A stretch of DNA of 64,000 nucleotides, taken from positions 124,001-188,000 of the forward strand of contig JAUXYA010000021.1 of assembly GCA_030684405.1 (NCBI GenBank), given 5' to 3'. How positions within the stretch are numbered: position 1 is the first letter of the stretch; each line of letters starts with the position of its first letter. Shown here in pieces: positions 1-64,000 of this stretch. The stretch is from Burkholderiales bacterium (GTDB taxonomy: Bacteria > Pseudomonadota > Gammaproteobacteria > Burkholderiales > SG8-41). The notes under the pieces were generated by a model that ran no database searches, was not told the origin of the DNA, and was given only the letters and a program-made list of their open reading frames with translations. Both the position numbers and the translations under genes were made by a program.

Positions 1-1
1 C

Positions 2-640
2 TGCGCAGCAGTCAGATCCGACAGCGTCTCCACAGGCCACGCGGAACTCGATGCGGTGCTGCCAGGCGGCGGCTGGCACGCAGGCGCACTGACCGAAATC
101 TTCGTCGAACGGCAGGGCATCGGCGAACTGCAACTGCTGATGCCTGCAGCTTCCCGGCTCACGCGCAAGGGACGCTGGCTGGCGCTGATAGCACCGCCTT
201 ACGTGCCCTATGCGCCGGCACTGGCTGCTTGCGGTGTTGATTTGCAGCATGTGCTGCTGCGCCCTGCAGGCAGCGCTGAACAGTCCTGGGCCTGCGAGCA
301 GCTTCTGGAATCCGGACAATGCGGCATTGTGTTGATGTGGCCCGGAGCGGCCGAACAGAACGCCCTGCGCCGACTCCAGCACAAGACGAAAAACAGTAAT
401 GCCGTGACAGTGCTCTATCGCCCGCGACGGGCGCAGCCTTGCCCCACAGCAGCTTTGCGGCTGCATGTCAGCAAACGCGAAAGCCATGCGGTCGTGCACG
501 TGCTGAAACGCGGCGGCAGCGGCGTTGCCAACCCCGTGCGCCTCGACCTGCAGGCGGCGCTGACCCGCAGAACCCCGGCCCTGGCGGAGCATTCCGCAAC
601 ACTCGCGCTATTGCCGGCGCCGCTGCAGTCCGCACACTGA
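2..640 (+). CDS. imuA: ImuA, translesion-synthesis accessory protein (5' end outside window)
   Basis: The frame is open to the left edge, so the true start lies upstream; 212 residues are visible. The entry region reads VSTGHAELDAVLPGGGW followed by GALTEI, the conserved N-terminal signature of ImuA (RecA/SulA-like fold). A GTG at 56 also lies in frame, but starting there would cut off the conserved TGHAELDA segment. ImuA normally works with ImuB and DnaE2 in SOS-induced mutagenic bypass synthesis, interacting with RecA. Here the partner imuB immediately downstream is only a fragment, so this imuA may be a relic still translated or may serve an ImuB encoded elsewhere. The SOS promoter would be outside the window. 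Confidence 0.85.
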   Translation, partial: CAAVRSDSVSTGHAELDAVLPGGGWHAGALTEIFVERQGIGELQLLMPAASRLTRKGRWLALIAPPYVPYAPALAACGVDLQHVLLRPAGSAEQSWACEQLLESGQCGIVLMWPGAAEQNALRRLQHKTKNSNAVTVLYRPRRAQPCPTAALRLHVSKRESHAVVHVLKRGGSGVANPVRLDLQAALTRRTPALAEHSATLALLPAPLQSAH

Positions 641-645
641 ACTGA

Positions 646-1044
646 CGGCGCAGCTGTCAGGGTGCGCAACAGCTGAACTGGAAACTGCATCATGAACGCC
701 GGAGGCCGACCTCTCTGACGATGGATTTGGCCAGTCTCAGCCGCGATGCAGGACATCTGCTGGTCCTGCTGCGCGAGTGAATGTCGGGTACGGTCCTGCA
801 GCAGCCGGTGACTGCAATCGAGCTTGTCTGCACCCGCCAGCGGACCCTGCTGGACAGGCTACGGGCACGGCTGGGCCCGGCAGTAGTCAACGGTCTGGAA
901 CAACGCATGGATCATCGCCCGGAGCGTGCATGGCATGCCTGCAGTCCCGAACCCGGCAGGCGAACGCAGGCAGCCATCCCGGCTTTGCTTGGAAAGCTGG
1001 CTATCGAGGGACTTCCACTGAAACGCAGCCCTCAGAGTGTGTAA
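646..1044 (+). pseudogene. imuB: imuB remnant: C-terminal fragment of a Y-family polymerase-like protein
   Basis: Directly after the imuA stop, one frame reads QQLNWKLHHERRRPTSL, then SLSRDAGHLLVLLRE, an in-frame TGA at 778-780, then QPVTAIELV, LLDRLRARLG and DHRPERAW. This is the order of conserved segments in the C-terminal part of ImuB. The catalytic palm and fingers (about the first 300 residues of a normally 450-500 residue protein) are absent, since imuA ends only 5 nt upstream. The fragment also lacks a start codon, carries an internal stop and loses recognisable similarity after about 950. It ends inside the 3' end of the convergent trpS. I read this as a deletion followed by decay. 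The alternative, that 781-1044 is a live 87-residue gene, seems unlikely because its content matches mid-domain ImuB sequence. Confidence 0.78.
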
Positions 1045-2237
1045 TCCAGCCCCATCACCTCGCGCACGTCGCGCAGCGTCTCCTGCGCCAGCTTGCGCGC
1101 CTTTTCGCAGCCATCCGCGATGATGTTGCGCACCAGAGTCGGATCGTCAAGGAAACGCTCGGCACGCTCGCGCATCGGCTTCTGCTCGGCAACGATCGCA
1201 TCGATCACCGGCTGCTTGCACTCGAGACAGCCGATTCCGGCACTGCGGCAGCCCTCCTGCACCCATTTTTTCCTGTCGTCGTCGGAATACACCTGGTGGA
1301 GCAGCCACACCGGACACTTCTCGGGATCGCCCGGGTCCGTGCGCTTCACGCGCGCCGGATCGGTGGGCATGGTCTTCACTTTCCTTGCCACCTCTTCTGG
1401 ACTTTCGCGAAGCGCGATGGTGTTGTTGTACGACTTGGACATTTTCTGCCCGTCCAGGCCGGGCATTTTCGCTGAATCGGTCAGCAGCGCCTGCGGCTCG
1501 GTCAGGATAACCTTGCCACCGCCCTCGATGTAGCCGAACAGACGCTCGCGGTCGCCCAGTGGCAGGTTCTGGGTTTCCTCAAGCAGCGCACGCGCGGCAG
1601 CCAGGGCATCGTCATTGCCTTTTTCCAGATAGTCGGTGCGCAACTTTCGATACAGCTTGCCGCGCTTTGCGCCGAGCTTCTTGATCGCGGATTCCGCCTT
1701 TTCCTCGAACCCGGGTTCACGCCCGAACACGTGATTAAAACGCCGCGCGATCTCGCGGGTGATCTCGACATGCGGCACCTGGTCTTCGCCAACCGGCACC
1801 AGGCTCGCGCGGTAGATCAGGATGTCGGCGCTCTGCAACAGCGGGTAACCCAGAAAGCCATACGTGGCCAAATCCTTTTCCGCCAGCCTCTCCTGCTGAT
1901 CCTTGTAGGTCGGCACCCGTTCCAGCCAGGACAGCGGTGTAATCATCGACAGCAGCAGATGCAATTCTGCGTGTTCCGGTACCTTCGACTGTATGAACAG
2001 CGTGGCCTGCGCCGGATCGACGCCGGCTGCCAACCAGTCCACGACCATGTCCCAGGCGTGATCCTCGATCGTCGAGGGGTCATCGTAGTGCGTGGTCAGC
2101 GCATGCCAGTCGGCCACGAAAAAAAGGCACTGGTGCTCATGCTGGAGCTTGATCCAGTTTTTCAGCACACCGTGGTAATGGCCAAAATGCAGGGCGCCCG
2201 TGGGGCGCATGCCGGAAAGAACGCGGTTTTCAAACAT
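1032..2237 (-). CDS. trpS: Tryptophanyl-tRNA synthetase (long form)
   Basis: Class I aminoacyl-tRNA synthetase that charges tRNA-Trp in the cytoplasm. The HIGH-type motif is HFGH at residues 17-20 and the KMSKS motif is at 265-269, both well formed. The protein has 401 residues against about 335 in E. coli. The extra length is a segment of roughly 75 residues between about 175 and 250, rich in charged residues, which I know from other betaproteobacterial TrpS proteins. Near the C-terminus there is a CLECK segment. It is the last gene of a yciV-yciO-trpS run on this strand and overlaps the imuB remnant by 13 nt. The start at 2237 gives the canonical N-terminus. Confidence 0.97.
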   Translation of the reverse strand: MFENRVLSGMRPTGALHFGHYHGVLKNWIKLQHEHQCLFFVADWHALTTHYDDPSTIEDHAWDMVVDWLAAGVDPAQATLFIQSKVPEHAELHLLLSMITPLSWLERVPTYKDQQERLAEKDLATYGFLGYPLLQSADILIYRASLVPVGEDQVPHVEITREIARRFNHVFGREPGFEEKAESAIKKLGAKRGKLYRKLRTDYLEKGNDDALAAARALLEETQNLPLGDRERLFGYIEGGGKVILTEPQALLTDSAKMPGLDGQKMSKSYNNTIALRESPEEVARKVKTMPTDPARVKRTDPGDPEKCPVWLLHQVYSDDDRKKWVQEGCRSAGIGCLECKQPVIDAIVAEQKPMRERAERFLDDPTLVRNIIADGCEKARKLAQETLRDVREVMGLDYTL

Positions 2238-2284
2238 GAAAGGGTCCGGAGATTGCGGGAGGTGGTAATGCGTTACCTGCAGAG

Positions 2285-2318
2285 CAATAAAAAAATAAAT
2301 AAAAACAAATAGTTACAA
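2285..2318 (-). repeat. AT-rich intergenic element, type A, copy 1
   Basis: On the minus strand the core at 2298-2318 reads TAACTATTTGTTTTTATT followed by a second T-run. It lies between the yciO stop (2410) and the trpS start (2237), with its T-rich strand running in the direction of both genes. Six related copies occur in the window (see the other repeat entries). No GC-rich hairpin is present, so it is not a standard intrinsic terminator. Confidence 0.7.
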
Positions 2319-2409
2319 GCATTGCTCAGCCAGGCAATAGCATCGCCAGACTGCGGATTTTAGCCGATGTGCCATGCCCGCATCCCAAGATGATGATTTT
2401 CCGAATCTT

Positions 2410-3033
2410 TTACAGGCCCAGCGGCGCCAGAGGACCCTTGCCGGCACGGACCAGCACAGGCGCCTCTCCGCTCAAATCGACCACCGTGGACGGCTCGATA
2501 CCGCAGGAGCCGCCATCGAGCACCAGATCGACCTGGTGTTCGAGACGGTCGCGGATTTCCACTGCGTCGGTATGTGGCAGTTCATCACCTGGCAGCAGCA
2601 ATGTGGAGGACAGGATCGGCTCTCCAAGTTCGGCGAGCAAGGCATCCACCACCGGGTGATCGGGAATCCGCAATCCTATGGTTCGCCGCTTCGGATGGTG
2701 CAGGCGTTTCGGCAGTTCGCGAGTCGCTTCAAGAATGAAAACATAGCTGCCGGGTGTCGCTGCCTTGAGCAAGCGGAACTGCTTGTTATCGACCCGGGCA
2801 TAGGTGGACAACTCCGACAAGTCGCGGCACACCAATGTCAGGTGATGCTTGTCATCAACGCCACGGATCGCGCGTACCCGCTCCATCGCACCCTTGTCGC
2901 CGATATGGCAACCCAGCGCGTAACAGGAGTCTGTGGGATAAACAATGATGCCACCTGCGCGAATGATGTCTGCAGCGCGCCGGATCAGCCGCAGTTGAGG
3001 ATTCTCCGGATGAATTGCAAAAAACTGCGACAT
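2410..3033 (-). CDS. yciO: YciO-type Sua5/YrdC family protein
   Basis: The 207-residue protein is a single YrdC-like domain. The N-terminus MSQFFAIHPENPQ and the segment GGIIVYPTDSCYALGC match the YciO branch rather than TsaC. YrdC/Sua5 relatives make threonylcarbamoyl-adenylate for the t6A37 tRNA modification; E. coli YciO is a paralogue with weak or uncertain activity in that pathway. The nucleotide/threonine-binding loop (KHHLTLVCRDLSELS) and the segment CGIEPSTVVDLSG near the C-terminus are both present. It lies 30 nt downstream of yciV and upstream of trpS, a common arrangement. Exact biochemical role is uncertain. Confidence 0.93.
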   Translation of the reverse strand: MSQFFAIHPENPQLRLIRRAADIIRAGGIIVYPTDSCYALGCHIGDKGAMERVRAIRGVDDKHHLTLVCRDLSELSTYARVDNKQFRLLKAATPGSYVFILEATRELPKRLHHPKRRTIGLRIPDHPVVDALLAELGEPILSSTLLLPGDELPHTDAVEIRDRLEHQVDLVLDGGSCGIEPSTVVDLSGEAPVLVRAGKGPLAPLGL

Positions 3034-3063
3034 ACCGTGAAATTCGCTGCAGCGATCCGGTGG

Positions 3064-3891
3064 TCAGAACCCGGACCAGACGGGAGTGCAACCTGCCGGC
3101 AGTACCGGCACATTGCCGATATCTCGATAGCTTTCGCCCGGCCCGTGAAAATCCGAGCCTGCCGAAGCCCGCAGGCCATAGCGGCGGGCATAACGTGCCC
3201 AGGTCACAAACTCATCCGGCGCATGGGAACCGGTCACCACTTCGACGGCCGCCCCACCAAGCGCCACGAATTCTTCGAGCAGGCTCTCGCACTGCTGCTG
3301 GTTCAGCGGATAGCGTCCCGGGTGCGCCAGCACCGCCACTCCGCCGCTGCCGGCTATCCAGGTCAGCGCATCCTGGAGTCCTGCCCATTGGTGCGGCACG
3401 TAGCCGGGCTTGCCTGGTACCAGATAGCTGCGGAACACCGCATTCGTATCCCGTGCATGCCCGGTTTCGACCAGGTAGCGCGCGAAATGAGCACGGCTCA
3501 CCAGTTCGGGATTCTTGGCATATCGTCGTGCGCCTTCCAGCGTGTCAGCGATGCCGGCGTCGGCCAGGCTTGCCGCGATGCGCTGAGCACGCTGCTCCCT
3601 GCCGGAGCGGATGCCCGCAAGTCCCTCGACCAGTGGCGCATGAGCGGGATCGATACACAGGCCGACGATATGCAGAGTCACCGACTCCCATTGAACCGAG
3701 ATCTCCACGCCATTGATCAGTCGCAAACCCCAGGCCGCCGCGGCTTCGCGCGCAGCCGGAAGCCCGCCAACCTCATCGTGATCGGTCAGTGCCAGCATGT
3801 CGACGCCCCTTTGCAGGGCACGCTCCACGAGTGCTTCCGGACTCAGGATGCCATCGGAATACGTCGAGTGGCTGTGCAAATCTACTTTCAT
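3064..3891 (-). CDS. yciV: PHP-domain phosphoesterase, YciV/RNase AM type
   Basis: A 275-residue PHP-domain metal-dependent phosphoesterase. The N-terminal metal site MKVDLHSHSTYSDG and ALTDHDEVGGL, the middle GVEIS, and the C-terminal LAHPGRYP and GSDFHG carry the His/Asp/Glu ligands expected for a trinuclear site. YciV (TrpH, RNase AM) proteins remove nucleotides from 5' ends of RNA fragments and hydrolyse 3',5'-nucleoside bisphosphates. It is the first gene of the yciV-yciO-trpS run; a candidate promoter lies about 40 nt upstream of its start. The start ATG at 3891 places DLHSHS at residue 4, as usual in the family. Confidence 0.93.
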   Translation of the reverse strand: MKVDLHSHSTYSDGILSPEALVERALQRGVDMLALTDHDEVGGLPAAREAAAAWGLRLINGVEISVQWESVTLHIVGLCIDPAHAPLVEGLAGIRSGREQRAQRIAASLADAGIADTLEGARRYAKNPELVSRAHFARYLVETGHARDTNAVFRSYLVPGKPGYVPHQWAGLQDALTWIAGSGGVAVLAHPGRYPLNQQQCESLLEEFVALGGAAVEVVTGSHAPDEFVTWARYARRYGLRASAGSDFHGPGESYRDIGNVPVLPAGCTPVWSGF

Positions 3892-3931
3892 TAAAACCCA
3901 ATAAAATCAATAAATTAGAAACCTGTAGTAC

Positions 3932-3959
3932 ATGATACCAAAGTGGTTCCGCCCTGCAA
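3932..3959 (-). promoter_or_regulatory. Candidate sigma-70 promoter for yciV-yciO-trpS
   Basis: Minus strand reads TTGCAG, 16 nt, TATCAT, with the -10 element about 40 nt before the yciV ATG. Four of six -35 bases and five of six -10 bases match the consensus. Position and spacing fit, but no experimental support is available. Confidence 0.45.
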
Positions 3960-4127
3960 GCTTCGGACCGCAAATGCTGGCACTGCCGCAAAAGCGCAGC
4001 GCAAGCGGCGCGACGGTCAGCGCCACATCACGGGTAGTGAGCTGCGCGGACTGCACGTTGCGGAAACTGCAGGAACATCGCACACAACCGTCAGCCATTC
4101 GGTTCGCTGCACGCGCAGCGTTCCAGA

Positions 4128-4156
4128 TCGGCATCTCAAGACCGTTCAGTTATACT
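4128..4156 (+). promoter_or_regulatory. Candidate sigma-70 promoter for the membrane protein at 4189
   Basis: TCGGCA, 17 nt, TATACT; four and five matches to the -35 and -10 consensus. The -10 ends 32 nt before the start codon. The remaining spacer between the divergent genes (3892-4188) shows no other recognisable feature apart from a weak AT-rich stretch at 3899-3921. Confidence 0.45.
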
Positions 4157-4188
4157 GAATTCCAGTCGATTCCGCATTCATTGCCGAA

Positions 4189-4743
4189 ATGAACAGGGCC
4201 CAGCGCATCGCATTAATAATCGCAGCAGTCAACCTGCTACTGATCGCGCTATTTCCCCCGATCGACCAGTATTCCATTGCTTCGGCCGCTACTCCCATAT
4301 TTGCCGGCTTTCATTTTGCGTTCAGCATCCCGCCGCTGGCGCAGGTCAATGGCGACTTGTTGGCAATCGCCGTCCTGGTGGTGCTCTGCAACCTCGCTAT
4401 TGCCTGGCTGCTGCTGCGCGAACGCCCGGCTGCCGAACGCCCGCGCAGGCTCGGACTGCAAAATGCTGCCCTGTTTTTCACCGGCGCCAACCTGGTACTG
4501 ATGCTGCTGTTCCCGCCGATGGAGTCGGTGTTCGCACTGACCCGGGCCGCGATCCCGACCTTCGAGGGTTTCTATTTCATTTTTTCGCGCAAGCCCGCTC
4601 ACGTGATCGTCGAGACGCTGCTGTACCTGGAAATCACGTTCATCCTGGCCAATGGCGCACTGCTGTGGCTGCTTTTCCGCGAGAGGCGGCCACCCAGCGC
4701 CGAAGAAGTGCGCGCCGCGATGCGGCAATTCACGCCGAGGTAA
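4189..4743 (+). CDS. Small inner-membrane protein built from two tandem repeats
   Basis: I do not recognise a named family. The 184 residues fall into two halves of about 85 residues that are clearly related: NLLLIALFPPID with TPIFAGFHFAFS in the first and NLVLMLLFPPME with IPTFEGFYFIFS in the second. Each half ends in a hydrophobic helix followed by LLLRER or LLFRER. This predicts four membrane helices at about 5-22, 57-77, 92-109 and 140-163, with a conserved FPP turn followed by a periplasmic or cytoplasmic loop. The C-terminus is short and polar. Its 3' end overlaps the convergent HNH gene by 14 nt. Function unknown. Confidence 0.8.
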   Translation: MNRAQRIALIIAAVNLLLIALFPPIDQYSIASAATPIFAGFHFAFSIPPLAQVNGDLLAIAVLVVLCNLAIAWLLLRERPAAERPRRLGLQNAALFFTGANLVLMLLFPPMESVFALTRAAIPTFEGFYFIFSRKPAHVIVETLLYLEITFILANGALLWLLFRERRPPSAEEVRAAMRQFTPR

Positions 4744-5362
4744 ATGCCGGAGAATGGTGCAGGCGGCTTTGCGCCGGCACATGCTGGGAGAGGAATTCCA
4801 TCTGATCTGCAAGAATGCGACGGTTCGTCAGGATCAGGTATTCGGCGCGGTTCGGGACATACGGCAGGTAGACCAGTTCCATTCCGGCGCCTTCGGGCGT
4901 CCGGTCGCTCTTGCGCTCATTGCAGGCACGGCAGGCTGTCACCACGTTCATCCAGGTATCGCGCCCGCCCTTGGAAAACGGCACGATATGGTCACGCGTG
5001 AGCCGCGCACTGGCAAAGCCCTGTGCGCAATAGGCGCAGATCTGGCGATCACGGTGAAACAGCTCGCGGTTGCTGAGCGGCGGCACCTGATTGAATGAAC
5101 GCATCGCCATCGCCTTACCCTTGATGGCAATGATGCTCGCCCCACTGATCATGGATCGCTCGCCGGTCAGGCGGTTCAGGCCGCCATGCACGGTAAAGGC
5201 CTCCCGGCCGATACTCCAGGCAACCCGGTTCTTGGCATAGTAATAGCAGGCGTGCTGCCAACTGATCCACCGGTGCGGAATGCCATGGGTATCCAGCGTC
5301 AGGATCAGCGGAAAGAGGCTGACAGCAGCAGGGTCCTTCGATGTCAGGTAGTCGCCATCCAT
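4730..5362 (-). CDS. HNH endonuclease family protein
   Basis: About 210 residues. The C-terminal half has a classic HNH/zinc module: CAYC, then LTRDHIVPFSKGG, then CRAC followed by NERKSDRTPEEA-like sequence (here RTPEGAG). This is the housekeeping HNH protein common in betaproteobacteria, usually single copy, with an N-terminal region (RWISWQHACYYYAKN) typical of that group. I chose the ATG at 5362, which has GGAG about 13 nt upstream; the frame extends to a TTG at 5410, but that would add an atypical N-terminus. Biological substrate is unknown; nothing nearby suggests restriction or a mobile intron. Confidence 0.85.
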   Translation of the reverse strand: MDGDYLTSKDPAAVSLFPLILTLDTHGIPHRWISWQHACYYYAKNRVAWSIGREAFTVHGGLNRLTGERSMISGASIIAIKGKAMAMRSFNQVPPLSNRELFHRDRQICAYCAQGFASARLTRDHIVPFSKGGRDTWMNVVTACRACNERKSDRTPEGAGMELVYLPYVPNRAEYLILTNRRILADQMEFLSQHVPAQSRLHHSPAFTSA

Positions 5363-5454
5363 TGCGTAGGGGATTTCTCCAGTAATGAAGCATGCCCAGA
5401 TACCCGGCAAAATTTACCAGATTTTTGAATCTTTGGAAGTTTTTGCCTTCCGGC

Positions 5455-5483
5455 TGGCTGGGAAGCGGCGTCCGCGGTATACT
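5455..5483 (+). promoter_or_regulatory. Candidate sigma-70 promoter for rhlE
   Basis: TGGCTG, 17 nt, TATACT upstream of rhlE. The -10 is strong, the -35 weak. It would give a 5' leader of roughly 140 nt (5490-5628), which is long and could carry temperature or RNA-structure control, as known for other DEAD-box helicase mRNAs; I see no specific motif in it. Confidence 0.4.
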
Positions 5484-5628
5484 CCGCCCGCGTGATTTTC
5501 ACTGTCCCTTTTCAACCTCCCCGATTGCCGCCGGCCCCGCTGTCACCCTGCCCGGCAGCCTGCACTGTGCGTCACCCGCACCATGATCCGGGGATTATCG
5601 TTGTTATCTTGCGACCAGTCATAGCGCC

Positions 5629-7023
5629 ATGTCATTTGCCGACCTCAATCTGATCCCGGAAATCCAGCGCGCAGTCGCTGACGAAGGTTATACGGAACCG
5701 ACGCCGATCCAGGCCAAGGCCATTCCCGCAGTGCTCGAGCGCCGCGACATCATGGGCTGTGCGCAGACGGGCACCGGCAAGACTGCCGGGTTTACGCTGC
5801 CCCTGCTCCAACTGCTTTCGCCGTATGCAAACTCCAGCCCCTCGCCTGCCCGCCATACCGTGCGTGCGCTGATCCTGACGCCGACCCGGGAACTGGCAGC
5901 GCAGGTCAGCGACAGTGTGAAAACCTACGGCAAGCACCTCAAGCTGCGATCCACCGTGGTCTATGGCGGCGTCGACATGCTGCCCCAGACAAAAGCCCTG
6001 CGTGAAGGCGTCGAAATTCTGGTGGCTACTCCCGGCCGGCTGCTCGACCATGTGCAGCAGAAAAGCGTGTCTCTCGGACAGGTTGAAATCCTGGTCCTCG
6101 ATGAAGCTGACCGCATGTTGGATATGGGGTTTCTGCCCGATATCCGCCGCATCCTCGCCCTGCTGCCCGCGCAGCGCCAGAGCCTGCTCTTTTCTGCAAC
6201 CTTCTCCGAGGACATCAAGAAGCTGGCCAACCAGATGCTGCGCAGTCCGACACTGATCGAAGTGGCACGGCGCAACGCACCGGCCGACCTCGTCGACCAC
6301 CAGGTGTACGAGGTGGAAACTACACGCAAGCGTGCGCTGCTCGCCCATCTGATCCGCTCACGTGACATGAAACAGGTGCTGGTGTTCGTACGCATGAAGC
6401 GCGACTGCAACAAGCTGGCGCGCGAGCTTGTCCGCGACGGCATCAACGCCACGGCAATCCACAGTGACCGCACGCAGGGCGAGCGCGAACAGGCTCTGGC
6501 TGATTTCAAGGAGGGCCGCTCCACGGTGCTGGTCGCGACGGACATCGCTGCGCGGGGCATCGACATCGCCGAACTGCCTTTCGTGATCAATTACGAACTC
6601 CCGTACACGCCTGAGGATTATGTCCACCGTATCGGACGCACAGGACGCGCCGGCTTGACAGGTGAAGCCATTTCACTGGTCAGCGCTGAAGAGAACCGGC
6701 TTCTGGTCGAAATCGAGAAACTGCTCAAGCGCGCCATACCGCGCAAGGACGTTGAGGGCAACGATCCCGAGCAGACGCGGGAACGGCGGCCACGCCGCGA
6801 GGTCGCAGAAGAACCCGCCGCAGACGCAAAGCCGCGTCCGGCGCGCCGCCCACCGGCGCCGCCCAGGGTTGCCAGTGACGGCTTCGATTTCAGCAAACCT
6901 TACGAGCCCACGCCGTCTGCCGCAGCCGCGCCAGCCACGGAAAAACCCGCTTCGATCAAGCCGCGCGGCAGCAGGCCAACCGCAGCCCTCCTTGGCGGCT
7001 TCGCCGCAAAGGACCGGAAGTGA
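5629..7023 (+). CDS. rhlE: DEAD-box ATP-dependent RNA helicase RhlE
   Basis: A 464-residue RNA helicase that remodels structured RNA, in RhlE relatives linked to ribosome assembly and mRNA decay. All core motifs are visible: AQTGTGKT (45-52), [19 protein letters not shown] (158-161), SAT (189-191), then in the second RecA domain [22 protein letters not shown] and [10 protein letters not shown]. After about residue 375 comes a low-complexity basic tail rich in Arg, Pro and Ala, as usual in RhlE, probably for RNA binding. The next gene starts 32 nt downstream but is unrelated in function. Confidence 0.95.
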
Positions 7024-7055
7024 CCGCTATCCCCGCATACTTGATCTACTAGTTC

Positions 7056-7796
7056 GTGGAATCGCTGTCTGCAGCAGAACTGCTGTATTTCTGCTTCATT
7101 ATTTTCATTTCCTACGCCATTCGCGGCAGTGCCGGTTTCGGCGGCGTGACCGTCCCCCTGCTGGCCTGGATACTTTCACTCAAGACAGTGGTGCCGATGG
7201 TGACTTTCCTCGGCCTGGTGTCCTCTGCCGCCATCCTGCGTACCGACCTCCGGCATGTCGCCTGGCGCGACCTGTGGCGGATACTGCCCTCGACAATCGT
7301 CGGCGTGGCCATCGGTGTTTACTTCTTCAAGATCCTGGACGCAGAAACGCTTGCGCGAATATTGGGGGGCGTAGTATTGGCCTACGGCTGCCATGCGCTG
7401 ATAGCCACCTGGCGGCCTCCGGGAAAGTTGCGCATTCCCATGGCTGCGGTCACGCCGGTGGCCGGATCCATCGCAGGATTTGTAGGCACGCTGTTCGGTT
7501 CAATGGCCGGTATGTTCTTTGCGATCTATCTCGACATGCTGCGCCACAGCCGCGAAGTTTTCCGGGCCACAGTCGCAGCGATCCTGTTCGCGCTGGGCAT
7601 CTTGCGCGGCGGCGCCTACGTAATTGCCGGGGAGTTCACACGCGACGTGATGATCGCCTGTGCAGTGGCGCTGCCGGTAATGGCGCTCGGCGTCTTCGCC
7701 GGAGGACGCATACACGCCAACTTGAACGATATCGCCTTCAAGCGCCTGATCGCGCTGATCCTGATCGTCAGCGGCCTGCCACTACTGCTGCGCTGA
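7056..7796 (+). CDS. TSUP (TauE/SafE) family membrane permease
   Basis: A 246-residue polytopic membrane protein. The N-terminal RGSAGFGGVTVPLLAW and the mid-protein repeat of that motif, AGFVGTLFGSMAGMFFAIYL, are the paired loops characteristic of TSUP exporters, which move sulfite, sulfonates or related organosulfur anions. About eight hydrophobic segments can be traced. The start is a GTG at 7056. The downstream gene encodes a multidomain rhodanese, so a role in sulfur metabolism is plausible, although a separate promoter appears to lie between the two. Substrate unknown. Confidence 0.85.
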   Translation: MESLSAAELLYFCFIIFISYAIRGSAGFGGVTVPLLAWILSLKTVVPMVTFLGLVSSAAILRTDLRHVAWRDLWRILPSTIVGVAIGVYFFKILDAETLARILGGVVLAYGCHALIATWRPPGKLRIPMAAVTPVAGSIAGFVGTLFGSMAGMFFAIYLDMLRHSREVFRATVAAILFALGILRGGAYVIAGEFTRDVMIACAVALPVMALGVFAGGRIHANLNDIAFKRLIALILIVSGLPLLLR

Positions 7797-7822
7797 ACGC
7801 CGGCCCGACTGCTGGCTATAAT
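7794..7822 (+). promoter_or_regulatory. Candidate promoter for the rhodanese gene
   Basis: A perfect TATAAT at 7817-7822 with TGAACG 17 nt upstream (weak -35), about 36 nt before the start codon at 7858. It lies immediately after the stop of the TSUP gene. Confidence 0.5.
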
Positions 7823-7857
7823 CCGCCTTTCAGTTTTTTCCCAACAGAGACCGGCCT

Positions 7858-9438
7858 ATGAAAATTCGTCTACTTGCCCCTGCGGAACTGCAGCATGCGC
7901 TGCACGACGGAAAGGAAATCGCCCTGCTCGACGTCCGCGAAGACGGCGAATTCGGAGAAGATCATCTCCTGTTCGCCACCCCGCTGCCCTACAGCAGGTT
8001 CGAACTCGGGATCGGCCCCCTGGTACCGCGCAAGAATGTGCGCATCGTGCTCTGTGACGACGGCGCATCCGGGATCGCCCAGCGCGCTGCTGCGCGGCTC
8101 GCGGCCATCGGGTACACCGACCTTTCGGTGCTCGACGGTGGCACGCGCAGTTGGAAAGCGGCAGGCTATCCTCTGTTCAAGGGCGTCAACGTACCAAGCA
8201 AGCTGTTCGGCGAACTTGTGGAGCACGCCTACAATACCCCGCGCATCACCGCGCAGGACCTCGTGAAAATGCGCGAAGCGGGAGAGGATTTCGCGCTTTT
8301 TGACGGCCGCCCGGTGCACGAGCATCACAAGATGACCATCCCGGGAAGCACCTGCTGCCCCAATGCCGAGCTGCCGTACCGCATTGCGAGCATGGTGAAG
8401 AACCCGACGACCCGGATCATCGTCAACTGCGCAGGCCGCACGCGCTCCATCCTCGGCGCGCAGACCCTGATCAATTTCGGTGTGCCCAATCCGGTGTATG
8501 CCCTGGAAAACGGTACCCAGGGCTGGTACCTGTCCGACCTGCAGCTGGAGTATGGATCCGCCCGCCAGTATCCGGATCAGGTCGACGCGGCAGCGCTGCC
8601 AATGCAGCAACAGGCGGCACAGGAGCTGATCAAACGTTTCGGCGTCCGGACCGCCGCCGCAAGTGAAGTCGCCGGCTGGCTGAACGACGAATCGCGCACA
8701 ACCTACCTGTGCGATGTGCGTACCCCCGAAGAGTTCGCCGCGGGCTCCATTCCCGGCGCGCAGCACACTCCGGGCGGGCAACTGATCCAGGCCACCGACC
8801 AGTGGGTCGGCGTGCGCAACGCACGCATTGTCCTGATCGATGGTGGCGAGATGGTCCGCGCACCTGTGGTGGCCAGCTGGCTGCTGCAGCTGGGTTGCGA
8901 CGCCTGCGTGCTCGAGGGCGGCGTCACCGCCAAGCTCGCCGCGAGGCCCCCCGAAATGCCGGCGCTGCCCGATCTGCAGACAGTCAATGCCGCAGAATTC
9001 CGGGCCATGCTGGAAAAAAAATCATGCACTGCTTTCGATGTCGGCCCGAGCATGGCGTACCGCAAGGCGCATGTCGCGGAGAGCCGCTGGAGCATACGCA
9101 CGCGAATCGCGAAGGATGCAAAGGGCGTGCAAACACCCATCGTGTTGATCGGGGATGCCGATATCGCGCGTCTCGCGGCGACCGAATTGCTGGACGCCGG
9201 CATCCGGGACTTGCGCTATTTTGAAGGCGGCGCTGCGGCCTGGGAGCACGCCGGACTGGCCACTGCGGCCACGCCGGATTCACCTGCTGACCGGGACTGC
9301 ATCGACTACCTGTTTTTCGTCCACGACCGACATGCCGGAAACCGCGAAGCCATGAAGCAGTATCTGGCCTGGGAAACCGGTCTGATGGCCCAGCTCGGCG
9401 AACAGGATAAAGCGGTCTTCCGTCTACCCGTGCATTGA
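7858..9438 (+). CDS. Four-domain rhodanese-like sulfurtransferase
   Basis: The 526 residues contain four rhodanese modules at about 1-110, 125-240, 265-365 and 372-475, each with a DVR/FDGRP-type CDC25-like entry and a xLDGG or xEGG loop near its end. Only the first two keep a cysteine in the active loop: VLCDDGASG (C66) and [10 protein letters not shown] (C191). In the third the position is aspartate ([11 protein letters not shown]328) and in the fourth there is no cysteine (VLIGDADI). Thus two modules could carry persulfide and two are probably structural. The last 50 residues are extra. Quadruple rhodaneses exist in betaproteobacteria, but their sulfur donors and acceptors are not known to me. 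Confidence 0.9.
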
Positions 9439-9454
9439 GCCACGCCGTCTCAGC

Positions 9455-9931
9455 ATGAGGGTCTGGGTCGATGCGGACGCCTGTCCTGGCGTGATCAAGG
9501 ACATCCTGTACCGTGCTGCCGAGCGGGCAGGTTTTCCGCTCATCCTCGTCGCCAACCGCGCATTACAGGTGCCCCGCTCGCCCTGGATTCGGATGATTCA
9601 GGTTTCCCGCGGATTCGATGTCGCCGACAATCACATCGTCGCCGATTCGAGCCCGGGCGACCTCGTGATCACCGCCGACATTCCGCTGGCGGCCGCTGTT
9701 GTCGGCAAAGCGGTCTCAGCGCTGAATCCGCGCGGAGAGCTCTACACCCCGGACAACGTGCAGGGGTTGCTCGACATGCGCAACTTCATGGACAGCCTGC
9801 GCAGCAGCGGTGTTGAGACCGGTGGTCCACGCGCCCTCAACAGCGGCGATCGTCAGCGTTTTGCCGGCGCCCTCGAACGTTGGATCAGCTCGCTCCCTGC
9901 GGAAGATAAAAATATCAATAAAAACAAATAG
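9455..9931 (+). CDS. UPF0178 (DUF188, YaiI/YqxD) family protein
   Basis: A 158-residue protein of the DUF188 family, a PIN-like fold. The conserved start [11 protein letters not shown], the ANRALQVP segment, [24 protein letters not shown] and [16 protein letters not shown] are all present. Acidic residues in the first and third segments resemble metal-binding PIN nuclease sites, but activity is not established. The gene sits 16 nt after the rhodanese gene. Its final residues, DKNINKNK, and its stop codon are encoded by the AT-rich repeat at 9905-9937, so the natural C-terminus seems to have been replaced or extended by that element. Confidence 0.92.
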
Positions 9932-9937
9932 TTATCG
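9905..9937 (-). repeat. AT-rich intergenic element, type A, copy 2
   Basis: Minus strand core at 9917-9937 is TAACTATTTGTTTTTATT followed by GATATTTTTAT. It starts about 25 nt after the stop of the minus-strand tctC gene (9962) and overlaps the last codons and TAG stop of the plus-strand UPF0178 gene. Confidence 0.75.
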
Positions 9938-9961
9938 ATTTACTGCGCACAGACTCCAGCT

Positions 9962-10954
9962 TCAAGGCGCCTTGCGCAGCCCCAGGCTCTCGGTCAGGGC
10001 TTCGACCTCCGCGGCGTAATCGACAACCGCTGCCAGCGTTTTTGCGGAATCCAGATAATTCCAGACCCAGAGGTTGGCCTCGAGATCTTTCTTCCATTCG
10101 TCCTGCGCTGCGAGCTGCGCATAACGCACCTCCCAAAATCGCAGGGCCGCGGCATCCGTGCCTCTGGGCGCGATCACCGCACGGAAATTGGTCATCGTCC
10201 CCTTGATGCCCTGCTCGGTCCACGTCGGGACATCGGCGAGCACGCCAGCCAGCCGCTGCGGCGAAGACGTGCTGATGACGCGCATCTGACCACCGCGCAC
10301 CATTTGCACGACAGCCGACGCGGCGGTCGATACCGCATCGACATGACCGCCCAGAAGCGCTGTCACGGAGTCGGCGCTGCCCTTGAATGCCACAAACCGC
10401 ACGCGCCGCGAATCGATGCCGGCACGCTGCAGCGCCAGGGCTGCTGACAGATGATTCGCCCCGCCGATCGAGGTCGACACACCGATCACCACCGATGTCG
10501 GATCCTTCTGCAGTCGCGCGACGAGGTCACGGCCCGTGCTCAGCGGTGAGTCCGCGCGGACCGAGAGCGCAAAATACTCGTCGAACAGCATTGCGATCCA
10601 GGCAAAATCCCCGTAGGCATAGGGACTCCGGCCGACAGCGCGGCTGATCAGCACATTGAGATTGCCAATCATCTGGTAATGCCCGTTCCCCGCATGCTGG
10701 TTCAAATAACTCCAGGCAATCAAATTTCCGCCGCCGGGCTTGTTGACCACCGAAAGCGGCCCCTCATAGATGCGCTGCGACTGCCACAGTCTCTGGATCA
10801 GGCGCGCAGTCTTGTCTGGCGCCGCACCCGGCGCCGTGCCGACGATGATCTCGACATTGCGCTCCGGCTTCCAGGCCGGCTGCTGCGCCGTAAGCGTCGC
10901 CGGCAGACCGAATGCCATCAGCACACATCCAATGCACCCTGCAGTAATCTTCAC
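9962..10954 (-). CDS. TctC/Bug-family periplasmic solute receptor (divergent member)
   Basis: The real start is the GTG at 10954, preceded by a very strong AGGAGGAG with 4 nt spacing; the frame runs much further upstream but that part is antisense to the thioesterase gene. The 330-residue product has a signal peptide (hydrophobic stretch ending ATLTAQ) and the Bug-fold receptor sequence, with VEIIVGTAPGAAPDKTARLI and VVNKPGGGNLIAWSYLN in place of the usual P-F-AGG and ENRPGAG motifs. Such receptors bind tricarboxylates or other carboxylates for TctAB-type transporters. No tctA or tctB is nearby. It is clearly more divergent than the two receptors at 12925-14996. Confidence 0.88.
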   Translation of the reverse strand: MKITAGCIGCVLMAFGLPATLTAQQPAWKPERNVEIIVGTAPGAAPDKTARLIQRLWQSQRIYEGPLSVVNKPGGGNLIAWSYLNQHAGNGHYQMIGNLNVLISRAVGRSPYAYGDFAWIAMLFDEYFALSVRADSPLSTGRDLVARLQKDPTSVVIGVSTSIGGANHLSAALALQRAGIDSRRVRFVAFKGSADSVTALLGGHVDAVSTAASAVVQMVRGGQMRVISTSSPQRLAGVLADVPTWTEQGIKGTMTNFRAVIAPRGTDAAALRFWEVRYAQLAAQDEWKKDLEANLWVWNYLDSAKTLAAVVDYAAEVEALTESLGLRKAP

Positions 10955-11062
10955 TTTTCTCCTCCTGAATTGCCGTGAACTTGATACGCCGGACTCAATA
11001 TAACAAAGCCGGCCGCCTTCCCTGCGCCGACCGGTGTTAGGATTTCGCATTTTCGAAACGCC

Positions 11063-11518
11063 ATGACACGTAAAACCCGAATTGACGAAAATGTCGCACG
11101 CGCCGCCTTCGAGCAGGCGCTCGCCAGCCATGAACAGGATTTCGGCAAATTTTTCCTGGCCCGGCTGTTCGGCCTCGAGCTGACTTACAGCGTCGATGAG
11201 TGCCGTATCGAATTCGAACTCAAGGATTTCATGTTCAATCCGCAAGGCGGGCTCCACGGCGGCATCACTGCCTTCGTGCTCGACATCTCGATGGGCCACC
11301 TGCTGCATCGTACCAGCGGCGCCGGCACCACCATCGAGATGAAAGTACAGTACCTCAAAGCAGCACGCGCAGGTCGCCTGAGCTGCATCGCCCGTTTCAT
11401 ACGCCACGGACGCAGCATTTCCTTCCTGCGTTCCGAGCTGGTCGATGAGCAGGGCGAACTGATCGCCTACGCGACCTCGACCTGGAAATCGCTGCGAACG
11501 ACGGCCATTGCGGGCTGA
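11063..11518 (+). CDS. PaaI-family hotdog thioesterase
   Basis: A 151-residue hotdog-fold protein. The central helix region NPQGGLHGGITAFVLDISMG is the typical PaaI signature, with the catalytic Asp/Asn-Gly-His arrangement, and VQYLKAARAGRLSC matches the strand that follows. These enzymes hydrolyse acyl- or aryl-CoA thioesters. It is divergent from the tctC gene at 9962 and begins a short run with the PIN gene 3 nt downstream. The N-terminus to about residue 30 is longer than in PaaI itself. Substrate unknown. Confidence 0.88.
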   Translation: MTRKTRIDENVARAAFEQALASHEQDFGKFFLARLFGLELTYSVDECRIEFELKDFMFNPQGGLHGGITAFVLDISMGHLLHRTSGAGTTIEMKVQYLKAARAGRLSCIARFIRHGRSISFLRSELVDEQGELIAYATSTWKSLRTTAIAG

Positions 11519-11521
11519 TCC

Positions 11522-11965
11522 ATGGCACAGCGCCTGGTGCTCGACACCAACGTCTGGCTGGACTGGCTCGTATTCAATGATCCGGGCATATGGTCCTTGC
11601 GCAGTGCTGTGGAACAAGGTGCAGCAACAATACTCACCGATGAAGCCTGTCTCGACGAACTGACCCGGGTGCTCTCCTATCCCCTGCGCAGGCAACCGCT
11701 GGTCCCGGCGGCTCAGGCCGTTTGCATGGCCACCTGCCGCGCGCATGCCCGGGTCGTCGAGCCCGGCCCGGCAGCGTCAAGGTTGCCGGCATGCGCCGAC
11801 CCCGACGACCAGAAATTTCTCGAGCTCGCCGATCGCGCAGACGCGTACTGCCTGCTGAGCAGGGATCGTGCTCTGCTCGCTCTCGCGCGAAAATGTGCCG
11901 CAAAATTCCATATCATGACCCCCGAAAGGTTTTTCGCGCTGAACGGCTTAGAATCACCGAATTAG
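11522..11965 (+). CDS. PIN-domain protein, putative toxin-type ribonuclease
   Basis: A 147-residue single PIN domain of the COG1569-like group. Acidic residues of the nuclease site appear as LVLDTNVWLDWL (N-terminal D), TDEACLDELTRVL (mid E/D), CADPDDQKFLELA and LLSRDRALL. Relatives are often annotated as VapC-like toxin components, but here no small antitoxin gene precedes it; the gene directly follows the PaaI thioesterase with a 3 nt gap. It is therefore probably a solitary housekeeping-type PIN protein. RNA target unknown. Confidence 0.85.
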   Translation: MAQRLVLDTNVWLDWLVFNDPGIWSLRSAVEQGAATILTDEACLDELTRVLSYPLRRQPLVPAAQAVCMATCRAHARVVEPGPAASRLPACADPDDQKFLELADRADAYCLLSRDRALLALARKCAAKFHIMTPERFFALNGLESPN

Positions 11966-11990
11966 TTCCATCAAGCGCAGGAGGGTCATC

Positions 11991-12872
11991 ATGGAAGTCT
12001 TACCGCTGGGACCGGGATTCGCCGCGGAAATCCGCGGCATGAGCATGTCCGAAGTTGCCGAACAGGACAGCGCGTATCGCGCAGTGCGGGCGGCATTCGA
12101 AGAACATTCAGTACTGGTATTTCGCGATCAGCCGGTGACCGACGAACTGCAAGTGGCTTTTTCCCGCCGCTTCGGGCCCCTCGAAATCGCCAAGGCAGCC
12201 TCTCGCGGCGAAGGCACACCCTTCAGCATTCTCACCAATGTCGAGCCCGATGGCACTCTGGTTTCTCCGGGCCACAAGGAAGAGTTGCGTTCGCGCGCAA
12301 ATCAGCTATGGCACACCGACAGCTGCTTCAAGATTCCACCGGCGCTGGCCTCCGTGCTGTCGGCACGCACCGTCGCCAAAACTGGCGGTGAAACCGAGTT
12401 CACCTCAATGAGGCTCGCCTGGGAGCGCTTGCCCGCAGATCTGCGCCAGCGCCTCGACGGCGCGTATGCCTGGCATGACTATGCCCACTCCCGCGGCAAG
12501 ATCGCGCCGCACCTCGCTTCGGAGCGCGAGCGCGCCACCATGCCCGCAGTGTGCTGGCGCATGCGCTGGCGCAACCCGGTCAATGGACGCGACGCTCTGT
12601 ATGTGGCCTCGCACACCTGCGGTATTGAAGGCATGGAAAGCACCGAAGCATTGCGGCTGATCGATGAACTGACGGAACTGGCGACGCGCCCGGAACATGT
12701 CTATCAGCATCGCTGGCGCAACGGCGACGTCGTGATGTGGGACAACCGCGCCACTCTGCACCGAGGCCGCCCCTGGGCGCTGAACGAACCGCGCTACATG
12801 ATCCGCACGACCATCTCGGCCACTGAGGCCGATGGCCTCACTGAAATGTGGCCGCAACGCAACGCCGCATGA
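11991..12872 (+). CDS. TauD/TfdA-family Fe(II)/2-oxoglutarate dioxygenase
   Basis: A 293-residue member of the TauD/TfdA family. The facial triad is visible: H and D in QLWHTDSCF, the distal H in NRATLHRGRPW, and the 2-oxoglutarate-binding Arg in RYMIRTTI. The entry HSVLVFRDQPVTDE is typical of TfdA-like enzymes that open aryloxyalkanoates, taurine or alkyl sulfates by hydroxylation. The start has a strong GGAGG 8 nt upstream. The neighbouring tctC receptors suggest uptake of a carboxylate substrate, but this link is inference. A bidirectional terminator follows immediately. Confidence 0.92.
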   Translation: MEVLPLGPGFAAEIRGMSMSEVAEQDSAYRAVRAAFEEHSVLVFRDQPVTDELQVAFSRRFGPLEIAKAASRGEGTPFSILTNVEPDGTLVSPGHKEELRSRANQLWHTDSCFKIPPALASVLSARTVAKTGGETEFTSMRLAWERLPADLRQRLDGAYAWHDYAHSRGKIAPHLASERERATMPAVCWRMRWRNPVNGRDALYVASHTCGIEGMESTEALRLIDELTELATRPEHVYQHRWRNGDVVMWDNRATLHRGRPWALNEPRYMIRTTISATEADGLTEMWPQRNAA

Positions 12873-12900
12873 AAAACGCCCCGCTAAGCGGGGCGCTTTT
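12872..12900. terminator. Bidirectional intrinsic terminator
   Basis: Perfect 8 bp stem (CGCCCCGC / GCGGGGCG, 12877-12884 and 12888-12895) with a TAA loop, A5 on the left and T4 on the right. It serves both the dioxygenase gene (ends 12872) and the convergent tctC gene (ends 12925). Confidence 0.9.
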
Positions 12901-12924
12901 ACAAACCGGGCACGCAGGTCCTGT

Positions 12925-13893
12925 TCAGTTGCCCTTGATGCCCACCGCACGCACGACCTTGCCCCATTTCGCGTATTCGGAATTGAGGAACTTGCCGAAT
13001 TGCTCGGGTGTCGATGGCGCCGCATCGGTGCCGGCGCGCCGGAACCCTTCAATAACATCGGTAGACTTCAGCAACGTCGTCGTTTCACGGTTCAGCAGGT
13101 CGATGATCTGCTTCGGTGTGCCCTTGGGCACAGACATACCCATCCAGAACGTGGCCTCGTAACCCGGCACACCCGCCTCAGCGACACTCGGCACATCCGG
13201 CATCTGGTCCGAGCGCTTCGCAGTGGTTACCGCCAACGCGAGCAGGCGGCCTGACTTCTGGTGCTGCAAGGCGATTGCAATTCCCGGGAACCCGATCTTG
13301 ACCTGCCCGCCGAGCACGTCGGCGATTGCGGCACCGCTGCCCTTGTAGGAAATGTGGGTGATTTTGATGTCGGCCATCGACATGAAGAGTTCACCGAACA
13401 GGTGCTGGCCGCCGCCCGTGCCGGAGGAGGCCCAATCCAGCTTGCCCGGCTGGCTTTTTGCCAACGCTATCAGTTCCTTCACCGATTTTGCCGGCAGCGA
13501 CGGATGCACTACCAGCACGTTCGGGGCGGAACCGAACTGGGTCACCGGAATGAAATCCTTCAACGGATCGTAGGACAGCTTGCTGTAAACATGCGGGCTG
13601 ACCACGAAGGGCGTGGCCACCTGGAGGATGGTGTAGCCGTCGGCTTCGGCCCTGGCAGCCACGGCAGCGCCAAGGGCACCGCCCTGTCCGGGCCGGTTGT
13701 CGACCACGAATTGCTGTCCAAGGCGTTCCGCAAGCTTCGCAGACATGATGCGCGTCGGCACGTCCGTCGCGCCACCTGCCGCGAACGGAATGATCATCCG
13801 CACAGGCCGCTGCGGATAGTTCTGCGCGACCGCGGGTACGGCCAGCACGACAGCCAGCGTCGCAATGCCTCCAAGATTCAGAATATTGTTCAT
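12925..13893 (-). CDS. TctC/Bug-family periplasmic solute receptor
   Basis: The ATG at 13893 has GGAGGAAA 5 nt upstream and begins a signal peptide (LATLAVVLAVPAVAQ), so I use it although the frame is open further. The mature 300-residue receptor shows all family marks: RPVRMIIPFAAGGATD, VVDNRPGQGG, DGYTIL and the NVLVVHPSLPAKSVKELIAL segment. Roughly half its residues match the next receptor at 14019, so the two are tandem duplicates. Receptors of this family occur in very large numbers in Burkholderiales and usually bind dicarboxylates, aromatics or amides. No membrane partner is encoded here. Confidence 0.95.
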   Translation of the reverse strand: MNNILNLGGIATLAVVLAVPAVAQNYPQRPVRMIIPFAAGGATDVPTRIMSAKLAERLGQQFVVDNRPGQGGALGAAVAARAEADGYTILQVATPFVVSPHVYSKLSYDPLKDFIPVTQFGSAPNVLVVHPSLPAKSVKELIALAKSQPGKLDWASSGTGGGQHLFGELFMSMADIKITHISYKGSGAAIADVLGGQVKIGFPGIAIALQHQKSGRLLALAVTTAKRSDQMPDVPSVAEAGVPGYEATFWMGMSVPKGTPKQIIDLLNRETTTLLKSTDVIEGFRRAGTDAAPSTPEQFGKFLNSEYAKWGKVVRAVGIKGN

Positions 13894-13960
13894 GCACTTT
13901 CCTCCAGATTTTATTAATGTGGACTTCAAGGGGATGGTAACAATGCTTGGACTATTCTCC

Positions 13961-13991
13961 AAAAGAAAACGCCGCTGATCGCTGCGTTTTC
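13961..13991 (-). terminator. Intrinsic terminator between the tandem tctC genes
   Basis: Minus strand: GAAAACGC, an 11 nt loop, GCGTTTTC, then TTTT. It follows the stop of the receptor gene ending at 14019 and separates it from the downstream receptor gene, so the two are likely separate transcripts. Confidence 0.7.
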
Positions 13992-14018
13992 TGTCGATGT
14001 TGATGTTGCGATGCAAAA

Positions 14019-14996
14019 TCAGTCGATGGCCGCACCACTGGCCTTGACCACCTTGGCCCACTTCGCCGACTCCACTTTCAGGAAGTCGAAGAACCTCTCC
14101 GGGTTGTCCTGCCAGGCCGGCTCCTGACCCACGGCCTGCAGGCTACGACCCATCTCCGGCGTTTTCAGCACACTGACGAGATCAGCGTAAAGCTTGAGCT
14201 GGATGTCACGGGGCAGACCTTTCGGCCCTGACACGCCAAACCAGGCCACCATTTCATAACCCTTGACGCCCGCCTCGGCGATCGTCGGCACGTTCGGCAG
14301 TTCCGGCGAGCGCTTGCTGCCAGTGACGCCGAGCGGCCTGAGCTTGCCCGTCCTGATATGCGGCAGCATGCCGGCGATACCGGGAAATGCGACCTGAACC
14401 TGACCGCCGAGCAAGTCAGAGGTCACCGGACCGCTGCCGCGATAGGGTATGTGGGTCATGTTGATGCCGGCCATGCTGGCAAACAACGCGCCCGTCAGGT
14501 GCTGGGTGCTGCCGTTGCCCGAGGACGCGTAGTCAATCTGTCCGGGGCGCGCCTTGGCCAGCGCGATGAGGTCCTTGACCGACCTCACCGGTAGCGACGG
14601 ATGCACCACCAGCACATTCGGCGCACTGGTGATCTGGGTCACCGGGGTGAAATCGTTCAGAGAGTCGTACGCGAGCTTGCGGTGCAGGGCTGCACTGACG
14701 AAATGCGTGTTGCTGATCATGAATATCGTGTAGCCATCCGGCGCCGACTTTGCCGCGAGGTCGGCACCGATGGTAGATCCTGCGCCCGGACGGTTCTCGA
14801 CGATCACCTGCTGGCGCAGCGCCTCGCCCAGTTTCTGGGTGACAATGCGCCCCGGCACATCTGCCGCACCCCCCGCCGAGAACGGGATGATCATGCGTAC
14901 GGGTTTGGACGGATAACCCTGGGCCGACACCAAAACTGCAAAGCCGCCCACCATCGCTGCCGATATCAGAATTATCGTGTATCTAATTGATTTCAT
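14019..14996 (-). CDS. TctC/Bug-family periplasmic solute receptor
   Basis: A 325-residue receptor with an N-terminal signal peptide (IILISAAMVGGFAVLVSAQ) and the family motifs VRMIIPFSAGGAADV, VIVENRPGAGS, DGYTIF and NVLVVHPSLPVRSVKDLIAL. It is a close paralogue of the receptor at 12925. The loops that line the ligand site differ (for example SNTHFVSAAL against ATPFVVSPHV), so the two probably bind different molecules. It ends with the terminator at 13961. Confidence 0.95.
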   Translation of the reverse strand: MKSIRYTIILISAAMVGGFAVLVSAQGYPSKPVRMIIPFSAGGAADVPGRIVTQKLGEALRQQVIVENRPGAGSTIGADLAAKSAPDGYTIFMISNTHFVSAALHRKLAYDSLNDFTPVTQITSAPNVLVVHPSLPVRSVKDLIALAKARPGQIDYASSGNGSTQHLTGALFASMAGINMTHIPYRGSGPVTSDLLGGQVQVAFPGIAGMLPHIRTGKLRPLGVTGSKRSPELPNVPTIAEAGVKGYEMVAWFGVSGPKGLPRDIQLKLYADLVSVLKTPEMGRSLQAVGQEPAWQDNPERFFDFLKVESAKWAKVVKASGAAID

Positions 14997-15105
14997 TTAA
15001 ATTTATCCACGAGAGTAACGGGAAATCAAGAGGCGCAATGATATCACTGCATACTTGCACTGACCTGCTGACATCATTCGCCGTCGCGCTTATGGAGATT
15101 TACCC

Positions 15106-16329
15106 ATGACTGTACGAACCCACCCGGTCCATTTCCCCGGGTCATTCGGTTCCCCATTGGCCGCCCGCCTCGATCTGCCCGCGGGCATACCCGTGGCTTA
15201 TGCACTGTTCGCGCACTGCTTTACCTGCTCGAAAAATTCGCTCGCAGCGGCGCGTATCAGCGCGGCATTGGTCGAACACGGCTTCGGCGTATTGCGCTTT
15301 GATTTCACCGGACTTGGCGACAGCGCGGGCGACTTTGCGAACACCAACTTCTCCTCGAACGTTGCCGACCTCGTTGCCGCTGCTGACTGGTTACGCGCCC
15401 ACCACAGTCCCCCACGAGTGCTGATCGGACACAGCCTCGGGGGCGCTGCCGTGCTCGCCGCCGCGCGCGAGATCGAAGATGCCGGTGCCGTAGCAACCAT
15501 CGGCGCGCCCTTTCATCCGGCACATGTGCAGCATCTGCTCGGCGACATCAATCCCGATATGGAAGCGCGCGGTGAAGCAGAAGTCACCCTGCAAGACCGC
15601 AAGTTCCGCGTCCGCAAGCAGTTCCTCGAAGACCTCGCGAAACAGGACAATGCCGAACACATCGGCCGGCTACGCAAAGCCCTGCTGATATTCCACTCCC
15701 CGCGCGACACCGTGGTCGACATCGCCAATGCCGCGCACATCTTTGCCGCGGCCAAGCATCCGAAAAGTTTTGTATCCCTGGATAGCGCCGATCATCTGCT
15801 GACAGCCAGGGCCGACGCCCAATACGTGGCCGCCGTACTCGCGGCCTGGGCAAGCCGCTATGTCGGCCAGGCGACAGATACGGTTCAGTCGAACCCGCAA
15901 GGTAGTGTCATCGTGCGGGAGACCGGTGAAGGCCGTTACACTCAGGACATAGTCGCAGGTTCGCACCACCTGCGCGCCGACGAACCCGCTGCCGTCGGCG
16001 GCAACGATTCTGGTTTCACACCCTATGAACTGCTGTTGGCGGGACTCGGTGCCTGCACTTCAATGACGCTGCGCATGTATGCCGAGCAGAAGAAATGGCC
16101 GCTGGAGCGCGTCACAGTTGAGCTCAGCCACAATAAAATCGATGCCGCGGATTGCCCCGACTGCGAGACCCAGGAAGGCAAAGTCGACCAGATAAAACGG
16201 AAGATCACGCTGCAGGGAGACCTCGATACCGAGCAGCGCGCACGACTGATTGAAATCGCCAACAGATGTCCGCTACATCGCACCCTGCACTCCGAGGTCC
16301 TCGTCAGGACCTCCTTATCCGATCAGTAA
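15106..16329 (+). CDS. Alpha/beta hydrolase-OsmC fusion protein
   Basis: A 407-residue fusion. Residues 1-255 form an alpha/beta hydrolase with nucleophile elbow GHSLGG (Ser110), an acid in HSPRDTVVD and His230 in DSADH. Residues 265-405 form an OsmC/Ohr-type domain with the two redox cysteines in GLGACTSMTL (C317) and RCPLHRTL (C388), which reduce organic hydroperoxides. The same fusion is known from other proteobacteria; the hydrolase may release or process the peroxidised acyl substrate. The start has GGAG 8 nt upstream. The extra CPDC at about 360-363 is unusual and could be another redox or metal pair. Confidence 0.93.
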   Translation: MTVRTHPVHFPGSFGSPLAARLDLPAGIPVAYALFAHCFTCSKNSLAAARISAALVEHGFGVLRFDFTGLGDSAGDFANTNFSSNVADLVAAADWLRAHHSPPRVLIGHSLGGAAVLAAAREIEDAGAVATIGAPFHPAHVQHLLGDINPDMEARGEAEVTLQDRKFRVRKQFLEDLAKQDNAEHIGRLRKALLIFHSPRDTVVDIANAAHIFAAAKHPKSFVSLDSADHLLTARADAQYVAAVLAAWASRYVGQATDTVQSNPQGSVIVRETGEGRYTQDIVAGSHHLRADEPAAVGGNDSGFTPYELLLAGLGACTSMTLRMYAEQKKWPLERVTVELSHNKIDAADCPDCETQEGKVDQIKRKITLQGDLDTEQRARLIEIANRCPLHRTLHSEVLVRTSLSDQ

Positions 16330-16368
16330 CTGTGAAGAGCGCCACAGGCGTGGAATAATCGGCTGAAC

Positions 16369-17034
16369 ATGCTCAGCCTCAGACACCTGCATAAGGCCTA
16401 TCGCGATTCCGGCGAGCGGCCTGTCCTGCGCGACATCGGCCTTGAACTGCGTCCGGGCGACTACGTCGCGATTGTCGGCGAATCCGGCTCCGGCAAGTCG
16501 ACCCTGCTCAACCTGATTGCCGGACTCGAACTGCCGGACTCCGGCAATATTCTCTTCGAAGAACAGGATCTCGTCCTGCTGGATGACAACGCGAGGACGC
16601 GGCTGCGCCGCCAGCGCATGGGATTCGTTTTCCAGGCCTTCCTGCTGCTGCCCCATCTGACCGTACTCGACAATGCAGCACTGTCACTAAAATTGAACGG
16701 CGTCGGCCATCGGGAATCCCAGCAGCGGGCAGCCGCACTGCTCGACGCCATGGGACTATCCGCTCATGTGCATCGTTTTCCAGGCACACTCTCCGGCGGA
16801 GAATCGCAGCGCGTCGCCATAGCCCGGGCGCTGGCGCATCAGCCCGGCCTCGTGCTCGCCGACGAGCCCACTGGAAATCTCGACGCCGGCAGTGCCAGTC
16901 AGGTTCTTCGCCTGCTGCGCGAGCAGGTCAAATCGCGTGGCAGCATCGGAATCCTGGTCACCCACTCCAGCGCAGCCGCTGCTTCGACAGACCGTGTGTT
17001 CCGTCTGGCTGACGGTATCCTTCGACCCGAATGA
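16369..17034 (+). CDS. ABC transporter ATPase (LolD/MacB-type)
   Basis: A 221-residue ATPase with Walker A GESGSGKST (37-45), signature LSGGESQR (141-148) and Walker B LVLADEP (161-167), all intact. It belongs to the MacB/LolD/YbbA type that powers FtsX-like permeases from the cytoplasmic side. Its stop overlaps the start of the permease gene by 4 nt, so the two are translationally coupled. With the CrtC-like secreted protein at 19545 it forms a three-gene operon resembling AttEFGH/YbbAP systems. Confidence 0.95.
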   Translation: MLSLRHLHKAYRDSGERPVLRDIGLELRPGDYVAIVGESGSGKSTLLNLIAGLELPDSGNILFEEQDLVLLDDNARTRLRRQRMGFVFQAFLLLPHLTVLDNAALSLKLNGVGHRESQQRAAALLDAMGLSAHVHRFPGTLSGGESQRVAIARALAHQPGLVLADEPTGNLDAGSASQVLRLLREQVKSRGSIGILVTHSSAAAASTDRVFRLADGILRPE

Positions 17035-19538
17035 TCCGCGCTGTCTGGCAGGCACTGGTTGGCGGCCCCTTGCGCGCCGCGCCCGGACGCACGCTGCTGG
17101 CCATGCTGGCGATCGCTTCCGGCATCGCGCTGGGATATTCGGTGCACCTGCTCAATGCCAGTGCGGATACGGAATTCCGCCGGGCCGCGCTGCAACTCTC
17201 AGGTGAAGCCGAGATGCTGATCCGCGGACCGCGCCAGGGATTCGATGAGGCGCTTTATCCGCAAATCGCCCGGCTCGACGGCATCGCCATCGCCAGCCCC
17301 GTCCTTGAATTCCAGGCCTCCCGCAGCTCCGGCGAACCCTCACTCAAAATCATCGGCGTCGATGCGCTGCGGGCGCGCGAACTGCAGCCGATGCTGCTGG
17401 CCGGCCAAACACTGCCTGCAGCCGATCTTTTTGATCCTGACAACATCATCCTGTCTGCCGTTGCAGCGCGAACCTATGGTGTAGCTGCCGGTGATCGACT
17501 GGATTTTCGCGCGGGAACTGCACTCGTGACGCTGCGTGTAGCTGCAGTCCTGCCGGATGGCAGCCATCGACTGCCTCTGGGCATCATGGACATCGCCGCA
17601 GCGCAGTGGCGCTTCGGCCTGACTGGCGTGCTCCACCGCATCGACATCCGCTTTGACAGGGACGCCGGCCCGGCGGCCTTGCGGAAATCGATAGGGGCGC
17701 TTCTGCCCGAAGGCGTCCAGTTGCTGACGCCGGAAGCGGAGAACCTGCGCAGCGCCGCCCTGACCCGCGCATACCGGACAAATCTCGATATGCTGGCGTT
17801 GATCGCCCTGTTCACCGGCGCGTTCCTGGTCTATTCAACGCAGACGCTGGCAATGCTGCGCCGACGCAACCAGGTCGCTCTGCTGCGCGCTCTGGGCGCA
17901 CCGCAGGGCACCGTGCTGGGCGTGCTGCTAGTCGAGGGCGCCCTGATCGGTGCCGTGGGTGCAGCGATCGGAATTACCGGCGGCCTTGTGCTCGCTCAGC
18001 AACTGCTCGCTGCCGTCGGCACGGACCTCGGCGCCGGATATTTCAGAAACCTGCAGGCAGCGCTGCATATCGAGCCTGCCACGATGTTGTTCTTTATGGC
18101 TCTGGGAACCTTGTTTGCGCTCATGGGAACCTTGGCGCCGGCCATCGAAATTGCCGGCATGCCACCGGCCCGCGGCCTGCGCGCAGGGGATCCGGATGAA
18201 CAAGTGAACGCATTCCCGCTACTGGCCGGCATCACCGCCATCGGCGCTGCCGCTCTGCTGTTGTGGATCGCTCCGTCCACCGGGTTGCCGATTCACGGCT
18301 ATGCCGCCATTGCCCTGCTGCTGGCCGGCGCCACGCTGGCCTTTCCACCCGTAGCGATACGCCTGTTGAAACTGGCAAGGCTGCGCCTGCCGCTGCCGCA
18401 TGCCCTGGGACTCTCGCGACTACTGGCCACACCCCGTCTTGCAGCCATTGGCATGTCGTCGATCCTGGTGAGCTTCAGCCTGGTCGTTTCGATGCTGCTG
18501 ATGATCCACTCGTTTCGGACTTCACTCGACACCTGGCTCGAACAGGTGCTGCCCGCGGACATCTACGTGCGCGCCGCGGCAGGTGGCGACACCGCCTACC
18601 TGTCTGCTGCCGAGCAGCAGCGCATCGCGCGCATCCCGGACCTTGCACGCATCGAATTTTTGCGCTCCCGCAGCCTGCTGCTCCTCCCTGGACGGCCGCC
18701 TGTGACGCTGATCGCGCGCGACCCCGGGATCGGCGGCTTCGCCGCAGCGCTGCCATTGGTCGGTACTCCGGCCCCTCTGCCGGAAAATGGGCCTCCTGCG
18801 GTGTGGATCAGCGAACTGGTCGCAGACGTACTTGCGCTGCGCCCCGGTGATCCGGTCCGATTGGCGCTGGGTGCGCAACCGCAGACGCACATCGTGGGCG
18901 GCATCTGGCGCGATTACGCGCGGCAGAACGGCGCCGTGGTGATGGATCTCGCAGAGTACCGCCGGCTCACCGGCGACCGGCAGATCAATGACCTGGCCGC
19001 GTGGCTGGCACCCGGAGTTTCTGTGAACGAAGCCAGCGGCCGCATCCGCGCCGCAACCGATGATGGCAGTGCACTGGAAATCTCGACCACTGCCGAACTG
19101 CGCAAGCTGTCTCTTGAGATTTTCGACCGCAGTTTTGCAATTACCTGGGCACTGCAAGCGGCGGCGCTGGGTATCGGGCTGCTTGGCGTCTGGCTCGCAT
19201 TTAACGCCCAGGCACTGGCGCGGAGACGTGAATTCGGCATGCTGCGCCATCTCGGCATGACCCGGCGCGAAATCTCGGCCATGTTGGCCGGAGAAGGCGC
19301 CCTTGGCGCAGCAATCGGTGCCGCCTGCGGCCTGTTCTCCGGCGTCATCATTGGCCTGATCCTGGTTCGCGTGATCAACCGCCAGTCCTTCCACTGGAGC
19401 ATGGATCTCGCAATACCCTGGCTGCCTTTGGCTGCGCTGTTTGCCGGCATCGTCTTTTGCGCCGCAATGGCTGCAAGTGCCGGTGCCGCGCTGGCAACAC
19501 GCCAGGAGATGACCCGTGCCGTCCGGGAAGACTGGTAA
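17031..19538 (+). CDS. FtsX-like ABC permease (YbbP type, 835 residues)
   Basis: Fused double FtsX permease. TM1 is at about 20-40, followed by a large periplasmic domain (45-250), a first FtsX helix set between about 255 and 380 with further helices at 400-450 and 470-495, a second periplasmic domain (505-700) and a final FtsX set at about 705-825. The sequence ALLRALGAPQG and its counterpart GMLRHLGMTRRE mark the coupling helices of both halves. Such mechanotransducing permeases move lipoproteins, lipids or peptides out of the membrane and do not import solutes. It sits between its ATPase and the CrtC-like protein. Confidence 0.93.
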   Translation: MIRAVWQALVGGPLRAAPGRTLLAMLAIASGIALGYSVHLLNASADTEFRRAALQLSGEAEMLIRGPRQGFDEALYPQIARLDGIAIASPVLEFQASRSSGEPSLKIIGVDALRARELQPMLLAGQTLPAADLFDPDNIILSAVAARTYGVAAGDRLDFRAGTALVTLRVAAVLPDGSHRLPLGIMDIAAAQWRFGLTGVLHRIDIRFDRDAGPAALRKSIGALLPEGVQLLTPEAENLRSAALTRAYRTNLDMLALIALFTGAFLVYSTQTLAMLRRRNQVALLRALGAPQGTVLGVLLVEGALIGAVGAAIGITGGLVLAQQLLAAVGTDLGAGYFRNLQAALHIEPATMLFFMALGTLFALMGTLAPAIEIAGMPPARGLRAGDPDEQVNAFPLLAGITAIGAAALLLWIAPSTGLPIHGYAAIALLLAGATLAFPPVAIRLLKLARLRLPLPHALGLSRLLATPRLAAIGMSSILVSFSLVVSMLLMIHSFRTSLDTWLEQVLPADIYVRAAAGGDTAYLSAAEQQRIARIPDLARIEFLRSRSLLLLPGRPPVTLIARDPGIGGFAAALPLVGTPAPLPENGPPAVWISELVADVLALRPGDPVRLALGAQPQTHIVGGIWRDYARQNGAVVMDLAEYRRLTGDRQINDLAAWLAPGVSVNEASGRIRAATDDGSALEISTTAELRKLSLEIFDRSFAITWALQAAALGIGLLGVWLAFNAQALARRREFGMLRHLGMTRREISAMLAGEGALGAAIGAACGLFSGVIIGLILVRVINRQSFHWSMDLAIPWLPLAALFAGIVFCAAMAASAGAALATRQEMTRAVREDW

Positions 19539-19544
19539 TACGCG

Positions 19545-20639
19545 ATGAATGCACCGTTCAGAAGACGCAGAAGGCTGCTCGGCTTGCTTGCTGCCCTCGG
19601 ACTGCCTGCACGAGCCTCTACCCTCCCGCCGACAGCGCCATTCGCCGCAGCCAATCCCGCTTATCGGATGCACTTTCCCCGCGATCACGGCAGCCATCCG
19701 GAGTTCCGCATCGAGTGGTGGTACATCACCGGCTGGCTGCACGCAAAGGATCAGGATGACTGCGGTTTTCAGGTCACTTTTTTTCGTGTCCGTCCGCGCG
19801 TGCCCGCAGACAATCCCAGCCGCTTCAACCCCGAACACATCATCATTGCCCATGCTGCCCTTGCTGACCGCCAACTCGGAAAATTGCGCCATTTGCAGCG
19901 GGCTGCACGACAGGGATTCGGACTTGCCGGCAGCGATACCGGAAATACCCGGGTGTGGGTCGACCGCTGGCAACTCCTGCGTGACGGTCAGCAGTATCGC
20001 TGCCGGATCAGCGAGCGCGACATGGCGCTCAATTTGGTCCTCGATACCCTGCAGCCGCCCCTGTTGCAGGGTGTTGCTGGCTACAGCCGCAAGGGGCCGC
20101 AAGGCGGATCCGCGAGCCACTACTACAGCCTTCCGCACCTGCGAGTGTCCGGAGAAATCCGGATCGACAGAACCGCCCGGACCGTGGCCGGCGAAGCCTG
20201 GCTTGATCACGAATGGTCCTCGTCACTGCTTGAAACCGATGCCGAAGGCTGGGACTGGTTCGGCATCAACCTTGCCGATGGCGGTGCGCTGATGGCCTTC
20301 CGCATGCGCAACCGTCGGGGCGGCACGCTCTGGGCGGGCGGATCATGGCGCGATGCCGGCGGTGCGGTGAGCAATTTCAAGCCGGATGACATACGCTTTA
20401 TCCCGCTGCGTCACTGGCAGTCGCCGCTCACCGGTGCGAAATATCCGGTCAGCTTCGAAGTCCTAGCCGGACCGTTCCGCGTACGCCTGGAGCCGTTGAT
20501 GGATGATCAGGAAAACGACACGCGCGCCACCACCGGCGCGGTGTACTGGGAAGGTGCGGTGCGCGCGCGCAGCAGCGGCCATGAAATCGGACGCGGTTAT
20601 CTCGAACTCACCGGGTATCTACGTCCCCTGCAGATCTGA
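19545..20639 (+). CDS. Secreted CrtC/AttH-like lipocalin-fold protein
   Basis: A 364-residue exported protein with an N-terminal basic-hydrophobic signal (FRRRRRLLGLLAALGL, cleavage probably after PARA). EWWYITGWL at 57-65 and the later AWLDHEWSSS and WDWFGINL segments are the hallmarks of the carotenoid 1,2-hydratase/AttH-like family (COG5621), two lipocalin-like barrels. In this operon context these proteins are thought to act with the FtsX-like permease in handling a lipid or hydrophobic compound rather than hydrating carotenoids. It starts 6 nt after the permease stop and is followed by a terminator. Confidence 0.9.
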   Translation: MNAPFRRRRRLLGLLAALGLPARASTLPPTAPFAAANPAYRMHFPRDHGSHPEFRIEWWYITGWLHAKDQDDCGFQVTFFRVRPRVPADNPSRFNPEHIIIAHAALADRQLGKLRHLQRAARQGFGLAGSDTGNTRVWVDRWQLLRDGQQYRCRISERDMALNLVLDTLQPPLLQGVAGYSRKGPQGGSASHYYSLPHLRVSGEIRIDRTARTVAGEAWLDHEWSSSLLETDAEGWDWFGINLADGGALMAFRMRNRRGGTLWAGGSWRDAGGAVSNFKPDDIRFIPLRHWQSPLTGAKYPVSFEVLAGPFRVRLEPLMDDQENDTRATTGAVYWEGAVRARSSGHEIGRGYLELTGYLRPLQI

Positions 20640-20696
20640 AGTTCTGCCCGCACGCAAAAGGCTTTCAGCGAACCCCGCGATCGCCGCAACAAAATG

Positions 20697-20722
20697 AAAA
20701 GCCCCGCATGAGCGGGGCTTTG
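20697..20722 (+). terminator. Intrinsic terminator of the ABC-FtsX-CrtC operon
   Basis: Stem AGCCCCGC / GCGGGGCT (20700-20707 and 20712-20719) with an ATGA loop and a short T-run; A-rich on the left arm, so it could work in both directions. Confidence 0.85.
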
Positions 20723-20944
20723 TTGCAACCGGTTACCCGGTGCGGCGCCACCGTAGAGCGGCGTCTTTAAATGAATGGCATTTCACCAGTCCGGATCTGC
20801 GCCGGCTGCGGCATACGGCCACTGCCTTGGCAGGCGATATCCGGACGATCGCCCGGAATTTCGCACTCTGCATTCCCGGTACCGGGTCCACAGTGCTGCG
20901 CATCTCTGGTTTCTTTTTACGCCCCGATCAGCGGTGCGTCAACG
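20723..20944. other. Non-coding spacer upstream of the inverted repeat
   Basis: About 220 nt between the operon terminator and the inverted repeat at 20945. Short frames here show no codon bias or recognisable protein. Nothing else was seen. Confidence 0.5.
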
Positions 20945-20993
20945 CTGTTTTTCCGCAACATCTGCCAATTTGCGCAGACTTGCGGAAAAACAG
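20945..20993. repeat. Perfect 14 bp inverted repeat downstream of clpB
   Basis: Arms CTGTTTTTCCGCAA (20945-20958) and TTGCGGAAAAACAG (20980-20993) with a 21 nt centre that holds a further 5 bp pairing (TCTGC/GCAGA). It begins 30 nt after the clpB stop. There is no T-run after the stem in either direction, so it is not a standard terminator. It might be a 3' stabilising hairpin of the clpB mRNA or a protein-binding palindrome. Confidence 0.8.
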
Positions 20994-21022
20994 ATGCTTA
21001 GCGCTTAAAGCTCCATTCAGCT

Positions 21023-23623
21023 TCAGGCAACGACGTCTTCCACCGTCGACTTCTCAAACACCATGCCGCCCTTTTTGACATCAACACGGATGACATCCTT
21101 CGGACCGAAACGGCCTTCGAGGATCAGCTTCGCCAGCGGATTCTCGAGTTGCGCCTGGATCGCGCGCTTCAGCGGACGCGCGCCGTAGAACGGATCAAAA
21201 CCGACTGCGGCAATCTCGCCCAGTGCCGCGTCGCTGACCTCAAGCTTCATCTCCATCTGCGCGAGGCGCTTTTCGAGATACTCGAGCTGGATGCGCGCGA
21301 TCGACTTGATGTGCTTCTCGTCAAGCCCGTGAAACACCACGATCTCGTCGATACGATTGATGAACTCCGGACGAAACTGGGCTTTCACTTCGCCGAGGAC
21401 CGCGAGTTTGATCACCTGATAGTCGTCGCCCTGCATGCTCTGGATCATCTGCGAGCCGAGATTGGAGGTCATTACGATCACAGTGTTCTTGAAATCGACA
21501 GTCCGCCCTTGGCCATCGGTCATGCGGCCGTCGTCAAGCACCTGCAGCAGCACGTTGAACACGTCGGGATGCGCCTTCTCGACCTCGTCGAGCAAAATCA
21601 CCGAGTATGGCTTGCGCCGCACAGCCTCCGTCAAGTAGCCGCCTTCCTCATAACCAACATAGCCGGGGGGCGCACCGATCAACCGTGCTACCGAATGTTT
21701 TTCCATGAATTCCGACATGTCGATGCGGATCAGGTGATCTTCCGAATCGAACAGGAATCCCGCCAGCGCCTTGCACAGTTCCGTCTTGCCGACCCCCGTC
21801 GGGCCGAGGAACAGGAAGGACCCGTACGGCCGCTTCGGATCACCGAGCCCCGCGCGCGAACGGCGTATCGCGTCCGACACCAGGCGCACCGCCTCGTCCT
21901 GGCCAACCACGCGGGCATGCAGGCTGTCTTCCATCTTCAGCAGCTTGTCGCGCTCGCCCTGCATCATCTTGGACACCGGGATGCCGGTTGCGCGCGACAC
22001 CACCTCGGCTATTTCCTCAGTGCCGACATGCGTGCGCAACAGCTTGTGCTTCGACTGAAGGTTGCCGGCGCTTTCAGCCTGCTTCAACTGTGTCTCGAGC
22101 TGCGGCAGCTTGCCGTACTGCAGTTCGGCCACCTTGTCGAGCTTTCCCGCACGCTGCAGTTTCGCGATATCGGCGCGCACGCGTTCGATCTCTTCCTTGA
22201 TATGCGCGCTGCCCTGGACCTGCGCCTTTTCCGCCTTCCAGATCTCGTCAAGATCGGCATACTCGCGCTCCAGCGAATTGATTTCGCCCTCGAGCAGCGC
22301 CAACCGCTTCTTTGAAGCTTCGTCTTTTTCCTTTTTTATCGCTTCACGCTCGATCTTCAGCTGGATCAGACGCCGGTCAAGCTTGTCCATGGATTCCGGC
22401 TTGGAATCGATTTCCATCTTGATGCGCGAGGCGGCCTCGTCGATGAGGTCGATCGCCTTGTCCGGCAGGAAGCGGTCGGTGATATAACGGTGCGACAGCT
22501 CGGCTGCGGCAACGATCGCCGGATCGGTGATCTCGACGCCATGGTGCAGCTCATACTTCTCCTGCAGCCCACGCAGGATGGCGATGGTCGCCTCCACCGA
22601 TGGCTCGTCGACCAGGACCTTCTGGAAGCGGCGCTCCAGTGCGGCATCCTTTTCAATGTACTTGCGATACTCGTCGAGCGTAGTCGCTCCGACACAATGC
22701 AGCTCGCCGCGCGCCAGCGCCGGCTTGAGCATGTTGCCGGCGTCCATCGCGCCTTCTGCCTTGCCCGCGCCCACCATGGTGTGAATCTCGTCAATGAACA
22801 CAATGGTCTGGCCCGCATCCTGGGCGATTTCCTTGAGCACCGACTTGAGGCGTTCCTCGAATTCGCCGCGGTACTTGGCACCGGCCAGCAGCGCCGCCAT
22901 GTCCAGTGACAGCACACGCTTGTTCTTCAGCGTCTCCGGCACCTCGCCGTTGACGATACGCTGTGCCAGGCCCTCGACAATCGCGGTCTTGCCGACGCCC
23001 GGCTCGCCGATCAAGACCGGGTTGTTCTTGGTGCGACGCTGCAAAATCTGGATCACCCGGCGGATTTCATCGTCACGCCCGATCACCGGATCGAGCTTGT
23101 CGGAGCGCGCGCGCTCGGTCAGGTCGAGTGTGTATTTCTTCAGCGCCTCGCGGCTGCCCTCTGCTTCAGGGCTGCCCACCGTTTCGCCGCCGCGCAACGA
23201 CTCGACTGCCTTTTCGACATGCACGCGATCGCCGCCATGCTGCTTCAGCAGCCTGCCGGTGTCGCCCTGATCCTGTGCTAGAGCCAGCAGGAACATCTCG
23301 GAAGCAATATATTGGTCGCCGCGCTTCTGCGCTTCCTTGTCCGTCAGATTGAGCAGATTGCCGAGGTCGCGCGAGATCGTAACCTCGCCGCCGGTGCCCT
23401 CCACTTTCGGCATGCGGTCGATCGCGCCTTTCAGCGCGGTTTTCAGCGCGCCGACGTTGACGCCGGCGCGCTGCAGCAGCGATGCAGTACCGCCATCCTG
23501 CTGGTTGAGCAGCGCCAGCAGCAGATGCTGTGGCTCAATGTACGCGTGGTCGCCGCCCACTGCTGCGCTCTGCGCGTCAGCGAAGGCCTGCTGGAATTTC
23601 GTGGTGAACTTGTCGAAGCGCAT
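21023..23623 (-). CDS. clpB: ClpB disaggregase
   Basis: An 866-residue Hsp100 chaperone that, with DnaK, pulls proteins out of aggregates. The N-domain starts [18 protein letters not shown]. The first AAA module has GEPGVGKTA and [11 protein letters not shown] long coiled-coil M-domain follows (about 410-525). The second AAA module has GPTGVGKTE and [12 protein letters not shown], and the sensor/C-terminal region is complete. There is no ClpP-binding IGF/L loop. A textbook heat-shock promoter lies 34 nt upstream of the start. Length matches the family. Confidence 0.98.
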
Positions 23624-23656
23624 GTTTGCCCCAATGCCAGTAATCGGATATCTCTG

Positions 23657-23685
23657 ACATGGGGGGCCTGGCAGCCCTTTTCAAT
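23657..23685 (-). promoter_or_regulatory. Sigma-32 heat-shock promoter of clpB
   Basis: Minus strand reads ATTGAAA, 14 nt, CCCCATGT. The -10 element fits the CCCCATNT consensus fully and the -35 fits CTTGAAA except at the first base. The -10 element is 34 nt upstream of the clpB ATG, leaving a short leader. Confidence 0.88.
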
Positions 23686-23711
23686 GCGCACCGCGACGGC
23701 GGCCGGATTGG

Positions 23712-23745
23712 ATATAAAAATACTAATAAAAACAAATACTTATAA
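23712..23745 (-). repeat. AT-rich intergenic element, type A, copy 3
   Basis: Minus strand core at 23725-23745: TAAGTATTTGTTTTTATT followed by AGTATTTTTAT. It lies about 110 nt after the stop of the minus-strand gene at 23855 and upstream of the clpB heat-shock promoter. The rest of this spacer (23746-23854) shows no feature. Confidence 0.75.
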
Positions 23746-23854
23746 TTTTTCTACGACTTCGGTCACTGTTTCATGACCCAGGCAACCAAACTGCGAAAAT
23801 GCGCCTGGATCGCTGCAGCCGATGCCGCAACACAAGATCACAGACCATAACGCA

Positions 23855-25372
23855 TCAGGCCGCGATTTCGGACTGTGCGCTCTCAGCCTTGCGCCGGAAT
23901 CCGGCCTCGGGATAGGGATAAAGCATGTTCAGGGCGATGCTTTGGTTGGCGGTCTGCACCATGCGCACATGTTCCCGCTTCAGTTCCCGCGCATGGCGAC
24001 AGCCGCAGGCATGGGCAATCATGTCGATTTCCTTGTTCATGTTGTTGCAGTAGTTCGCGACTCGCAGGTACTTCTCGCTCACCACCAGCCCGCGCTGAAG
24101 TCGCTTGTTGTGGGTGGTGACGCCGGTTGGACAGGTGTTCTGGTGGCAACGCAGCGCCTGGATGCAACCCAGCGCGAACATGAAGCCGCGGGCACTGTTG
24201 ACGAAATCCGCACCCACGCAGAGCGCCCAGGCCGCCTTGGCCGAAGTGACGAGTTTGCCGGCAGCGATGATCCGCACCCGGCTACGCAGGTCAGCCTGGA
24301 TCAGTGCATCGACTACCCGTGGGAGGGCTTCTGCGATGGGCAAGGACATGTGATCCATCAGTGTCTGCGGCGCAGCACCGGTGCCGCCCTCGCCACCGTC
24401 AATGGCAATGAAATCCGGCGCGAACTCGCGCCCGCGGCGCAGGATGCCCTCGCACAAATCGTTCATGAACGCCCAGCCGCCGATCGCTGTCTTGATGCCA
24501 ACCGGGCGTCCGGTCAGGTTGCGGATATAGGCAATCTTGTCGAGAAGGTCATCAACGTTCGCGATGTCGTGGTGGCGATTGGGGCTGATCGAATCCTGGC
24601 CTTCGGGAATGCCGCGGATGCGGGCAATCTCCTCAGTCACCTTTTCGCCGGGCAACACGCCGCCCTTGCCCGGCTTGGCACCCTGCGACAGCTTGATCTC
24701 GAAAGCTTTGACATGTTTCGCCAATTCCTTCGCCCGCGCCGGAGAAAAGCCGCCATCGAGTTCGCGGATGCCGTATTTTGCGGTGCCAATCTGCATGATG
24801 ATGTCGCAGTCGCCCCTCAGGTGATAGGGCGAGAGGCCACCCTCTCCCGTGTCCATCCAGCAGCCGGCCAGCGCCGCGCCGCGCGACAGCGCCTCCACCG
24901 CCGGCTGCGAAATCGCGCCGAAACTCATGCCGCTGATGTTGACAATCGACTTGGCCTCGAAAGGCTGTTCGCAGTAATCATTGCCGATCAGCACCGAGGG
25001 CGTCGGCAGCCGGTCTTCCTCGAGCACCGGGTAGGGATGGTTCACGAACAGGATGGATCCGGGTATGCCGAGGTCATTGGTCGAGCCAAAGCCGATGATG
25101 CCACCCTCGTTTTTTGCACTTTTGTAGACCCACCCGCGAGTAGCACGGTTAAAGGGCATTTCCTCGCGGTCATTGGCAAAGAAATACTGGCGAAAATATT
25201 CGCCAAGGTCTTCGAAAAAGAAACGCAGACGGCCGACCACCGGAAAGTTGCGCAGGACCGTGTGTTTCTTCTGCGTCACATCGTGGATGATCAGGAATAT
25301 CAGCCCGCCGATTATCACGAAGCCGAGTACCGTGCCGATACCGTATGACAACACACTCATGATGTCGCCCAT
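23855..25372 (-). CDS. FMN-binding glutamate synthase-like protein (membrane anchored)
   Basis: A 505-residue protein of the FMN-dependent glutamate synthase alpha-subunit family (GltB central domain only). After an N-terminal membrane helix (about 8-30) comes the FMN/TIM-barrel part with NISGMSFGAIS, DTGEGGLSPYH, IKLSQGAKPGKGG, IDGGEGGTGAAP and the CHQNTCPTGVTT cysteine segment. It lacks the glutaminase domain of GltB, so it is a stand-alone type whose physiological reaction is not well defined. The start could also be the Met at codon 5. It is divergent from nadC. Confidence 0.93.
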   Translation of the reverse strand: MGDIMSVLSYGIGTVLGFVIIGGLIFLIIHDVTQKKHTVLRNFPVVGRLRFFFEDLGEYFRQYFFANDREEMPFNRATRGWVYKSAKNEGGIIGFGSTNDLGIPGSILFVNHPYPVLEEDRLPTPSVLIGNDYCEQPFEAKSIVNISGMSFGAISQPAVEALSRGAALAGCWMDTGEGGLSPYHLRGDCDIIMQIGTAKYGIRELDGGFSPARAKELAKHVKAFEIKLSQGAKPGKGGVLPGEKVTEEIARIRGIPEGQDSISPNRHHDIANVDDLLDKIAYIRNLTGRPVGIKTAIGGWAFMNDLCEGILRRGREFAPDFIAIDGGEGGTGAAPQTLMDHMSLPIAEALPRVVDALIQADLRSRVRIIAAGKLVTSAKAAWALCVGADFVNSARGFMFALGCIQALRCHQNTCPTGVTTHNKRLQRGLVVSEKYLRVANYCNNMNKEIDMIAHACGCRHARELKREHVRMVQTANQSIALNMLYPYPEAGFRRKAESAQSEIAA

Positions 25373-25453
25373 GCGCGCTCCCCCTGCTGCTCGGTTAAAA
25401 TCCCTGCCGCACTATATAGCCATAGCCGTTTTGAGGAAACCACCCGTCACGTC

Positions 25454-26290
25454 ATGGAACTCTCCACTGCAATCGAACAAAACGTCTCCGCCGCTCTCAG
25501 CGAAGACGTCGGCGCCGGAGACCTCACCGCGCAACTGGCACCCGACCGGCCGAACGCGCGCGCTCATGTTCTCTGCAGGCAGGGTGCAATCCTCTGCGGG
25601 ACGCCCTGGTTCGATGCCTGCATAATCAGGCTTGACCCGGCTGCCACAATCCGCTGGCTCGTGAGCGAAGGCGAGCATATCGCTGCCGGAACACGGCTCT
25701 GCGAGATCAGCGCTTCCTCGCGCGCGCTGCTCACCGCCGAACGCACGGCGCTCAATTTCCTGCAGCTGCTATCAGCAGTCGCCACCATCACCCGGCTATA
25801 TGTGGATCGTGTGGCTGGAACCCGTGCCGCCATCCTCGACACACGCAAGACCCTGCCGGGATTACGTATCGCGCAAAAATACGCAGTAAGAATCGGCGGC
25901 GGCATGAACCACCGCATGGGCCTGTGGGACGCCATCCTGATCAAGGAAAATCACATCGTCGCGGCCGGCGGTATTCGCCCCGCGCTGGCAGCAGCCGCAC
26001 GCTACGCCGGCCGCGCGAGCTGGGTACAGGTGGAGGTCGAAAATCTCGCGCAGTTGCACGAAGCGGTTGATGCCGGCGCAAGCATGATCCTGCTCGACAA
26101 CATGAGCCTGGAGCAGATGCGCGAGGCAGTGCGCTGGACTGCGGGCCGCGCCAGGCTTGAGGCCTCGGGCGGCATCACGCTCGACAACGTGCGGGCCATC
26201 GCCGAAACCGGCGTCGATCGCATTTCAATCGGGGCACTGACCAAGGATGTGATCGCGATCGACCTGTCGATGCGTTTTGAGGCCACCTGA
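25454..26290 (+). CDS. nadC: Nicotinate-nucleotide pyrophosphorylase (carboxylating)
   Basis: A 278-residue quinolinate phosphoribosyltransferase of NAD synthesis: quinolinate and PRPP to nicotinate mononucleotide, CO2 and pyrophosphate. The motifs ILDTRKTLPGLR, KYAVRIGGGMNHRMGLWD, LIKENHI and EVENLAQL, and the C-terminal LEASGGITLDNV with SIGALT, are all in place. Its neighbours are not NAD genes. It is followed by copy 5 of the AT-rich element. Confidence 0.97.
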   Translation: MELSTAIEQNVSAALSEDVGAGDLTAQLAPDRPNARAHVLCRQGAILCGTPWFDACIIRLDPAATIRWLVSEGEHIAAGTRLCEISASSRALLTAERTALNFLQLLSAVATITRLYVDRVAGTRAAILDTRKTLPGLRIAQKYAVRIGGGMNHRMGLWDAILIKENHIVAAGGIRPALAAAARYAGRASWVQVEVENLAQLHEAVDAGASMILLDNMSLEQMREAVRWTAGRARLEASGGITLDNVRAIAETGVDRISIGALTKDVIAIDLSMRFEAT

Positions 26291-26306
26291 ATACAGCGGC
26301 ACACCA

Positions 26307-26340
26307 CGATAAGTAATTGTTTTTAAACGTTTTTTAATTC
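26307..26340 (+). repeat. AT-rich intergenic element, type B, copy 5
   Basis: Plus strand: ATAAGTAATTGTTTTTAAAC followed by GTTTTTTAAT, 17 nt after the nadC stop and running into the thrC stop codon. It differs from type A by GTTTTTAAACG in place of GTTTTTATT; the copy at 45640 shares this variant. Confidence 0.6.
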
Positions 26341-27785
26341 GTTCGGGCTGCAATGAAAGTCTTCACTGCTTCGACGTCGGGATCCATCACTGCGACCCGC
26401 TGCAGACGGCTCTCCAGTCCCTCATAACCCGGCGGCACATCCGGATCGCGGCCCAGAGCTTCTCGAATCGTATCCGCAAACTTTGCCGGCAGCGCCGTTT
26501 CCAGGCAGATCAGCGGTAAGTCCTTCTCACGCTGTTGCAGTCCGACATTGATGCCATCCGCGGTATGCGGATCGATGGTCACGCCAAACCGTTCCGATAT
26601 GCGGCGGATGCAGGCCAGACGGTCGGCGTGTGTGCTGCGGCCAGAGACAAAGCCATACTGCGATATACCCTGCCAAAATGGCGTCTCGCCGAGATTGAAG
26701 CCGCCAGCATCCTCGACCTCGCGCCACAGGCGCGGAACCATCACCGGATCGCGCTCGACCAGATCGAACACGAAACGCTCGAAATTAGAAGCCTTGGAAA
26801 TATCCATCGAGGGACTGGAGGTCTGCGCCGTCTCGCGGCTGGAGCGCACGCGGTAACGGCCGCTGCGAAAAAACTCGTAGAGCACGTCGTTCTCGTTCGA
26901 TGCCAGTATCAGCCGGCGGATCGGCAGGCCCATCATTCGCGCAATATGCCCGGCAAAAATATTGCCAAAATTGCCGGAAGGCACGGCGAAGGAAACCTGC
27001 TCGTCGTTGCTCCGCGTCGCCGCGAAATAACCCTTGAAGTAATACACGACCTGCGCCACCACACGGGCCCAGTTGATCGAATTGACGGCGCCGATGCGAT
27101 GCGCATTCTTGAACGCCGCATCTCCGCTGACCGCCTTGACGATGTCCTGGCAATCGTCAAACACGCCGCGAATGGCGATATTGAAAATGTTGGCGTCCTG
27201 CAACGAATACATCTGCGCACGCTGGAACGGACTCATCTTGCCATGCGGCGAGAGCATGAACACGCGGATGCCCTCACGGCCGCGCATCGCATATTCGGCG
27301 GCTGAACCGGTATCGCCCGAGGTCGCGCCGAGGATGTTCAGCGTGCGTCCCTCGCGACGCAGCACGTATTCAAAGAGTTCGCCCAATAGCTGCATCGCCA
27401 CGTCCTTGAACGCGAGCGTCGGACCATTCGACAGCTTGAGCAGGTGCAGGCCCGGCTCCAGGGTCTGCAGCGGAGTGATGTCCGCCGACCCGAAAGTTTC
27501 GCTGCGGTAGGCTCGTCGCACCAGGCGTTGCAGGTCGGCAACCGGGATGTCATCGACAAAACGGCTGATGATGCTGAACGCCAGATCCGGGTAGGACTGC
27601 GGACGCAGTGCTGCAAGTTCTTCGGCGGTGAGCCGCGGATAGGCCTGCGGCACCACGAGGCCGCCGTCCGGAGCCAGCCCGCCCAGCAGCACATCACAAA
27701 AGCGCGCGGCCGGCATGCGGCCGCGGGTGCTGACATAACGGGTCGCCGCAGCTGCAGCAGCGAGCTTGGGGGCCGGTGCGCTCAT
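26334..27785 (-). CDS. thrC: Threonine synthase
   Basis: A 483-residue PLP enzyme that converts O-phosphohomoserine to threonine. The PLP lysine is K127 in GPTLAFKDVAMQ; TSGDTGSAAEYA and VPSGNFGNIFAGH bind the cofactor phosphate. This is the long-type ThrC found in betaproteobacteria. It overlaps the hom stop by 4 nt, so the two are coupled. Homoserine kinase (thrB) is not between them and must be elsewhere. Confidence 0.97.
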   Translation of the reverse strand: MSAPAPKLAAAAAATRYVSTRGRMPAARFCDVLLGGLAPDGGLVVPQAYPRLTAEELAALRPQSYPDLAFSIISRFVDDIPVADLQRLVRRAYRSETFGSADITPLQTLEPGLHLLKLSNGPTLAFKDVAMQLLGELFEYVLRREGRTLNILGATSGDTGSAAEYAMRGREGIRVFMLSPHGKMSPFQRAQMYSLQDANIFNIAIRGVFDDCQDIVKAVSGDAAFKNAHRIGAVNSINWARVVAQVVYYFKGYFAATRSNDEQVSFAVPSGNFGNIFAGHIARMMGLPIRRLILASNENDVLYEFFRSGRYRVRSSRETAQTSSPSMDISKASNFERFVFDLVERDPVMVPRLWREVEDAGGFNLGETPFWQGISQYGFVSGRSTHADRLACIRRISERFGVTIDPHTADGINVGLQQREKDLPLICLETALPAKFADTIREALGRDPDVPPGYEGLESRLQRVAVMDPDVEAVKTFIAARTN

Positions 27786-29092
27786 TTCAGTGCTTCCATG
27801 CGAATGCGTGTGATTTTCCCGAACACCACCGGCAGCGCCTCAATGCGCGCAATCGCGGCATCGATCTTTTTCTCCTGCGCGAGGTGAGTCAGCAGGATGA
27901 TGTCCACCTGCTTCTCGCCGGCAGAAGGTTCCTTCTGCACCAGCGCCTCGATCGAGATGCCCTCGACGGCCAGGATACGGGTGATGTCGGCGAGCACACC
28001 GGCCTTGTCCTCCACCCGCAATCGCAGATAGTTCGAGGTTTCCACCTCGCCCATCGGCAGGATCGGTGCATCCGACAACCGGTCGGGCTGGAAGGCAAGG
28101 TGCGGCACACGGTGTTCCGGATCGGCGGTCAGCATCCGCGCGACGTCCACCAGGTCGGCCACCACGGCGGACGCCGTGGGCTCCGCGCCGGCACCAGCAC
28201 CGTAATACATGGTCTGTCCCACGGCGTCACCCTTGACCAGGATGGCGTTCATGACACCCTCGACATTGGCGATCAGCTGCCGCGCCGGAATCAGCGTCGG
28301 GTGCACGCGCAGTTCGAATCCCGCCGGCTTGCGCTTGGCGATGCCCAGCAGCTTGATACGATAACCGAGCTCCTCGGCGTAACGGATATCTTCCTGCGTC
28401 AGCCTTGAAATACCTTCCACGTGGGCCTTGCCGAACTGCACCGGAATGCCGAAACCAATCGCCGCCATGATCGACAGCTTGTGTGCGGCGTCGACCCCCT
28501 CAATGTCAAAGGTCGGGTCGGCCTCCGCATAACCCATGCTCTGGGCCTCCTTCAGCACCTCGGCGAATGCCGCACCCTTGTCGCGCATCTCCGACAGGAT
28601 GAAATTGCTGGTACCGTTGATGATACCGGCGATCCATTCGATGCGGTTGGCAGTCAACCCCTCGCGCAGCGACTTGATGATCGGTATACCGCCGCCGACT
28701 GCCGCCTCGAAGCACACCGTGACGCCCTTGGCCCGTGCCGCGGCGAAGATTTCGTTGCCATGCAGCGCGAGCAGCGCCTTGTTGGCGGTAACCACGTGCT
28801 TGCCCGTAGCGATCGCCTTGAGCATCAGGTCCTTCGCTACGCCGTAGCCGCCGATCAGTTCGACGACGATGTCGATCTCCGGATCGTTGACCACCTCATT
28901 CGCATCAGCAGTCACCCGCGCCGCGTTGCCGACGACCGCCTTCGCACGCGCGACGTCCTTGTCCGCCACCACGGTCATGCGAATCTCGCAGCCGGCGCGG
29001 CGCGAAATTTCCTCGCTGTTGCGCTGAAGCACGCGGAAGGTGCCGCCGCCGACAGTGCCGATGCCCAGCAGGCCTACATTGATCGGTTTCAT
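27782..29092 (-). CDS. hom: Homoserine dehydrogenase
   Basis: A 436-residue monofunctional homoserine dehydrogenase. The NAD(P) loop is GLLGIGTVGGG near the N-terminus, followed by VTANKALLALHG, AAVGGGIPII, IINGTSNFIL and AEADPTFDIEG for catalysis and substrate binding. The C-terminal 85 residues form an ACT domain (RLRVEDKAGVLADITRIL), which gives threonine feedback control in homologues. It is the middle gene of alaC-hom-thrC. Confidence 0.97.
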   Translation of the reverse strand: MKPINVGLLGIGTVGGGTFRVLQRNSEEISRRAGCEIRMTVVADKDVARAKAVVGNAARVTADANEVVNDPEIDIVVELIGGYGVAKDLMLKAIATGKHVVTANKALLALHGNEIFAAARAKGVTVCFEAAVGGGIPIIKSLREGLTANRIEWIAGIINGTSNFILSEMRDKGAAFAEVLKEAQSMGYAEADPTFDIEGVDAAHKLSIMAAIGFGIPVQFGKAHVEGISRLTQEDIRYAEELGYRIKLLGIAKRKPAGFELRVHPTLIPARQLIANVEGVMNAILVKGDAVGQTMYYGAGAGAEPTASAVVADLVDVARMLTADPEHRVPHLAFQPDRLSDAPILPMGEVETSNYLRLRVEDKAGVLADITRILAVEGISIEALVQKEPSAGEKQVDIILLTHLAQEKKIDAAIARIEALPVVFGKITRIRMEALK

Positions 29093-29136
29093 TGATCCGG
29101 TGTTCTTTCTGTTTTCTGCGTAATTGCGGCAGCCGT

Positions 29137-30324
29137 TTATTTCAGCAGGCCGTCCTTGCGGAACATTTCCTTGATGGTACGGATTGCCTGACGGGTCCGC
29201 GCTTCGTTTTCAATCAATGCAAATCGCACATGGCCGTCACCATAATGGCCGAAGCCTGTGCCCGGCGCCACGGCGACCTTGCCTTCGATCAGCAGCTTTT
29301 TCGAAAACTCGAGAGAGCCCATCGCCTTGTAGGGCTCGGGAATTGGTGCCCAGATGTACATCGTCGCCTGCGGTTTGTCGACCTGCCAGCCCATTGCATT
29401 CATTCCAGACCACAACACGTCGCGCCGCCCCTGATAGACCAAGCGCACGTTCTCGACGCAGTCCTGTGGGCCCTCGAGCGCGATGATCGAGGCCACTTGG
29501 ATCGGCGTAAAGGTGCCATAGTCGTGGTAACTCTTCATCCGCGCCAACGCGTTGACCAGGTCGCGATTGCCAACCATGTAGCCGACCCGCCAGCCGGCCA
29601 TGTTGTAACTCTTTGACATCGTGAAGAACTCCACTGCGATGTCGCGCGCACCGGGCACCTGCAGGATGGACGGTGCCTTATAGCCGTCAAACACGATGTC
29701 GGCATAGGCAAGATCATGCACGACCCAGATATCGTGCTCCTTCGCAATAGCGATCAGGCGCTCGAAAAACGCCAGATCCACACACTGTGTCGTCGGGTTG
29801 CTCGGAAAGTTGACGATCAGCATCTTCGGCTTCGGATAGGTATCCTTGATCGACTGATCCAGCGCCTCGAAGAAATCGACGCCTGCATGCATTGGCACAT
29901 GACGGATATCCGCACCGGCAATCACCGGCCCATAGATGTGGATCGGATAACTTGGATTGGGCACCAGCACGATGTCGCCGCGCTCGAGAGTCGCCAGCGC
30001 GAGGTGGGCAATGCCCTCCTTCGAACCTATGGTGACAATGGCCTCCGAGTCGGGATCAAGCTCCACGCCATAACGTGTCTGGTACCAGTTGCAGATCGCC
30101 TTGCGCAGGCGCGTGATGCCCTTGGATACCGAATAGCCATGGGTATCCGGCCGCTGCACCGTCTCCACCAGCTTGTCGACGATGTGCCGCGGCGTCGGCT
30201 GGTCCGGATTGCCCATACTGAAGTCGATGATGTCCTCGCCGCGCCGGCGCGCGGCGAGCTTCAGTTCGCCAGTTACATTGAACACGTACGGCGGCAGGCG
30301 TTTGATGCGTGGAAAATCTTCCAT
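29137..30324 (-). CDS. alaC: Alanine-forming aminotransferase (AlaC type)
   Basis: A 395-residue class I/II PLP aminotransferase. The PLP lysine is K238 in [24 protein letters not shown] and DLAYADI hold the ring, and [11 protein letters not shown] is the N-terminal substrate segment. The family transfers amino groups between glutamate and pyruvate. Betaproteobacterial genomes commonly place it directly before hom and thrC, as here; the gap to hom is 44 nt. Specificity for alanine is inferred from family similarity; annotation as a general aminotransferase would also be reasonable. Confidence 0.93.
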
Positions 30325-30427
30325 TTATAGTTATCTCGGAGGAATACGTGCAGAGCGCGATGTTGTACAGCCGCAAGCTCTCGGCACCGGGGCGCCCTGC
30401 ATATCGGTGTCTGGGAGACGGAAAACG

Positions 30428-30433
30428 TATAAT
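30428..30433 (+). promoter_or_regulatory. Candidate -10 element for the Mth938-like gene
   Basis: A perfect TATAAT 38 nt before the start codon at 30472; the -35 region (TCGGTG) is weak. It lies in the 147 nt divergent spacer shared with alaC, which otherwise shows nothing specific. Confidence 0.45.
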
Positions 30434-30471
30434 TGTAGCCAAGCAGATTATCTACGGCAAATCATGGGCTT

Positions 30472-30843
30472 ATGAAACTGCATTTGGCCGACACCCGGAA
30501 CAGCCATGCCTTCACCGCATATGGGGCAGGCTTTCTGACCGTCAACGGCACCCGCTACGAACATCCCTTGCTGGTATTCCCTGACCAATCCCCACGGGCA
30601 TGGACGGTGAGCGATTTCGCCTCACTGTCGGCCGAAGATGCCGGCCAGCTGCTGAAAAATCGCCCGGAAATCATCGTTTTCGGCACCGGGCCGGGGCAAA
30701 TTCTTCCCGGACCGGAACTGTTGCGAACCCTCGCCGGCTCCGGCACCGGCTTCGAGATCATGAGCACGGCGGCCGGGTGCCGCACCTTCAACATCCTTGC
30801 CAGCGAAGGGCGCCGGGTGCTGGCCGCTATGTGCCTGCCCTGA
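30472..30843 (+). CDS. Mth938-like domain protein
   Basis: A 123-residue protein of the Mth938/Xcc1710-like family. The signature segments VNGTRYEHPLLVFPD, PEIIVFGTGPGQ and GFEIMSTAAGCRTFNILASEG are all present. Homologues fold as a small alpha-beta domain and are related to the NDUFAF3 complex I assembly factor, but no bacterial function is firmly established. The 3' end overlaps the convergent histidine-kinase gene by 17 nt. Confidence 0.9.
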   Translation: MKLHLADTRNSHAFTAYGAGFLTVNGTRYEHPLLVFPDQSPRAWTVSDFASLSAEDAGQLLKNRPEIIVFGTGPGQILPGPELLRTLAGSGTGFEIMSTAAGCRTFNILASEGRRVLAAMCLP

Positions 30844-33800
30844 ACTCTTCCTGCACATCTTGCGCCGCCCCCAGGGCTGGCCCGTGCGGCAGCGTGAAAT
30901 AAAAGCACGCTCCGGCCCCGGGCCCCGCTTCCGCCCAGACATTGCCCCCATGGCGACGAATGATCCGCTGCACCAGCGCGAGCCCGATTCCCGTCCCCTC
31001 GAACTCGGATTCGCTGTGCAGACGCTGGAATGCCCCGAACAGCTTGTTCGCGTAAGCCATGTCGAAACCCACGCCGTTATCCCTCACGAAATAAGTTGTT
31101 TTCCCGTGAGCGCCGGAAAAGCCCACCTCGATAACCGCGTCCGGCCTGCGCCCGGTGAATTTCCAGGCATTGCGCAGCAGGTTCTCCAAGGCAATGCGCA
31201 AAAGTCCAGCGTCAGCGGCGACCATCATGCCCTCCGCGATCTCGACTCTGACCTTTCGCGCCGCATCGGCCTGTGACAGGTCGGTCAGGATGTCCCTTGC
31301 CAGCGCGCTGAGATCGCAGTCGCGGACCTGCAGATCGCGACGGGTCACCCGTGCCAATTCCAGCAGATCATCGATCAACTCTGCCATGCGCTGGCTTCCC
31401 GCTCGCACCCTTCGGAGATAGCTCCGCCCCGTCTCGTCGAGCTTAGTCGAGTACTCCTCAAGCAGTATCTGACTGAAGCCATCGATGGTACGCAGCGGCG
31501 CACGCAGATCATGCGAAACTGAATACGAGAACGACTCCAGTTCGCTATTCGCTACTGCCAGCGCACGCGTACGTCTTTCGACGCGTTGCTCGAGCTCCGC
31601 GTTGAGTTGGCGCACCTCGGCCTCGGCGCGCCGGAAATCAGTCAGGTCATAGCCCATCAGGTGCACGCCGGAAACCCTGCCCTCATCCCCGGGATGAGGG
31701 ATCAGCGTCATGCGTACCACCTTTTTTCCATCCTGCGTTTCCAGCTCCAGTTCACTGACTATATCCTCTCCGAGCAAGGCTTGTTCGAGCAACGGGTAAA
31801 GAGGTTCCGCATAGCGCGACCGCCCTCCCGGCTCCGCTCCGAACCACCTTGAGAAAGCGAGGTTAGAATACTGCAGCTGGCGGCTTCCGTCGAAAAATGC
31901 AATTACGGCCGGCACATTATCGGCTATGGTCCTCAGCCTAGACTCGTTGTCCCGTAGCAGTCGCTCCATGCGCAGTTGGTCAGTCATGTCGCGAACCAGC
32001 ACCAGCCTGACCTTGCGCCCGGCGAGAAGTGTCGGGCACGAGTAAATCTCGACATCGAATTGTTCAGCGTTCTTACGCATATGGCGTTTCTGGATACGCT
32101 CGACAATCCCGACCGGACGATTGAGGGCCCCAAGATAGCGCTCGCGGTTCTCCGGAATCTGGATGTCAACCAGACTTATTAATAGCATTTCCTCGCGCGA
32201 ATAGCCGTACAGCGCCAGACAGGCATCATTGACTTCCAGGAATTCCAGCGTGTCCTCGTCGCGCAGGTACATTGGCAGCGGGGTCAGCGCAAATATCTGC
32301 CGGTAGCGTGCCTCACTCTCGATTACTCGCGACTCGCTCTCCACCTGCTCCGAAACGTCCTCGATGACGGAAATCAGGTAGCTCACGCCCCCCTGGCCAT
32401 CCTTTGCGCTCTCGATCACTCGCGACACAGCCAAGTTGACCCAGATCGGCTTGCCGTCCTTGCGCCGGTAGCGCTTGCGGCGGGAATAACTGGACACGCT
32501 GCCGGCCATCAGTTGGCGGTTCATCTGCAGTGTGGCATCGAGATCCTCGTCAACCGTCAACTCTGTGGTGGTTTTCTGCAGCAGCTCGCTTTCGGAATAA
32601 CCGAGGATTTCGCACAGCTTCCGGTTAACGCGCAGGAAGCGTGGCCGTTCCGAGAGTTCTCGAATCGCGATGCCCACAGAGGCCTGCTCGAAAACCGCCC
32701 TGAAGCGAGCCTCGCTCTCCTCCAGCGCTGTCTGGGCAAGTCGGCGGTCGGTCACGTCCAGCGCCACCACCAGCCGCGCCGGTTTGCCATCAAACACGAA
32801 GGGATGCGCTGTGATCTCCATATACAGCAGCCGGCCGTCCCGTGTCCGGTGCCGCCGATCGAAAAAAGCCGTCGCCGCCGGATCGCGCTCGCGCAACTGC
32901 CGGTCCACGTAGCCTTGATCCTCCGGAAGCTGCAGATCGATCGCGCTCATCCGCAGCAACTCATCCTGCGAATAGCCATACTTGGTCACCATCGCATGGT
33001 TGACAGCCAGGAATTTCGGCGTCCCCGTCTCCGCCACCCACATCGGCAGAGGCGCGGACTCGAAAATCTGGCGATAGCGCCGTTCCCCTTCCTCCAGCGC
33101 GGCAACCATCCGCGTGCGCTCGGTTGCATCCTGCGCAGTTGCCAGCACGCCGGCAAAGCGCCCCGACTCATCGGTCAACGGCGTATTGCGCCATTCGCAA
33201 ATGATACGTTCGCCGTTCTTTCGCAAGTTCTCGTTTATGCCGGATATTCCGCCGTCTCCTGCCTGCAGACGCGCCCGGCAACTCCATACCAGCGGGCGAA
33301 CCTCTTCCGGGGTGATCAGTTCCGCAATGTCACGCCCCTGCAGTTCCTGCATCGAATAGCCGAACAGGCGCTCCGCGGCCGAGTTGCAATAAACGACCCT
33401 GAATCGCTCGTCTTGCATCACGCAGGCAATCGGCATGTGCTGCAGCTGCCATTCCAGACGATCCAGCAGCAGTTGGCGCTCGCGCTGGAGCGAACTGCTT
33501 GCGGCCTGCGCTTCAGTACGGTCAAGGTACTGCCCGATATCCCGGCCGATCGACTCCAGCGTGTCGAGCGTGACCTCGTCAGGCGCCTCTACCCGGTCAC
33601 TGAAGAACTCGAGGGCGTCTTCGATGCCTCTGCCGCGGCGTATCGGCACCGAAACCGTGCCCCGAAAACCGGCTTGGCGCGCAAGCCGGCCGCGCCGCAG
33701 GTTCAGCGGTCCATGATCAGTGAGCCAGGCAATTTCACCACTGAAGATTGCCTGTGACACAGTGCCAGGCCTCGGGTCACTGCTTTTGGGTTGAATCGTG

Positions 33801-35380
33801 TGCGCGATGAATTCACCCGCCGAAAATCCCGGAGCAAGCCAGTACTCATAGCAGCTAAGCTGTCGGCTCACCGGGTCGAGGTGGCGGTGCGCACCCCATT
33901 TCCACTCCATGGTCCGGCAAATCGTTGCCAGCACCTCGCGCAACGCTATGGCAGGTTCCTGCTCCTGACCAAGGATGCGCGTGACCTCGTGCTGCATCCG
34001 GAGGCGCTGACGCAAGGTGACCCCGGAAGTGATGTCCTTGCCGATCCCGTGATAACCCTTCAGCTCGCCACAAGCTCCGAATACCGGTTCACCGCTGATG
34101 CTGCCATAGACCACAACCGCCTGCGGACCGATGAATCGCAGCGCAAGATCATGAAACGGCAGGCGGCGCGCGATGCCGGACTGGTGCGCTGACCAGTCGC
34201 CGCCCACCGGAGTGATCGAATCGATATCCCACAGCGTCTTGCCCGCAAGCATTTCCCGGGACAGGCCACAAATCCGGTAAAAACCCTCAGATACCTCCTT
34301 GAGCCGGTACCGCTCATCGGTCTCCCAGTACCAGTCCGAACCGAGTGCATTGAGCGCCCTGAAGCGCGCTTCGCTGCTGCGCAGGACATTCTGCATGGCC
34401 TCCCGGCGATTCATCAGAGCCACAAGAATCGCAGTGCCGCCGGCGAGCATCATCAATAGAAGAACAGCGATGATCCGGTAACGCGTCGCGTTGGCGAACG
34501 GACCTGACACCACATCGGCTGTCTGCACGCCCACGCCGACGGACAGGGCTCGCGCATCCATGCCACAGACGCTGCCGATACGACTGACACCATCAATCGG
34601 GTCATCCATGGTTTCCGAACCGCATTCCCGTCCCGCCTGCTGCGAATGCTGTGCCGAGGCATTATCCGGAATTTCCTGCCCGCCGCTGACACCACTGTCC
34701 GATACCCGGGCAATCAGCATTCCATTGCGATCCACCAGCTTGAGCACGCCGCCGCGGCCGAGGTTCATCACCCCGTAACTGCGCTGCAGCCGAGCAGAGC
34801 CAAGCTCCGCCATCACAATTCCGCCGATGTTGCCGTCTTTACCTCGAACCGGATAACTCAGATGCATCGCCCAGGTGTCTGCCTCCGAGCCACGGGCAAG
34901 CGGCGTAATTTGCATGGACATCGCCTCGCGCCGATGAGCCTGCCGGTGTCTTTCGATCAGGTCCGCGGGCAGGACCGTATCCCGGCTGCCCCAGACCTGC
35001 TGTCCAGCGGCATCCAATAGAAAAAAATCCACAACCTTGCCGCTTCTCGCGGCGACCATGCGCGACAGGCGCAGCGCCGCAACTTCGAGGCCGTCACGTT
35101 GTGCCTCGACGGCGATCACGCGCATCATGCTCTCGATTGCGGAAAGCTCCGCGTCGAACTGGTCCCGCAGGGAACGGGCCAGAGTCTCGACATGCCGCTG
35201 CGCAAAACCGAGGGCATCAGCGCGTTCCTTGCGAACAAGGACCTCCGTGACAACGATCAGCGCCAGGCCCAGCAGCAGCGCGCCGCACAGGAGCAACATT
35301 CGCAACGCACGCGGATTCCGCAAGATCTCACCGAGGGCTGGCACTGCGCGACCTTTGTCCTGAACGTCGGGAAAATTCAC
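30827..35380 (-). CDS. Multi-PAS hybrid-input sensor histidine kinase (1517 residues)
   Basis: A membrane sensor kinase. TM1 is at about 29-50, a periplasmic sensor domain of about 250 residues follows, and TM2 lies at about 305-325. Then, in order: PAS (330-455), a GAF-type domain (470-620), and five more PAS domains opening with HMPIACVMQ, SAPLPMWVA, QASVGIAIR, LTPLPMYLR and NVPAVIAFF. The coiled segment LNAELEQRVERRTRAL precedes the HisKA domain, with phosphoacceptor H1290 in SVSHDLRAPLRT. The HATPase domain has NLLRNAWKF, DNGVGFDM and GTGIGLALV. No receiver domain or response-regulator gene is present nearby. The start codon is a GTG at 35380. The signal sensed is unknown. Confidence 0.93.
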   Translation of the reverse strand: MNFPDVQDKGRAVPALGEILRNPRALRMLLLCGALLLGLALIVVTEVLVRKERADALGFAQRHVETLARSLRDQFDAELSAIESMMRVIAVEAQRDGLEVAALRLSRMVAARSGKVVDFFLLDAAGQQVWGSRDTVLPADLIERHRQAHRREAMSMQITPLARGSEADTWAMHLSYPVRGKDGNIGGIVMAELGSARLQRSYGVMNLGRGGVLKLVDRNGMLIARVSDSGVSGGQEIPDNASAQHSQQAGRECGSETMDDPIDGVSRIGSVCGMDARALSVGVGVQTADVVSGPFANATRYRIIAVLLLMMLAGGTAILVALMNRREAMQNVLRSSEARFRALNALGSDWYWETDERYRLKEVSEGFYRICGLSREMLAGKTLWDIDSITPVGGDWSAHQSGIARRLPFHDLALRFIGPQAVVVYGSISGEPVFGACGELKGYHGIGKDITSGVTLRQRLRMQHEVTRILGQEQEPAIALREVLATICRTMEWKWGAHRHLDPVSRQLSCYEYWLAPGFSAGEFIAHTIQPKSSDPRPGTVSQAIFSGEIAWLTDHGPLNLRRGRLARQAGFRGTVSVPIRRGRGIEDALEFFSDRVEAPDEVTLDTLESIGRDIGQYLDRTEAQAASSSLQRERQLLLDRLEWQLQHMPIACVMQDERFRVVYCNSAAERLFGYSMQELQGRDIAELITPEEVRPLVWSCRARLQAGDGGISGINENLRKNGERIICEWRNTPLTDESGRFAGVLATAQDATERTRMVAALEEGERRYRQIFESAPLPMWVAETGTPKFLAVNHAMVTKYGYSQDELLRMSAIDLQLPEDQGYVDRQLRERDPAATAFFDRRHRTRDGRLLYMEITAHPFVFDGKPARLVVALDVTDRRLAQTALEESEARFRAVFEQASVGIAIRELSERPRFLRVNRKLCEILGYSESELLQKTTTELTVDEDLDATLQMNRQLMAGSVSSYSRRKRYRRKDGKPIWVNLAVSRVIESAKDGQGGVSYLISVIEDVSEQVESESRVIESEARYRQIFALTPLPMYLRDEDTLEFLEVNDACLALYGYSREEMLLISLVDIQIPENRERYLGALNRPVGIVERIQKRHMRKNAEQFDVEIYSCPTLLAGRKVRLVLVRDMTDQLRMERLLRDNESRLRTIADNVPAVIAFFDGSRQLQYSNLAFSRWFGAEPGGRSRYAEPLYPLLEQALLGEDIVSELELETQDGKKVVRMTLIPHPGDEGRVSGVHLMGYDLTDFRRAEAEVRQLNAELEQRVERRTRALAVANSELESFSYSVSHDLRAPLRTIDGFSQILLEEYSTKLDETGRSYLRRVRAGSQRMAELIDDLLELARVTRRDLQVRDCDLSALARDILTDLSQADAARKVRVEIAEGMMVAADAGLLRIALENLLRNAWKFTGRRPDAVIEVGFSGAHGKTTYFVRDNGVGFDMAYANKLFGAFQRLHSESEFEGTGIGLALVQRIIRRHGGNVWAEAGPGAGACFYFTLPHGPALGAAQDVQEEFRAGT

Positions 35381-35432
35381 GATCTGCGTAGCGCGATGAG
35401 GCTGCGGCGGGCCGGATTACAAGGGTTCATCT

Positions 35433-35438
35433 TATAAT
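35433..35438 (+). promoter_or_regulatory. Candidate -10 element for moxR-DUF58-tgpA
   Basis: Perfect TATAAT about 72 nt upstream of the moxR start. No clear -35 at 16-18 nt, so it may rely on an activator or on the upstream region shared with the divergent kinase gene. Confidence 0.35.
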
Positions 35439-35509
35439 CGCGGCGAAACATTGTCCAACTGCGCTGCCCAAGCAGCCCCGCCCCCATCAGCACGGAAGGC
35501 CTCTCCCCA

Positions 35510-36427
35510 ATGTCGTCACAGCTCAACGCGGTCGCGGAACAGATCAATGGCATCATCCTCGGCAAGGCACACCAGATCCGTCTTGCCCTTGCCTGCCTGC
35601 TGGCACGCGGCCATCTCCTGATCGAAGATGTTCCCGGCGTCGGCAAAACCACGCTTGCTCATGCCATCGCCACATCACTGGGCCTGCGGTTCCAGCGTAT
35701 CCAGTTCACCAGCGATCTGCTGCCTGCTGACATCCTGGGGATATCCGTCTACAACCGCGACACTGGCGGTTTCGAGTTTCACCCCGGTCCGGTGTTCACC
35801 AATGTCGTACTGGCGGATGAAGTCAATCGCGCAACACCACGTGCGCAAAGCGCGCTGCTCGAAGCCATGGAGGAGAACCAGGTCACCATCGAGGGTGAGA
35901 CCCGGCAGCTGCCGCTGCCGTTCTTCGTCATCGCGACGCAGAACCCTTCCTACCAGATCGGCACCTTTCCCCTGCCCGAATCACAGCTTGACCGCTTTCT
36001 GATGCGGATCGAACTCGGATACCCTGATGCCGAGGCCGAGCGCGCGCTGCTCAAGGGCGACAACCGGCGCGACATGCTGCTGCGTCTGCAGCCTCAACTC
36101 GATGCGGATGGGCTGGCGCGCCTGCAACTTGAAGTCCAGCAGGTCCATGCCTCGCCCGCCCTGCTCGATTATCTGCAGGCACTCGTCAATGCCACCCGCC
36201 GCTCGCCCTCCTTCGCGCACGGACTCTCGCCGCGCGCATCGCTGGCCCTGCTCCATGGCGCGCGCGCCTGGGCCTACATGGACGACCGCAAACACGTGTT
36301 GCCTGAGGACATACAGACCGTTCTGCCCGCCGTGGTGACGCACCGGTTGAACCCGGCCAGCGAAACAACCGGCACCAGCGGCAGCACGCTCGCCGCCCAA
36401 CTGCTCGAGGAAGTCGCGATCCCCTGA
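35510..36427 (+). CDS. MoxR-family AAA+ ATPase
   Basis: A 305-residue MoxR ATPase. Walker A is DVPGVGKTTLA (about 41-50), Walker B VVLADEVNRATPRAQSALLEAM with the characteristic Asn-Arg, and sensor 1 is FVIATQNPSYQIGTFPLPE. MoxR proteins act as chaperones that remodel partner complexes, often with VWA-containing proteins. It overlaps the DUF58 gene by 1 nt and belongs to a moxR-DUF58-transglutaminase operon, an arrangement frequent in proteobacteria. Its client is probably the DUF58 or transglutaminase partner (inference). Confidence 0.95.
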   Translation: MSSQLNAVAEQINGIILGKAHQIRLALACLLARGHLLIEDVPGVGKTTLAHAIATSLGLRFQRIQFTSDLLPADILGISVYNRDTGGFEFHPGPVFTNVVLADEVNRATPRAQSALLEAMEENQVTIEGETRQLPLPFFVIATQNPSYQIGTFPLPESQLDRFLMRIELGYPDAEAERALLKGDNRRDMLLRLQPQLDADGLARLQLEVQQVHASPALLDYLQALVNATRRSPSFAHGLSPRASLALLHGARAWAYMDDRKHVLPEDIQTVLPAVVTHRLNPASETTGTSGSTLAAQLLEEVAIP

Positions 36428-37422
36428 TGCCGCCACTGAACGGCACACTTACGGCAGCCGCCGCCCTCAAGGGCCGGATTCTCGACTGGATATTCCAGTG
36501 GCGCGGGCCCGAGCGCGGCACCATCGTGCTGGTGCAACGCCGCGTGTTCATACTGCCAACGCGCCAAGGGTTGCTGTTTGCGGGTGTCATCCTGCTCATG
36601 CTTCTGGGGTCGGTCAACTACGACCTGTCCCTCGGATTCATCCTCGCCTTCCTGCTCGGCGCCAGCGGCATCCAGTCGATGCTGCATACCTTCCGCAATC
36701 TGGCGAACCTGCGCATCTCCGCCGGGCGCGTGTCGCCGGTATTTGCCGGAGACATTGCCGAATTCCAGATCCGCATCGCCAATACGGCGCGCATGTTCCG
36801 TTACAGCGTGGCCGTGACCCGTGACCGGAAAACCGCGGACTACGTCGATGTGCCGGCTGATGGCGAGACAGTGGCCACAGTACTTGCCCGCGCAGTCCAC
36901 CGCGGCTGGTTGCGCCCCGGCCGGGTGACCCTGTTCACTTTTTTTCCGATCGGGCTGTTTCGCGCATGGTCCTACGCCGACCTCGACATGCACTGCCTGG
37001 TTTACCCGGCGCCTGCGAACCCGGGCCTGCCGCTGCCGCGCCTTCAGGCCGGCGACGGCAAGGGCGGAACCCAGGGACAAGGCCAGGATGAATTCGCCGG
37101 ATTGCGCCCTTACCGCCCGGGCGATTCGCCGCGGCATGTTGCGTGGAAAGCCGTTGCCCGCAGTGACGTGCTGATGACCAAGCAGTTCGCCGGCCGCGTT
37201 GCCGCGGAATTGTGGCTGTCGTGGCAGCAACTGCCGCCGGAAATGGATGCCGAGCGCAGGCTGGAGCACCTGGCGCGCTGGGTCATCGACGCCGACGCGG
37301 AAGGACTCGCCTACGGGCTGCGCCTGCCCGGTTCAATCATCCCGATCGACTCGGGCGCCGCGCATCGCGCGGATTGCCTGCGCGCCCTCGCCCTGCATGA
37401 GACCACTGCCGACCGTACTTAA
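36427..37422 (+). CDS. DUF58 domain membrane protein
   Basis: A 331-residue protein with two membrane helices near the N-terminus (about 48-65 and 67-80) followed by the DUF58 region, with the hallmark [20 protein letters not shown] around residues 225-243. DUF58 proteins contain a VWA-like fold and accompany MoxR ATPases. The 3' end overlaps the tgpA start by 26 nt, so translation is probably coupled. Function within the complex is not known. Confidence 0.93.
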
Positions 37423-39370
37423 TTCGCATCCGCTCGGCATGCGCGACATCCACTGGCTGAGCGCGACATTCCTGCTCGCCGCGGCCCCTCACTTGCTGCG
37501 CATGCCGCTGTGGATATCGGCACTGGTGACCGTCATCGCCGCCATCCGCGTACTGCAGGTTCGCCTGCGTTTCGCGCTGCCGCGAAAATGGCTGCTGGCT
37601 CTGATCGCTGTAGCCGCAGCCGGCGGCATTCTGCTGCAATACCGCACGTTATTCGGCCGGGATGCCGGCGTTTCCCTGCTGGTCATCATGCTGGCGCTGA
37701 AACTGCTGGAAACGCATAGCCGACGCGACGGCATGCTGCTGGGCTTCCTCGGCTGCTTCCTGCTGGTCACCAATTTCCTGCATTCCCAGACCATCCCGAC
37801 AGCGCTGTTCATGCTGATCTGCGCCTGGCTGCTCCTCGCCACCCTGATCGGCATGCAGTACACGGGAATCTGGCCGGGGTGGCGGCAGCAACTGCAGCGC
37901 TCCGGCGTCCTGCTGGTGCAGGCGGTGCCTCTGATGGCCGTGCTGTTCCTGCTGTTCCCGAGGGTACAGGGTCCTCTTTGGGGGCTGCCGCAGGACGCCT
38001 ACGCCGGCCTGAGCGGGCTTTCCGACAACATGAGTCCGGGCAGCCTGAACAACTTGATCCTGTCCTACGACGTCGCCTTCCGTGCTGAATTCAAGGACGG
38101 CAAAACGCCCGACGCCAAGGACCTCTACTGGCGCGGCCCCGTGCTGTGGGACTACGACGGGCGCACCTGGACGGCGCCGCGGCTGACCCAGAGCAACGAA
38201 GACCTGCCGGAGACAGGCGATCTCGAATACACGGTAACCCTCGAGCCGCACAACAAGCGTTGGCTGTTCGCGCTCGAATTTCCCGGTCAGCGGCCGCCGC
38301 GCGCAATCGCGACACGCGACATGCAGTTGCTTAGCTTCACGCCGGTGCGCAGCCGCATGCGTTACGACATGACTTCGGCGATCGGCGTGGCCTATGGTGC
38401 CGACGAGGATCGTTCGGTGCTGGCGCGGTCGCTGCGGCTGCCCGCCACCAGTAACCCGCGCACTGGCAACTTTGCCGCGGAGCTGCGCAGCAGGCACCGC
38501 GAGGACCGTGATCTGGTGACAGCAGTGCTGAACCTGTTCCGCACCGAAAATTTCGTTTACACGCTGACGCCACCACTACTGGGCGAGCACCCGGTGGACG
38601 AGTTTCTCTTCGAAACGCGCCGCGGGTTCTGTGAACACTATGCATCCGCATTCACGGTGCTGATGCGTGCCGCAGGCATTCCGGCGCGTGTGGTCACCGG
38701 CTACCAAGGCGGCGAGATCAACCCTGTCGGCGGCTATATCCTGGTGCGCCAGGCCGATGCCCATGCCTGGGTCGAAGTCTGGCTGGAGAACACCGGCTGG
38801 GTGCGCGTCGATCCGACCGCTGCGGTATCACCGGCCCGGGTGGAGCGCGGCATCGCATCGGCCCTGCCGCGCAGCGATCCCCTGCCCATGTTCGTGCGTG
38901 GGGACTTTGCCATGCTGCAGAGGATGCGGCTGACCTGGGACTCGATCACCTATTCCTGGAACCAGTGGGTGCTGGGTTACAACCCTGAGCGGCAACGGCT
39001 TTTCCTGAGCCAACTCGGCTTCAGCGAAGCCAGTTGGCAGACCATCTCCGTAGTGCTGCTGGTGTTTGCCGGCATTGCCGTGCTGATCGGGGCCGGCCTT
39101 GCACTACGTGACCTGCGCGGCGTGCGCGCGGATCCGGCAAAGCGTGCGTATGAGCGTTTCTGCCGCAAGCTTGCCCAACGCGGATTGCCGCGAGGTGCTG
39201 CCGAAGGTCCGCGAGTATTTGCCCGCCGTGCGACACAACAACGCCCGGATCTTGCCGCCGCAATCGAGGACATCACCGCGCTTTATGTCGGACTGCGTTA
39301 TGCCGAGAACAGTAGCGACGCGGAAACACTGCGGCGGTTCAAACAGCGCATACGCGTGTTTAAACCATAA
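37397..39370 (+). CDS. TgpA-type membrane transglutaminase (DUF3488)
   Basis: The ATG at 37397 gives 657 residues; an alternative start is the ATG at 37439. The N-terminal third has about six membrane helices (DUF3488), followed by a periplasmic transglutaminase-like domain. Its catalytic triad is visible: C412 in [10 protein letters not shown], His in [10 protein letters not shown] and Asp in [10 protein letters not shown] further helix lies near 565-590, with a cytoplasmic DUF4129-like tail. The Pseudomonas homologue TgpA is an essential periplasmic transglutaminase. The substrate is probably an envelope component. The upstream part of the frame is antisense-like overlap with the DUF58 gene and not used. 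Confidence 0.92.
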
Positions 39371-39400
39371 TACTCAATAAAAACAAATAGTTATAAACTA
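39371..39400 (-). repeat. AT-rich intergenic element, type A, copy 4
   Basis: Minus strand core at 39376-39396: TTATAACTATTTGTTTTTAT. It fills the entire 27 nt between the convergent tgpA and nlpD stops. In this copy ATAGTT / AACTAT (39388-39402) forms a 6 bp hairpin directly before the T-run, which makes a weak terminator-like structure for nlpD. Confidence 0.8.
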
Positions 39401-40306
39401 TCCGGCAGGCGGCAACAGGCCCGCGGGATCGACTGGCTTGCCCATCAGGCGAATCTCGAAATGCAGCTTGACCCGATCGCTGTCGGAATCGCCCATTTCG
39501 GCGATTTTCTGGCCGCGCGTCACTGACTGCCCTTCCTTCACCAGCAGCTCACGATTGTGGGCATAGACGCTCAGATACTTCTCGTTGTGTTTGATGACGA
39601 TCAGCCTGCCCAGGCCGCGGATGCCGGTTCCGCTGAATATGACGCGCCCCGCCCCGGCGGCGACAACAGGCTGCCCCATTTTTCCGGCGATGCCGATGCC
39701 CTTGCTCGATGAATCGTTGAAATTGCTGATTACTTTGCCGCTGACCGGCCAGATCCAGCCGATGTCGTCATCGCCTTGGGCACGGTCCTGCGGGAAAGGT
39801 TTGGCGGTAACCGAGGGCTCCGGCTTGACGCCGGACATCTGCGCATAGGCCTGATCGCTGTAGGGCACACGCACGCCACGCGGCTCGCTCCTGGCTCCAT
39901 CCGCCACTGCAGGGCGCTCACCCAAGGGGCGGCCTTCCACGCTGCCCGGCGCGCGCATCGGTGAGGCCACGACTCCCTGCGGGGGCGACAGGCGCAACTG
40001 CTGCCCCACACGGATGCGTGAAGGTTCTATGCTGTTCCAGGCCGCCAGTTCGCGGTAATCCAGCCCGAATTCCAGTGCAATGCTGTAAAGGGTATCGCCG
40101 GCCCTTACCGTATAGAAATCCGGCCGCGGCCGCTCCGGCGCCTGCGCCACGCGAGCCTGAGGCATGGGCGTGGTCTTGGCCTGCGGCGGCGGCAATCGCT
40201 CTGCCACGGGCGCTGGTCGCGAAGCCACGCAGCCGGAAAATACCAGCACCGAGGCCAGCAACAGGATTGATCGGCTTGCCGTACCGGGCTGCGTCGGGCT
40301 ACGCAC
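39398..40306 (-). CDS. nlpD: NlpD-type lipoprotein, LysM plus degenerate LytM domain
   Basis: I start at the GTG 40306, 8 nt after the pcm stop, because it begins a clean lipoprotein signal (ILLLASVLVFSGC); the longer frame overlaps pcm. The mature protein has a LysM domain (YTVRAGDTLYSIALEFG) and a C-terminal M23/LytM domain. The zinc ligands of active M23 peptidases are replaced: KGIGIAG in place of HxGxD and VKLHFEI in place of HLHFEI, while TGIRGLG and YAHN are kept. This is the pattern of NlpD/EnvC amidase activators that switch on AmiC at the septum, so I do not expect hydrolytic activity. The rpoS gene normally found downstream is absent. Confidence 0.93.
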   Translation of the reverse strand: MRSPTQPGTASRSILLLASVLVFSGCVASRPAPVAERLPPPQAKTTPMPQARVAQAPERPRPDFYTVRAGDTLYSIALEFGLDYRELAAWNSIEPSRIRVGQQLRLSPPQGVVASPMRAPGSVEGRPLGERPAVADGARSEPRGVRVPYSDQAYAQMSGVKPEPSVTAKPFPQDRAQGDDDIGWIWPVSGKVISNFNDSSSKGIGIAGKMGQPVVAAGAGRVIFSGTGIRGLGRLIVIKHNEKYLSVYAHNRELLVKEGQSVTRGQKIAEMGDSDSDRVKLHFEIRLMGKPVDPAGLLPPAG

Positions 40307-40313
40307 GAACTGT

Positions 40314-40976
40314 TCAGCCCAGGCCGGGGAGCAGCGGAACGAACCGGGCATCCTCCACCTTACGGTCAACATAACCTTGCGGTGTTCTTTCAATGACGTG
40401 CAGTGCCTGTTTGTCACGGTTTGTCATCGGAATGATGAGTTTACCACCCACGGTCAGCTGGTCGCGCAGCGCCTGCGGCACATGGGTCGCTGCAGCTGCG
40501 ACAACAATTCCGTCAAAAGGTGCCTGTTCCGGCATGCCGAACTGTCCATCCGCATTGCGCACGCGCACGTTGTGCGCGCGCGCATCGCGCAGGTGGCGAC
40601 GCGCCTTGGTCAGCAGCGGTGCCAGGCGCTCGATCGAATAGACTTCTCGCGCGATCCGCGACAGCACTGCAGCCTGGTAGCCACAACCGGTGCCGATCTC
40701 GAGAACCTTGTCCAAGCTCGCGCCACCGCCGCGCAACAGTTCGAGCATGCGCGCCACGGTGTACGGGCTGGAAATGGTCTGCCCGAATCCCAGCGGCAGT
40801 GCCATATCCTCGTAGGCGCGGCTCGCCAGCGCCTCGTCAACAAAAATGTGCCGCGGCACTTCGCCCATCGCGCCGAGAATCACCTCGTCGCGTATGCCCT
40901 GGGTGCGCAGCCGCTCGACCATGCGCATCCGCGTGCGCTGCGAAGTCATGCCGATGCCGGAGTTCACCGCGTTCAC
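40314..40976 (-). CDS. pcm: Protein-L-isoaspartate O-methyltransferase
   Basis: A 220-residue SAM-dependent enzyme that repairs isoaspartyl residues in aged proteins. [10 protein letters not shown]-like start ([13 protein letters not shown]), [15 protein letters not shown] and the SAM loop [15 protein letters not shown] are canonical. It overlaps surE by 4 nt and precedes nlpD by 8 nt, the conserved surE-pcm-nlpD order. The first eleven codons before MTSQRTRM may be an extension; the start could be the Met at codon 11. Confidence 0.96.
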
Positions 40977-41728
40977 GCGCCTCCCTTCAGACCCAGCCAG
41001 TGCTGCACGGTCTCCATCTGCGTGAAGCGCGTAAGGTCCATCTGCAGCGGCGTCACCGACACCCGGTTCGATGCTGTCGCATGGAAATCGGTGCCCTCGC
41101 CGGCATCCTGGACACCGCCCGCGGCGCCTACCCAGTAGACCGTCTCGCCGCGCGGCGTGCTCGCCTTCACCACGGGCTCTGCCTTGTGACGCTTGCCGAG
41201 CCGGGTGACCTGCACGCCCTGCAGGGCCGCGTAAGGCACGTCCGGCACGTTGACGTTCAGCAGCACCGACCCTTCCACGCGATGTCTCATGAAACGATCG
41301 ACCAATTCGGCAGCGACACGTGCTGCGGTTTCGAAATGATCCTGTCCCGCAGCGACCAGCGACACGGCGATGGAGGGAATGCCGAGCAGGAATCCCTCAG
41401 TCGCCGCCGCCACGGTACCCGAATAAATGGTGTCATCACCCATGTTTGCACCGTGATTGATGCCCGAGACCACGACGTCGGGCAAATCCGGCAGCAGGCC
41501 GGTCACCGCGAGATGCACGCAATCCGTCGGTGTGCCGTTCACATAGTAGTAACCATTGCCTGCGCGCCGCACCGACAGGGGCCGATCGAGCGTCAGCGAG
41601 TTGCTGGCGCCGCTGCGATCGCGCTCGGGCGCCACGACGGTGACGGTGCCGAGCAGGGACAGTGCCTGCTCCAAGGCGGCAAGTCCCGGCGCAAAATAAC
41701 CATCATCGTTGCTGAGCAGGATGCGCAC
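40973..41728 (-). CDS. surE: 5'/3'-nucleotidase SurE
   Basis: A 251-residue metal-dependent nucleotidase of the stationary-phase survival block. The metal site [15 protein letters not shown] is at the N-terminus and [21 protein letters not shown] lies at about 90-110, both diagnostic. SurE hydrolyses 5'- and 3'-nucleotides and short polyphosphate. First gene of surE-pcm-nlpD. Confidence 0.97.
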
Positions 41729-41822
41729 GCTGGTGTTTCGGTCTGCTTATCGTGGGGCCCGAAGAAGTGCTGCAGGCCATCATTGTTCTGTTCTATTCTG
41801 CTATCCCTTGACTGCAGGACGG

Positions 41823-41831
41823 ATTTTAACA
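41823..41831 (-). promoter_or_regulatory. Candidate extended -10 promoter for surE-pcm-nlpD
   Basis: Minus strand TGTTAAAAT (TGn plus TAAAAT) about 95 nt before the surE start. No clear -35, consistent with an extended -10 type. GTTAAAATCC recurs upstream of nadC at about 25395, as often seen in betaproteobacterial promoters. Confidence 0.4.
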
Positions 41832-41898
41832 CGCGCTGCTGCCTCGGCCGGAGACTGGTGCTAGGATATGCGCTGTCATCAACCATCGGATCAACAAC

Positions 41899-42591
41899 AT
41901 GGCGCCCATCGGCTTCCGTATCCTCCCCTTTGCCCCGCAGCCCTCGAAAAAAATCATCGCCACGCTGCGCAAAACCGCGACCGCGCACCTCAGTGACAAC
42001 ATGCATCGCCTGCATGCCATCGGCCCCGACCTGTTTCCCTGCCACAGCAGCGGGCGCATGGTCGGCACCGCGCTGACGGTCAAGGTCGGCCCAGGAGACA
42101 ACCTGATGGTACACAAGGCTATCGACATCTGCCGCCCTGGCGATGTCATCGTTGTCGATGCCGGCGGGGTCTGCACCCAGGCGATCATCGGAGAGATCAT
42201 GTCGGCGATCGCTGAACGCAACGGCGCTGCCGGCATGGTCATCGACGGCGCAATCCGTGATGCCGACGCCCTCGCACAATCGAAATTCCCGATTTATGCC
42301 CGCGGCATCACCCACCGCGGCCCTTACAAGAACGGCCCTGGCGAACTCAACGTTCCCGTCGTCATCGGCGAAGCCGTGGTCAACCCGGGCGACATCATCA
42401 TCGGTGACGACGACGGCCTGGTCGCCATTCCCCAGGACATGATCGAGGAAACCCTCAGGCTCGCGAAACTGCAGGAGAAAAAGGAGTCCGACCTGCTCAA
42501 GGCGATCCGCGGCGGCAAGAAGCTCGACCGCGCCTGGGTGAACGACGCCCTGAAAAGCAAAGGCTGCGTCATCCCGCCGAAGATGCGCTGA
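41899..42591 (+). CDS. RraA-like / HMG aldolase family protein
   Basis: A 230-residue RraA-fold protein. ATAHLSDNM, VGTALTVKVGPGDNLMVHKAI, DVIVVDAGG, GEIMSAIAERNGAAGMVIDGAIRD and VVNPGDIIIGDDDGLV are the family segments; the Gly-x-x-x-Arg-Asp (GAIRD) carries the metal-binding Asp and substrate Arg of class II pyruvate/4-hydroxy-4-methyl-2-oxoglutarate aldolases. True RraA (RNase E inhibitor) is shorter, so an aldolase or decarboxylase role is more likely. The last base overlaps the CoA-transferase start, suggesting one pathway. Confidence 0.9.
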   Translation: MAPIGFRILPFAPQPSKKIIATLRKTATAHLSDNMHRLHAIGPDLFPCHSSGRMVGTALTVKVGPGDNLMVHKAIDICRPGDVIVVDAGGVCTQAIIGEIMSAIAERNGAAGMVIDGAIRDADALAQSKFPIYARGITHRGPYKNGPGELNVPVVIGEAVVNPGDIIIGDDDGLVAIPQDMIEETLRLAKLQEKKESDLLKAIRGGKKLDRAWVNDALKSKGCVIPPKMR

Positions 42592-43793
42592 TGGCCGGCC
42601 CGCTCGCCGGGGTCACCGTGGTCGACATGACCACGGTGGTCATGGGCCCCTACGCGACACAGATCCTCGGCGACCTCGGCGCCGAAGTCATCAAAGTCGA
42701 AGCACCGGGCGGCGACAACGTGCGCTATGTCGGCCCCATGCGCAACCGCGGCATGGGGCACATGTTCCTGCACCTGAACCGCAATAAGAAAAGCATTGTG
42801 CTCGACCTGAAACAGCCGGCAGGCCGCGACGCGCTGCTGCGGATCGCCGCGAAGGCTGACGTTCTGATCTACAACATCCGGCCCCAGGCCATGCAGCGCC
42901 TGCGCCTCGGTTACGCTGACGTTGCCGCAGTCAATCCGCGCATCCTCTATGTCGGCGCCTATGGTTACGGCCAGCAGGGTCCCTACGCCGCACGCCCCGC
43001 CTACGACGACCTGATCCAGGGCATGACCGGACTGCCCTGGCTCACGCAGCAGGCCGGCTCTACTGATCCCCGCTACATCCCGGCAACGCTGGCCGACCGC
43101 ATCGTCGGCCTGCATGCCGCCTACGCGGTCACCACTGCGCTCTATGAACGCGAGCGCAGCGGCAAGGGGCAGTCGGTCGAGGTTCCGATGTTCGAGTGCA
43201 TGAGCCAGATGATCCTCGGCGATCATTTCGGCGGCCGCAGCTTCGATCCGCCGCTCGGCGCTTCGGGTTATGCCCGCGTGCTGGCCCCCGAACGCCGCCC
43301 GTTCCAGACCCGTGACGGCCATGTCTGCGTGCTGATGTACAACGACAAGCAGTGGCAGGGTTTCTTCCGCCTGATCGGCCGCGAGGACCTGTTCCGCGAC
43401 GACCCGCGCTTCAACAGCCACGAAAACCGTTCCGCGCGCATTGCCGAAGCCAATGCCTTCGTCGCCGGCGAAATGCGCAAGCGCACGACGGCTGAATGGC
43501 TGCAGGCGCTCGACGCAGCCGACATTCCCTGCGCACCAATGAATTCAATCGATGAAGTGATCGACGACGCACACCTCAAAGGCTGCGGCTTCATCCGCGA
43601 GGAAGAACATCCCAGCGAAGGCCGGCTGCGCACCACGGCGGCCGCCACGCAATGGTCACGTACGGTCCCTGCCCCTCAGTACGGCGCCCCACGCCTCGGG
43701 GAGCATGGTGCCGAGGTGCTGCACGCAGCCGGTTACGGTGAAGAGGAAATCCACGCCCTCGCCGCCGCCGGCGCAACCGTCCTGCCCGACTGA
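42591..43793 (+). CDS. Class III CoA-transferase (CaiB/BaiF family)
   Basis: A 400-residue family III CoA-transferase. LAGVTVVDMTTVVMGPYATQ, GAEVIKVEAPGGD, KSIVLDLKQPAGRD and AYDDLIQGMTGL (the Asp that forms the acyl-enzyme anhydride) are all present. It would activate a carboxylic acid by taking CoA from succinyl-CoA or a similar donor. It lies between the RraA-like gene and an acyl-CoA dehydrogenase, consistent with activation followed by oxidation of a dicarboxylic or branched acid (inference). Confidence 0.94.
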   Translation: MAGPLAGVTVVDMTTVVMGPYATQILGDLGAEVIKVEAPGGDNVRYVGPMRNRGMGHMFLHLNRNKKSIVLDLKQPAGRDALLRIAAKADVLIYNIRPQAMQRLRLGYADVAAVNPRILYVGAYGYGQQGPYAARPAYDDLIQGMTGLPWLTQQAGSTDPRYIPATLADRIVGLHAAYAVTTALYERERSGKGQSVEVPMFECMSQMILGDHFGGRSFDPPLGASGYARVLAPERRPFQTRDGHVCVLMYNDKQWQGFFRLIGREDLFRDDPRFNSHENRSARIAEANAFVAGEMRKRTTAEWLQALDAADIPCAPMNSIDEVIDDAHLKGCGFIREEEHPSEGRLRTTAAATQWSRTVPAPQYGAPRLGEHGAEVLHAAGYGEEEIHALAAAGATVLPD

Positions 43794-43805
43794 GGGATCG
43801 CTGCC

Positions 43806-44972
43806 ATGGATTTTGAGTTTTCCGAGGACCAGCGCGCGATCCGCGATGCCATCGAACGAGTGTGCTCCCGCTTCGGCGCAGACTACTGGCTGAAAAAAGA
43901 CCGCGACGGCGGTTTTCCCCATGAATTCCATGCCGCCATCGCCGCCGACGGTTGGCTCGGCATTGCGATGCCTGAGCAGTATGGCGGTAGCGGACTCGGC
44001 ATCACCGAGGCCGCGCTGATGATGGAAACCATCGCTGCCTCCGGGGCAGGCTTCTCCGGAGCCTCCGCGGTGCACATGAACATCTTCGGCCTGCATCCGG
44101 TGGTGGTATATGCCTCGGACGAGCAGAAAAAGCGCTGGCTGCCACCGCTGATTGCAGGGCAGGACAAAGCCTGCTTCGGCGTCACCGAACCGGGCGTCGG
44201 CCTCAACACCACCCGTCTGACCACCAGGGCGGTGCGTGACGGCGACGATTACCTGATATCGGGACAAAAGGTGTGGATCTCGACAGCCCAGGTCGCCAAC
44301 AAGATCCTGTTGCTGGCACGCACAACGCCGCTGGAGGACACGAAGAATCCGGCCGACGGCTTGACACTGTTTTATGCCGACATCGACCGCAGCACATTCG
44401 AAGCGCGCGAGATCGACAAGATGGGCCGCAAGGCCGTGGATTCCAATCAGGTGTTCATCGATGGCATGCGTGTTCCGGTCACCGACCGCATCGGTGAGGA
44501 AGGCAAGGGCTTTCGCTACATCCTCGACGGCCTCAATCCCGAACGCATCCTGATCGCCGCCGAAGCCGCCGGATTGGGCCGTGCGGCGCTCGAACGCGCA
44601 GTGCGTTACGCCAATGAACGCATCGTATTTGACCGGCCAATCGGCCAGAACCAGGCGATCCAGCACCCACTGGCACAACGCTGGATTGAACTGGAAGCAG
44701 CATGCCTGCTGACCTACCGGGCCGCCAGCCTCTACGACGCCGGGAAACCCTGCGGCGCCGAAGCCAATGCCGCAAAATATTTTGCCGGGGAAGCCGGATT
44801 CAAGGCTTGCGAAACTGCGGTACTGACCCACGGCGGCATGGGTTACGCAAAGGAATTCCACGTCGAGCGCTATTTCCGCGAAGCAATGATTGCGCGCATC
44901 GCACCGGTCAGCCCGCAGCTGATCCTCTGTCATATTGCCGAACGCGTGCTCGGACTGCCCAAATCCTACTGA
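43806..44972 (+). CDS. Acyl-CoA dehydrogenase
   Basis: A 388-residue FAD enzyme. CFGVTEPGVGLNTTRLTT and ISGQKVWIST bind FAD and substrate; FDRPIGQNQAIQHPLA and LTHGGMGYAKEFHVER complete the fold. The usual catalytic Glu near the C-terminus (YEGT-type) is absent: the region reads ARIAPVSPQ. Instead E246 in LNPERILIAAE aligns with the Glu base used by isovaleryl- and long-chain-type dehydrogenases, so the protein is probably active with that arrangement. The gene follows the CoA-transferase by 12 nt and converges with the acyltransferase gene (7 nt overlap). Confidence 0.94.
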   Translation: MDFEFSEDQRAIRDAIERVCSRFGADYWLKKDRDGGFPHEFHAAIAADGWLGIAMPEQYGGSGLGITEAALMMETIAASGAGFSGASAVHMNIFGLHPVVVYASDEQKKRWLPPLIAGQDKACFGVTEPGVGLNTTRLTTRAVRDGDDYLISGQKVWISTAQVANKILLLARTTPLEDTKNPADGLTLFYADIDRSTFEAREIDKMGRKAVDSNQVFIDGMRVPVTDRIGEEGKGFRYILDGLNPERILIAAEAAGLGRAALERAVRYANERIVFDRPIGQNQAIQHPLAQRWIELEAACLLTYRAASLYDAGKPCGAEANAAKYFAGEAGFKACETAVLTHGGMGYAKEFHVERYFREAMIARIAPVSPQLILCHIAERVLGLPKSY

Positions 44973-45580
44973 TCGCGCCGCGCACCGTGTTGCAACAGCT
45001 GCTGATGCACTGCTTCGACGCCTGCGGCAACTTCCCCTCCGGTTTCGACCAGCGGCAGAAATCCGGTCACCCGGCGCCGATAGTTGAAATACACCGGTAG
45101 TACCTGCACTCCGGCCGCCTTCGCGATGCGGTAGAAGCCCGACTTGAAGCGAGCGCCCGGGGTGCGCGTCCCTTCCGGCGTGATGGCGAGCCAGAGTTGT
45201 CCGCGACGGCCAAACTCGGCTGCCATCGCATCGGCCAAGTCTTCGGGCCGAGCGCGATTGACCGGAATGCCGCCCAGCCAACGCAGGAAAGGGCCCAGCG
45301 GCCAGAAGAACAGCGTGTGCTTGGCAATGAATGACACGCGCAGCCCGAGGGTGAACAGGAATGCCGCGCCGATGACGAAATCCCAGCCGGAAGAATGCGG
45401 TGCAATAGCGACGACCAATCGCGAACTGTCCGGAAAGCAGCCCTCCGCGCGCCAGCGCATTGCACGCAACACCAGACGCCCGATCAGCGCCAGGGGACCG
45501 TACGCGCGGCGAGGCACTGCAGGACCGACTTGCAAATCCGCGACCGCCATCGTCGTTCCGAGATCCTCCGCATCACTCAC
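44966..45580 (-). CDS. PlsC-like lysophospholipid acyltransferase family protein
   Basis: A 204-residue acyltransferase. The HX4D-type motif appears as APHSSGWDFVIG, followed by FFWPLGPFLRWLGGIPVNR and ITPEGTRTPGARFKSGFYRIA, which are the substrate phosphate-binding motifs of the group. This short subfamily is common in bacteria and its acceptor is not fixed; it may make phosphatidate-like or other lipid esters. The start is a GTG at 45580; an ATG at 45550 is an alternative. Confidence 0.88.
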   Translation of the reverse strand: MSDAEDLGTTMAVADLQVGPAVPRRAYGPLALIGRLVLRAMRWRAEGCFPDSSRLVVAIAPHSSGWDFVIGAAFLFTLGLRVSFIAKHTLFFWPLGPFLRWLGGIPVNRARPEDLADAMAAEFGRRGQLWLAITPEGTRTPGARFKSGFYRIAKAAGVQVLPVYFNYRRRVTGFLPLVETGGEVAAGVEAVHQQLLQHGARRDQ

Positions 45581-45639
45581 GCTGGCAGGCCCTCCTCCAC
45601 CACGACACGGCCAGCAGCCAGTGAGGCGCCGACAATTCT

Positions 45640-45675
45640 ATATAAGCATATGTTTTTAAACGATTTTAATGATTT
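45640..45675 (+). repeat. AT-rich intergenic element, type B, copy 6
   Basis: Plus strand: TATAAGCATATGTTTTTAAA followed by CGATTTTAATGATTTT. It lies between two minus-strand genes, so it is the only copy whose T-rich strand does not follow a gene end on its own strand. It shares GTTTTTAAACG with the nadC copy. Confidence 0.5.
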
Positions 45676-46505
45676 TCTGCAGTATCGTAAGCATAAAGTC
45701 GATCATGCTCCAGCGACGGCATCATGCCGCGGATCTTCGCCACCCGCGCCGGATCAATATCAGCGTAGACAATTCCAGGTTCTTCGCCGCCATCGGCCAG
45801 CACCTCACCCCAGGGATCAACGATCAGCGCATGGCCATAGGTCTGGCGATTGCCGGCATGCTCGCCGCACATCGCCGGCGCGAAAATGTAACTGGCATTT
45901 TCAATCGCACGCGCCTTCAGCAGTGCATGCCAGTGCGCCTTTCCGGTCTGGCGCTGGAAGGATGACGGCACCGCGATGAACTGCGCGCCCTGCTGCGCCA
46001 GTGTTCTGAAAAGATGCGGGAATCGCAGGTCATAACAGATCGTCATCCCGAGCTTGCCCCAAGGCATCTGCACCGCTACCGCACGCTCACCGGGACGGTA
46101 CGATGACGATTCACGAATCACCTTGCCATCGGGCAGTGTCACGTCGAACATGTGGATCTTGTCGTAAGTCGCTACCACCCTGCCATCGTCGGCAATCAGG
46201 AACGACCGGTTGGCAATGCGTTCATCATCGGTTTTCAGAGTCAGCGATCCCAGCAGCAGCCAGACCCGATGCTCACACGCAAGCGCCTGGAGCTGCACCA
46301 GCACTTCGCCGCCATCTTCCGGCAACGCATGCTCGCGCATCACGCGGCCGCTGCCGTCCATCATCAGACAGTACTCCGGCGTCAGCACAAATTGGGCGCC
46401 ACTCCTGGCCGCTTCGGCCACCATTCCTTTGAGCATGACCAAATTCGCGGCAAGGTCGTTGCCACTGTTGATCTGCAGGCAGGCAATGCGAAAAGGCGAT
46501 GTCAT
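45666..46505 (-). CDS. Nitrilase-superfamily amidase (Nit1/omega-amidase type)
   Basis: A 279-residue carbon-nitrogen hydrolase. The catalytic triad is E44 (LTPEYCLMM), K116 (ATYDKIHMFDV) and C157 (MTICYDLRFP). The KIHMFDV and CYDLRFP segments place it with Nit1/NitFhit-type amidases that hydrolyse deaminated glutathione or alpha-ketoglutaramate, a metabolite-repair role. It is separated from tRNA-Pro by a terminator. Exact substrate not determined. Confidence 0.93.
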   Translation of the reverse strand: MTSPFRIACLQINSGNDLAANLVMLKGMVAEAARSGAQFVLTPEYCLMMDGSGRVMREHALPEDGGEVLVQLQALACEHRVWLLLGSLTLKTDDERIANRSFLIADDGRVVATYDKIHMFDVTLPDGKVIRESSSYRPGERAVAVQMPWGKLGMTICYDLRFPHLFRTLAQQGAQFIAVPSSFQRQTGKAHWHALLKARAIENASYIFAPAMCGEHAGNRQTYGHALIVDPWGEVLADGGEEPGIVYADIDPARVAKIRGMMPSLEHDRLYAYDTAENH

Positions 46506-46550
46506 GACAGGGATCTCAATAGAGCTAAAACGATTCAGCTACGGGCGCAG

Positions 46551-46583
46551 AAATAAAAAAAGGGCACCTTAACGGAACCCTTT
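46551..46583 (-). terminator. Intrinsic terminator after tRNA-Pro
   Basis: Minus strand: AAAGGG stem, partly paired centre, CCCTTT, then a T7 run, starting 9 nt after the CCA end of the tRNA. It ends the thrS-to-tRNA-Pro transcription unit. Confidence 0.85.
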
Positions 46584-46589
46584 GATTTA

Positions 46590-46668
<79 letters not shown>

Positions 46669-46715
46669 AGGAGGCGGATTATACATCAGCGGACGGCCGT
46701 TTTCGTGCCGCTCGC

Positions 46716-47105
46716 TCAGGCCCGCAGCTCGTCAATAACGCTTTTGAGTTCCTGGCGCAGCTTGATCAGCGCGGGCTTGGCCGCGGCAGTCGCGGTGTCC
46801 CCAGTGCGACGCGAATGGCGTGCGGGTTCGCTGGACATTTCCTCGAGGCGATTGCGCGCGCCACTGATCGTAAAGCCTTGGTCGTAAAGCAAGTCGCGAA
46901 TGCGCCGGATCAGCAGCACTTCATGATGCTGGTAATAGCGCCGATTGCCGCGGCGCTTGACCGGCCGCAGCTGGGTGAACTCCTGCTCCCAGTAACGCAA
47001 CACATGCGGCTTCACGCCGCACAGTTCGCTGACTTCACCGATCGTGAAATAACGTTTTGCCGGGATCGGCGGGAGCTGCGACTTAAGGCTGCCGCTGGTT
47101 TCCAT
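46716..47105 (-). CDS. MerR-family transcriptional regulator
   Basis: A 129-residue regulator with an N-terminal MerR winged helix: [22 protein letters not shown], then [17 protein letters not shown]. The remaining 50 residues form a short helix without metal-binding cysteines, so it is not a metal sensor. The gene overlaps ihfA by 23 nt; this ihfA-merR pair is conserved across betaproteobacteria, but its targets are unknown to me. Confidence 0.92.
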
Positions 47106-47391
47106 GGAAATGCTGCTCCACCATCGACTTTAATTTTTGTGATGCGTGGAACGTAACGACACGGCGCGCGGAAATGGGAATTTCTTCGCCGGTCTTTGGA
47201 TTGCGACCAGGACGCTGCGGCTTGTCGCGCAGCTGGAAATTGCCAAACCCGGAGAGCTTGACTCCCCTCCCGTTTTCAAGCGCGAGGCGAACTTCGTCGA
47301 AAAAGGACTCCACCATGTCCTTGGCTTCGCGCTTGTTGAACCCCACCTTCTCGAACAGCAAGTCGGCCAGTTCTGCTTTGGTTAACGTCAT
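47083..47391 (-). CDS. ihfA: Integration host factor alpha subunit
   Basis: A 102-residue DNA-bending protein, one half of the IHF heterodimer. I start at the ATG 47391, giving [20 protein letters not shown] as in E. coli; the frame extends five codons upstream. The beta-arm segment [18 protein letters not shown] with the intercalating Pro is intact. It follows pheT by 11 nt, the standard location. Confidence 0.97.
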
Positions 47392-47402
47392 CTTGTCCCC
47401 TC

Positions 47403-49751
47403 TCAACGAAGTTTCGCGTTGAACTTTTCTTGCAGAATCTGGCGCAGCTCAGACATTGCTTTTTCAGCTTCTACGTCCGTCAAGGTTTTTTGAGTATCCT
47501 GCAATAACACACTGAATGCAAGACTTTTTTTCCCTTTTTGGACCCCCTCGCCACGGTATAAATCAAACACCGTAACGTCCCGCAAAATCGCCGGTCCTGC
47601 GCGTCTCAATTCGGCACTGATGTCGCCGAAGCGGACGTTTTCTTCGAACTCCGCAGCCAGATCTCGCCGCATGGCCGGAAACTTCGGCACTTCCTCGCTG
47701 GCCGGCAACAGGCGCTTTTCAACGGCACCCAGTTCGACCTCAAACACAACCGGCACAGTGGGCAGATCATACTTCCGCTGCCAGCGCGGATGCAATTCCC
47801 CGATCCAGCCGATATCCCGCCCCTCCAGAATAATCCGCGCCGACTTGCCTGGATGCAAGGCCGGATGCACTGCCGGCACAAAGGTTGCAATAGCCGGCAC
47901 CAGCAGCGCTTCAAGATCTGCCTTCAGGTCAAAAAAGTCGACGGCGCGCGCAGCCATCCCCCACTGCTGGGAATGTGCATCGCCATAGGCCACGGCGCCC
48001 ACGCGCCAGGGTTGCGGATAATCCGGCGCATTGATAAAACAGCGGCCGATTTCAAACAAGCGTACACGCGGCTGCTTGCGGCTCGCATTGAATGCCACGG
48101 CATGCATCAGGCCGCCGATCAGGCTCGAGCGCATGACGCTCATCTGGCTCGCAATCGGATTGGCCAGCGCGACCGGATCGGCATTGGCACAGAAATCCTC
48201 TTCCCAGCTGCGATCCACAAAACTGTAGGTGATAATCTCCTGAAAATCCAAAGTCGCCAGTGTGTGCCGCGCTGCCACAGCATCGCGTTGCGCCTCCGTT
48301 GCAGGCAGCATGTCCGCACGCGCCAGCGGCGCTTCCGCAGGGATGCGGTCATAACCTGTGACCCGCGCCAGTTCCTCGATAAGATATTCCACAATGGCGA
48401 TAAAAAAACGGTAGCTCGGTGGCGCCACTTCCACCGTGTCACCGACCAGCACAGGTCGGCAGCCCAGCCGCTCGAGGATCGCCATGGCGGCAGCCGCCTC
48501 GACGGAAAAACCCAGAATCCGCCGCGCACGTGGCAGGCGCAACTTAACGGGTTGGCGTGCGGGCAGCTTGCCCGTGACCTCGACCACCGGTCCCGCCTGT
48601 CCACCGCAGATCTGCAGGATCAATTGGGTCGCACGCTCCATCGCATCGCGCGTTCCCGCGAAATCGACACCCCGCTCGAAGCGGTAGGCTGAATCCGAGC
48701 CGAACCCCAGTTCGCGGGTTTTGCCAGCGATGACTTCCGGCATGAAAAAAGCGCTCTCCAGGATGACGCCGCGGGTTTCAGTCGTGACGCCGCTGTCCTC
48801 CCCCCCCATGATGCCTGCCAGCGCCAGCGGTCGGCTCGCATCGGCGATCACCAGATATCCGGGGTTGAGGGGCAGCACAGTACCATTGAGCAGCTTCAGT
48901 TCTTCTCTGTCGCGCGCGCGCCGCACGCAAATGCCGTCCGCCACTTGCGCGGCGTCAAAGGCGTGCAGCGGCTGCCCCATTTCCAGCAGCACGTAGTTGG
49001 TGACATCGACCACCGCGCTGATCGGGCGGATGCCGCTGCGCGCAAGGCGTCGCCGCATCCACTCCGGCGTCGCAGCCTTCGCATTCACCCCGCGTAAGAT
49101 GCGCACGCCATAGCGCGGACAATCCGCCGGGGCCTCGACCGAGATCCCGATCCGGTCTTCGATCTGCGGCTGCACCGCGGCCGGTGTCGTCCACTTGAGC
49201 GTGGCGCCGCTCAGCGCCGCCACTTCCCGCGCCATGCCCAGAACGCTCAGGCAATCGCCGCGGTTAGGGGTTGGCTTGGTAGTGAGCACCTGGTCGTCGA
49301 GATCCAGCAGGTCCCGCACCGACATGCCGAGAGTCGCCGTCGCAGGCAGCTCGAGCAGCCCTTCTGCACTTTCGCTGAGCCCCAACTCGCGGGCCGAGCA
49401 GAGCATCCCCTGCGACTCTATGCCGCGCACCTTGGCAAGCTTGATCTCCATGCCCGGCAAGCACGCGCCAACCAGCGCAGCAGGCACCCTCATGCCAACT
49501 CGCACATTCGGCGCACCGCAGACGATGTTGAGCGGCGCAGTGCCGGCGTTGACCTGGCATACATTCAAGCGGTCAGCCTGAGGATGCTTCTCCACCGAGA
49601 GCACTTCGGCCACCACCACCCTGTCAAAGGGCGGCGCTGCCGGATCAACAGCCTCGACTTCCACGCCACCGAAAGTCAGCAGGTCCGAAAGCTCTGCGGT
49701 TGTGAGCTGCGGATCAACCAGTTCGCGCAGCCAATGTTCCGAAATTTTCAT
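47403..49751 (-). CDS. pheT: Phenylalanyl-tRNA synthetase beta subunit
   Basis: A 782-residue subunit of the (alpha-beta)2 enzyme. Recognised parts: start [14 protein letters not shown], the EMAP-like tRNA-binding domain (about 40-150, with [12 protein letters not shown]), the B3/B4 editing domain, the B5 domain and the C-terminal FDX-ACB anticodon-binding domain (FPAMRRDLA). Length and order match the family. It starts 12 nt after pheS. Confidence 0.97.
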
Positions 49752-49763
49752 GGCAGCGGCCGC

Positions 49764-51181
<1,418 letters not shown>

Positions 51182-51196
51182 GGCTCTTCTCCCTGA

Positions 51197-51391
51197 TCAG
51201 TAAGGCAGCATCGCGCGTACTGCGCGCTGATCGGAATCGTGCACCATGGTCGTGCCGCGCAACTGACGCTTGCGCTTGGTGCTCTTCTTGGTAAGGATAT
51301 GACGCAGGTGCGAGGAACTGCGCTTGAATGCGCCGCTGCCCAGCTTTTTGAATCGCTTGGCCGCGCCGCTCTTGCTCTTCATCTTCGGCAT
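51197..51391 (-). CDS. rpmI: 50S ribosomal protein L35
   Basis: A 64-residue basic protein: [15 protein letters not shown] at the N-terminus and [13 protein letters not shown] in the second half are diagnostic for L35. Fifteen nt separate it from rplT. Confidence 0.98.
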
Positions 51392-51454
51392 GTTGACTCC
51401 TGTTTTAGCCTAGCGTCGGGCGCCTGCGTTGCCGCGGGACTTAAAGCCCGAACA

Positions 51455-52123
51455 CTACTTCTTTTCAACGGCCACAGCTGCCGGCGCCGGAGCGCCTGCC
51501 GCCACAACCACCTTTGCCGGCGTTGCCGCCGGCGTTTCATCCGTGGCCTTGGCTCCGGCCTTCGGGGAATTCTTCGCTACCGCAGGTTTTGCCTGCACCT
51601 GCACTTGCACCTTCTTCGGCGCCAGCACCATCACCAGCTGGCGACCTTCCATCTTCGGGAACTGCTCGACAACAGCCAGTTCGATCAAATCCGTCTTCAC
51701 TCGTTCCAGCAGACGGAAACCGAACTCCTGGTGCGCCATCTCGCGCCCCCTGAAGCGCAGCGTGATCTTCGCCTTGTCGCCCTCTTCAAGAAAGCGGATC
51801 AGGTTGCGCAGTTTGATCTGGTAGTCGCCTTCGTCCGTTCCCGGACGGAATTTCACTTCCTTAACGACGATCTGCTTCTGCTTGAGCCTCGCCTCGTGCT
51901 GCTTCTTGCTCTCACGGTACTTGAATTTCCCGTAATCCATGACACGGCATACCGGCGGTTGTGCCGTAGGCGCGATCTCGACCAGATCCAGCTCAGCATC
52001 CTCCGCCAGCTTGTTGGCTGCGGCAATGCTGATCACGCCAACCTGCGAACCATCTGCTCCGATGACCCGCACTTCCGGGGCGGTGATTTCACCGTTGATC
52101 CGGGCTTCCTTTTCCTGAGCTAT
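51455..52123 (-). CDS. infC: Translation initiation factor IF-3, start codon ATA
   Basis: IF-3 homology begins [19 protein letters not shown], which is encoded from an ATA codon at 52123-52121 preceded by GGGAG with 7 nt spacing. No ATG, GTG or TTG precedes it within the homologous region; the first conventional start (GTG at 52072) would remove 17 conserved residues. E. coli infC likewise uses a non-canonical ATT and is autoregulated through it. The N-domain, linker and C-domain are intact to about residue 170. A tail of about 50 residues rich in Ala, Pro, Lys and Val follows, which is not in the E. coli protein. Confidence 0.93.
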
Positions 52124-52149
52124 GCGAAAACTCCCAAAATTTATTGCTC

Positions 52150-54066
52150 TCAGGCCGAACGACCCTTCTTCGCGATATCGCTTTTCAAAAGCGACATGAA
52201 GGCATCCAGGGACATTTGCCCCAGATCCTCGCCTTTACGGGAACGCACGGCCACCAATTGTGCTGCCACTTCCTTGTCACCGACGACCAGCTGGAATGGC
52301 AGCTTTTGCAGACTATGTTCTCGGATTTTATAGGAAATTTTCTCATTCCTCAAGTCAGCCGCGGCCCGAAAACCGGCCTTTTTCAGGGCATCCGCCACCA
52401 CCGCCACAGGGCCGGCCTGCCCCTCCGAGATGTTCATGACCACGGTCTGCAAGGGCGCCAGCCAGGCCGGCATGGCCCCGGCATAGTGCTCGATCAGAAT
52501 GCCGATGAAGCGCTCCAGCGACCCGAGGATAGCCCTGTGCAGCATTACCGGCGTGCGCCGGCTGTTGTCTTCGGCCACGTATTCCGCGCCCAGGCGCTGG
52601 GGCAATGCGAAATCCAGCTGCAGGGTGCCGCATTGCCAGACACGGCCCAGCGAATCTTTCAGTGAAAACTCGATTTTCGGACCGTAAAACGCGCCTTCGC
52701 CGGGATTAAGCTCCCACTCGAGGCCCTTTTCGTCCAGCGTCGCCTTGAGAGCCGCCTCGGCACGATCCCAGACCGCGTCATCTCCGATGCGCTTTTCCGG
52801 GCGCGTTGAGAGCTTGACCAGGATGTGGTCGAAGCCGAAATCGGCATACACCCGCCGCAACAGGTCGACGAAATCCCCGGCCTCGCGCTGCACTTGCTCT
52901 TCCGTGCAAAATATGTGCGCATCGTCCTGCACGAAGCCGCGCACACGCATCAGGCCATGCAGCGCGCCCGAAGGTTCGTTACGGTGACAGGAACCGAACT
53001 CGGCGATGCGCAGCGGCAGGTCGCGGTAGCTTTTCACGCCCTGGTTGAAAATCTGCACATGCCCCGGGCAGTTCATCGGTTTTACCGCGTAATCGCGCTT
53101 CTCCGATTCCGTCGTGAACATGTACTCACGGTAGTTTTCCCAGTGTCCGGAACGCTCCCACAACACGCGGTCCATCACCTGCGGCGTACGTACCTCGCGA
53201 TACCCGGCTTCGGTCAGCAGCCCGCGCATGTACTGTTCGATCGCCTGCCAGATTACCCAGCCATTGGCATGCCAGAACACCATGCCCGGCGCCTCGTCCT
53301 GCATGTGGAACAGGTCGAGCTGACGCCCCAGTTTTCGATGATCCCGCTTCTCCGCTTCCTCAAGACGGTGGAGGTACTGGTCCTGATCCTCTTTCCGCGC
53401 CCAGGCCGTGCCGTAAACCCGTTGCAGCATCTCGTTCTTCGAATCACCGCGCCAGTAAGCCCCGGCCACCTTCATCAGCTTGAATATCTTCAGCTTGCCG
53501 GTGGACGGCACATGCGGGCCGCGGCATAGATCGATGAAATTGTCCTGGCGATACAGCGAGATCGGCTGATCCGAGGGAATCGACGCGATGATCTGCGACT
53601 TGTATTTCTCCCCCATGTCCGAGAAAAACTGCACCGCCTCATCGCGCGGCATCACCTGACGCTCGACGCGAATGTCGCGCTTGCTGATTTCCAGCATGCG
53701 CTTTTCGATCGCAGCAAGATCCTCGGGCGTGAAGGGCCGTTTGTAGGAAAAATCATAGTAGAAGCCGTCTTCGATCACCGGACCGATCGTCACCTGCGCA
53801 TCGGGAAACAGCTCCTTCACCGCATGGGCCAGCAGATGAGCCGTCGAATGGCGCAGCATTTCCAGGCCTTCGGGATTGCGATCCGTGATCACCGCCAGTT
53901 CGGCGTCCGACTCGATGCGATGCGAGGTATCCACCAGACTGCCGTTGACACGCCCGGCCAGCGCCGCCTTGGCGAGTCCGGCACCGATGGAGGCCGCCAC
54001 TTCGGCCACCGTAACCGGGTGTTCGTAGGATCTGACCGATCCGTCGGGCAATGTGATATTGATCAT
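52150..54066 (-). CDS. thrS: Threonyl-tRNA synthetase
   Basis: A 638-residue class II synthetase. The TGS domain is at the N-terminus ([20 protein letters not shown]), followed by the editing domain with [12 protein letters not shown], the catalytic core with [10 protein letters not shown] and [15 protein letters not shown], and an anticodon-binding domain with [12 protein letters not shown]. It starts 25 nt downstream of a hairpin with a U-run and is followed by infC after 26 nt. Confidence 0.98.
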
Positions 54067-54090
54067 GTCGGGTTTCCGTGACTACAAATA

Positions 54091-54117
54091 AAAAAAGTGC
54101 GGCAAGCCGCACTTTTT
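54091..54117. terminator. Strong symmetric hairpin just before thrS (terminator/attenuator)
   Basis: AAAAAGTGCGGC / GCCGCACTTTTT with an AA loop (12 bp including A-T pairs), followed on the minus strand by T7. It ends 25 nt before the thrS ATG. It may end the tRNA-Val transcript, but no promoter fits between it and thrS, so thrS transcription must pass through it. Confidence 0.88.
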
Positions 54118-54140
54118 CCGCTACCAGAAAATTGACGCAG

Positions 54141-54200
54141 CTATCGCCGGGCTTCAGGGAAGTTACGAGTTCGCGGTGTCATAACGCTCGCTTCCTGCAT
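54141..54200 (-). other. Possible leader ORF upstream of thrS
   Basis: A 19-codon frame MQEASVMTPRTRNFPEARR lies between tRNA-Val and the hairpin; a shorter version starts at the inner Met (54182). It has two Thr codons (ACA, ACT). This could be a leader peptide for attenuation of thrS, but Thr richness is low and the frame may be chance. Confidence 0.2.
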
Positions 54201-54230
54201 TCCGATGGTTTAGTTTGCGCAATTCCAAAT

Positions 54231-54307
54231 TGGTAGGCGCGATTGGACTCGAACCAACGACCCCCACCATGTCAAGGTGGTGCTCTAACCAGCTGAGCTA
54301 CGCGCCT
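54231..54307 (-). tRNA. tRNA-Val (anticodon GAC)
   Basis: A 77 nt cloverleaf with acceptor AGGCGCG/CGCGCCT, discriminator A and encoded CCA; anticodon stem CCACC/GGTGG with loop TTGACAT (GAC); T loop TTCGAGT. It lies between relA and thrS on the same strand. Confidence 0.97.
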
Positions 54308-54391
54308 GAAAGGGCGGAATTCTAGCCCAATCGGGGCAGGCCGATCAAATAAAATCAGTGGCTTGCGAATTTACGCCCGCGCCCACAGCGT

Positions 54392-56575
54392 TCAGCGCCG
54401 CGCTGCCGATACCACGCCACGCACCTCCCGCACCAGGCCCAGCACCCGCGCCAACTGCGCGAGGTCCGAAACCTCCAGCGTGAAGCGCATTCGCGCCGTC
54501 AGGTCCGTGGAGGTCGAACGCGTCGCCGTGACATTGATGCGCTCCCGCGACAGCACCTCGGAAATGTCCCGCAGCAGTCCGGTGCGGTCGACCGCGTCAA
54601 CCACAATCTCCACCGGGAACGTCGCGCTACCCGGCACTCCCCACTCTGCCGCCACCCGCCGCTGCGGATCGAGGCGTGCCAGGTTCGCGCATTCGGCGCG
54701 ATGCACACTGACGCCGCGGCCCCGCGTCACGAAACCCACGATCGGCTCCGGCGGCGCGGGCCTGCAGCACTTGGCCGGCATCGTCAGCAACTTGTCAACA
54801 CCGACCACCAAGATTCCGCCGCCCGCGTTCTTCGCCTTGCGCGCGACGATGGCAGGAGCGGGCACTTGTGCCTGTGGTGCCCCGGCCGCATCGGGATCAA
54901 GCGCCTCCTGCAGTGCCTTGGGCCCGATCTCACCGCGCCCGATGCCGGCGAGCAAGTCATTGAGCCGTTCGAAGCCCATTGCCGTTGCCAACTGGTCGAG
55001 ATTGGTGCGCGTCATGCCGCGGCGCTGCAACTCCTTGTCGAGCACTGTTCGGCCCTGTGCAATGTCGGCCTCGAGGTTGAGTTTGTTGAACCACTGCCGC
55101 ACCTTCGAACGCGCGCCCGGGCTGCGCAGGAAACCGAGCTGCGAATTGAGCCAGTCGCGGCTGGGCCCGCCCTGCTTGGCCGCAAGAACCTCCACCTGCT
55201 GGCCGTTCGACAGCGGAGTGTTAAGCGGCACCATCACACCGTCCACCTTGGCACCTCGGCAGCGATGGCCAAGCTCGGTATGCACGTGATAGGCAAAATC
55301 CACCGGCGTAGCCCCCTTCGGCAGGTCCACCACGCGGCCTTGCGGCGTCAACACATAGACCGTGTCTTCGAACAACCCCGTGCGGAACTGCTCGCCAAGC
55401 TCGCCGGTATCGCTGACCTCGTCCTTCCACTCCAGGACCTGGCGCAGCCAGGCAATCTTTTCCTCATAGCCGCGATTCTGGCGTCCACCCTCCTTGTAGC
55501 GCCAGTGCGCCGCCACTCCCAGCTCCGAATGCTGATGCATCTCGTGGGTGCGGATCTGCACCTCGACCGACTTGCCCTCGGGACCGCTCACCGCTGTGTG
55601 CAGCGAGCGATAGTTGTTGGCCTTGGGCTTGGCGATGTAGTCATCGAACTCTTTCGGCAGCGGGGACCAAAGGCTGTGCACGATGCCGAGCACCGTGTAG
55701 CAATCCTTGACGTCACGCACCAGCACGCGCACCGCGCGCACATCGTAGAGCCCCTCGAAATCGAGGCGTTTTTTCTCCATCTTGCGGTGGATGCTCGCGA
55801 TGTGCTTGGGCCTCCCGTAGACATCGGCGGCAATACCTGCACGCGCGAGCTCGCTCTTGAGGATCGCTACCACGTTCTCGATGTAGCGCTCGCGGTCCTG
55901 GCGCTTCTCGTCGAGCAGCCGCGCGATGCGCTTGTAGCTCCCGGGATCACGCACCCGCAGCGCGAGGTCTTCCAACTCCCACTTGATTTGCCAAACGCCC
56001 AGCCGGTTGGCCAGCGGCGCGAACAGATCCTGCGTGAGGTTCGCCATCTCCGTCATTTTTCCGGCATCCCGGGACTTGATCGCCTCGCGCAGATCCTGCA
56101 GGTGGTCCGCCAGCTTAACCAGCACCACGCGCACGTCCTGCACCATCGCCAGCAGCATCTTGCGCAGCGCCTCAAGCTGGGTCGCCTGACCCTCGGGACG
56201 CAAAGGCGCAGGCGCATGGCTCGACAGCGCCCCAATCTCACCCATGCGCAGGACACCCTCCACGAGCTCGGCGATGACATCACCATAACGCGCGCGCAGG
56301 TCAACGCTGCCGATCAGTTGCAGGCGCAGCAGCGGCAGCAACAGCGTTGCTGTTACCGCCTCATGATCGAGATCCAGCTGAAGTACGGTGTCGGCGAGAG
56401 CACAGGCGCGCTCCAGCAGGCCGTCGTGGCGCTCAGCCACTGCCAGCAGGTCGTCGAAGGCGCGCCGGAGAGCCGCGCTGGCAGGGGCGTCAAAACGCGC
56501 AGTGGCCGCCAGGATCCAGGCTTGCGGCCCGGCATCCGGAGATTTCACCAACTGCAGTTGTACGTTGCTGACCAT
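54392..56575 (-). CDS. relA: GTP pyrophosphokinase RelA
   Basis: A 727-residue (p)ppGpp synthetase. The N-terminal hydrolase region has lost its HD metal site (AALLHDVIEDT of SpoT reads TATLLLPLLRLQL here), as in RelA. The synthase domain is intact (YGRPKHIASIHRKM, YDVRAVRVLV, NNYRSLHTAVSGPEGKSVEVQIRT), followed by the TGS domain (VYVLTPQGRVVDLPKGATPVDFAY cut into the usual segments), the zinc-finger/helical part with AKCCRPAPPEP and GRGVSVHRAECANL, and a C-terminal ACT domain. It senses uncharged tRNA on stalled ribosomes. A terminator-like hairpin and two further palindromes lie in its leader. Confidence 0.96.
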   Translation of the reverse strand: MVSNVQLQLVKSPDAGPQAWILAATARFDAPASAALRRAFDDLLAVAERHDGLLERACALADTVLQLDLDHEAVTATLLLPLLRLQLIGSVDLRARYGDVIAELVEGVLRMGEIGALSSHAPAPLRPEGQATQLEALRKMLLAMVQDVRVVLVKLADHLQDLREAIKSRDAGKMTEMANLTQDLFAPLANRLGVWQIKWELEDLALRVRDPGSYKRIARLLDEKRQDRERYIENVVAILKSELARAGIAADVYGRPKHIASIHRKMEKKRLDFEGLYDVRAVRVLVRDVKDCYTVLGIVHSLWSPLPKEFDDYIAKPKANNYRSLHTAVSGPEGKSVEVQIRTHEMHQHSELGVAAHWRYKEGGRQNRGYEEKIAWLRQVLEWKDEVSDTGELGEQFRTGLFEDTVYVLTPQGRVVDLPKGATPVDFAYHVHTELGHRCRGAKVDGVMVPLNTPLSNGQQVEVLAAKQGGPSRDWLNSQLGFLRSPGARSKVRQWFNKLNLEADIAQGRTVLDKELQRRGMTRTNLDQLATAMGFERLNDLLAGIGRGEIGPKALQEALDPDAAGAPQAQVPAPAIVARKAKNAGGGILVVGVDKLLTMPAKCCRPAPPEPIVGFVTRGRGVSVHRAECANLARLDPQRRVAAEWGVPGSATFPVEIVVDAVDRTGLLRDISEVLSRERINVTATRSTSTDLTARMRFTLEVSDLAQLARVLGLVREVRGVVSAARR

Positions 56576-56612
56576 GAGCCGACCCTGAACTGAAAGAATT
56601 TCTGCTTGTCAC

Positions 56613-56638
56613 ACAAAAATGCCCCATTTAAGGGCATT
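56613..56638 (-). terminator. Terminator-like hairpin in the relA leader
   Basis: Minus strand: AATGCCC, 7 nt loop, GGGCATT, then TTTTTGTG, about 38 nt before the relA ATG. The upstream gene is divergent, so there is no transcript to end here except relA's own; it may be an attenuator. Confidence 0.6.
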
Positions 56639-56686
56639 CGCGCCGCAATGTGGCACCCTATCTCCTTCGAAGGTCCAGCTGCACTG

Positions 56687-56724
56687 CGACTGCGCAGTCG
56701 TAGACCCTTGAATGGTACAAGGGT
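56687..56724. repeat. Two adjacent palindromes upstream of relA
   Basis: CGACTGCGCAGTCG (56687-56700) is a perfect 14 bp palindrome; ACCCTTG / CAAGGGT (56704-56710 and 56718-56724) is a 7 bp inverted repeat. They lie in the 406 nt spacer between relA and the ATP-grasp gene and could be operator sites or structured leader RNA. Confidence 0.6.
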
Positions 56725-56784
56725 TGCTTGCGGGTATAAACAGGAAGAGAAACGCGATATCAAATGGCTGTTTTGGGATGGGCC

Positions 56785-56920
56785 GGTGGTTACGCCGCCT
56801 CTCGGTTAACTCACGCAATGCAAAATCTCCCCAGACCGTTGGACGCAATAAGCGAAGCGCATTGCACCAGCCCACCCACCGCTCAATCGCCACAGTAAAA
56901 CATGTTAGGTTGTCGGACAT
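56785..56920. repeat. Dispersed intergenic repeat, copy left of the Anbu cluster
   Basis: Contains GGTGGTTACGCCGC (56785), a GCAAT/ATTGC inverted core (56845-56865, with GGTGCAATGCGCTTCGC on the minus strand) and TGTCGGACAT (56911-56920). The same three blocks recur at 63498-63593. GGGTGGGTTACGCC and GGTGCAAT..ATTGCACC blocks are widespread dispersed repeats of betaproteobacteria. Confidence 0.6.
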
Positions 56921-56981
56921 ATCCCGGTGGAATGCGCCGCTTTTGGGCTAATCCACTTTACGTGCGGACCAAGGATCATTA

Positions 56982-58409
56982 ATGAGCAGCAAACGCCCTT
57001 TTGACGAAATGCGCGCCCCGGATGGCGAGATTCGGCCGCATTATCGCGAATACTGCGAGTGGCTGGACGGCAAGCCGACCGATTTCCTGCCGCAGAAGCA
57101 GCGGGAGGCCGATGCACTGTACACCCGGCTGGGCATTACCTTTGCCGTTTATGGCGACGAATCCGGCACCGAACGCTCGATTCCCTTCGACATCATTCCG
57201 CGCATTATCCGTCCCAATGCCTGGAAAATCATCAGCGATGGCGCCTGCCAGCGCGTCCGCGCGCTCAACGCCTTCCTGAAGGACATCTACCACGGCCAGG
57301 AAATTCTCAAGGCCGGGATCATTCCCGCGGCCCAGGTCACTGGCAACCCGGCCTTCCGCCCCGAAATGCAGGGCATCCAGGTGCCGGGCGACGTCTATAT
57401 ACACATCGCCGGCGTCGACATCGTCAAAACCGATGCCGGCGAATTCCATGTCCTCGAGGACAATCTGCGCACGCCCTCCGGCGTCTCGTACATGCTCGAA
57501 AACCGCAAGATGATGATGCGGCTGTTCCCCCAGCTCTTCGGACGCATGCCGGTCGCCCCCATCGATCACTACACCGATGTGCTGCTCGACAACCTGCGCG
57601 CGGTCGCGCCCGAGCACGTCAGCCAGCCCACCGTCGTGGTGATGACCCCTGGTGCCTACAACAGCGCCTATTTCGAGCATGCCTTCCTCGCCCAGCAGAT
57701 GGGTATCGAACTGGTCGAGGGCCAGGACCTTTTCGTCTCCAACAATTACGTGTACATGCGTACCACCGCCGGTCCACAGCGGGTCGACGTCATCTACCGC
57801 CGCATCGACGATGATTTCCTCGACCCGCTCGCCTTCCGTCCGGACTCCGAACTCGGCGTGCCCGGCATATTCCAAGCCTATCGTGTCGGCAACGTCACGC
57901 TCGCCAACGCCATCGGCACCGGCGTCGCCGATGACAAATCGACTTATCTTTACGTGCCGCAGATGATCGAGTTCTACCTCGGCGAAAAACCGATTATCTC
58001 CAACGTTCCGACCTACCGCCTCAGCCAGGCCGAAGATCTCGCCTACACCCTGGCGCACCTGCCCGAGCTGGTGGTGAAAGAAGTCCAGGGCTCCGGCGGC
58101 TACGGCATGCTGGTCGGCCCGACATCAACGAAAGAGCAGATTGCCGAATTCCGCAAGCGCATCGAAGCAAACCCGGCCAATTACATCGCACAGCCAACAC
58201 TGGCGCTCTCGACTTGCCCGACCTTCCGCGATTCCGATATCGTGCCGCGCCACGTAGACCTGCGACCCTATGTGCTTTCGGGCCGCGGCGTCACGCTGGT
58301 ACCCGGAGCCCTGACCCGCGTCGCACTGCGCGAAGGCTCGTTGGTCGTCAACTCCTCGCAGGGTGGCGGCACCAAGGACACCTGGGTACTGGAGGACCTG
58401 CAATGCTGA
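56982..58409 (+). CDS. Circularly permuted ATP-grasp protein (Anbu cluster)
   Basis: A 475-residue circularly permuted ATP-grasp protein (COG2308, formerly DUF404/DUF407). Key segments are RPNAWKIISDGACQRVRALNAF-type sequence at about 65-85, HVLEDNLRTPSGVSYMLENR, YRRIDDDFLDP and VVKEVQGSGGYGMLVGP, the last two with the Arg/Lys and Gly-rich ATP-binding residues. Such enzymes are predicted to ligate an amine to a carboxylate, probably peptide-like bonds. It overlaps the alpha-E gene by 7 nt. The start has AAGGA 7 nt upstream. Confidence 0.93.
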   Translation: MSSKRPFDEMRAPDGEIRPHYREYCEWLDGKPTDFLPQKQREADALYTRLGITFAVYGDESGTERSIPFDIIPRIIRPNAWKIISDGACQRVRALNAFLKDIYHGQEILKAGIIPAAQVTGNPAFRPEMQGIQVPGDVYIHIAGVDIVKTDAGEFHVLEDNLRTPSGVSYMLENRKMMMRLFPQLFGRMPVAPIDHYTDVLLDNLRAVAPEHVSQPTVVVMTPGAYNSAYFEHAFLAQQMGIELVEGQDLFVSNNYVYMRTTAGPQRVDVIYRRIDDDFLDPLAFRPDSELGVPGIFQAYRVGNVTLANAIGTGVADDKSTYLYVPQMIEFYLGEKPIISNVPTYRLSQAEDLAYTLAHLPELVVKEVQGSGGYGMLVGPTSTKEQIAEFRKRIEANPANYIAQPTLALSTCPTFRDSDIVPRHVDLRPYVLSGRGVTLVPGALTRVALREGSLVVNSSQGGGTKDTWVLEDLQC

Positions 58410-59404
58410 GCCGCCACGCCAACAACCTCTACTGGATGTCACGCCAGATCGAGCGCGCCGAAAACACAGCGCGCCTGCTCGACATCACTTACCAGATGTC
58501 GCTGTTGCCGTATCGCGTGACCGACGTGTCGCAGTCCTGGGCCGAACCCTGGGCGCTACCGCTGGTGATCAACGGACTCGCCAGCAACTACTACGCGAAA
58601 AATCCGGGCCCGCTGACCTCCGAAAAAGTGCTGCGCTTCATGGTCACCGACAGCACCAACCCTTCGAGCATCTGCTCGCTGATCCACGCGGCACGCGAGA
58701 ATGGCCGCAGCATGCGCGGCGTGATGACCTCCGAAATGTACGAAGACCTCAACTCGATCTGGCTGGAGTTGCGCGGCCGCAGCGAAACCGCGCTGAACCA
58801 CGGCGGCATCAACGAGCTCTTTGAGTGGATCAAAACACAGTCCCACCAGTTCCGCGGCGTGACTTTTGGCACCATGCTGCGCGACGAGGCCTACCAGTTC
58901 ATCCGCCTCGGCACTTTCATGGAGCGCGCCGACAACACGGTGCGCCTGCTCGATGTCAAGTACCACACGCTTCTGCCGAGCGCCGCGGAAGTCGGCGGCG
59001 CGGTCGATTACTACCAGTGGAGCGCCCTTCTGCGCTCCGTCAGCGCTCTGAGCTCCTACCGCCGCATCTACCGCGATGTCATTACGCCCAAACGCGTCGC
59101 AGAACTGCTGATCCTGCGCAATGACCTGCCGCGCTCGCTGCATGCCTGCATGAACGAGATCTACGAAATCCTGCGTGAACTGTGCAAGCGCGACTCGATG
59201 GAGCCCGAACGCCTCGCCGGTGAGCTCCATGCGCAGCTGCATTACGGCCGCGTCGAGCAGATCATGGAAACCGGACTCCACGAATACCTGATGGAGTTCC
59301 TCGAAAGACTGCACTTGCTGAATGACGAATTAAACCGCCATTTCCTTGCGCCGGTGTACGACTCTCCGGACGCACTCCCGGCCATTTCCCGGCAAAGTGC
59401 ATGA
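58403..59404 (+). CDS. Alpha-E domain protein (DUF403)
   Basis: A 333-residue, mostly helical protein. The start MLSRHANNLYWMSRQIERAENTARLLD is diagnostic of the alpha-E family, and FIRLGTFMERADNTVRLLDVKY is its second signature. Alpha-E proteins accompany permuted ATP-grasp ligases and transglutaminase-like proteins in nearly all genomes that have them; their reaction is not known. Reading from the ATG at 58403 rather than from an upstream extension that overlaps the ATP-grasp gene. Confidence 0.95.
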   Translation: MLSRHANNLYWMSRQIERAENTARLLDITYQMSLLPYRVTDVSQSWAEPWALPLVINGLASNYYAKNPGPLTSEKVLRFMVTDSTNPSSICSLIHAARENGRSMRGVMTSEMYEDLNSIWLELRGRSETALNHGGINELFEWIKTQSHQFRGVTFGTMLRDEAYQFIRLGTFMERADNTVRLLDVKYHTLLPSAAEVGGAVDYYQWSALLRSVSALSSYRRIYRDVITPKRVAELLILRNDLPRSLHACMNEIYEILRELCKRDSMEPERLAGELHAQLHYGRVEQIMETGLHEYLMEFLERLHLLNDELNRHFLAPVYDSPDALPAISRQSA

Positions 59405-59515
59405 AGCAGGCTTTCAATCCGATAATCCATCACCGGCTCAACCGCGCAGCTCGCTTGTCAGCCCTGCCGGCTTCCCCTATGCTTCGCCCCATCCATTTTC
59501 CCGTGACCGCCCCCA

Positions 59516-60262
59516 ATGACTTACTGCGTTGCCGTCACCCTCAAGGCCGGCATGGTGTTTGCGTCCGATTCGCGCACCAATGCCGGCGTCGACCATGTCT
59601 CCAGCTACCGCAAGATGCGCGTGTTCAGCAAGGACGGCGACCGCGTGATCGTCATCCTCAGCTCGGGCAACCTGTCAATTACGCAGAGTGCCATCAACCT
59701 GCTGGTCGAGGACCAGCGCGAGCCCGGCTTGCGCAAGACATTGTTCGATGCGCGCTCGATGTTCGAAGTCGCGGAAATGGTCGGCCAGGCACTGCGCGAA
59801 GTCCGGCTGCGCGACGGCCCCTATCTGCAGCAGGCAAATGTTGATGCCGGCGCATCCTTCATCGTCGGCGGCCAGATTGCCGGAGGCCGCCAGCGGCTGT
59901 TTCACGTTTACAGCGAGGGCAACTTCATTGAATCCACCGCCGAGACCACCTATTTCCAGATCGGCGAAAGCAAGTACGGCAAGCCGGTCATCGACCGCGT
60001 CATCAAGCCCGAAACCACGCTGCTCGAAGCCACCAAGTGCCTGCTGGTCTCCTTCGACTCGACAATGCGCAGCAACATCTCGGTCGGCTTGCCGATCGAC
60101 CTGCTTATCTACCGTGCCGACACGCTGCGTGTGGCCTTCCAGCACCGCATCGAAGAGAACGACAGCTACTTCAACATGGTCCACCAGCGCTGGGGCGAGG
60201 GCCTGCGCAAGGTTTTCGGCGAACTGCCCAATCCCGACTGGAATGTCGGTTTCGAACAATAA
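59516..60262 (+). CDS. Anbu, proteasome beta-subunit homologue
   Basis: A 248-residue protein of the Anbu family (COG3484). The N-terminus MTYCVAVTLKAGMVFASDSRTNAG puts the candidate nucleophile Thr at residue 2, and Asp18 and Lys33 (SSYRKMRVF) match the proteasome-type catalytic positions. The fold is Ntn-hydrolase. Anbu assembles into large open or ring-like oligomers in other species and peptidase activity has been hard to show. Its steady partners are the ATP-grasp, alpha-E and transglutaminase genes, exactly the neighbours here. No propeptide is present. Confidence 0.95.
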   Translation: MTYCVAVTLKAGMVFASDSRTNAGVDHVSSYRKMRVFSKDGDRVIVILSSGNLSITQSAINLLVEDQREPGLRKTLFDARSMFEVAEMVGQALREVRLRDGPYLQQANVDAGASFIVGGQIAGGRQRLFHVYSEGNFIESTAETTYFQIGESKYGKPVIDRVIKPETTLLEATKCLLVSFDSTMRSNISVGLPIDLLIYRADTLRVAFQHRIEENDSYFNMVHQRWGEGLRKVFGELPNPDWNVGFEQ

Positions 60263-60295
60263 CGCCGCGCGTTTTCCGGCGGGAGACCACCGCCG

Positions 60296-63200
60296 ATGAG
60301 CATCCAGGTAGCACTACATCACCTGACCCGTTACCGCTACGACCGCGAGGTCGGGCTGTCGCCACATGAAATCCGTCTGCGCCCGGCGCCGCATTGTCGT
60401 ACGCCGATCCTCTCGTATTCGCTGAACGTCGCGCCGGAAAAGCATTTCATCAACTGGCAGCAGGACATATTCGGCAACTACATCGCGCGTTTCGTGTTTC
60501 CGGAGAAAACGCGCGAACTGGAAATCACGGTCGACGTCGTTGCCGACATGACGGTGATCAACCCCTTCGATTTTTTCATGGAAAGCTACGCCGACCGCTT
60601 TCCCTTCAGCTACCGCCAGGACCTGCTGCGCGACCTGACACCGTACCTTGCCATCGAGGAACAGGGACCGCTGCTGCAGGAATGGCTCACCGCATTCCGC
60701 GCGGCCAACACCGGTGAAATCGCCACCATCGACTTCCTGGTCGCGATCAATCGCCAGCTGCAGCAGGACATCGCCTACCTCGTGCGCATGGAGCCCGGCG
60801 TGCAGAGCTGCGAACAGACCCTGCACAACCGCAGCGGCTCCTGCCGCGACAGCGGCTGGCTGTTGGTGCAACTGCTGCGCCATTGCGGGCTCGCCGCGCG
60901 CTTCGTATCGGGCTACCTGATTCAACTCAAGGCCGACCAGAAACCACTCGACGGTCCTGCCGGCCCCGAACACGACTTCACCGACCTGCACGCATGGGCC
61001 GAGGCCTACATCCCGGGCGCCGGCTGGGTGGGGCTCGACCCGACCTCCGGACTGCTCGCCGGAGAAGGCCACATCCCGCTCGCCTGTACGCCATCACCGG
61101 CGAGCGCAGCAGCCGTCACGGGTGGCGTCGACCACTGCGACACACAGTTCGATTTCGAAATGTCGGTCACGCGCATCCACGAGGATCCGCGCGTCACAAA
61201 GCCCTACGACGCCACGCAATGGAACGCCATTAACATGCTCGGCCGGCAGATCGACAGCGAACTGCTCGCGCAGGACGTGCGCCTGACCCAGGGCGGCGAG
61301 CCGACCTTCGTCTCCGTCGATGACATGGACGGCCTGGAATGGAACACCGCAGCGCTATCCGAAAAAAAATGGGAACTCGCCGAACAGCTGGCATGGCGTC
61401 TGCGCGAACGTTTTGCCCCGGGCGGGTTGGTGTTCTACGGCCAGGGCAAATGGTATCCGGGCGAACCGTTGCCGCGCTGGTCGCTGGGCATCCAGTGGCG
61501 CAATGATGGCCTGCCGCTGTGGCGAAATCTGGAACTGATCGCCGCGGCCAGCGCGCCGGCCAGCGCCTCCGCAGCCGACGCACGTCGCTACGCCGAGGCA
61601 TTGACCGCGGCCCTGAAACTGCCCGCGACCTGCCTGATGCCGGCCTGGGAAGATCCGCTGACCCACCTCTCCGCAGAAAAAGCAGCGCGCACACCGGGCA
61701 ACTCGAACCCCGCCGGTTACCTGCTGCCGCTGGGCGCATCCACTTCCGGCTGGACCAGCTCGGCTTGGCCCCTGCCCGATGATCAAGTCATCCTGATCAA
61801 CGGCGACTCGCCGATCGGTTATCGCCTGCCACTGGACGCACTGCCGGAAATCCTGCCCGACGGCGCCAAACTGGTGCGCACAGCCCTGTGCATCGAAGTG
61901 CGCGACGGCCGGCTCTACGTCTTCCTGCCGCCGTTCAAGACCCTCGAGCCCTACCTCGAACTGGTCGCGCACATCGAAAATACCGCGGCAGGCCTCGGAC
62001 TGCGCGTGCGCCTCGAAGGTTATGAACCGCCCGCCGACCCGCGGATCACGGTGCTCGGGATAACCCCGGATCCCGGTGTCATCGAAGTCAACATCCATCC
62101 AGCCGCGACCTGGGAACAGCTTGTCGGCAACACCAACGCTCTCTACGAAGAGGCACGCGCCACCCGGCTCGGCACCGAGAAATTCATGCTCGACGGCCGC
62201 CACACCGGCAGCGGTGGCGGCAACCACATTGCGCTCGGCGGCCCCACGGTCGCTGACAGCCCTTTGCTGCGCCGGCCCGATCTGCTGCGCAGCCTGATCA
62301 CCTACTGGCAGAACCATCCCTCGCTGTCCTACCTGTTCTCCGGCATGTTTATCGGCCCGACCAGCCAGGCACCGAGGGTCGACGAAGCGCGCGACGACAA
62401 CCTCTACGAACTCGAAATCGCGTTCCAGGAAATGTCCCGGCTGCAAGCACAGAATGGCAAAGCCCTGCCGCCGGAAATGACCGACCGCCTGCTGCGCAAT
62501 TTCCTCGTCGACCTCACCGGCAACACCCATCGTGCCGAATTCTGCATCGACAAGCTCTTTACACCCGCGGGCGGCCGCGGTCACCTCGGCCTGCTTGAAT
62601 TCCGCGGCTTCGAAATGCCGCCGCACCCGCAGATGAGCCTCGCGCAGATGCTGCTGCTGCGCGCGCTGGTCACCTGGTTCTGGCAGACGCCCTACGAATC
62701 AAAGCTGGTGCGCTGGGGAACGCAGTTGCACGACCGCTTCATGCTGCCGTATTTCGTCGCCGCGGATTTTCACGACGTGCTCGAAGACCTGCGCCGCGCC
62801 GGTTTCGCCTTCGACGACAGCTGGTACGCGCCCTTTCACGAATTCCGCTTTCCGCGTTACGGCACAGTCACCTACAGCGGCATCGAAATCGAACTGCGCC
62901 AGGCCATTGAACCCTGGCATGTACTCGGCGAGGAAATGGGCCTCAACGCCACCGCGCGCTACGTCGACTCCTCGGTCGAACGCCTGCAAGTGCGCGCCCG
63001 CGGGCTTACCGAATCGCGGCACATCATCGCCTGCAACGGCCGCGCAGTACCGATGACCCCCACCGGAACACCCGGTGAGTTCGTCGCCGGCGTGCGCTAC
63101 TGCGCTTGGGCCCCGCCCTCCGCATTGCACCCGACCATCGGCGTGCACGCACCACTGGTATTCGATGTCGTGGATACCTGGAGCAAACGCTCCAGCGGCG

Positions 63201-63400
63201 GCTGCACCTACCATGTTTCCCATCCCGGCGGACGTAACTACAGCACACTGCCGGTCAACGCCAACGAAGCCGATGCCCGCCGCATCGCACGCTTCTGGGG
63301 GCATGGGCATACGCCGGGCCCGATGAACATTGCACCCGAAGTGACCAATCCGGCCTTTCCGATGACTCTCGACCTGCGCTGGCAACCAACTCAACAGTGA
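60296..63400 (+). CDS. Transglutaminase-DUF2126 fusion protein (Anbu cluster)
   Basis: A 1034-residue cytoplasmic protein. An N-terminal transglutaminase-N beta domain (1-150) precedes a transglutaminase-like core with Cys in NRSGSCRDSGWLLVQLLRHCG, His in FTDLHAWAEAYIPGAGW and Asp in VGLDPTSG. After a linker the remaining 700 residues are DUF2126, with QGGEPTFVSVDDMDGLEW and DGRHTGSGGGNHIALGGPT as strong conserved motifs. DUF2126 resembles an ATP-grasp/glutamine-synthetase-like ligase fold, so the protein may both make and cut amide bonds (inference). It closes the four-gene Anbu cluster; no signal peptide is visible. Confidence 0.93.
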   Translation: MSIQVALHHLTRYRYDREVGLSPHEIRLRPAPHCRTPILSYSLNVAPEKHFINWQQDIFGNYIARFVFPEKTRELEITVDVVADMTVINPFDFFMESYADRFPFSYRQDLLRDLTPYLAIEEQGPLLQEWLTAFRAANTGEIATIDFLVAINRQLQQDIAYLVRMEPGVQSCEQTLHNRSGSCRDSGWLLVQLLRHCGLAARFVSGYLIQLKADQKPLDGPAGPEHDFTDLHAWAEAYIPGAGWVGLDPTSGLLAGEGHIPLACTPSPASAAAVTGGVDHCDTQFDFEMSVTRIHEDPRVTKPYDATQWNAINMLGRQIDSELLAQDVRLTQGGEPTFVSVDDMDGLEWNTAALSEKKWELAEQLAWRLRERFAPGGLVFYGQGKWYPGEPLPRWSLGIQWRNDGLPLWRNLELIAAASAPASASAADARRYAEALTAALKLPATCLMPAWEDPLTHLSAEKAARTPGNSNPAGYLLPLGASTSGWTSSAWPLPDDQVILINGDSPIGYRLPLDALPEILPDGAKLVRTALCIEVRDGRLYVFLPPFKTLEPYLELVAHIENTAAGLGLRVRLEGYEPPADPRITVLGITPDPGVIEVNIHPAATWEQLVGNTNALYEEARATRLGTEKFMLDGRHTGSGGGNHIALGGPTVADSPLLRRPDLLRSLITYWQNHPSLSYLFSGMFIGPTSQAPRVDEARDDNLYELEIAFQEMSRLQAQNGKALPPEMTDRLLRNFLVDLTGNTHRAEFCIDKLFTPAGGRGHLGLLEFRGFEMPPHPQMSLAQMLLLRALVTWFWQTPYESKLVRWGTQLHDRFMLPYFVAADFHDVLEDLRRAGFAFDDSWYAPFHEFRFPRYGTVTYSGIEIELRQAIEPWHVLGEEMGLNATARYVDSSVERLQVRARGLTESRHIIACNGRAVPMTPTGTPGEFVAGVRYCAWAPPSALHPTIGVHAPLVFDVVDTWSKRSSGGCTYHVSHPGGRNYSTLPVNANEADARRIARFWGHGHTPGPMNIAPEVTNPAFPMTLDLRWQPTQQ

Positions 63401-63403
63401 TAA

Positions 63404-63440
63404 TTTTAAGTACTTGTTTTTATTAATTTTTTAATTATTT
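63404..63440 (+). repeat. AT-rich intergenic element, type A, copy 7
   Basis: Plus strand: TTTTAAGTACTTGTTTTTAT followed by AATTTTTTAATTATTTTA, starting 4 nt after the stop of the transglutaminase gene. AAGTACTT is a small perfect palindrome directly before GTTTTTATT, as in other type A copies. Confidence 0.75.
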
Positions 63441-63497
63441 TATGGGTGCAGTACGCGATGCTGCACCGGTCAATCGTAAAAGGCCTGAACCCTCGGC

Positions 63498-63593
63498 TGT
63501 CGGACATGTGAGGGTGGGTTACGCCGCTACGCAGTTTTAACCCCAACTAAGTCCAACTCCGCAGGGTGCAATAAAGCTTAGGACATTGCACCC
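63498..63593. repeat. Dispersed intergenic repeat, copy right of the Anbu cluster
   Basis: TGTCGGACAT (63498-63507), GGGTGGGTTACGCCGC (63512-63527), then a perfect 9 bp inverted repeat GGGTGCAAT / ATTGCACCC (63564-63572 and 63585-63593). These blocks match the copy at 56785-56920, but the order differs. Confidence 0.65.
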
Positions 63594-63608
63594 TTCGTGT
63601 TACGCCCG

Positions 63609-64000
63609 CTACTCCGGCCCGACAAACCCGATGTAGGCGCCGCAGGCTTCCGCAGGCGTAGCGAGCATGGCGTGTTCTCCGGTGTTGCGCACGCCACGCT
63701 CGAGGGGCGGCATGCCTTGTTCGGACATCCAGCTTGCCGCAGCACCCATGCTGCTGGTGCGATACAGGGCCTGGAAAGCGCCGGCGCCACGCTCGGCCAA
63801 TGCGCGCGCTGCGGGGCCATCGGCATAGGGCTGGACGATGCCCAGCCCGGTCGATCCGAGCTGGAATATGGCCATGTGCGACATGATCACGGTGCCTTTC
63901 TGCAGCGGCGGCGCGTCCATGCCGAGGATGCGCGACAGAGTCTGCGCACGGGCAGCGGCGTCTTCGACAACGATGTAGGCGCGCTCCAGGGAGAACACGG
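63609..64000 (-). CDS. VOC-family protein, N-terminus outside window
   Basis: About 130 C-terminal residues are visible; the frame is open to the right edge and the GTG at 63998 sits inside the pattern SLERAYIVVEDAAARAQ, so translation very likely begins further right. The sequence has the glyoxalase/VOC layout: an AYIVVED strand, a helix ending LSRILGMDAPP, an IFQLGSTGLGIVQP strand and a final ATPAEACGAYIGFVGPE strand. The Glu/His metal ligands cannot be assigned with certainty from this half. Substrate unknown. Confidence 0.65.
   Translation of the reverse strand, partial: VFSLERAYIVVEDAAARAQTLSRILGMDAPPLQKGTVIMSHMAIFQLGSTGLGIVQPYADGPAARALAERGAGAFQALYRTSSMGAAASWMSEQGMPPLERGVRNTGEHAMLATPAEACGAYIGFVGPE

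Follow-up and report, generated by a model that had tools for sequence, protein, structure and literature searches.

The locus considered here raises the question of why one short AT-rich sequence should recur at the junctions between genes in a chromosome that is otherwise rich in GC. The sequence was encountered in a stretch of 64 kb (the window, i.e. the whole stretch of DNA that was analysed; about 61% GC) from the genome of a betaproteobacterium (the host, G000; 3.74 Mb in 37 contigs, 61-62% GC), where one of its copies occupies a gap of 27 nt between two convergent genes. A sequence-only reading of the window had described seven such copies as a new-looking AT-rich repeat family at gene ends and had offered three explanations for it, namely an unusual termination or 3'-processing signal, a nucleoid-protein or silencing site, and the relic of a mobile element. 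By mapping the motif over the host genome and the genomes of its relatives, we came to favour an explanation that was absent from that list and that fits the data best: the motif is probably an independently evolved, candidate genome-wide tag for DNA uptake, acting like the uptake sequences (USS) of the Pasteurellaceae.

A short AT-rich motif with a conserved core and two T tracts

All seven copies reported earlier are present in the window. Six of them match TAASTATTTGTTTTTATT with at most 3 mismatches (6 matches in the window versus 0.01 expected in shuffles) and the remaining one, at 45640, has 4 mismatches. A weight matrix (see below) recovers all seven as members of one family, together with two copies that had been overlooked:

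2286..2319, minus strand: motif copy in the gap from which trpS (-) and a plus-strand ORF without family match diverge; score 33.3
3888..3921, minus strand: overlooked motif copy at the end of the plus-strand ORF 2374-3894, antisense to that ORF; score 14.0
9905..9938, minus strand: motif copy that lies in a convergent gap and overlaps a YaiI/YqxD-family gene at its end; score 35.0
14976..15009, plus strand: overlooked weak motif copy in a divergent gap; score 10.7
23713..23746, minus strand: motif copy between two minus-strand genes, one glutamate-synthase-like and the other clpB; score 35.2
26306..26339, plus strand: motif copy in the gap where nadC (+) and a threonine synthase gene (-) converge; score 21.7
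39364..39397, minus strand: motif copy in the 27-nt gap that separates two convergent genes, one for a TgpA-like transglutaminase (+) and one for a LysM/M23 peptidase (-), with its core at 39376-39393; score 31.2
45639..45672, plus strand: weak motif copy flanked by genes for a carbon-nitrogen hydrolase and an acyltransferase and antisense to both of them; score 9.4
63403..63436, plus strand: motif copy directly 3' of the stop codon of a DUF2126/transglutaminase gene; score 31.0

Two tRNA genes (identified with Rfam) are also located in the window, at 46595-46668 and 54234-54307, both on the minus strand.

Over the complete host genome, TAASTATTTGTTTTTATT with at most 3 mismatches yields 246 copies, versus 2 for the reversed pattern. 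The weight matrix was built from 73 close copies and then frozen, and positions with a score >4 were counted as sites; an iterated matrix drifted towards generic AT-rich sequence, and its matches were discarded in favour of those of the frozen one. In a host sample of 1.096 Mb (contigs C33 and C6 and the first 400 kb of C36) the frozen matrix identifies 127 sites, versus a single one when the same threshold is applied to the reversed sequence. A relative (G039) contains 919 copies at no more than 2 mismatches, versus 1 for the reversed pattern (about 1,700 copies by extrapolation), and a matrix retrained on this genome recovers 118 sites in 380 kb of it versus 0 in the reversed sequence. The earlier claim of a new-looking repeat family enriched at gene ends is correct, and both the genome scan and the enrichment tests (see the next section) were positive.

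The unit measures 30-35 bp, has AT-rich edges and reads roughly TATAASTAnTTGwTTTTATTgATwwTTTTA, with TAASTAnTTG as the core. Positions A1, T8, G9, T11 and T12 are near-invariant, position 3 is mostly G (45%) or C (42%), and positions 5 and 6 are variable. The G that had been noted as conserved is G9, and its conservation was confirmed in the additional copies; the small palindrome that had been noted along with it is not conserved, as core positions 5 and 6 vary. The frequency of T peaks at positions 11-14 and 23-25, which yields two T tracts 12 nt apart, and the second T run described before is thereby confirmed, as are the AT-richness within a GC-rich genome, the lack of a GC stem and the location at gene junctions. 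Conservation is scarce beyond about -8 or +31, and conserved flanks are lacking. The motif carries about 44 bits of information (over 50 columns of matrix-selected matches, hence biased upward), versus the roughly 14 bits that would be enough to locate that many sites. When perfect cores were compared with singly mismatched ones, the latter were commoner in all 12 word tests on the basis of raw counts; after subtraction of the reversed control, perfect cores were ahead in 1 of 6 tests in the host and in 3 of 6 in G039. A recurrent variant, with TTTTTAAAC replacing TTTTTATTG, was observed at the nadC junction (window 26310-26327), in congener copies and elsewhere, and possibly represents a second subtype of the motif.

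Placement relative to genes

Genes were called on the draft assemblies by means of a home-made codon-usage script in place of a standard gene finder. Taking the T-rich strand as the reference, the 127 host sites divide into 39 antisense and 32 sense sites in tandem gaps, 22 convergent and 18 divergent sites and 16 sites inside ORFs, and the 118 sites in G039 into 35 tandem sense, 32 tandem antisense, 14 convergent, 15 divergent, 19 inside ORFs and 3 at contig ends. The pooled tandem sites from these parts of the two genomes thus number 67 sense versus 71 antisense (p=0.80). It had been stated earlier that the T-rich strand follows the stop codon of a gene on the same strand in six of the seven copies. 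With the present gene calls this applies to five, the copy at 2298 being located in the divergent gap of trpS and the one at 45640 being antisense between two minus-strand genes; moreover, strand bias is absent over the 1.1 Mb (32 tandem sense and 39 tandem antisense). In view of the pooled ratio of 67 to 71 we consider the proposed strand rule an effect of small sample size. Similarly, the original seven copies do all lie between genes or over a stop codon, but this does not extend to the larger sample, in which 16 of the 127 copies are found inside ORFs, versus a coding fraction of 89%.

Gaps between genes are occupied in 19 of 90 convergent, 65 of 460 tandem and 17 of 122 divergent cases (convergent versus divergent, p=0.20). 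The median distance to the stop codon is 28 nt for sense and 17 nt for antisense tandem sites, and within tandem gaps of at least 60 nt the stop-side half holds 35 of the 46 sites (76%, p=0.0005), a preference that is consistent with the avoidance of promoters and start regions. The genes hfq-hflX, tsf-pyrH, prfA-prmC, pheA-hisC and parA-parB are paired in many bacteria. In the host, copies of the motif fill gaps of 22-33 nt within the first four of these pairs (assigned by family matches), and a weak copy lies in the gap of a parA-parB-like pair, the ParA match of which is under the family cut-off. In such tight gaps the motif unit overlaps letters of the stop or start codon, and does so in either orientation.

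The proximity to stop codons, the relatively high occupancy of convergent gaps and the fact that one of the strands would be U-rich are features one would expect of an unusual transcription terminator, a 3'-end signal or a bidirectional roadblock, and intrinsic terminators likewise have a T run near stop codons. Nevertheless, a role of this kind is quite unlikely, given that sense and antisense orientations are equally frequent, that copies also reside in divergent gaps and inside ORFs, that the difference between convergent and divergent gaps has a p of 0.20 and that sites are found within the 22-33 nt gaps of the four gene pairs (and, as a weak copy, within the parA-parB-like pair). Unlike intrinsic terminators, the motif has neither a GC stem nor a strand bias, and it occurs within operons. 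The termination or 3'-processing signal suggested earlier is thus unsupported, because a strand bias is lacking and copies are located within conserved operons.

The peptides encoded by ORF-internal copies, which are read in several frames, are unrelated, and in the frame in which the TAA of the core would be a stop codon, the codon specifies glutamine in 6 of 7 copies from both genomes (CAA in the four that come from the host) and tyrosine in the other. The motif is therefore a DNA-level signal that is fitted to local constraint.

Neighbouring copies share the same strand in 65 cases and are on opposite strands in 59. Chi and KOPS are replication-oriented motifs; a motif of that type was considered and rejected, since plus and minus copies are balanced per contig as well as against local GC skew. 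An A-rich RNA site of the Hfq/Crc type was considered too, and the equal use of both strands argues against such an RNA role. The A-rich strand of the motif does resemble a stretch in a P. aeruginosa estA reporter primer, as given in a part of PMC9890229.

Conservation at orthologous junctions and origin in place

The host was compared with stretches of five congeners at 112 orthologous junctions (gap of at least 15 nt, counted per genome), of which 92 have a copy in neither genome, 17 in both and 3 in one only. Orientation was kept in 17 of 17 agreeing pairs, which represent 8 distinct host junctions and hence are non-independent. For instance, the copy at 39364..39397 and its orientation are kept in each of the four congeners that yielded this junction (G004, G018, G006 and G019), and orientation at 26306..26339 is kept in three of three (G004, G006 and G019). 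The weak copy at 45639..45672 corresponds to stronger copies of equal orientation in G004, G018 and G006 and to a copy in G019; that at 9905..9938 is also present in G016, the sole congener where the junction was found, and the loci corresponding to 23713..23746 have copies or near copies with 0-4 mismatches. The copies at the clpB and nadC junctions recur throughout the host genus. In motif-free genera, where a replacement by a canonical hairpin was looked for at the nadC junction, the gene order around it differs.

At the conserved junctions the identity averages 69% within the motif and 54% in the 25-nt flanks, versus a background of 60% and 47%, respectively, for randomly paired non-orthologous sites (400 draws). 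Both values exceed the background by a modest margin only; most of the likeness between the flanks has gone, the motif has stayed recognisable, and in some orthologous pairs position 3 has switched between G and C. The copies have been built up in place: the ends of a 30-nt insert would not supply letters of the stop and start codons where genes are 22 nt apart, and therefore insertion is an unlikely explanation for them.

A miniature mobile element, or a relic of one, would account for hundreds of similar copies with a patchy presence among genera, and REP/BIME and other miniature repeats indeed have many intergenic copies near gene ends, as the motif has. Such an origin is nonetheless very improbable, as the unit shares stop and start codon letters in gaps of 22 nt, its flanks are unconserved, and junctions and orientation are kept across congeners; a true long repeat, that of G202, is different in being over 100 bp with nearly identical copies. 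In contrast to REP/BIME, the motif shows no longer unit or hairpin, is not inserted and keeps its orthologous positions. A search for mobile-element features yielded no insert boundary, and the relic proposed earlier is unsupported, given the build-up in situ and the positions kept across congeners.

Spacing along the chromosome

Copies avoid close neighbours. Successive copies are on average 8.65 kb apart in the host and 3.1 kb apart in G039. When occupied gaps were drawn at random within each gap class (1000 shuffles), about 17 of the 124 host intervals were expected to be shorter than 1.5 kb, versus 3 observed (0 of 1000 shuffles as low), the overall coefficient of variation (CV) being ordinary (0.95 versus 0.97). 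In G039, 7 of 113 intervals are shorter than 1 kb versus 23-24 expected, and the CV is 0.58 versus 0.90 (0 of 1000). The longest motif-free stretch in the host covers 77 kb of contig C6 and bears a prophage, the link with prophage coming from this one stretch, next to four further host stretches of more than 24 kb. Ten proteins encoded within it were compared with protein families; they comprise seven with matches to phage tail, head or primase families, one with a match to a phage family of unknown function, one with a match to an ATPase family classed as 'other' and one without a match. The prophage itself lies outside the window at about 61-111 kb of C6 and encodes, among others, tail fibre J, tape measure, head morphogenesis and primase proteins.

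Spacing and the avoidance of prophage would also be expected of a chromosome-organising site. The main rival explanation is that a nucleoid or chromosome-organising protein specific to the lineage binds the motif, whose sites would be spaced along the chromosome and best tolerated at gene junctions; this is what survives of the nucleoid-protein or silencing site in the earlier reading. It agrees with a specific consensus that has phased AT tracts and is no stricter than that of a protein-binding site might be, with the lack of strand bias, the avoidance of close neighbours, the prophage stretch without copies and the sites kept at orthologous junctions, and such a site would share most of the marks of known uptake sequences. 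We consider it rather doubtful, as the ~44 bits are far above what a site with some 400 copies needs and as the distribution among relatives, described below, is odd for an architectural element.

Distribution among genomes

In a survey of 74 genomes of the family (no more than 2 mismatches), all 21 genomes of the host genus (g1) carry the motif, with 37-261 copies. Thirteen of the 14 genomes of genus g9 have 135-919 copies, one genome of g6 has 459, three of g7 have 16-39 and 15 of g2 have 0-13; the 20 genomes of genera g3, g4, g5 and g8 have 0-1. These sister genera with next to no matches, and the ranges of 9-919 and 37-261 among close relatives within g9 and g1, argue against the nucleoid site. 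The remaining member of g9, G327, has 9 matches in a genome that is 97% complete versus 135-919 in its 13 congeners, i.e. a near-total loss or a late gain within one genus. Smaller stretches of G040, G022 and G031 gave 0 matches to the host matrix.

At the level of the order, 250 genomes from 50 families were searched, and the 243 outside the carrier family have at most 7 matches, except for G202 with 23. The motif is thus abundant only in some genera of one family among the 50 families sampled. The 23 matches in G202 were rejected as copies of the motif, as they belong to an unrelated repeat. This repeat is uniform over more than 100 bp, has TAACTATTTGTGTTCATT in its middle in the 21 copies that were read and looks like a miniature element. 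On the basis of a ClpB comparison the host belongs to the Betaproteobacteria and adjoins the Burkholderiales assembly JAIESJ01, outside the named families that were sampled; in this connection, the genome behind locus L097 yields a match list identical to that of G032.

In the motif-free genome G027 (200 kb) and the low-copy genome G026 (100 kb), none of the top fifteen 11-mers is a USS-like word, these being ordinary overlapping repeats. Other over-represented words were noted in both genomes: G026 has GATTGGTGATT repeats, while those of G027 are TTTGCGTCCTT repeats. Viral contigs gave 0 exact matches to a 27-letter form of the motif, a form that few host copies match exactly.

Comparison with known uptake sequences

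In the parts of PMC5031613 and PMC7811141 that deal with it, sequence-tagged uptake is attributed to two named families; the further statements on uptake sequences in this section likewise hold for parts of the papers cited. The DUS of the Neisseriaceae is the 12-mer ATGCCGTCTGAA with ComP as its receptor, and the receptor of the Pasteurellaceae was stated in 2016 to be unidentified (PMC5031613). USS and DUS occur at about 1 per kb, without significant orientation bias and with a spacing somewhat more regular than random; they prefer non-coding sequence with many copies in coding sequence, are over-represented in relatives and arise by mutation and not by copying (PMC1626085). As the motif shares most of these marks, i.e. 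over-representation, the lack of orientation bias, spacing, non-coding preference and origin by mutation, it can be read as an uptake signal. The candidate tag falls short on density and, in raw counts, on the excess of perfect cores. Its density is below the approximately 1 per kb of known uptake sequences, a value that is typical and not defining: the host has about one copy per 8.65 kb, and G039, which comes nearer, one per 3.1 kb. The excess of perfect over singly mismatched cores is reported to be strict in USS and DUS; in the motif it is absent from the raw counts and appears in some of the tests after subtraction of the reversed control, and the consensus is less strict.

The closest resemblance is with the USS of the Pasteurellaceae, which have two AT segments 3' of the core with their centres 12 nt apart, approximately the spacing of a helical turn (PMC1626085), as also apparent from the 29-bp consensus aAAGTGCGGTnrwttttnnnnnnrwtttw of H. 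influenzae (PMC1939737). In the motif, too, two T tracts come after the core on the same strand, and their centres are separated by 12 nt (cf. PMC1626085, PMC1939737). The two moreover share the lack of orientation bias, a spacing more regular than random, the limitation to one family, the preference for non-coding sequence with some genic copies and the mutational origin in place. In contrast, the core TAASTAnTTG is unrelated to AAGTGCGGT or ACAAGCGGT, so that the motif is not a USS by sequence; furthermore, its T tract is directly beside the core, and it is AT-rich within a GC-rich genome. AT tracts have been linked to kinking during uptake (PMC7811141). The motif resembles the DUS in being betaproteobacterial, genome-wide and located in permissive regions, where DUS are found as well (PMC3630211). 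It differs in having no sequence similarity by eye and in having T tracts, the DUS being without flanking T tracts in the relevant part of PMC1626085. DUS also often form inverted pairs at terminators (PMC3630211), whereas 1 of 124 intervals between host copies is shorter than 1.3 kb.

We lean towards the view that the motif is a third, independent uptake tag outside the Pasteurellaceae and Neisseriaceae, in a betaproteobacterial family, that has converged on a core and two T tracts one helical turn apart. A literature search with the letters of the motif gave no paper on such a motif among the matches listed, and the matches on the topic of uptake sequences concern known families or unrelated subjects.

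A proposed route of uptake and its machinery

As an uptake tag, the motif would mark self DNA for import in natural transformation. The core TAASTAnTTG would be recognised at the cell surface by a receptor belonging to the type IV pilus or the competence machinery, and the two T tracts one helical turn apart (approximately positions 10-14 and 22-26) would ease the bending or melting of the DNA, after which retraction of the pilus through PilQ and transport by ComEC would bring the tagged DNA in. Given such a receptor and such a preference in uptake, recombination would provide the drive that builds and maintains tags where they are least harmful, i.e. at gene junctions, on the stop-codon side of gaps and at some coding sites.

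If this reading is true, the physics of pulling DNA through the pilus secretin, rather than common descent, would determine the layout of a core with two T tracts. The motif would also represent a third origin of tags, in which copies counted within one family are graded from 0 to 919 and a carrier genus includes a case of near-absence (G327), and would make possible direct tests of how tags spread, of how their spacing relates to fragment length and of which tag features are mechanically necessary. In addition, active natural transformation would be implied in a little-known group.

The machinery is encoded in the host, with comEC as an open frame of 801 aa and pilQ as one of 704. Among 49 genomes, comEC (TIGR00361) was found in 47, above the cut-off in 42, and pilQ (TIGR02515) in 45, above the cut-off in 41. 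Both are also present in members of the motif-free genera g3, g4 and g8, and therefore they permit the uptake reading but do not separate carriers from non-carriers. In G017, which with 37 copies has the fewest in the host genus, comEC appears to be broken up by a frame change, giving two open frames (474 and 358 aa) that overlap (G017:C4:57001-65000, local 2403-4812), compared to the single frame that the host and the congeners G006 and G011 have, with a length of about 800 aa. The combination of an apparently split comEC and few copies, in one draft genome where it may be an assembly error, parallels H. ducreyi, which has weak USS and broken competence genes according to a part of PMC1626085. 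Upstream of comEC, at a distance of about 1.3 kb, the host shares a copy of the motif with G006 and G011; at the end of the gene it shares another with G006.
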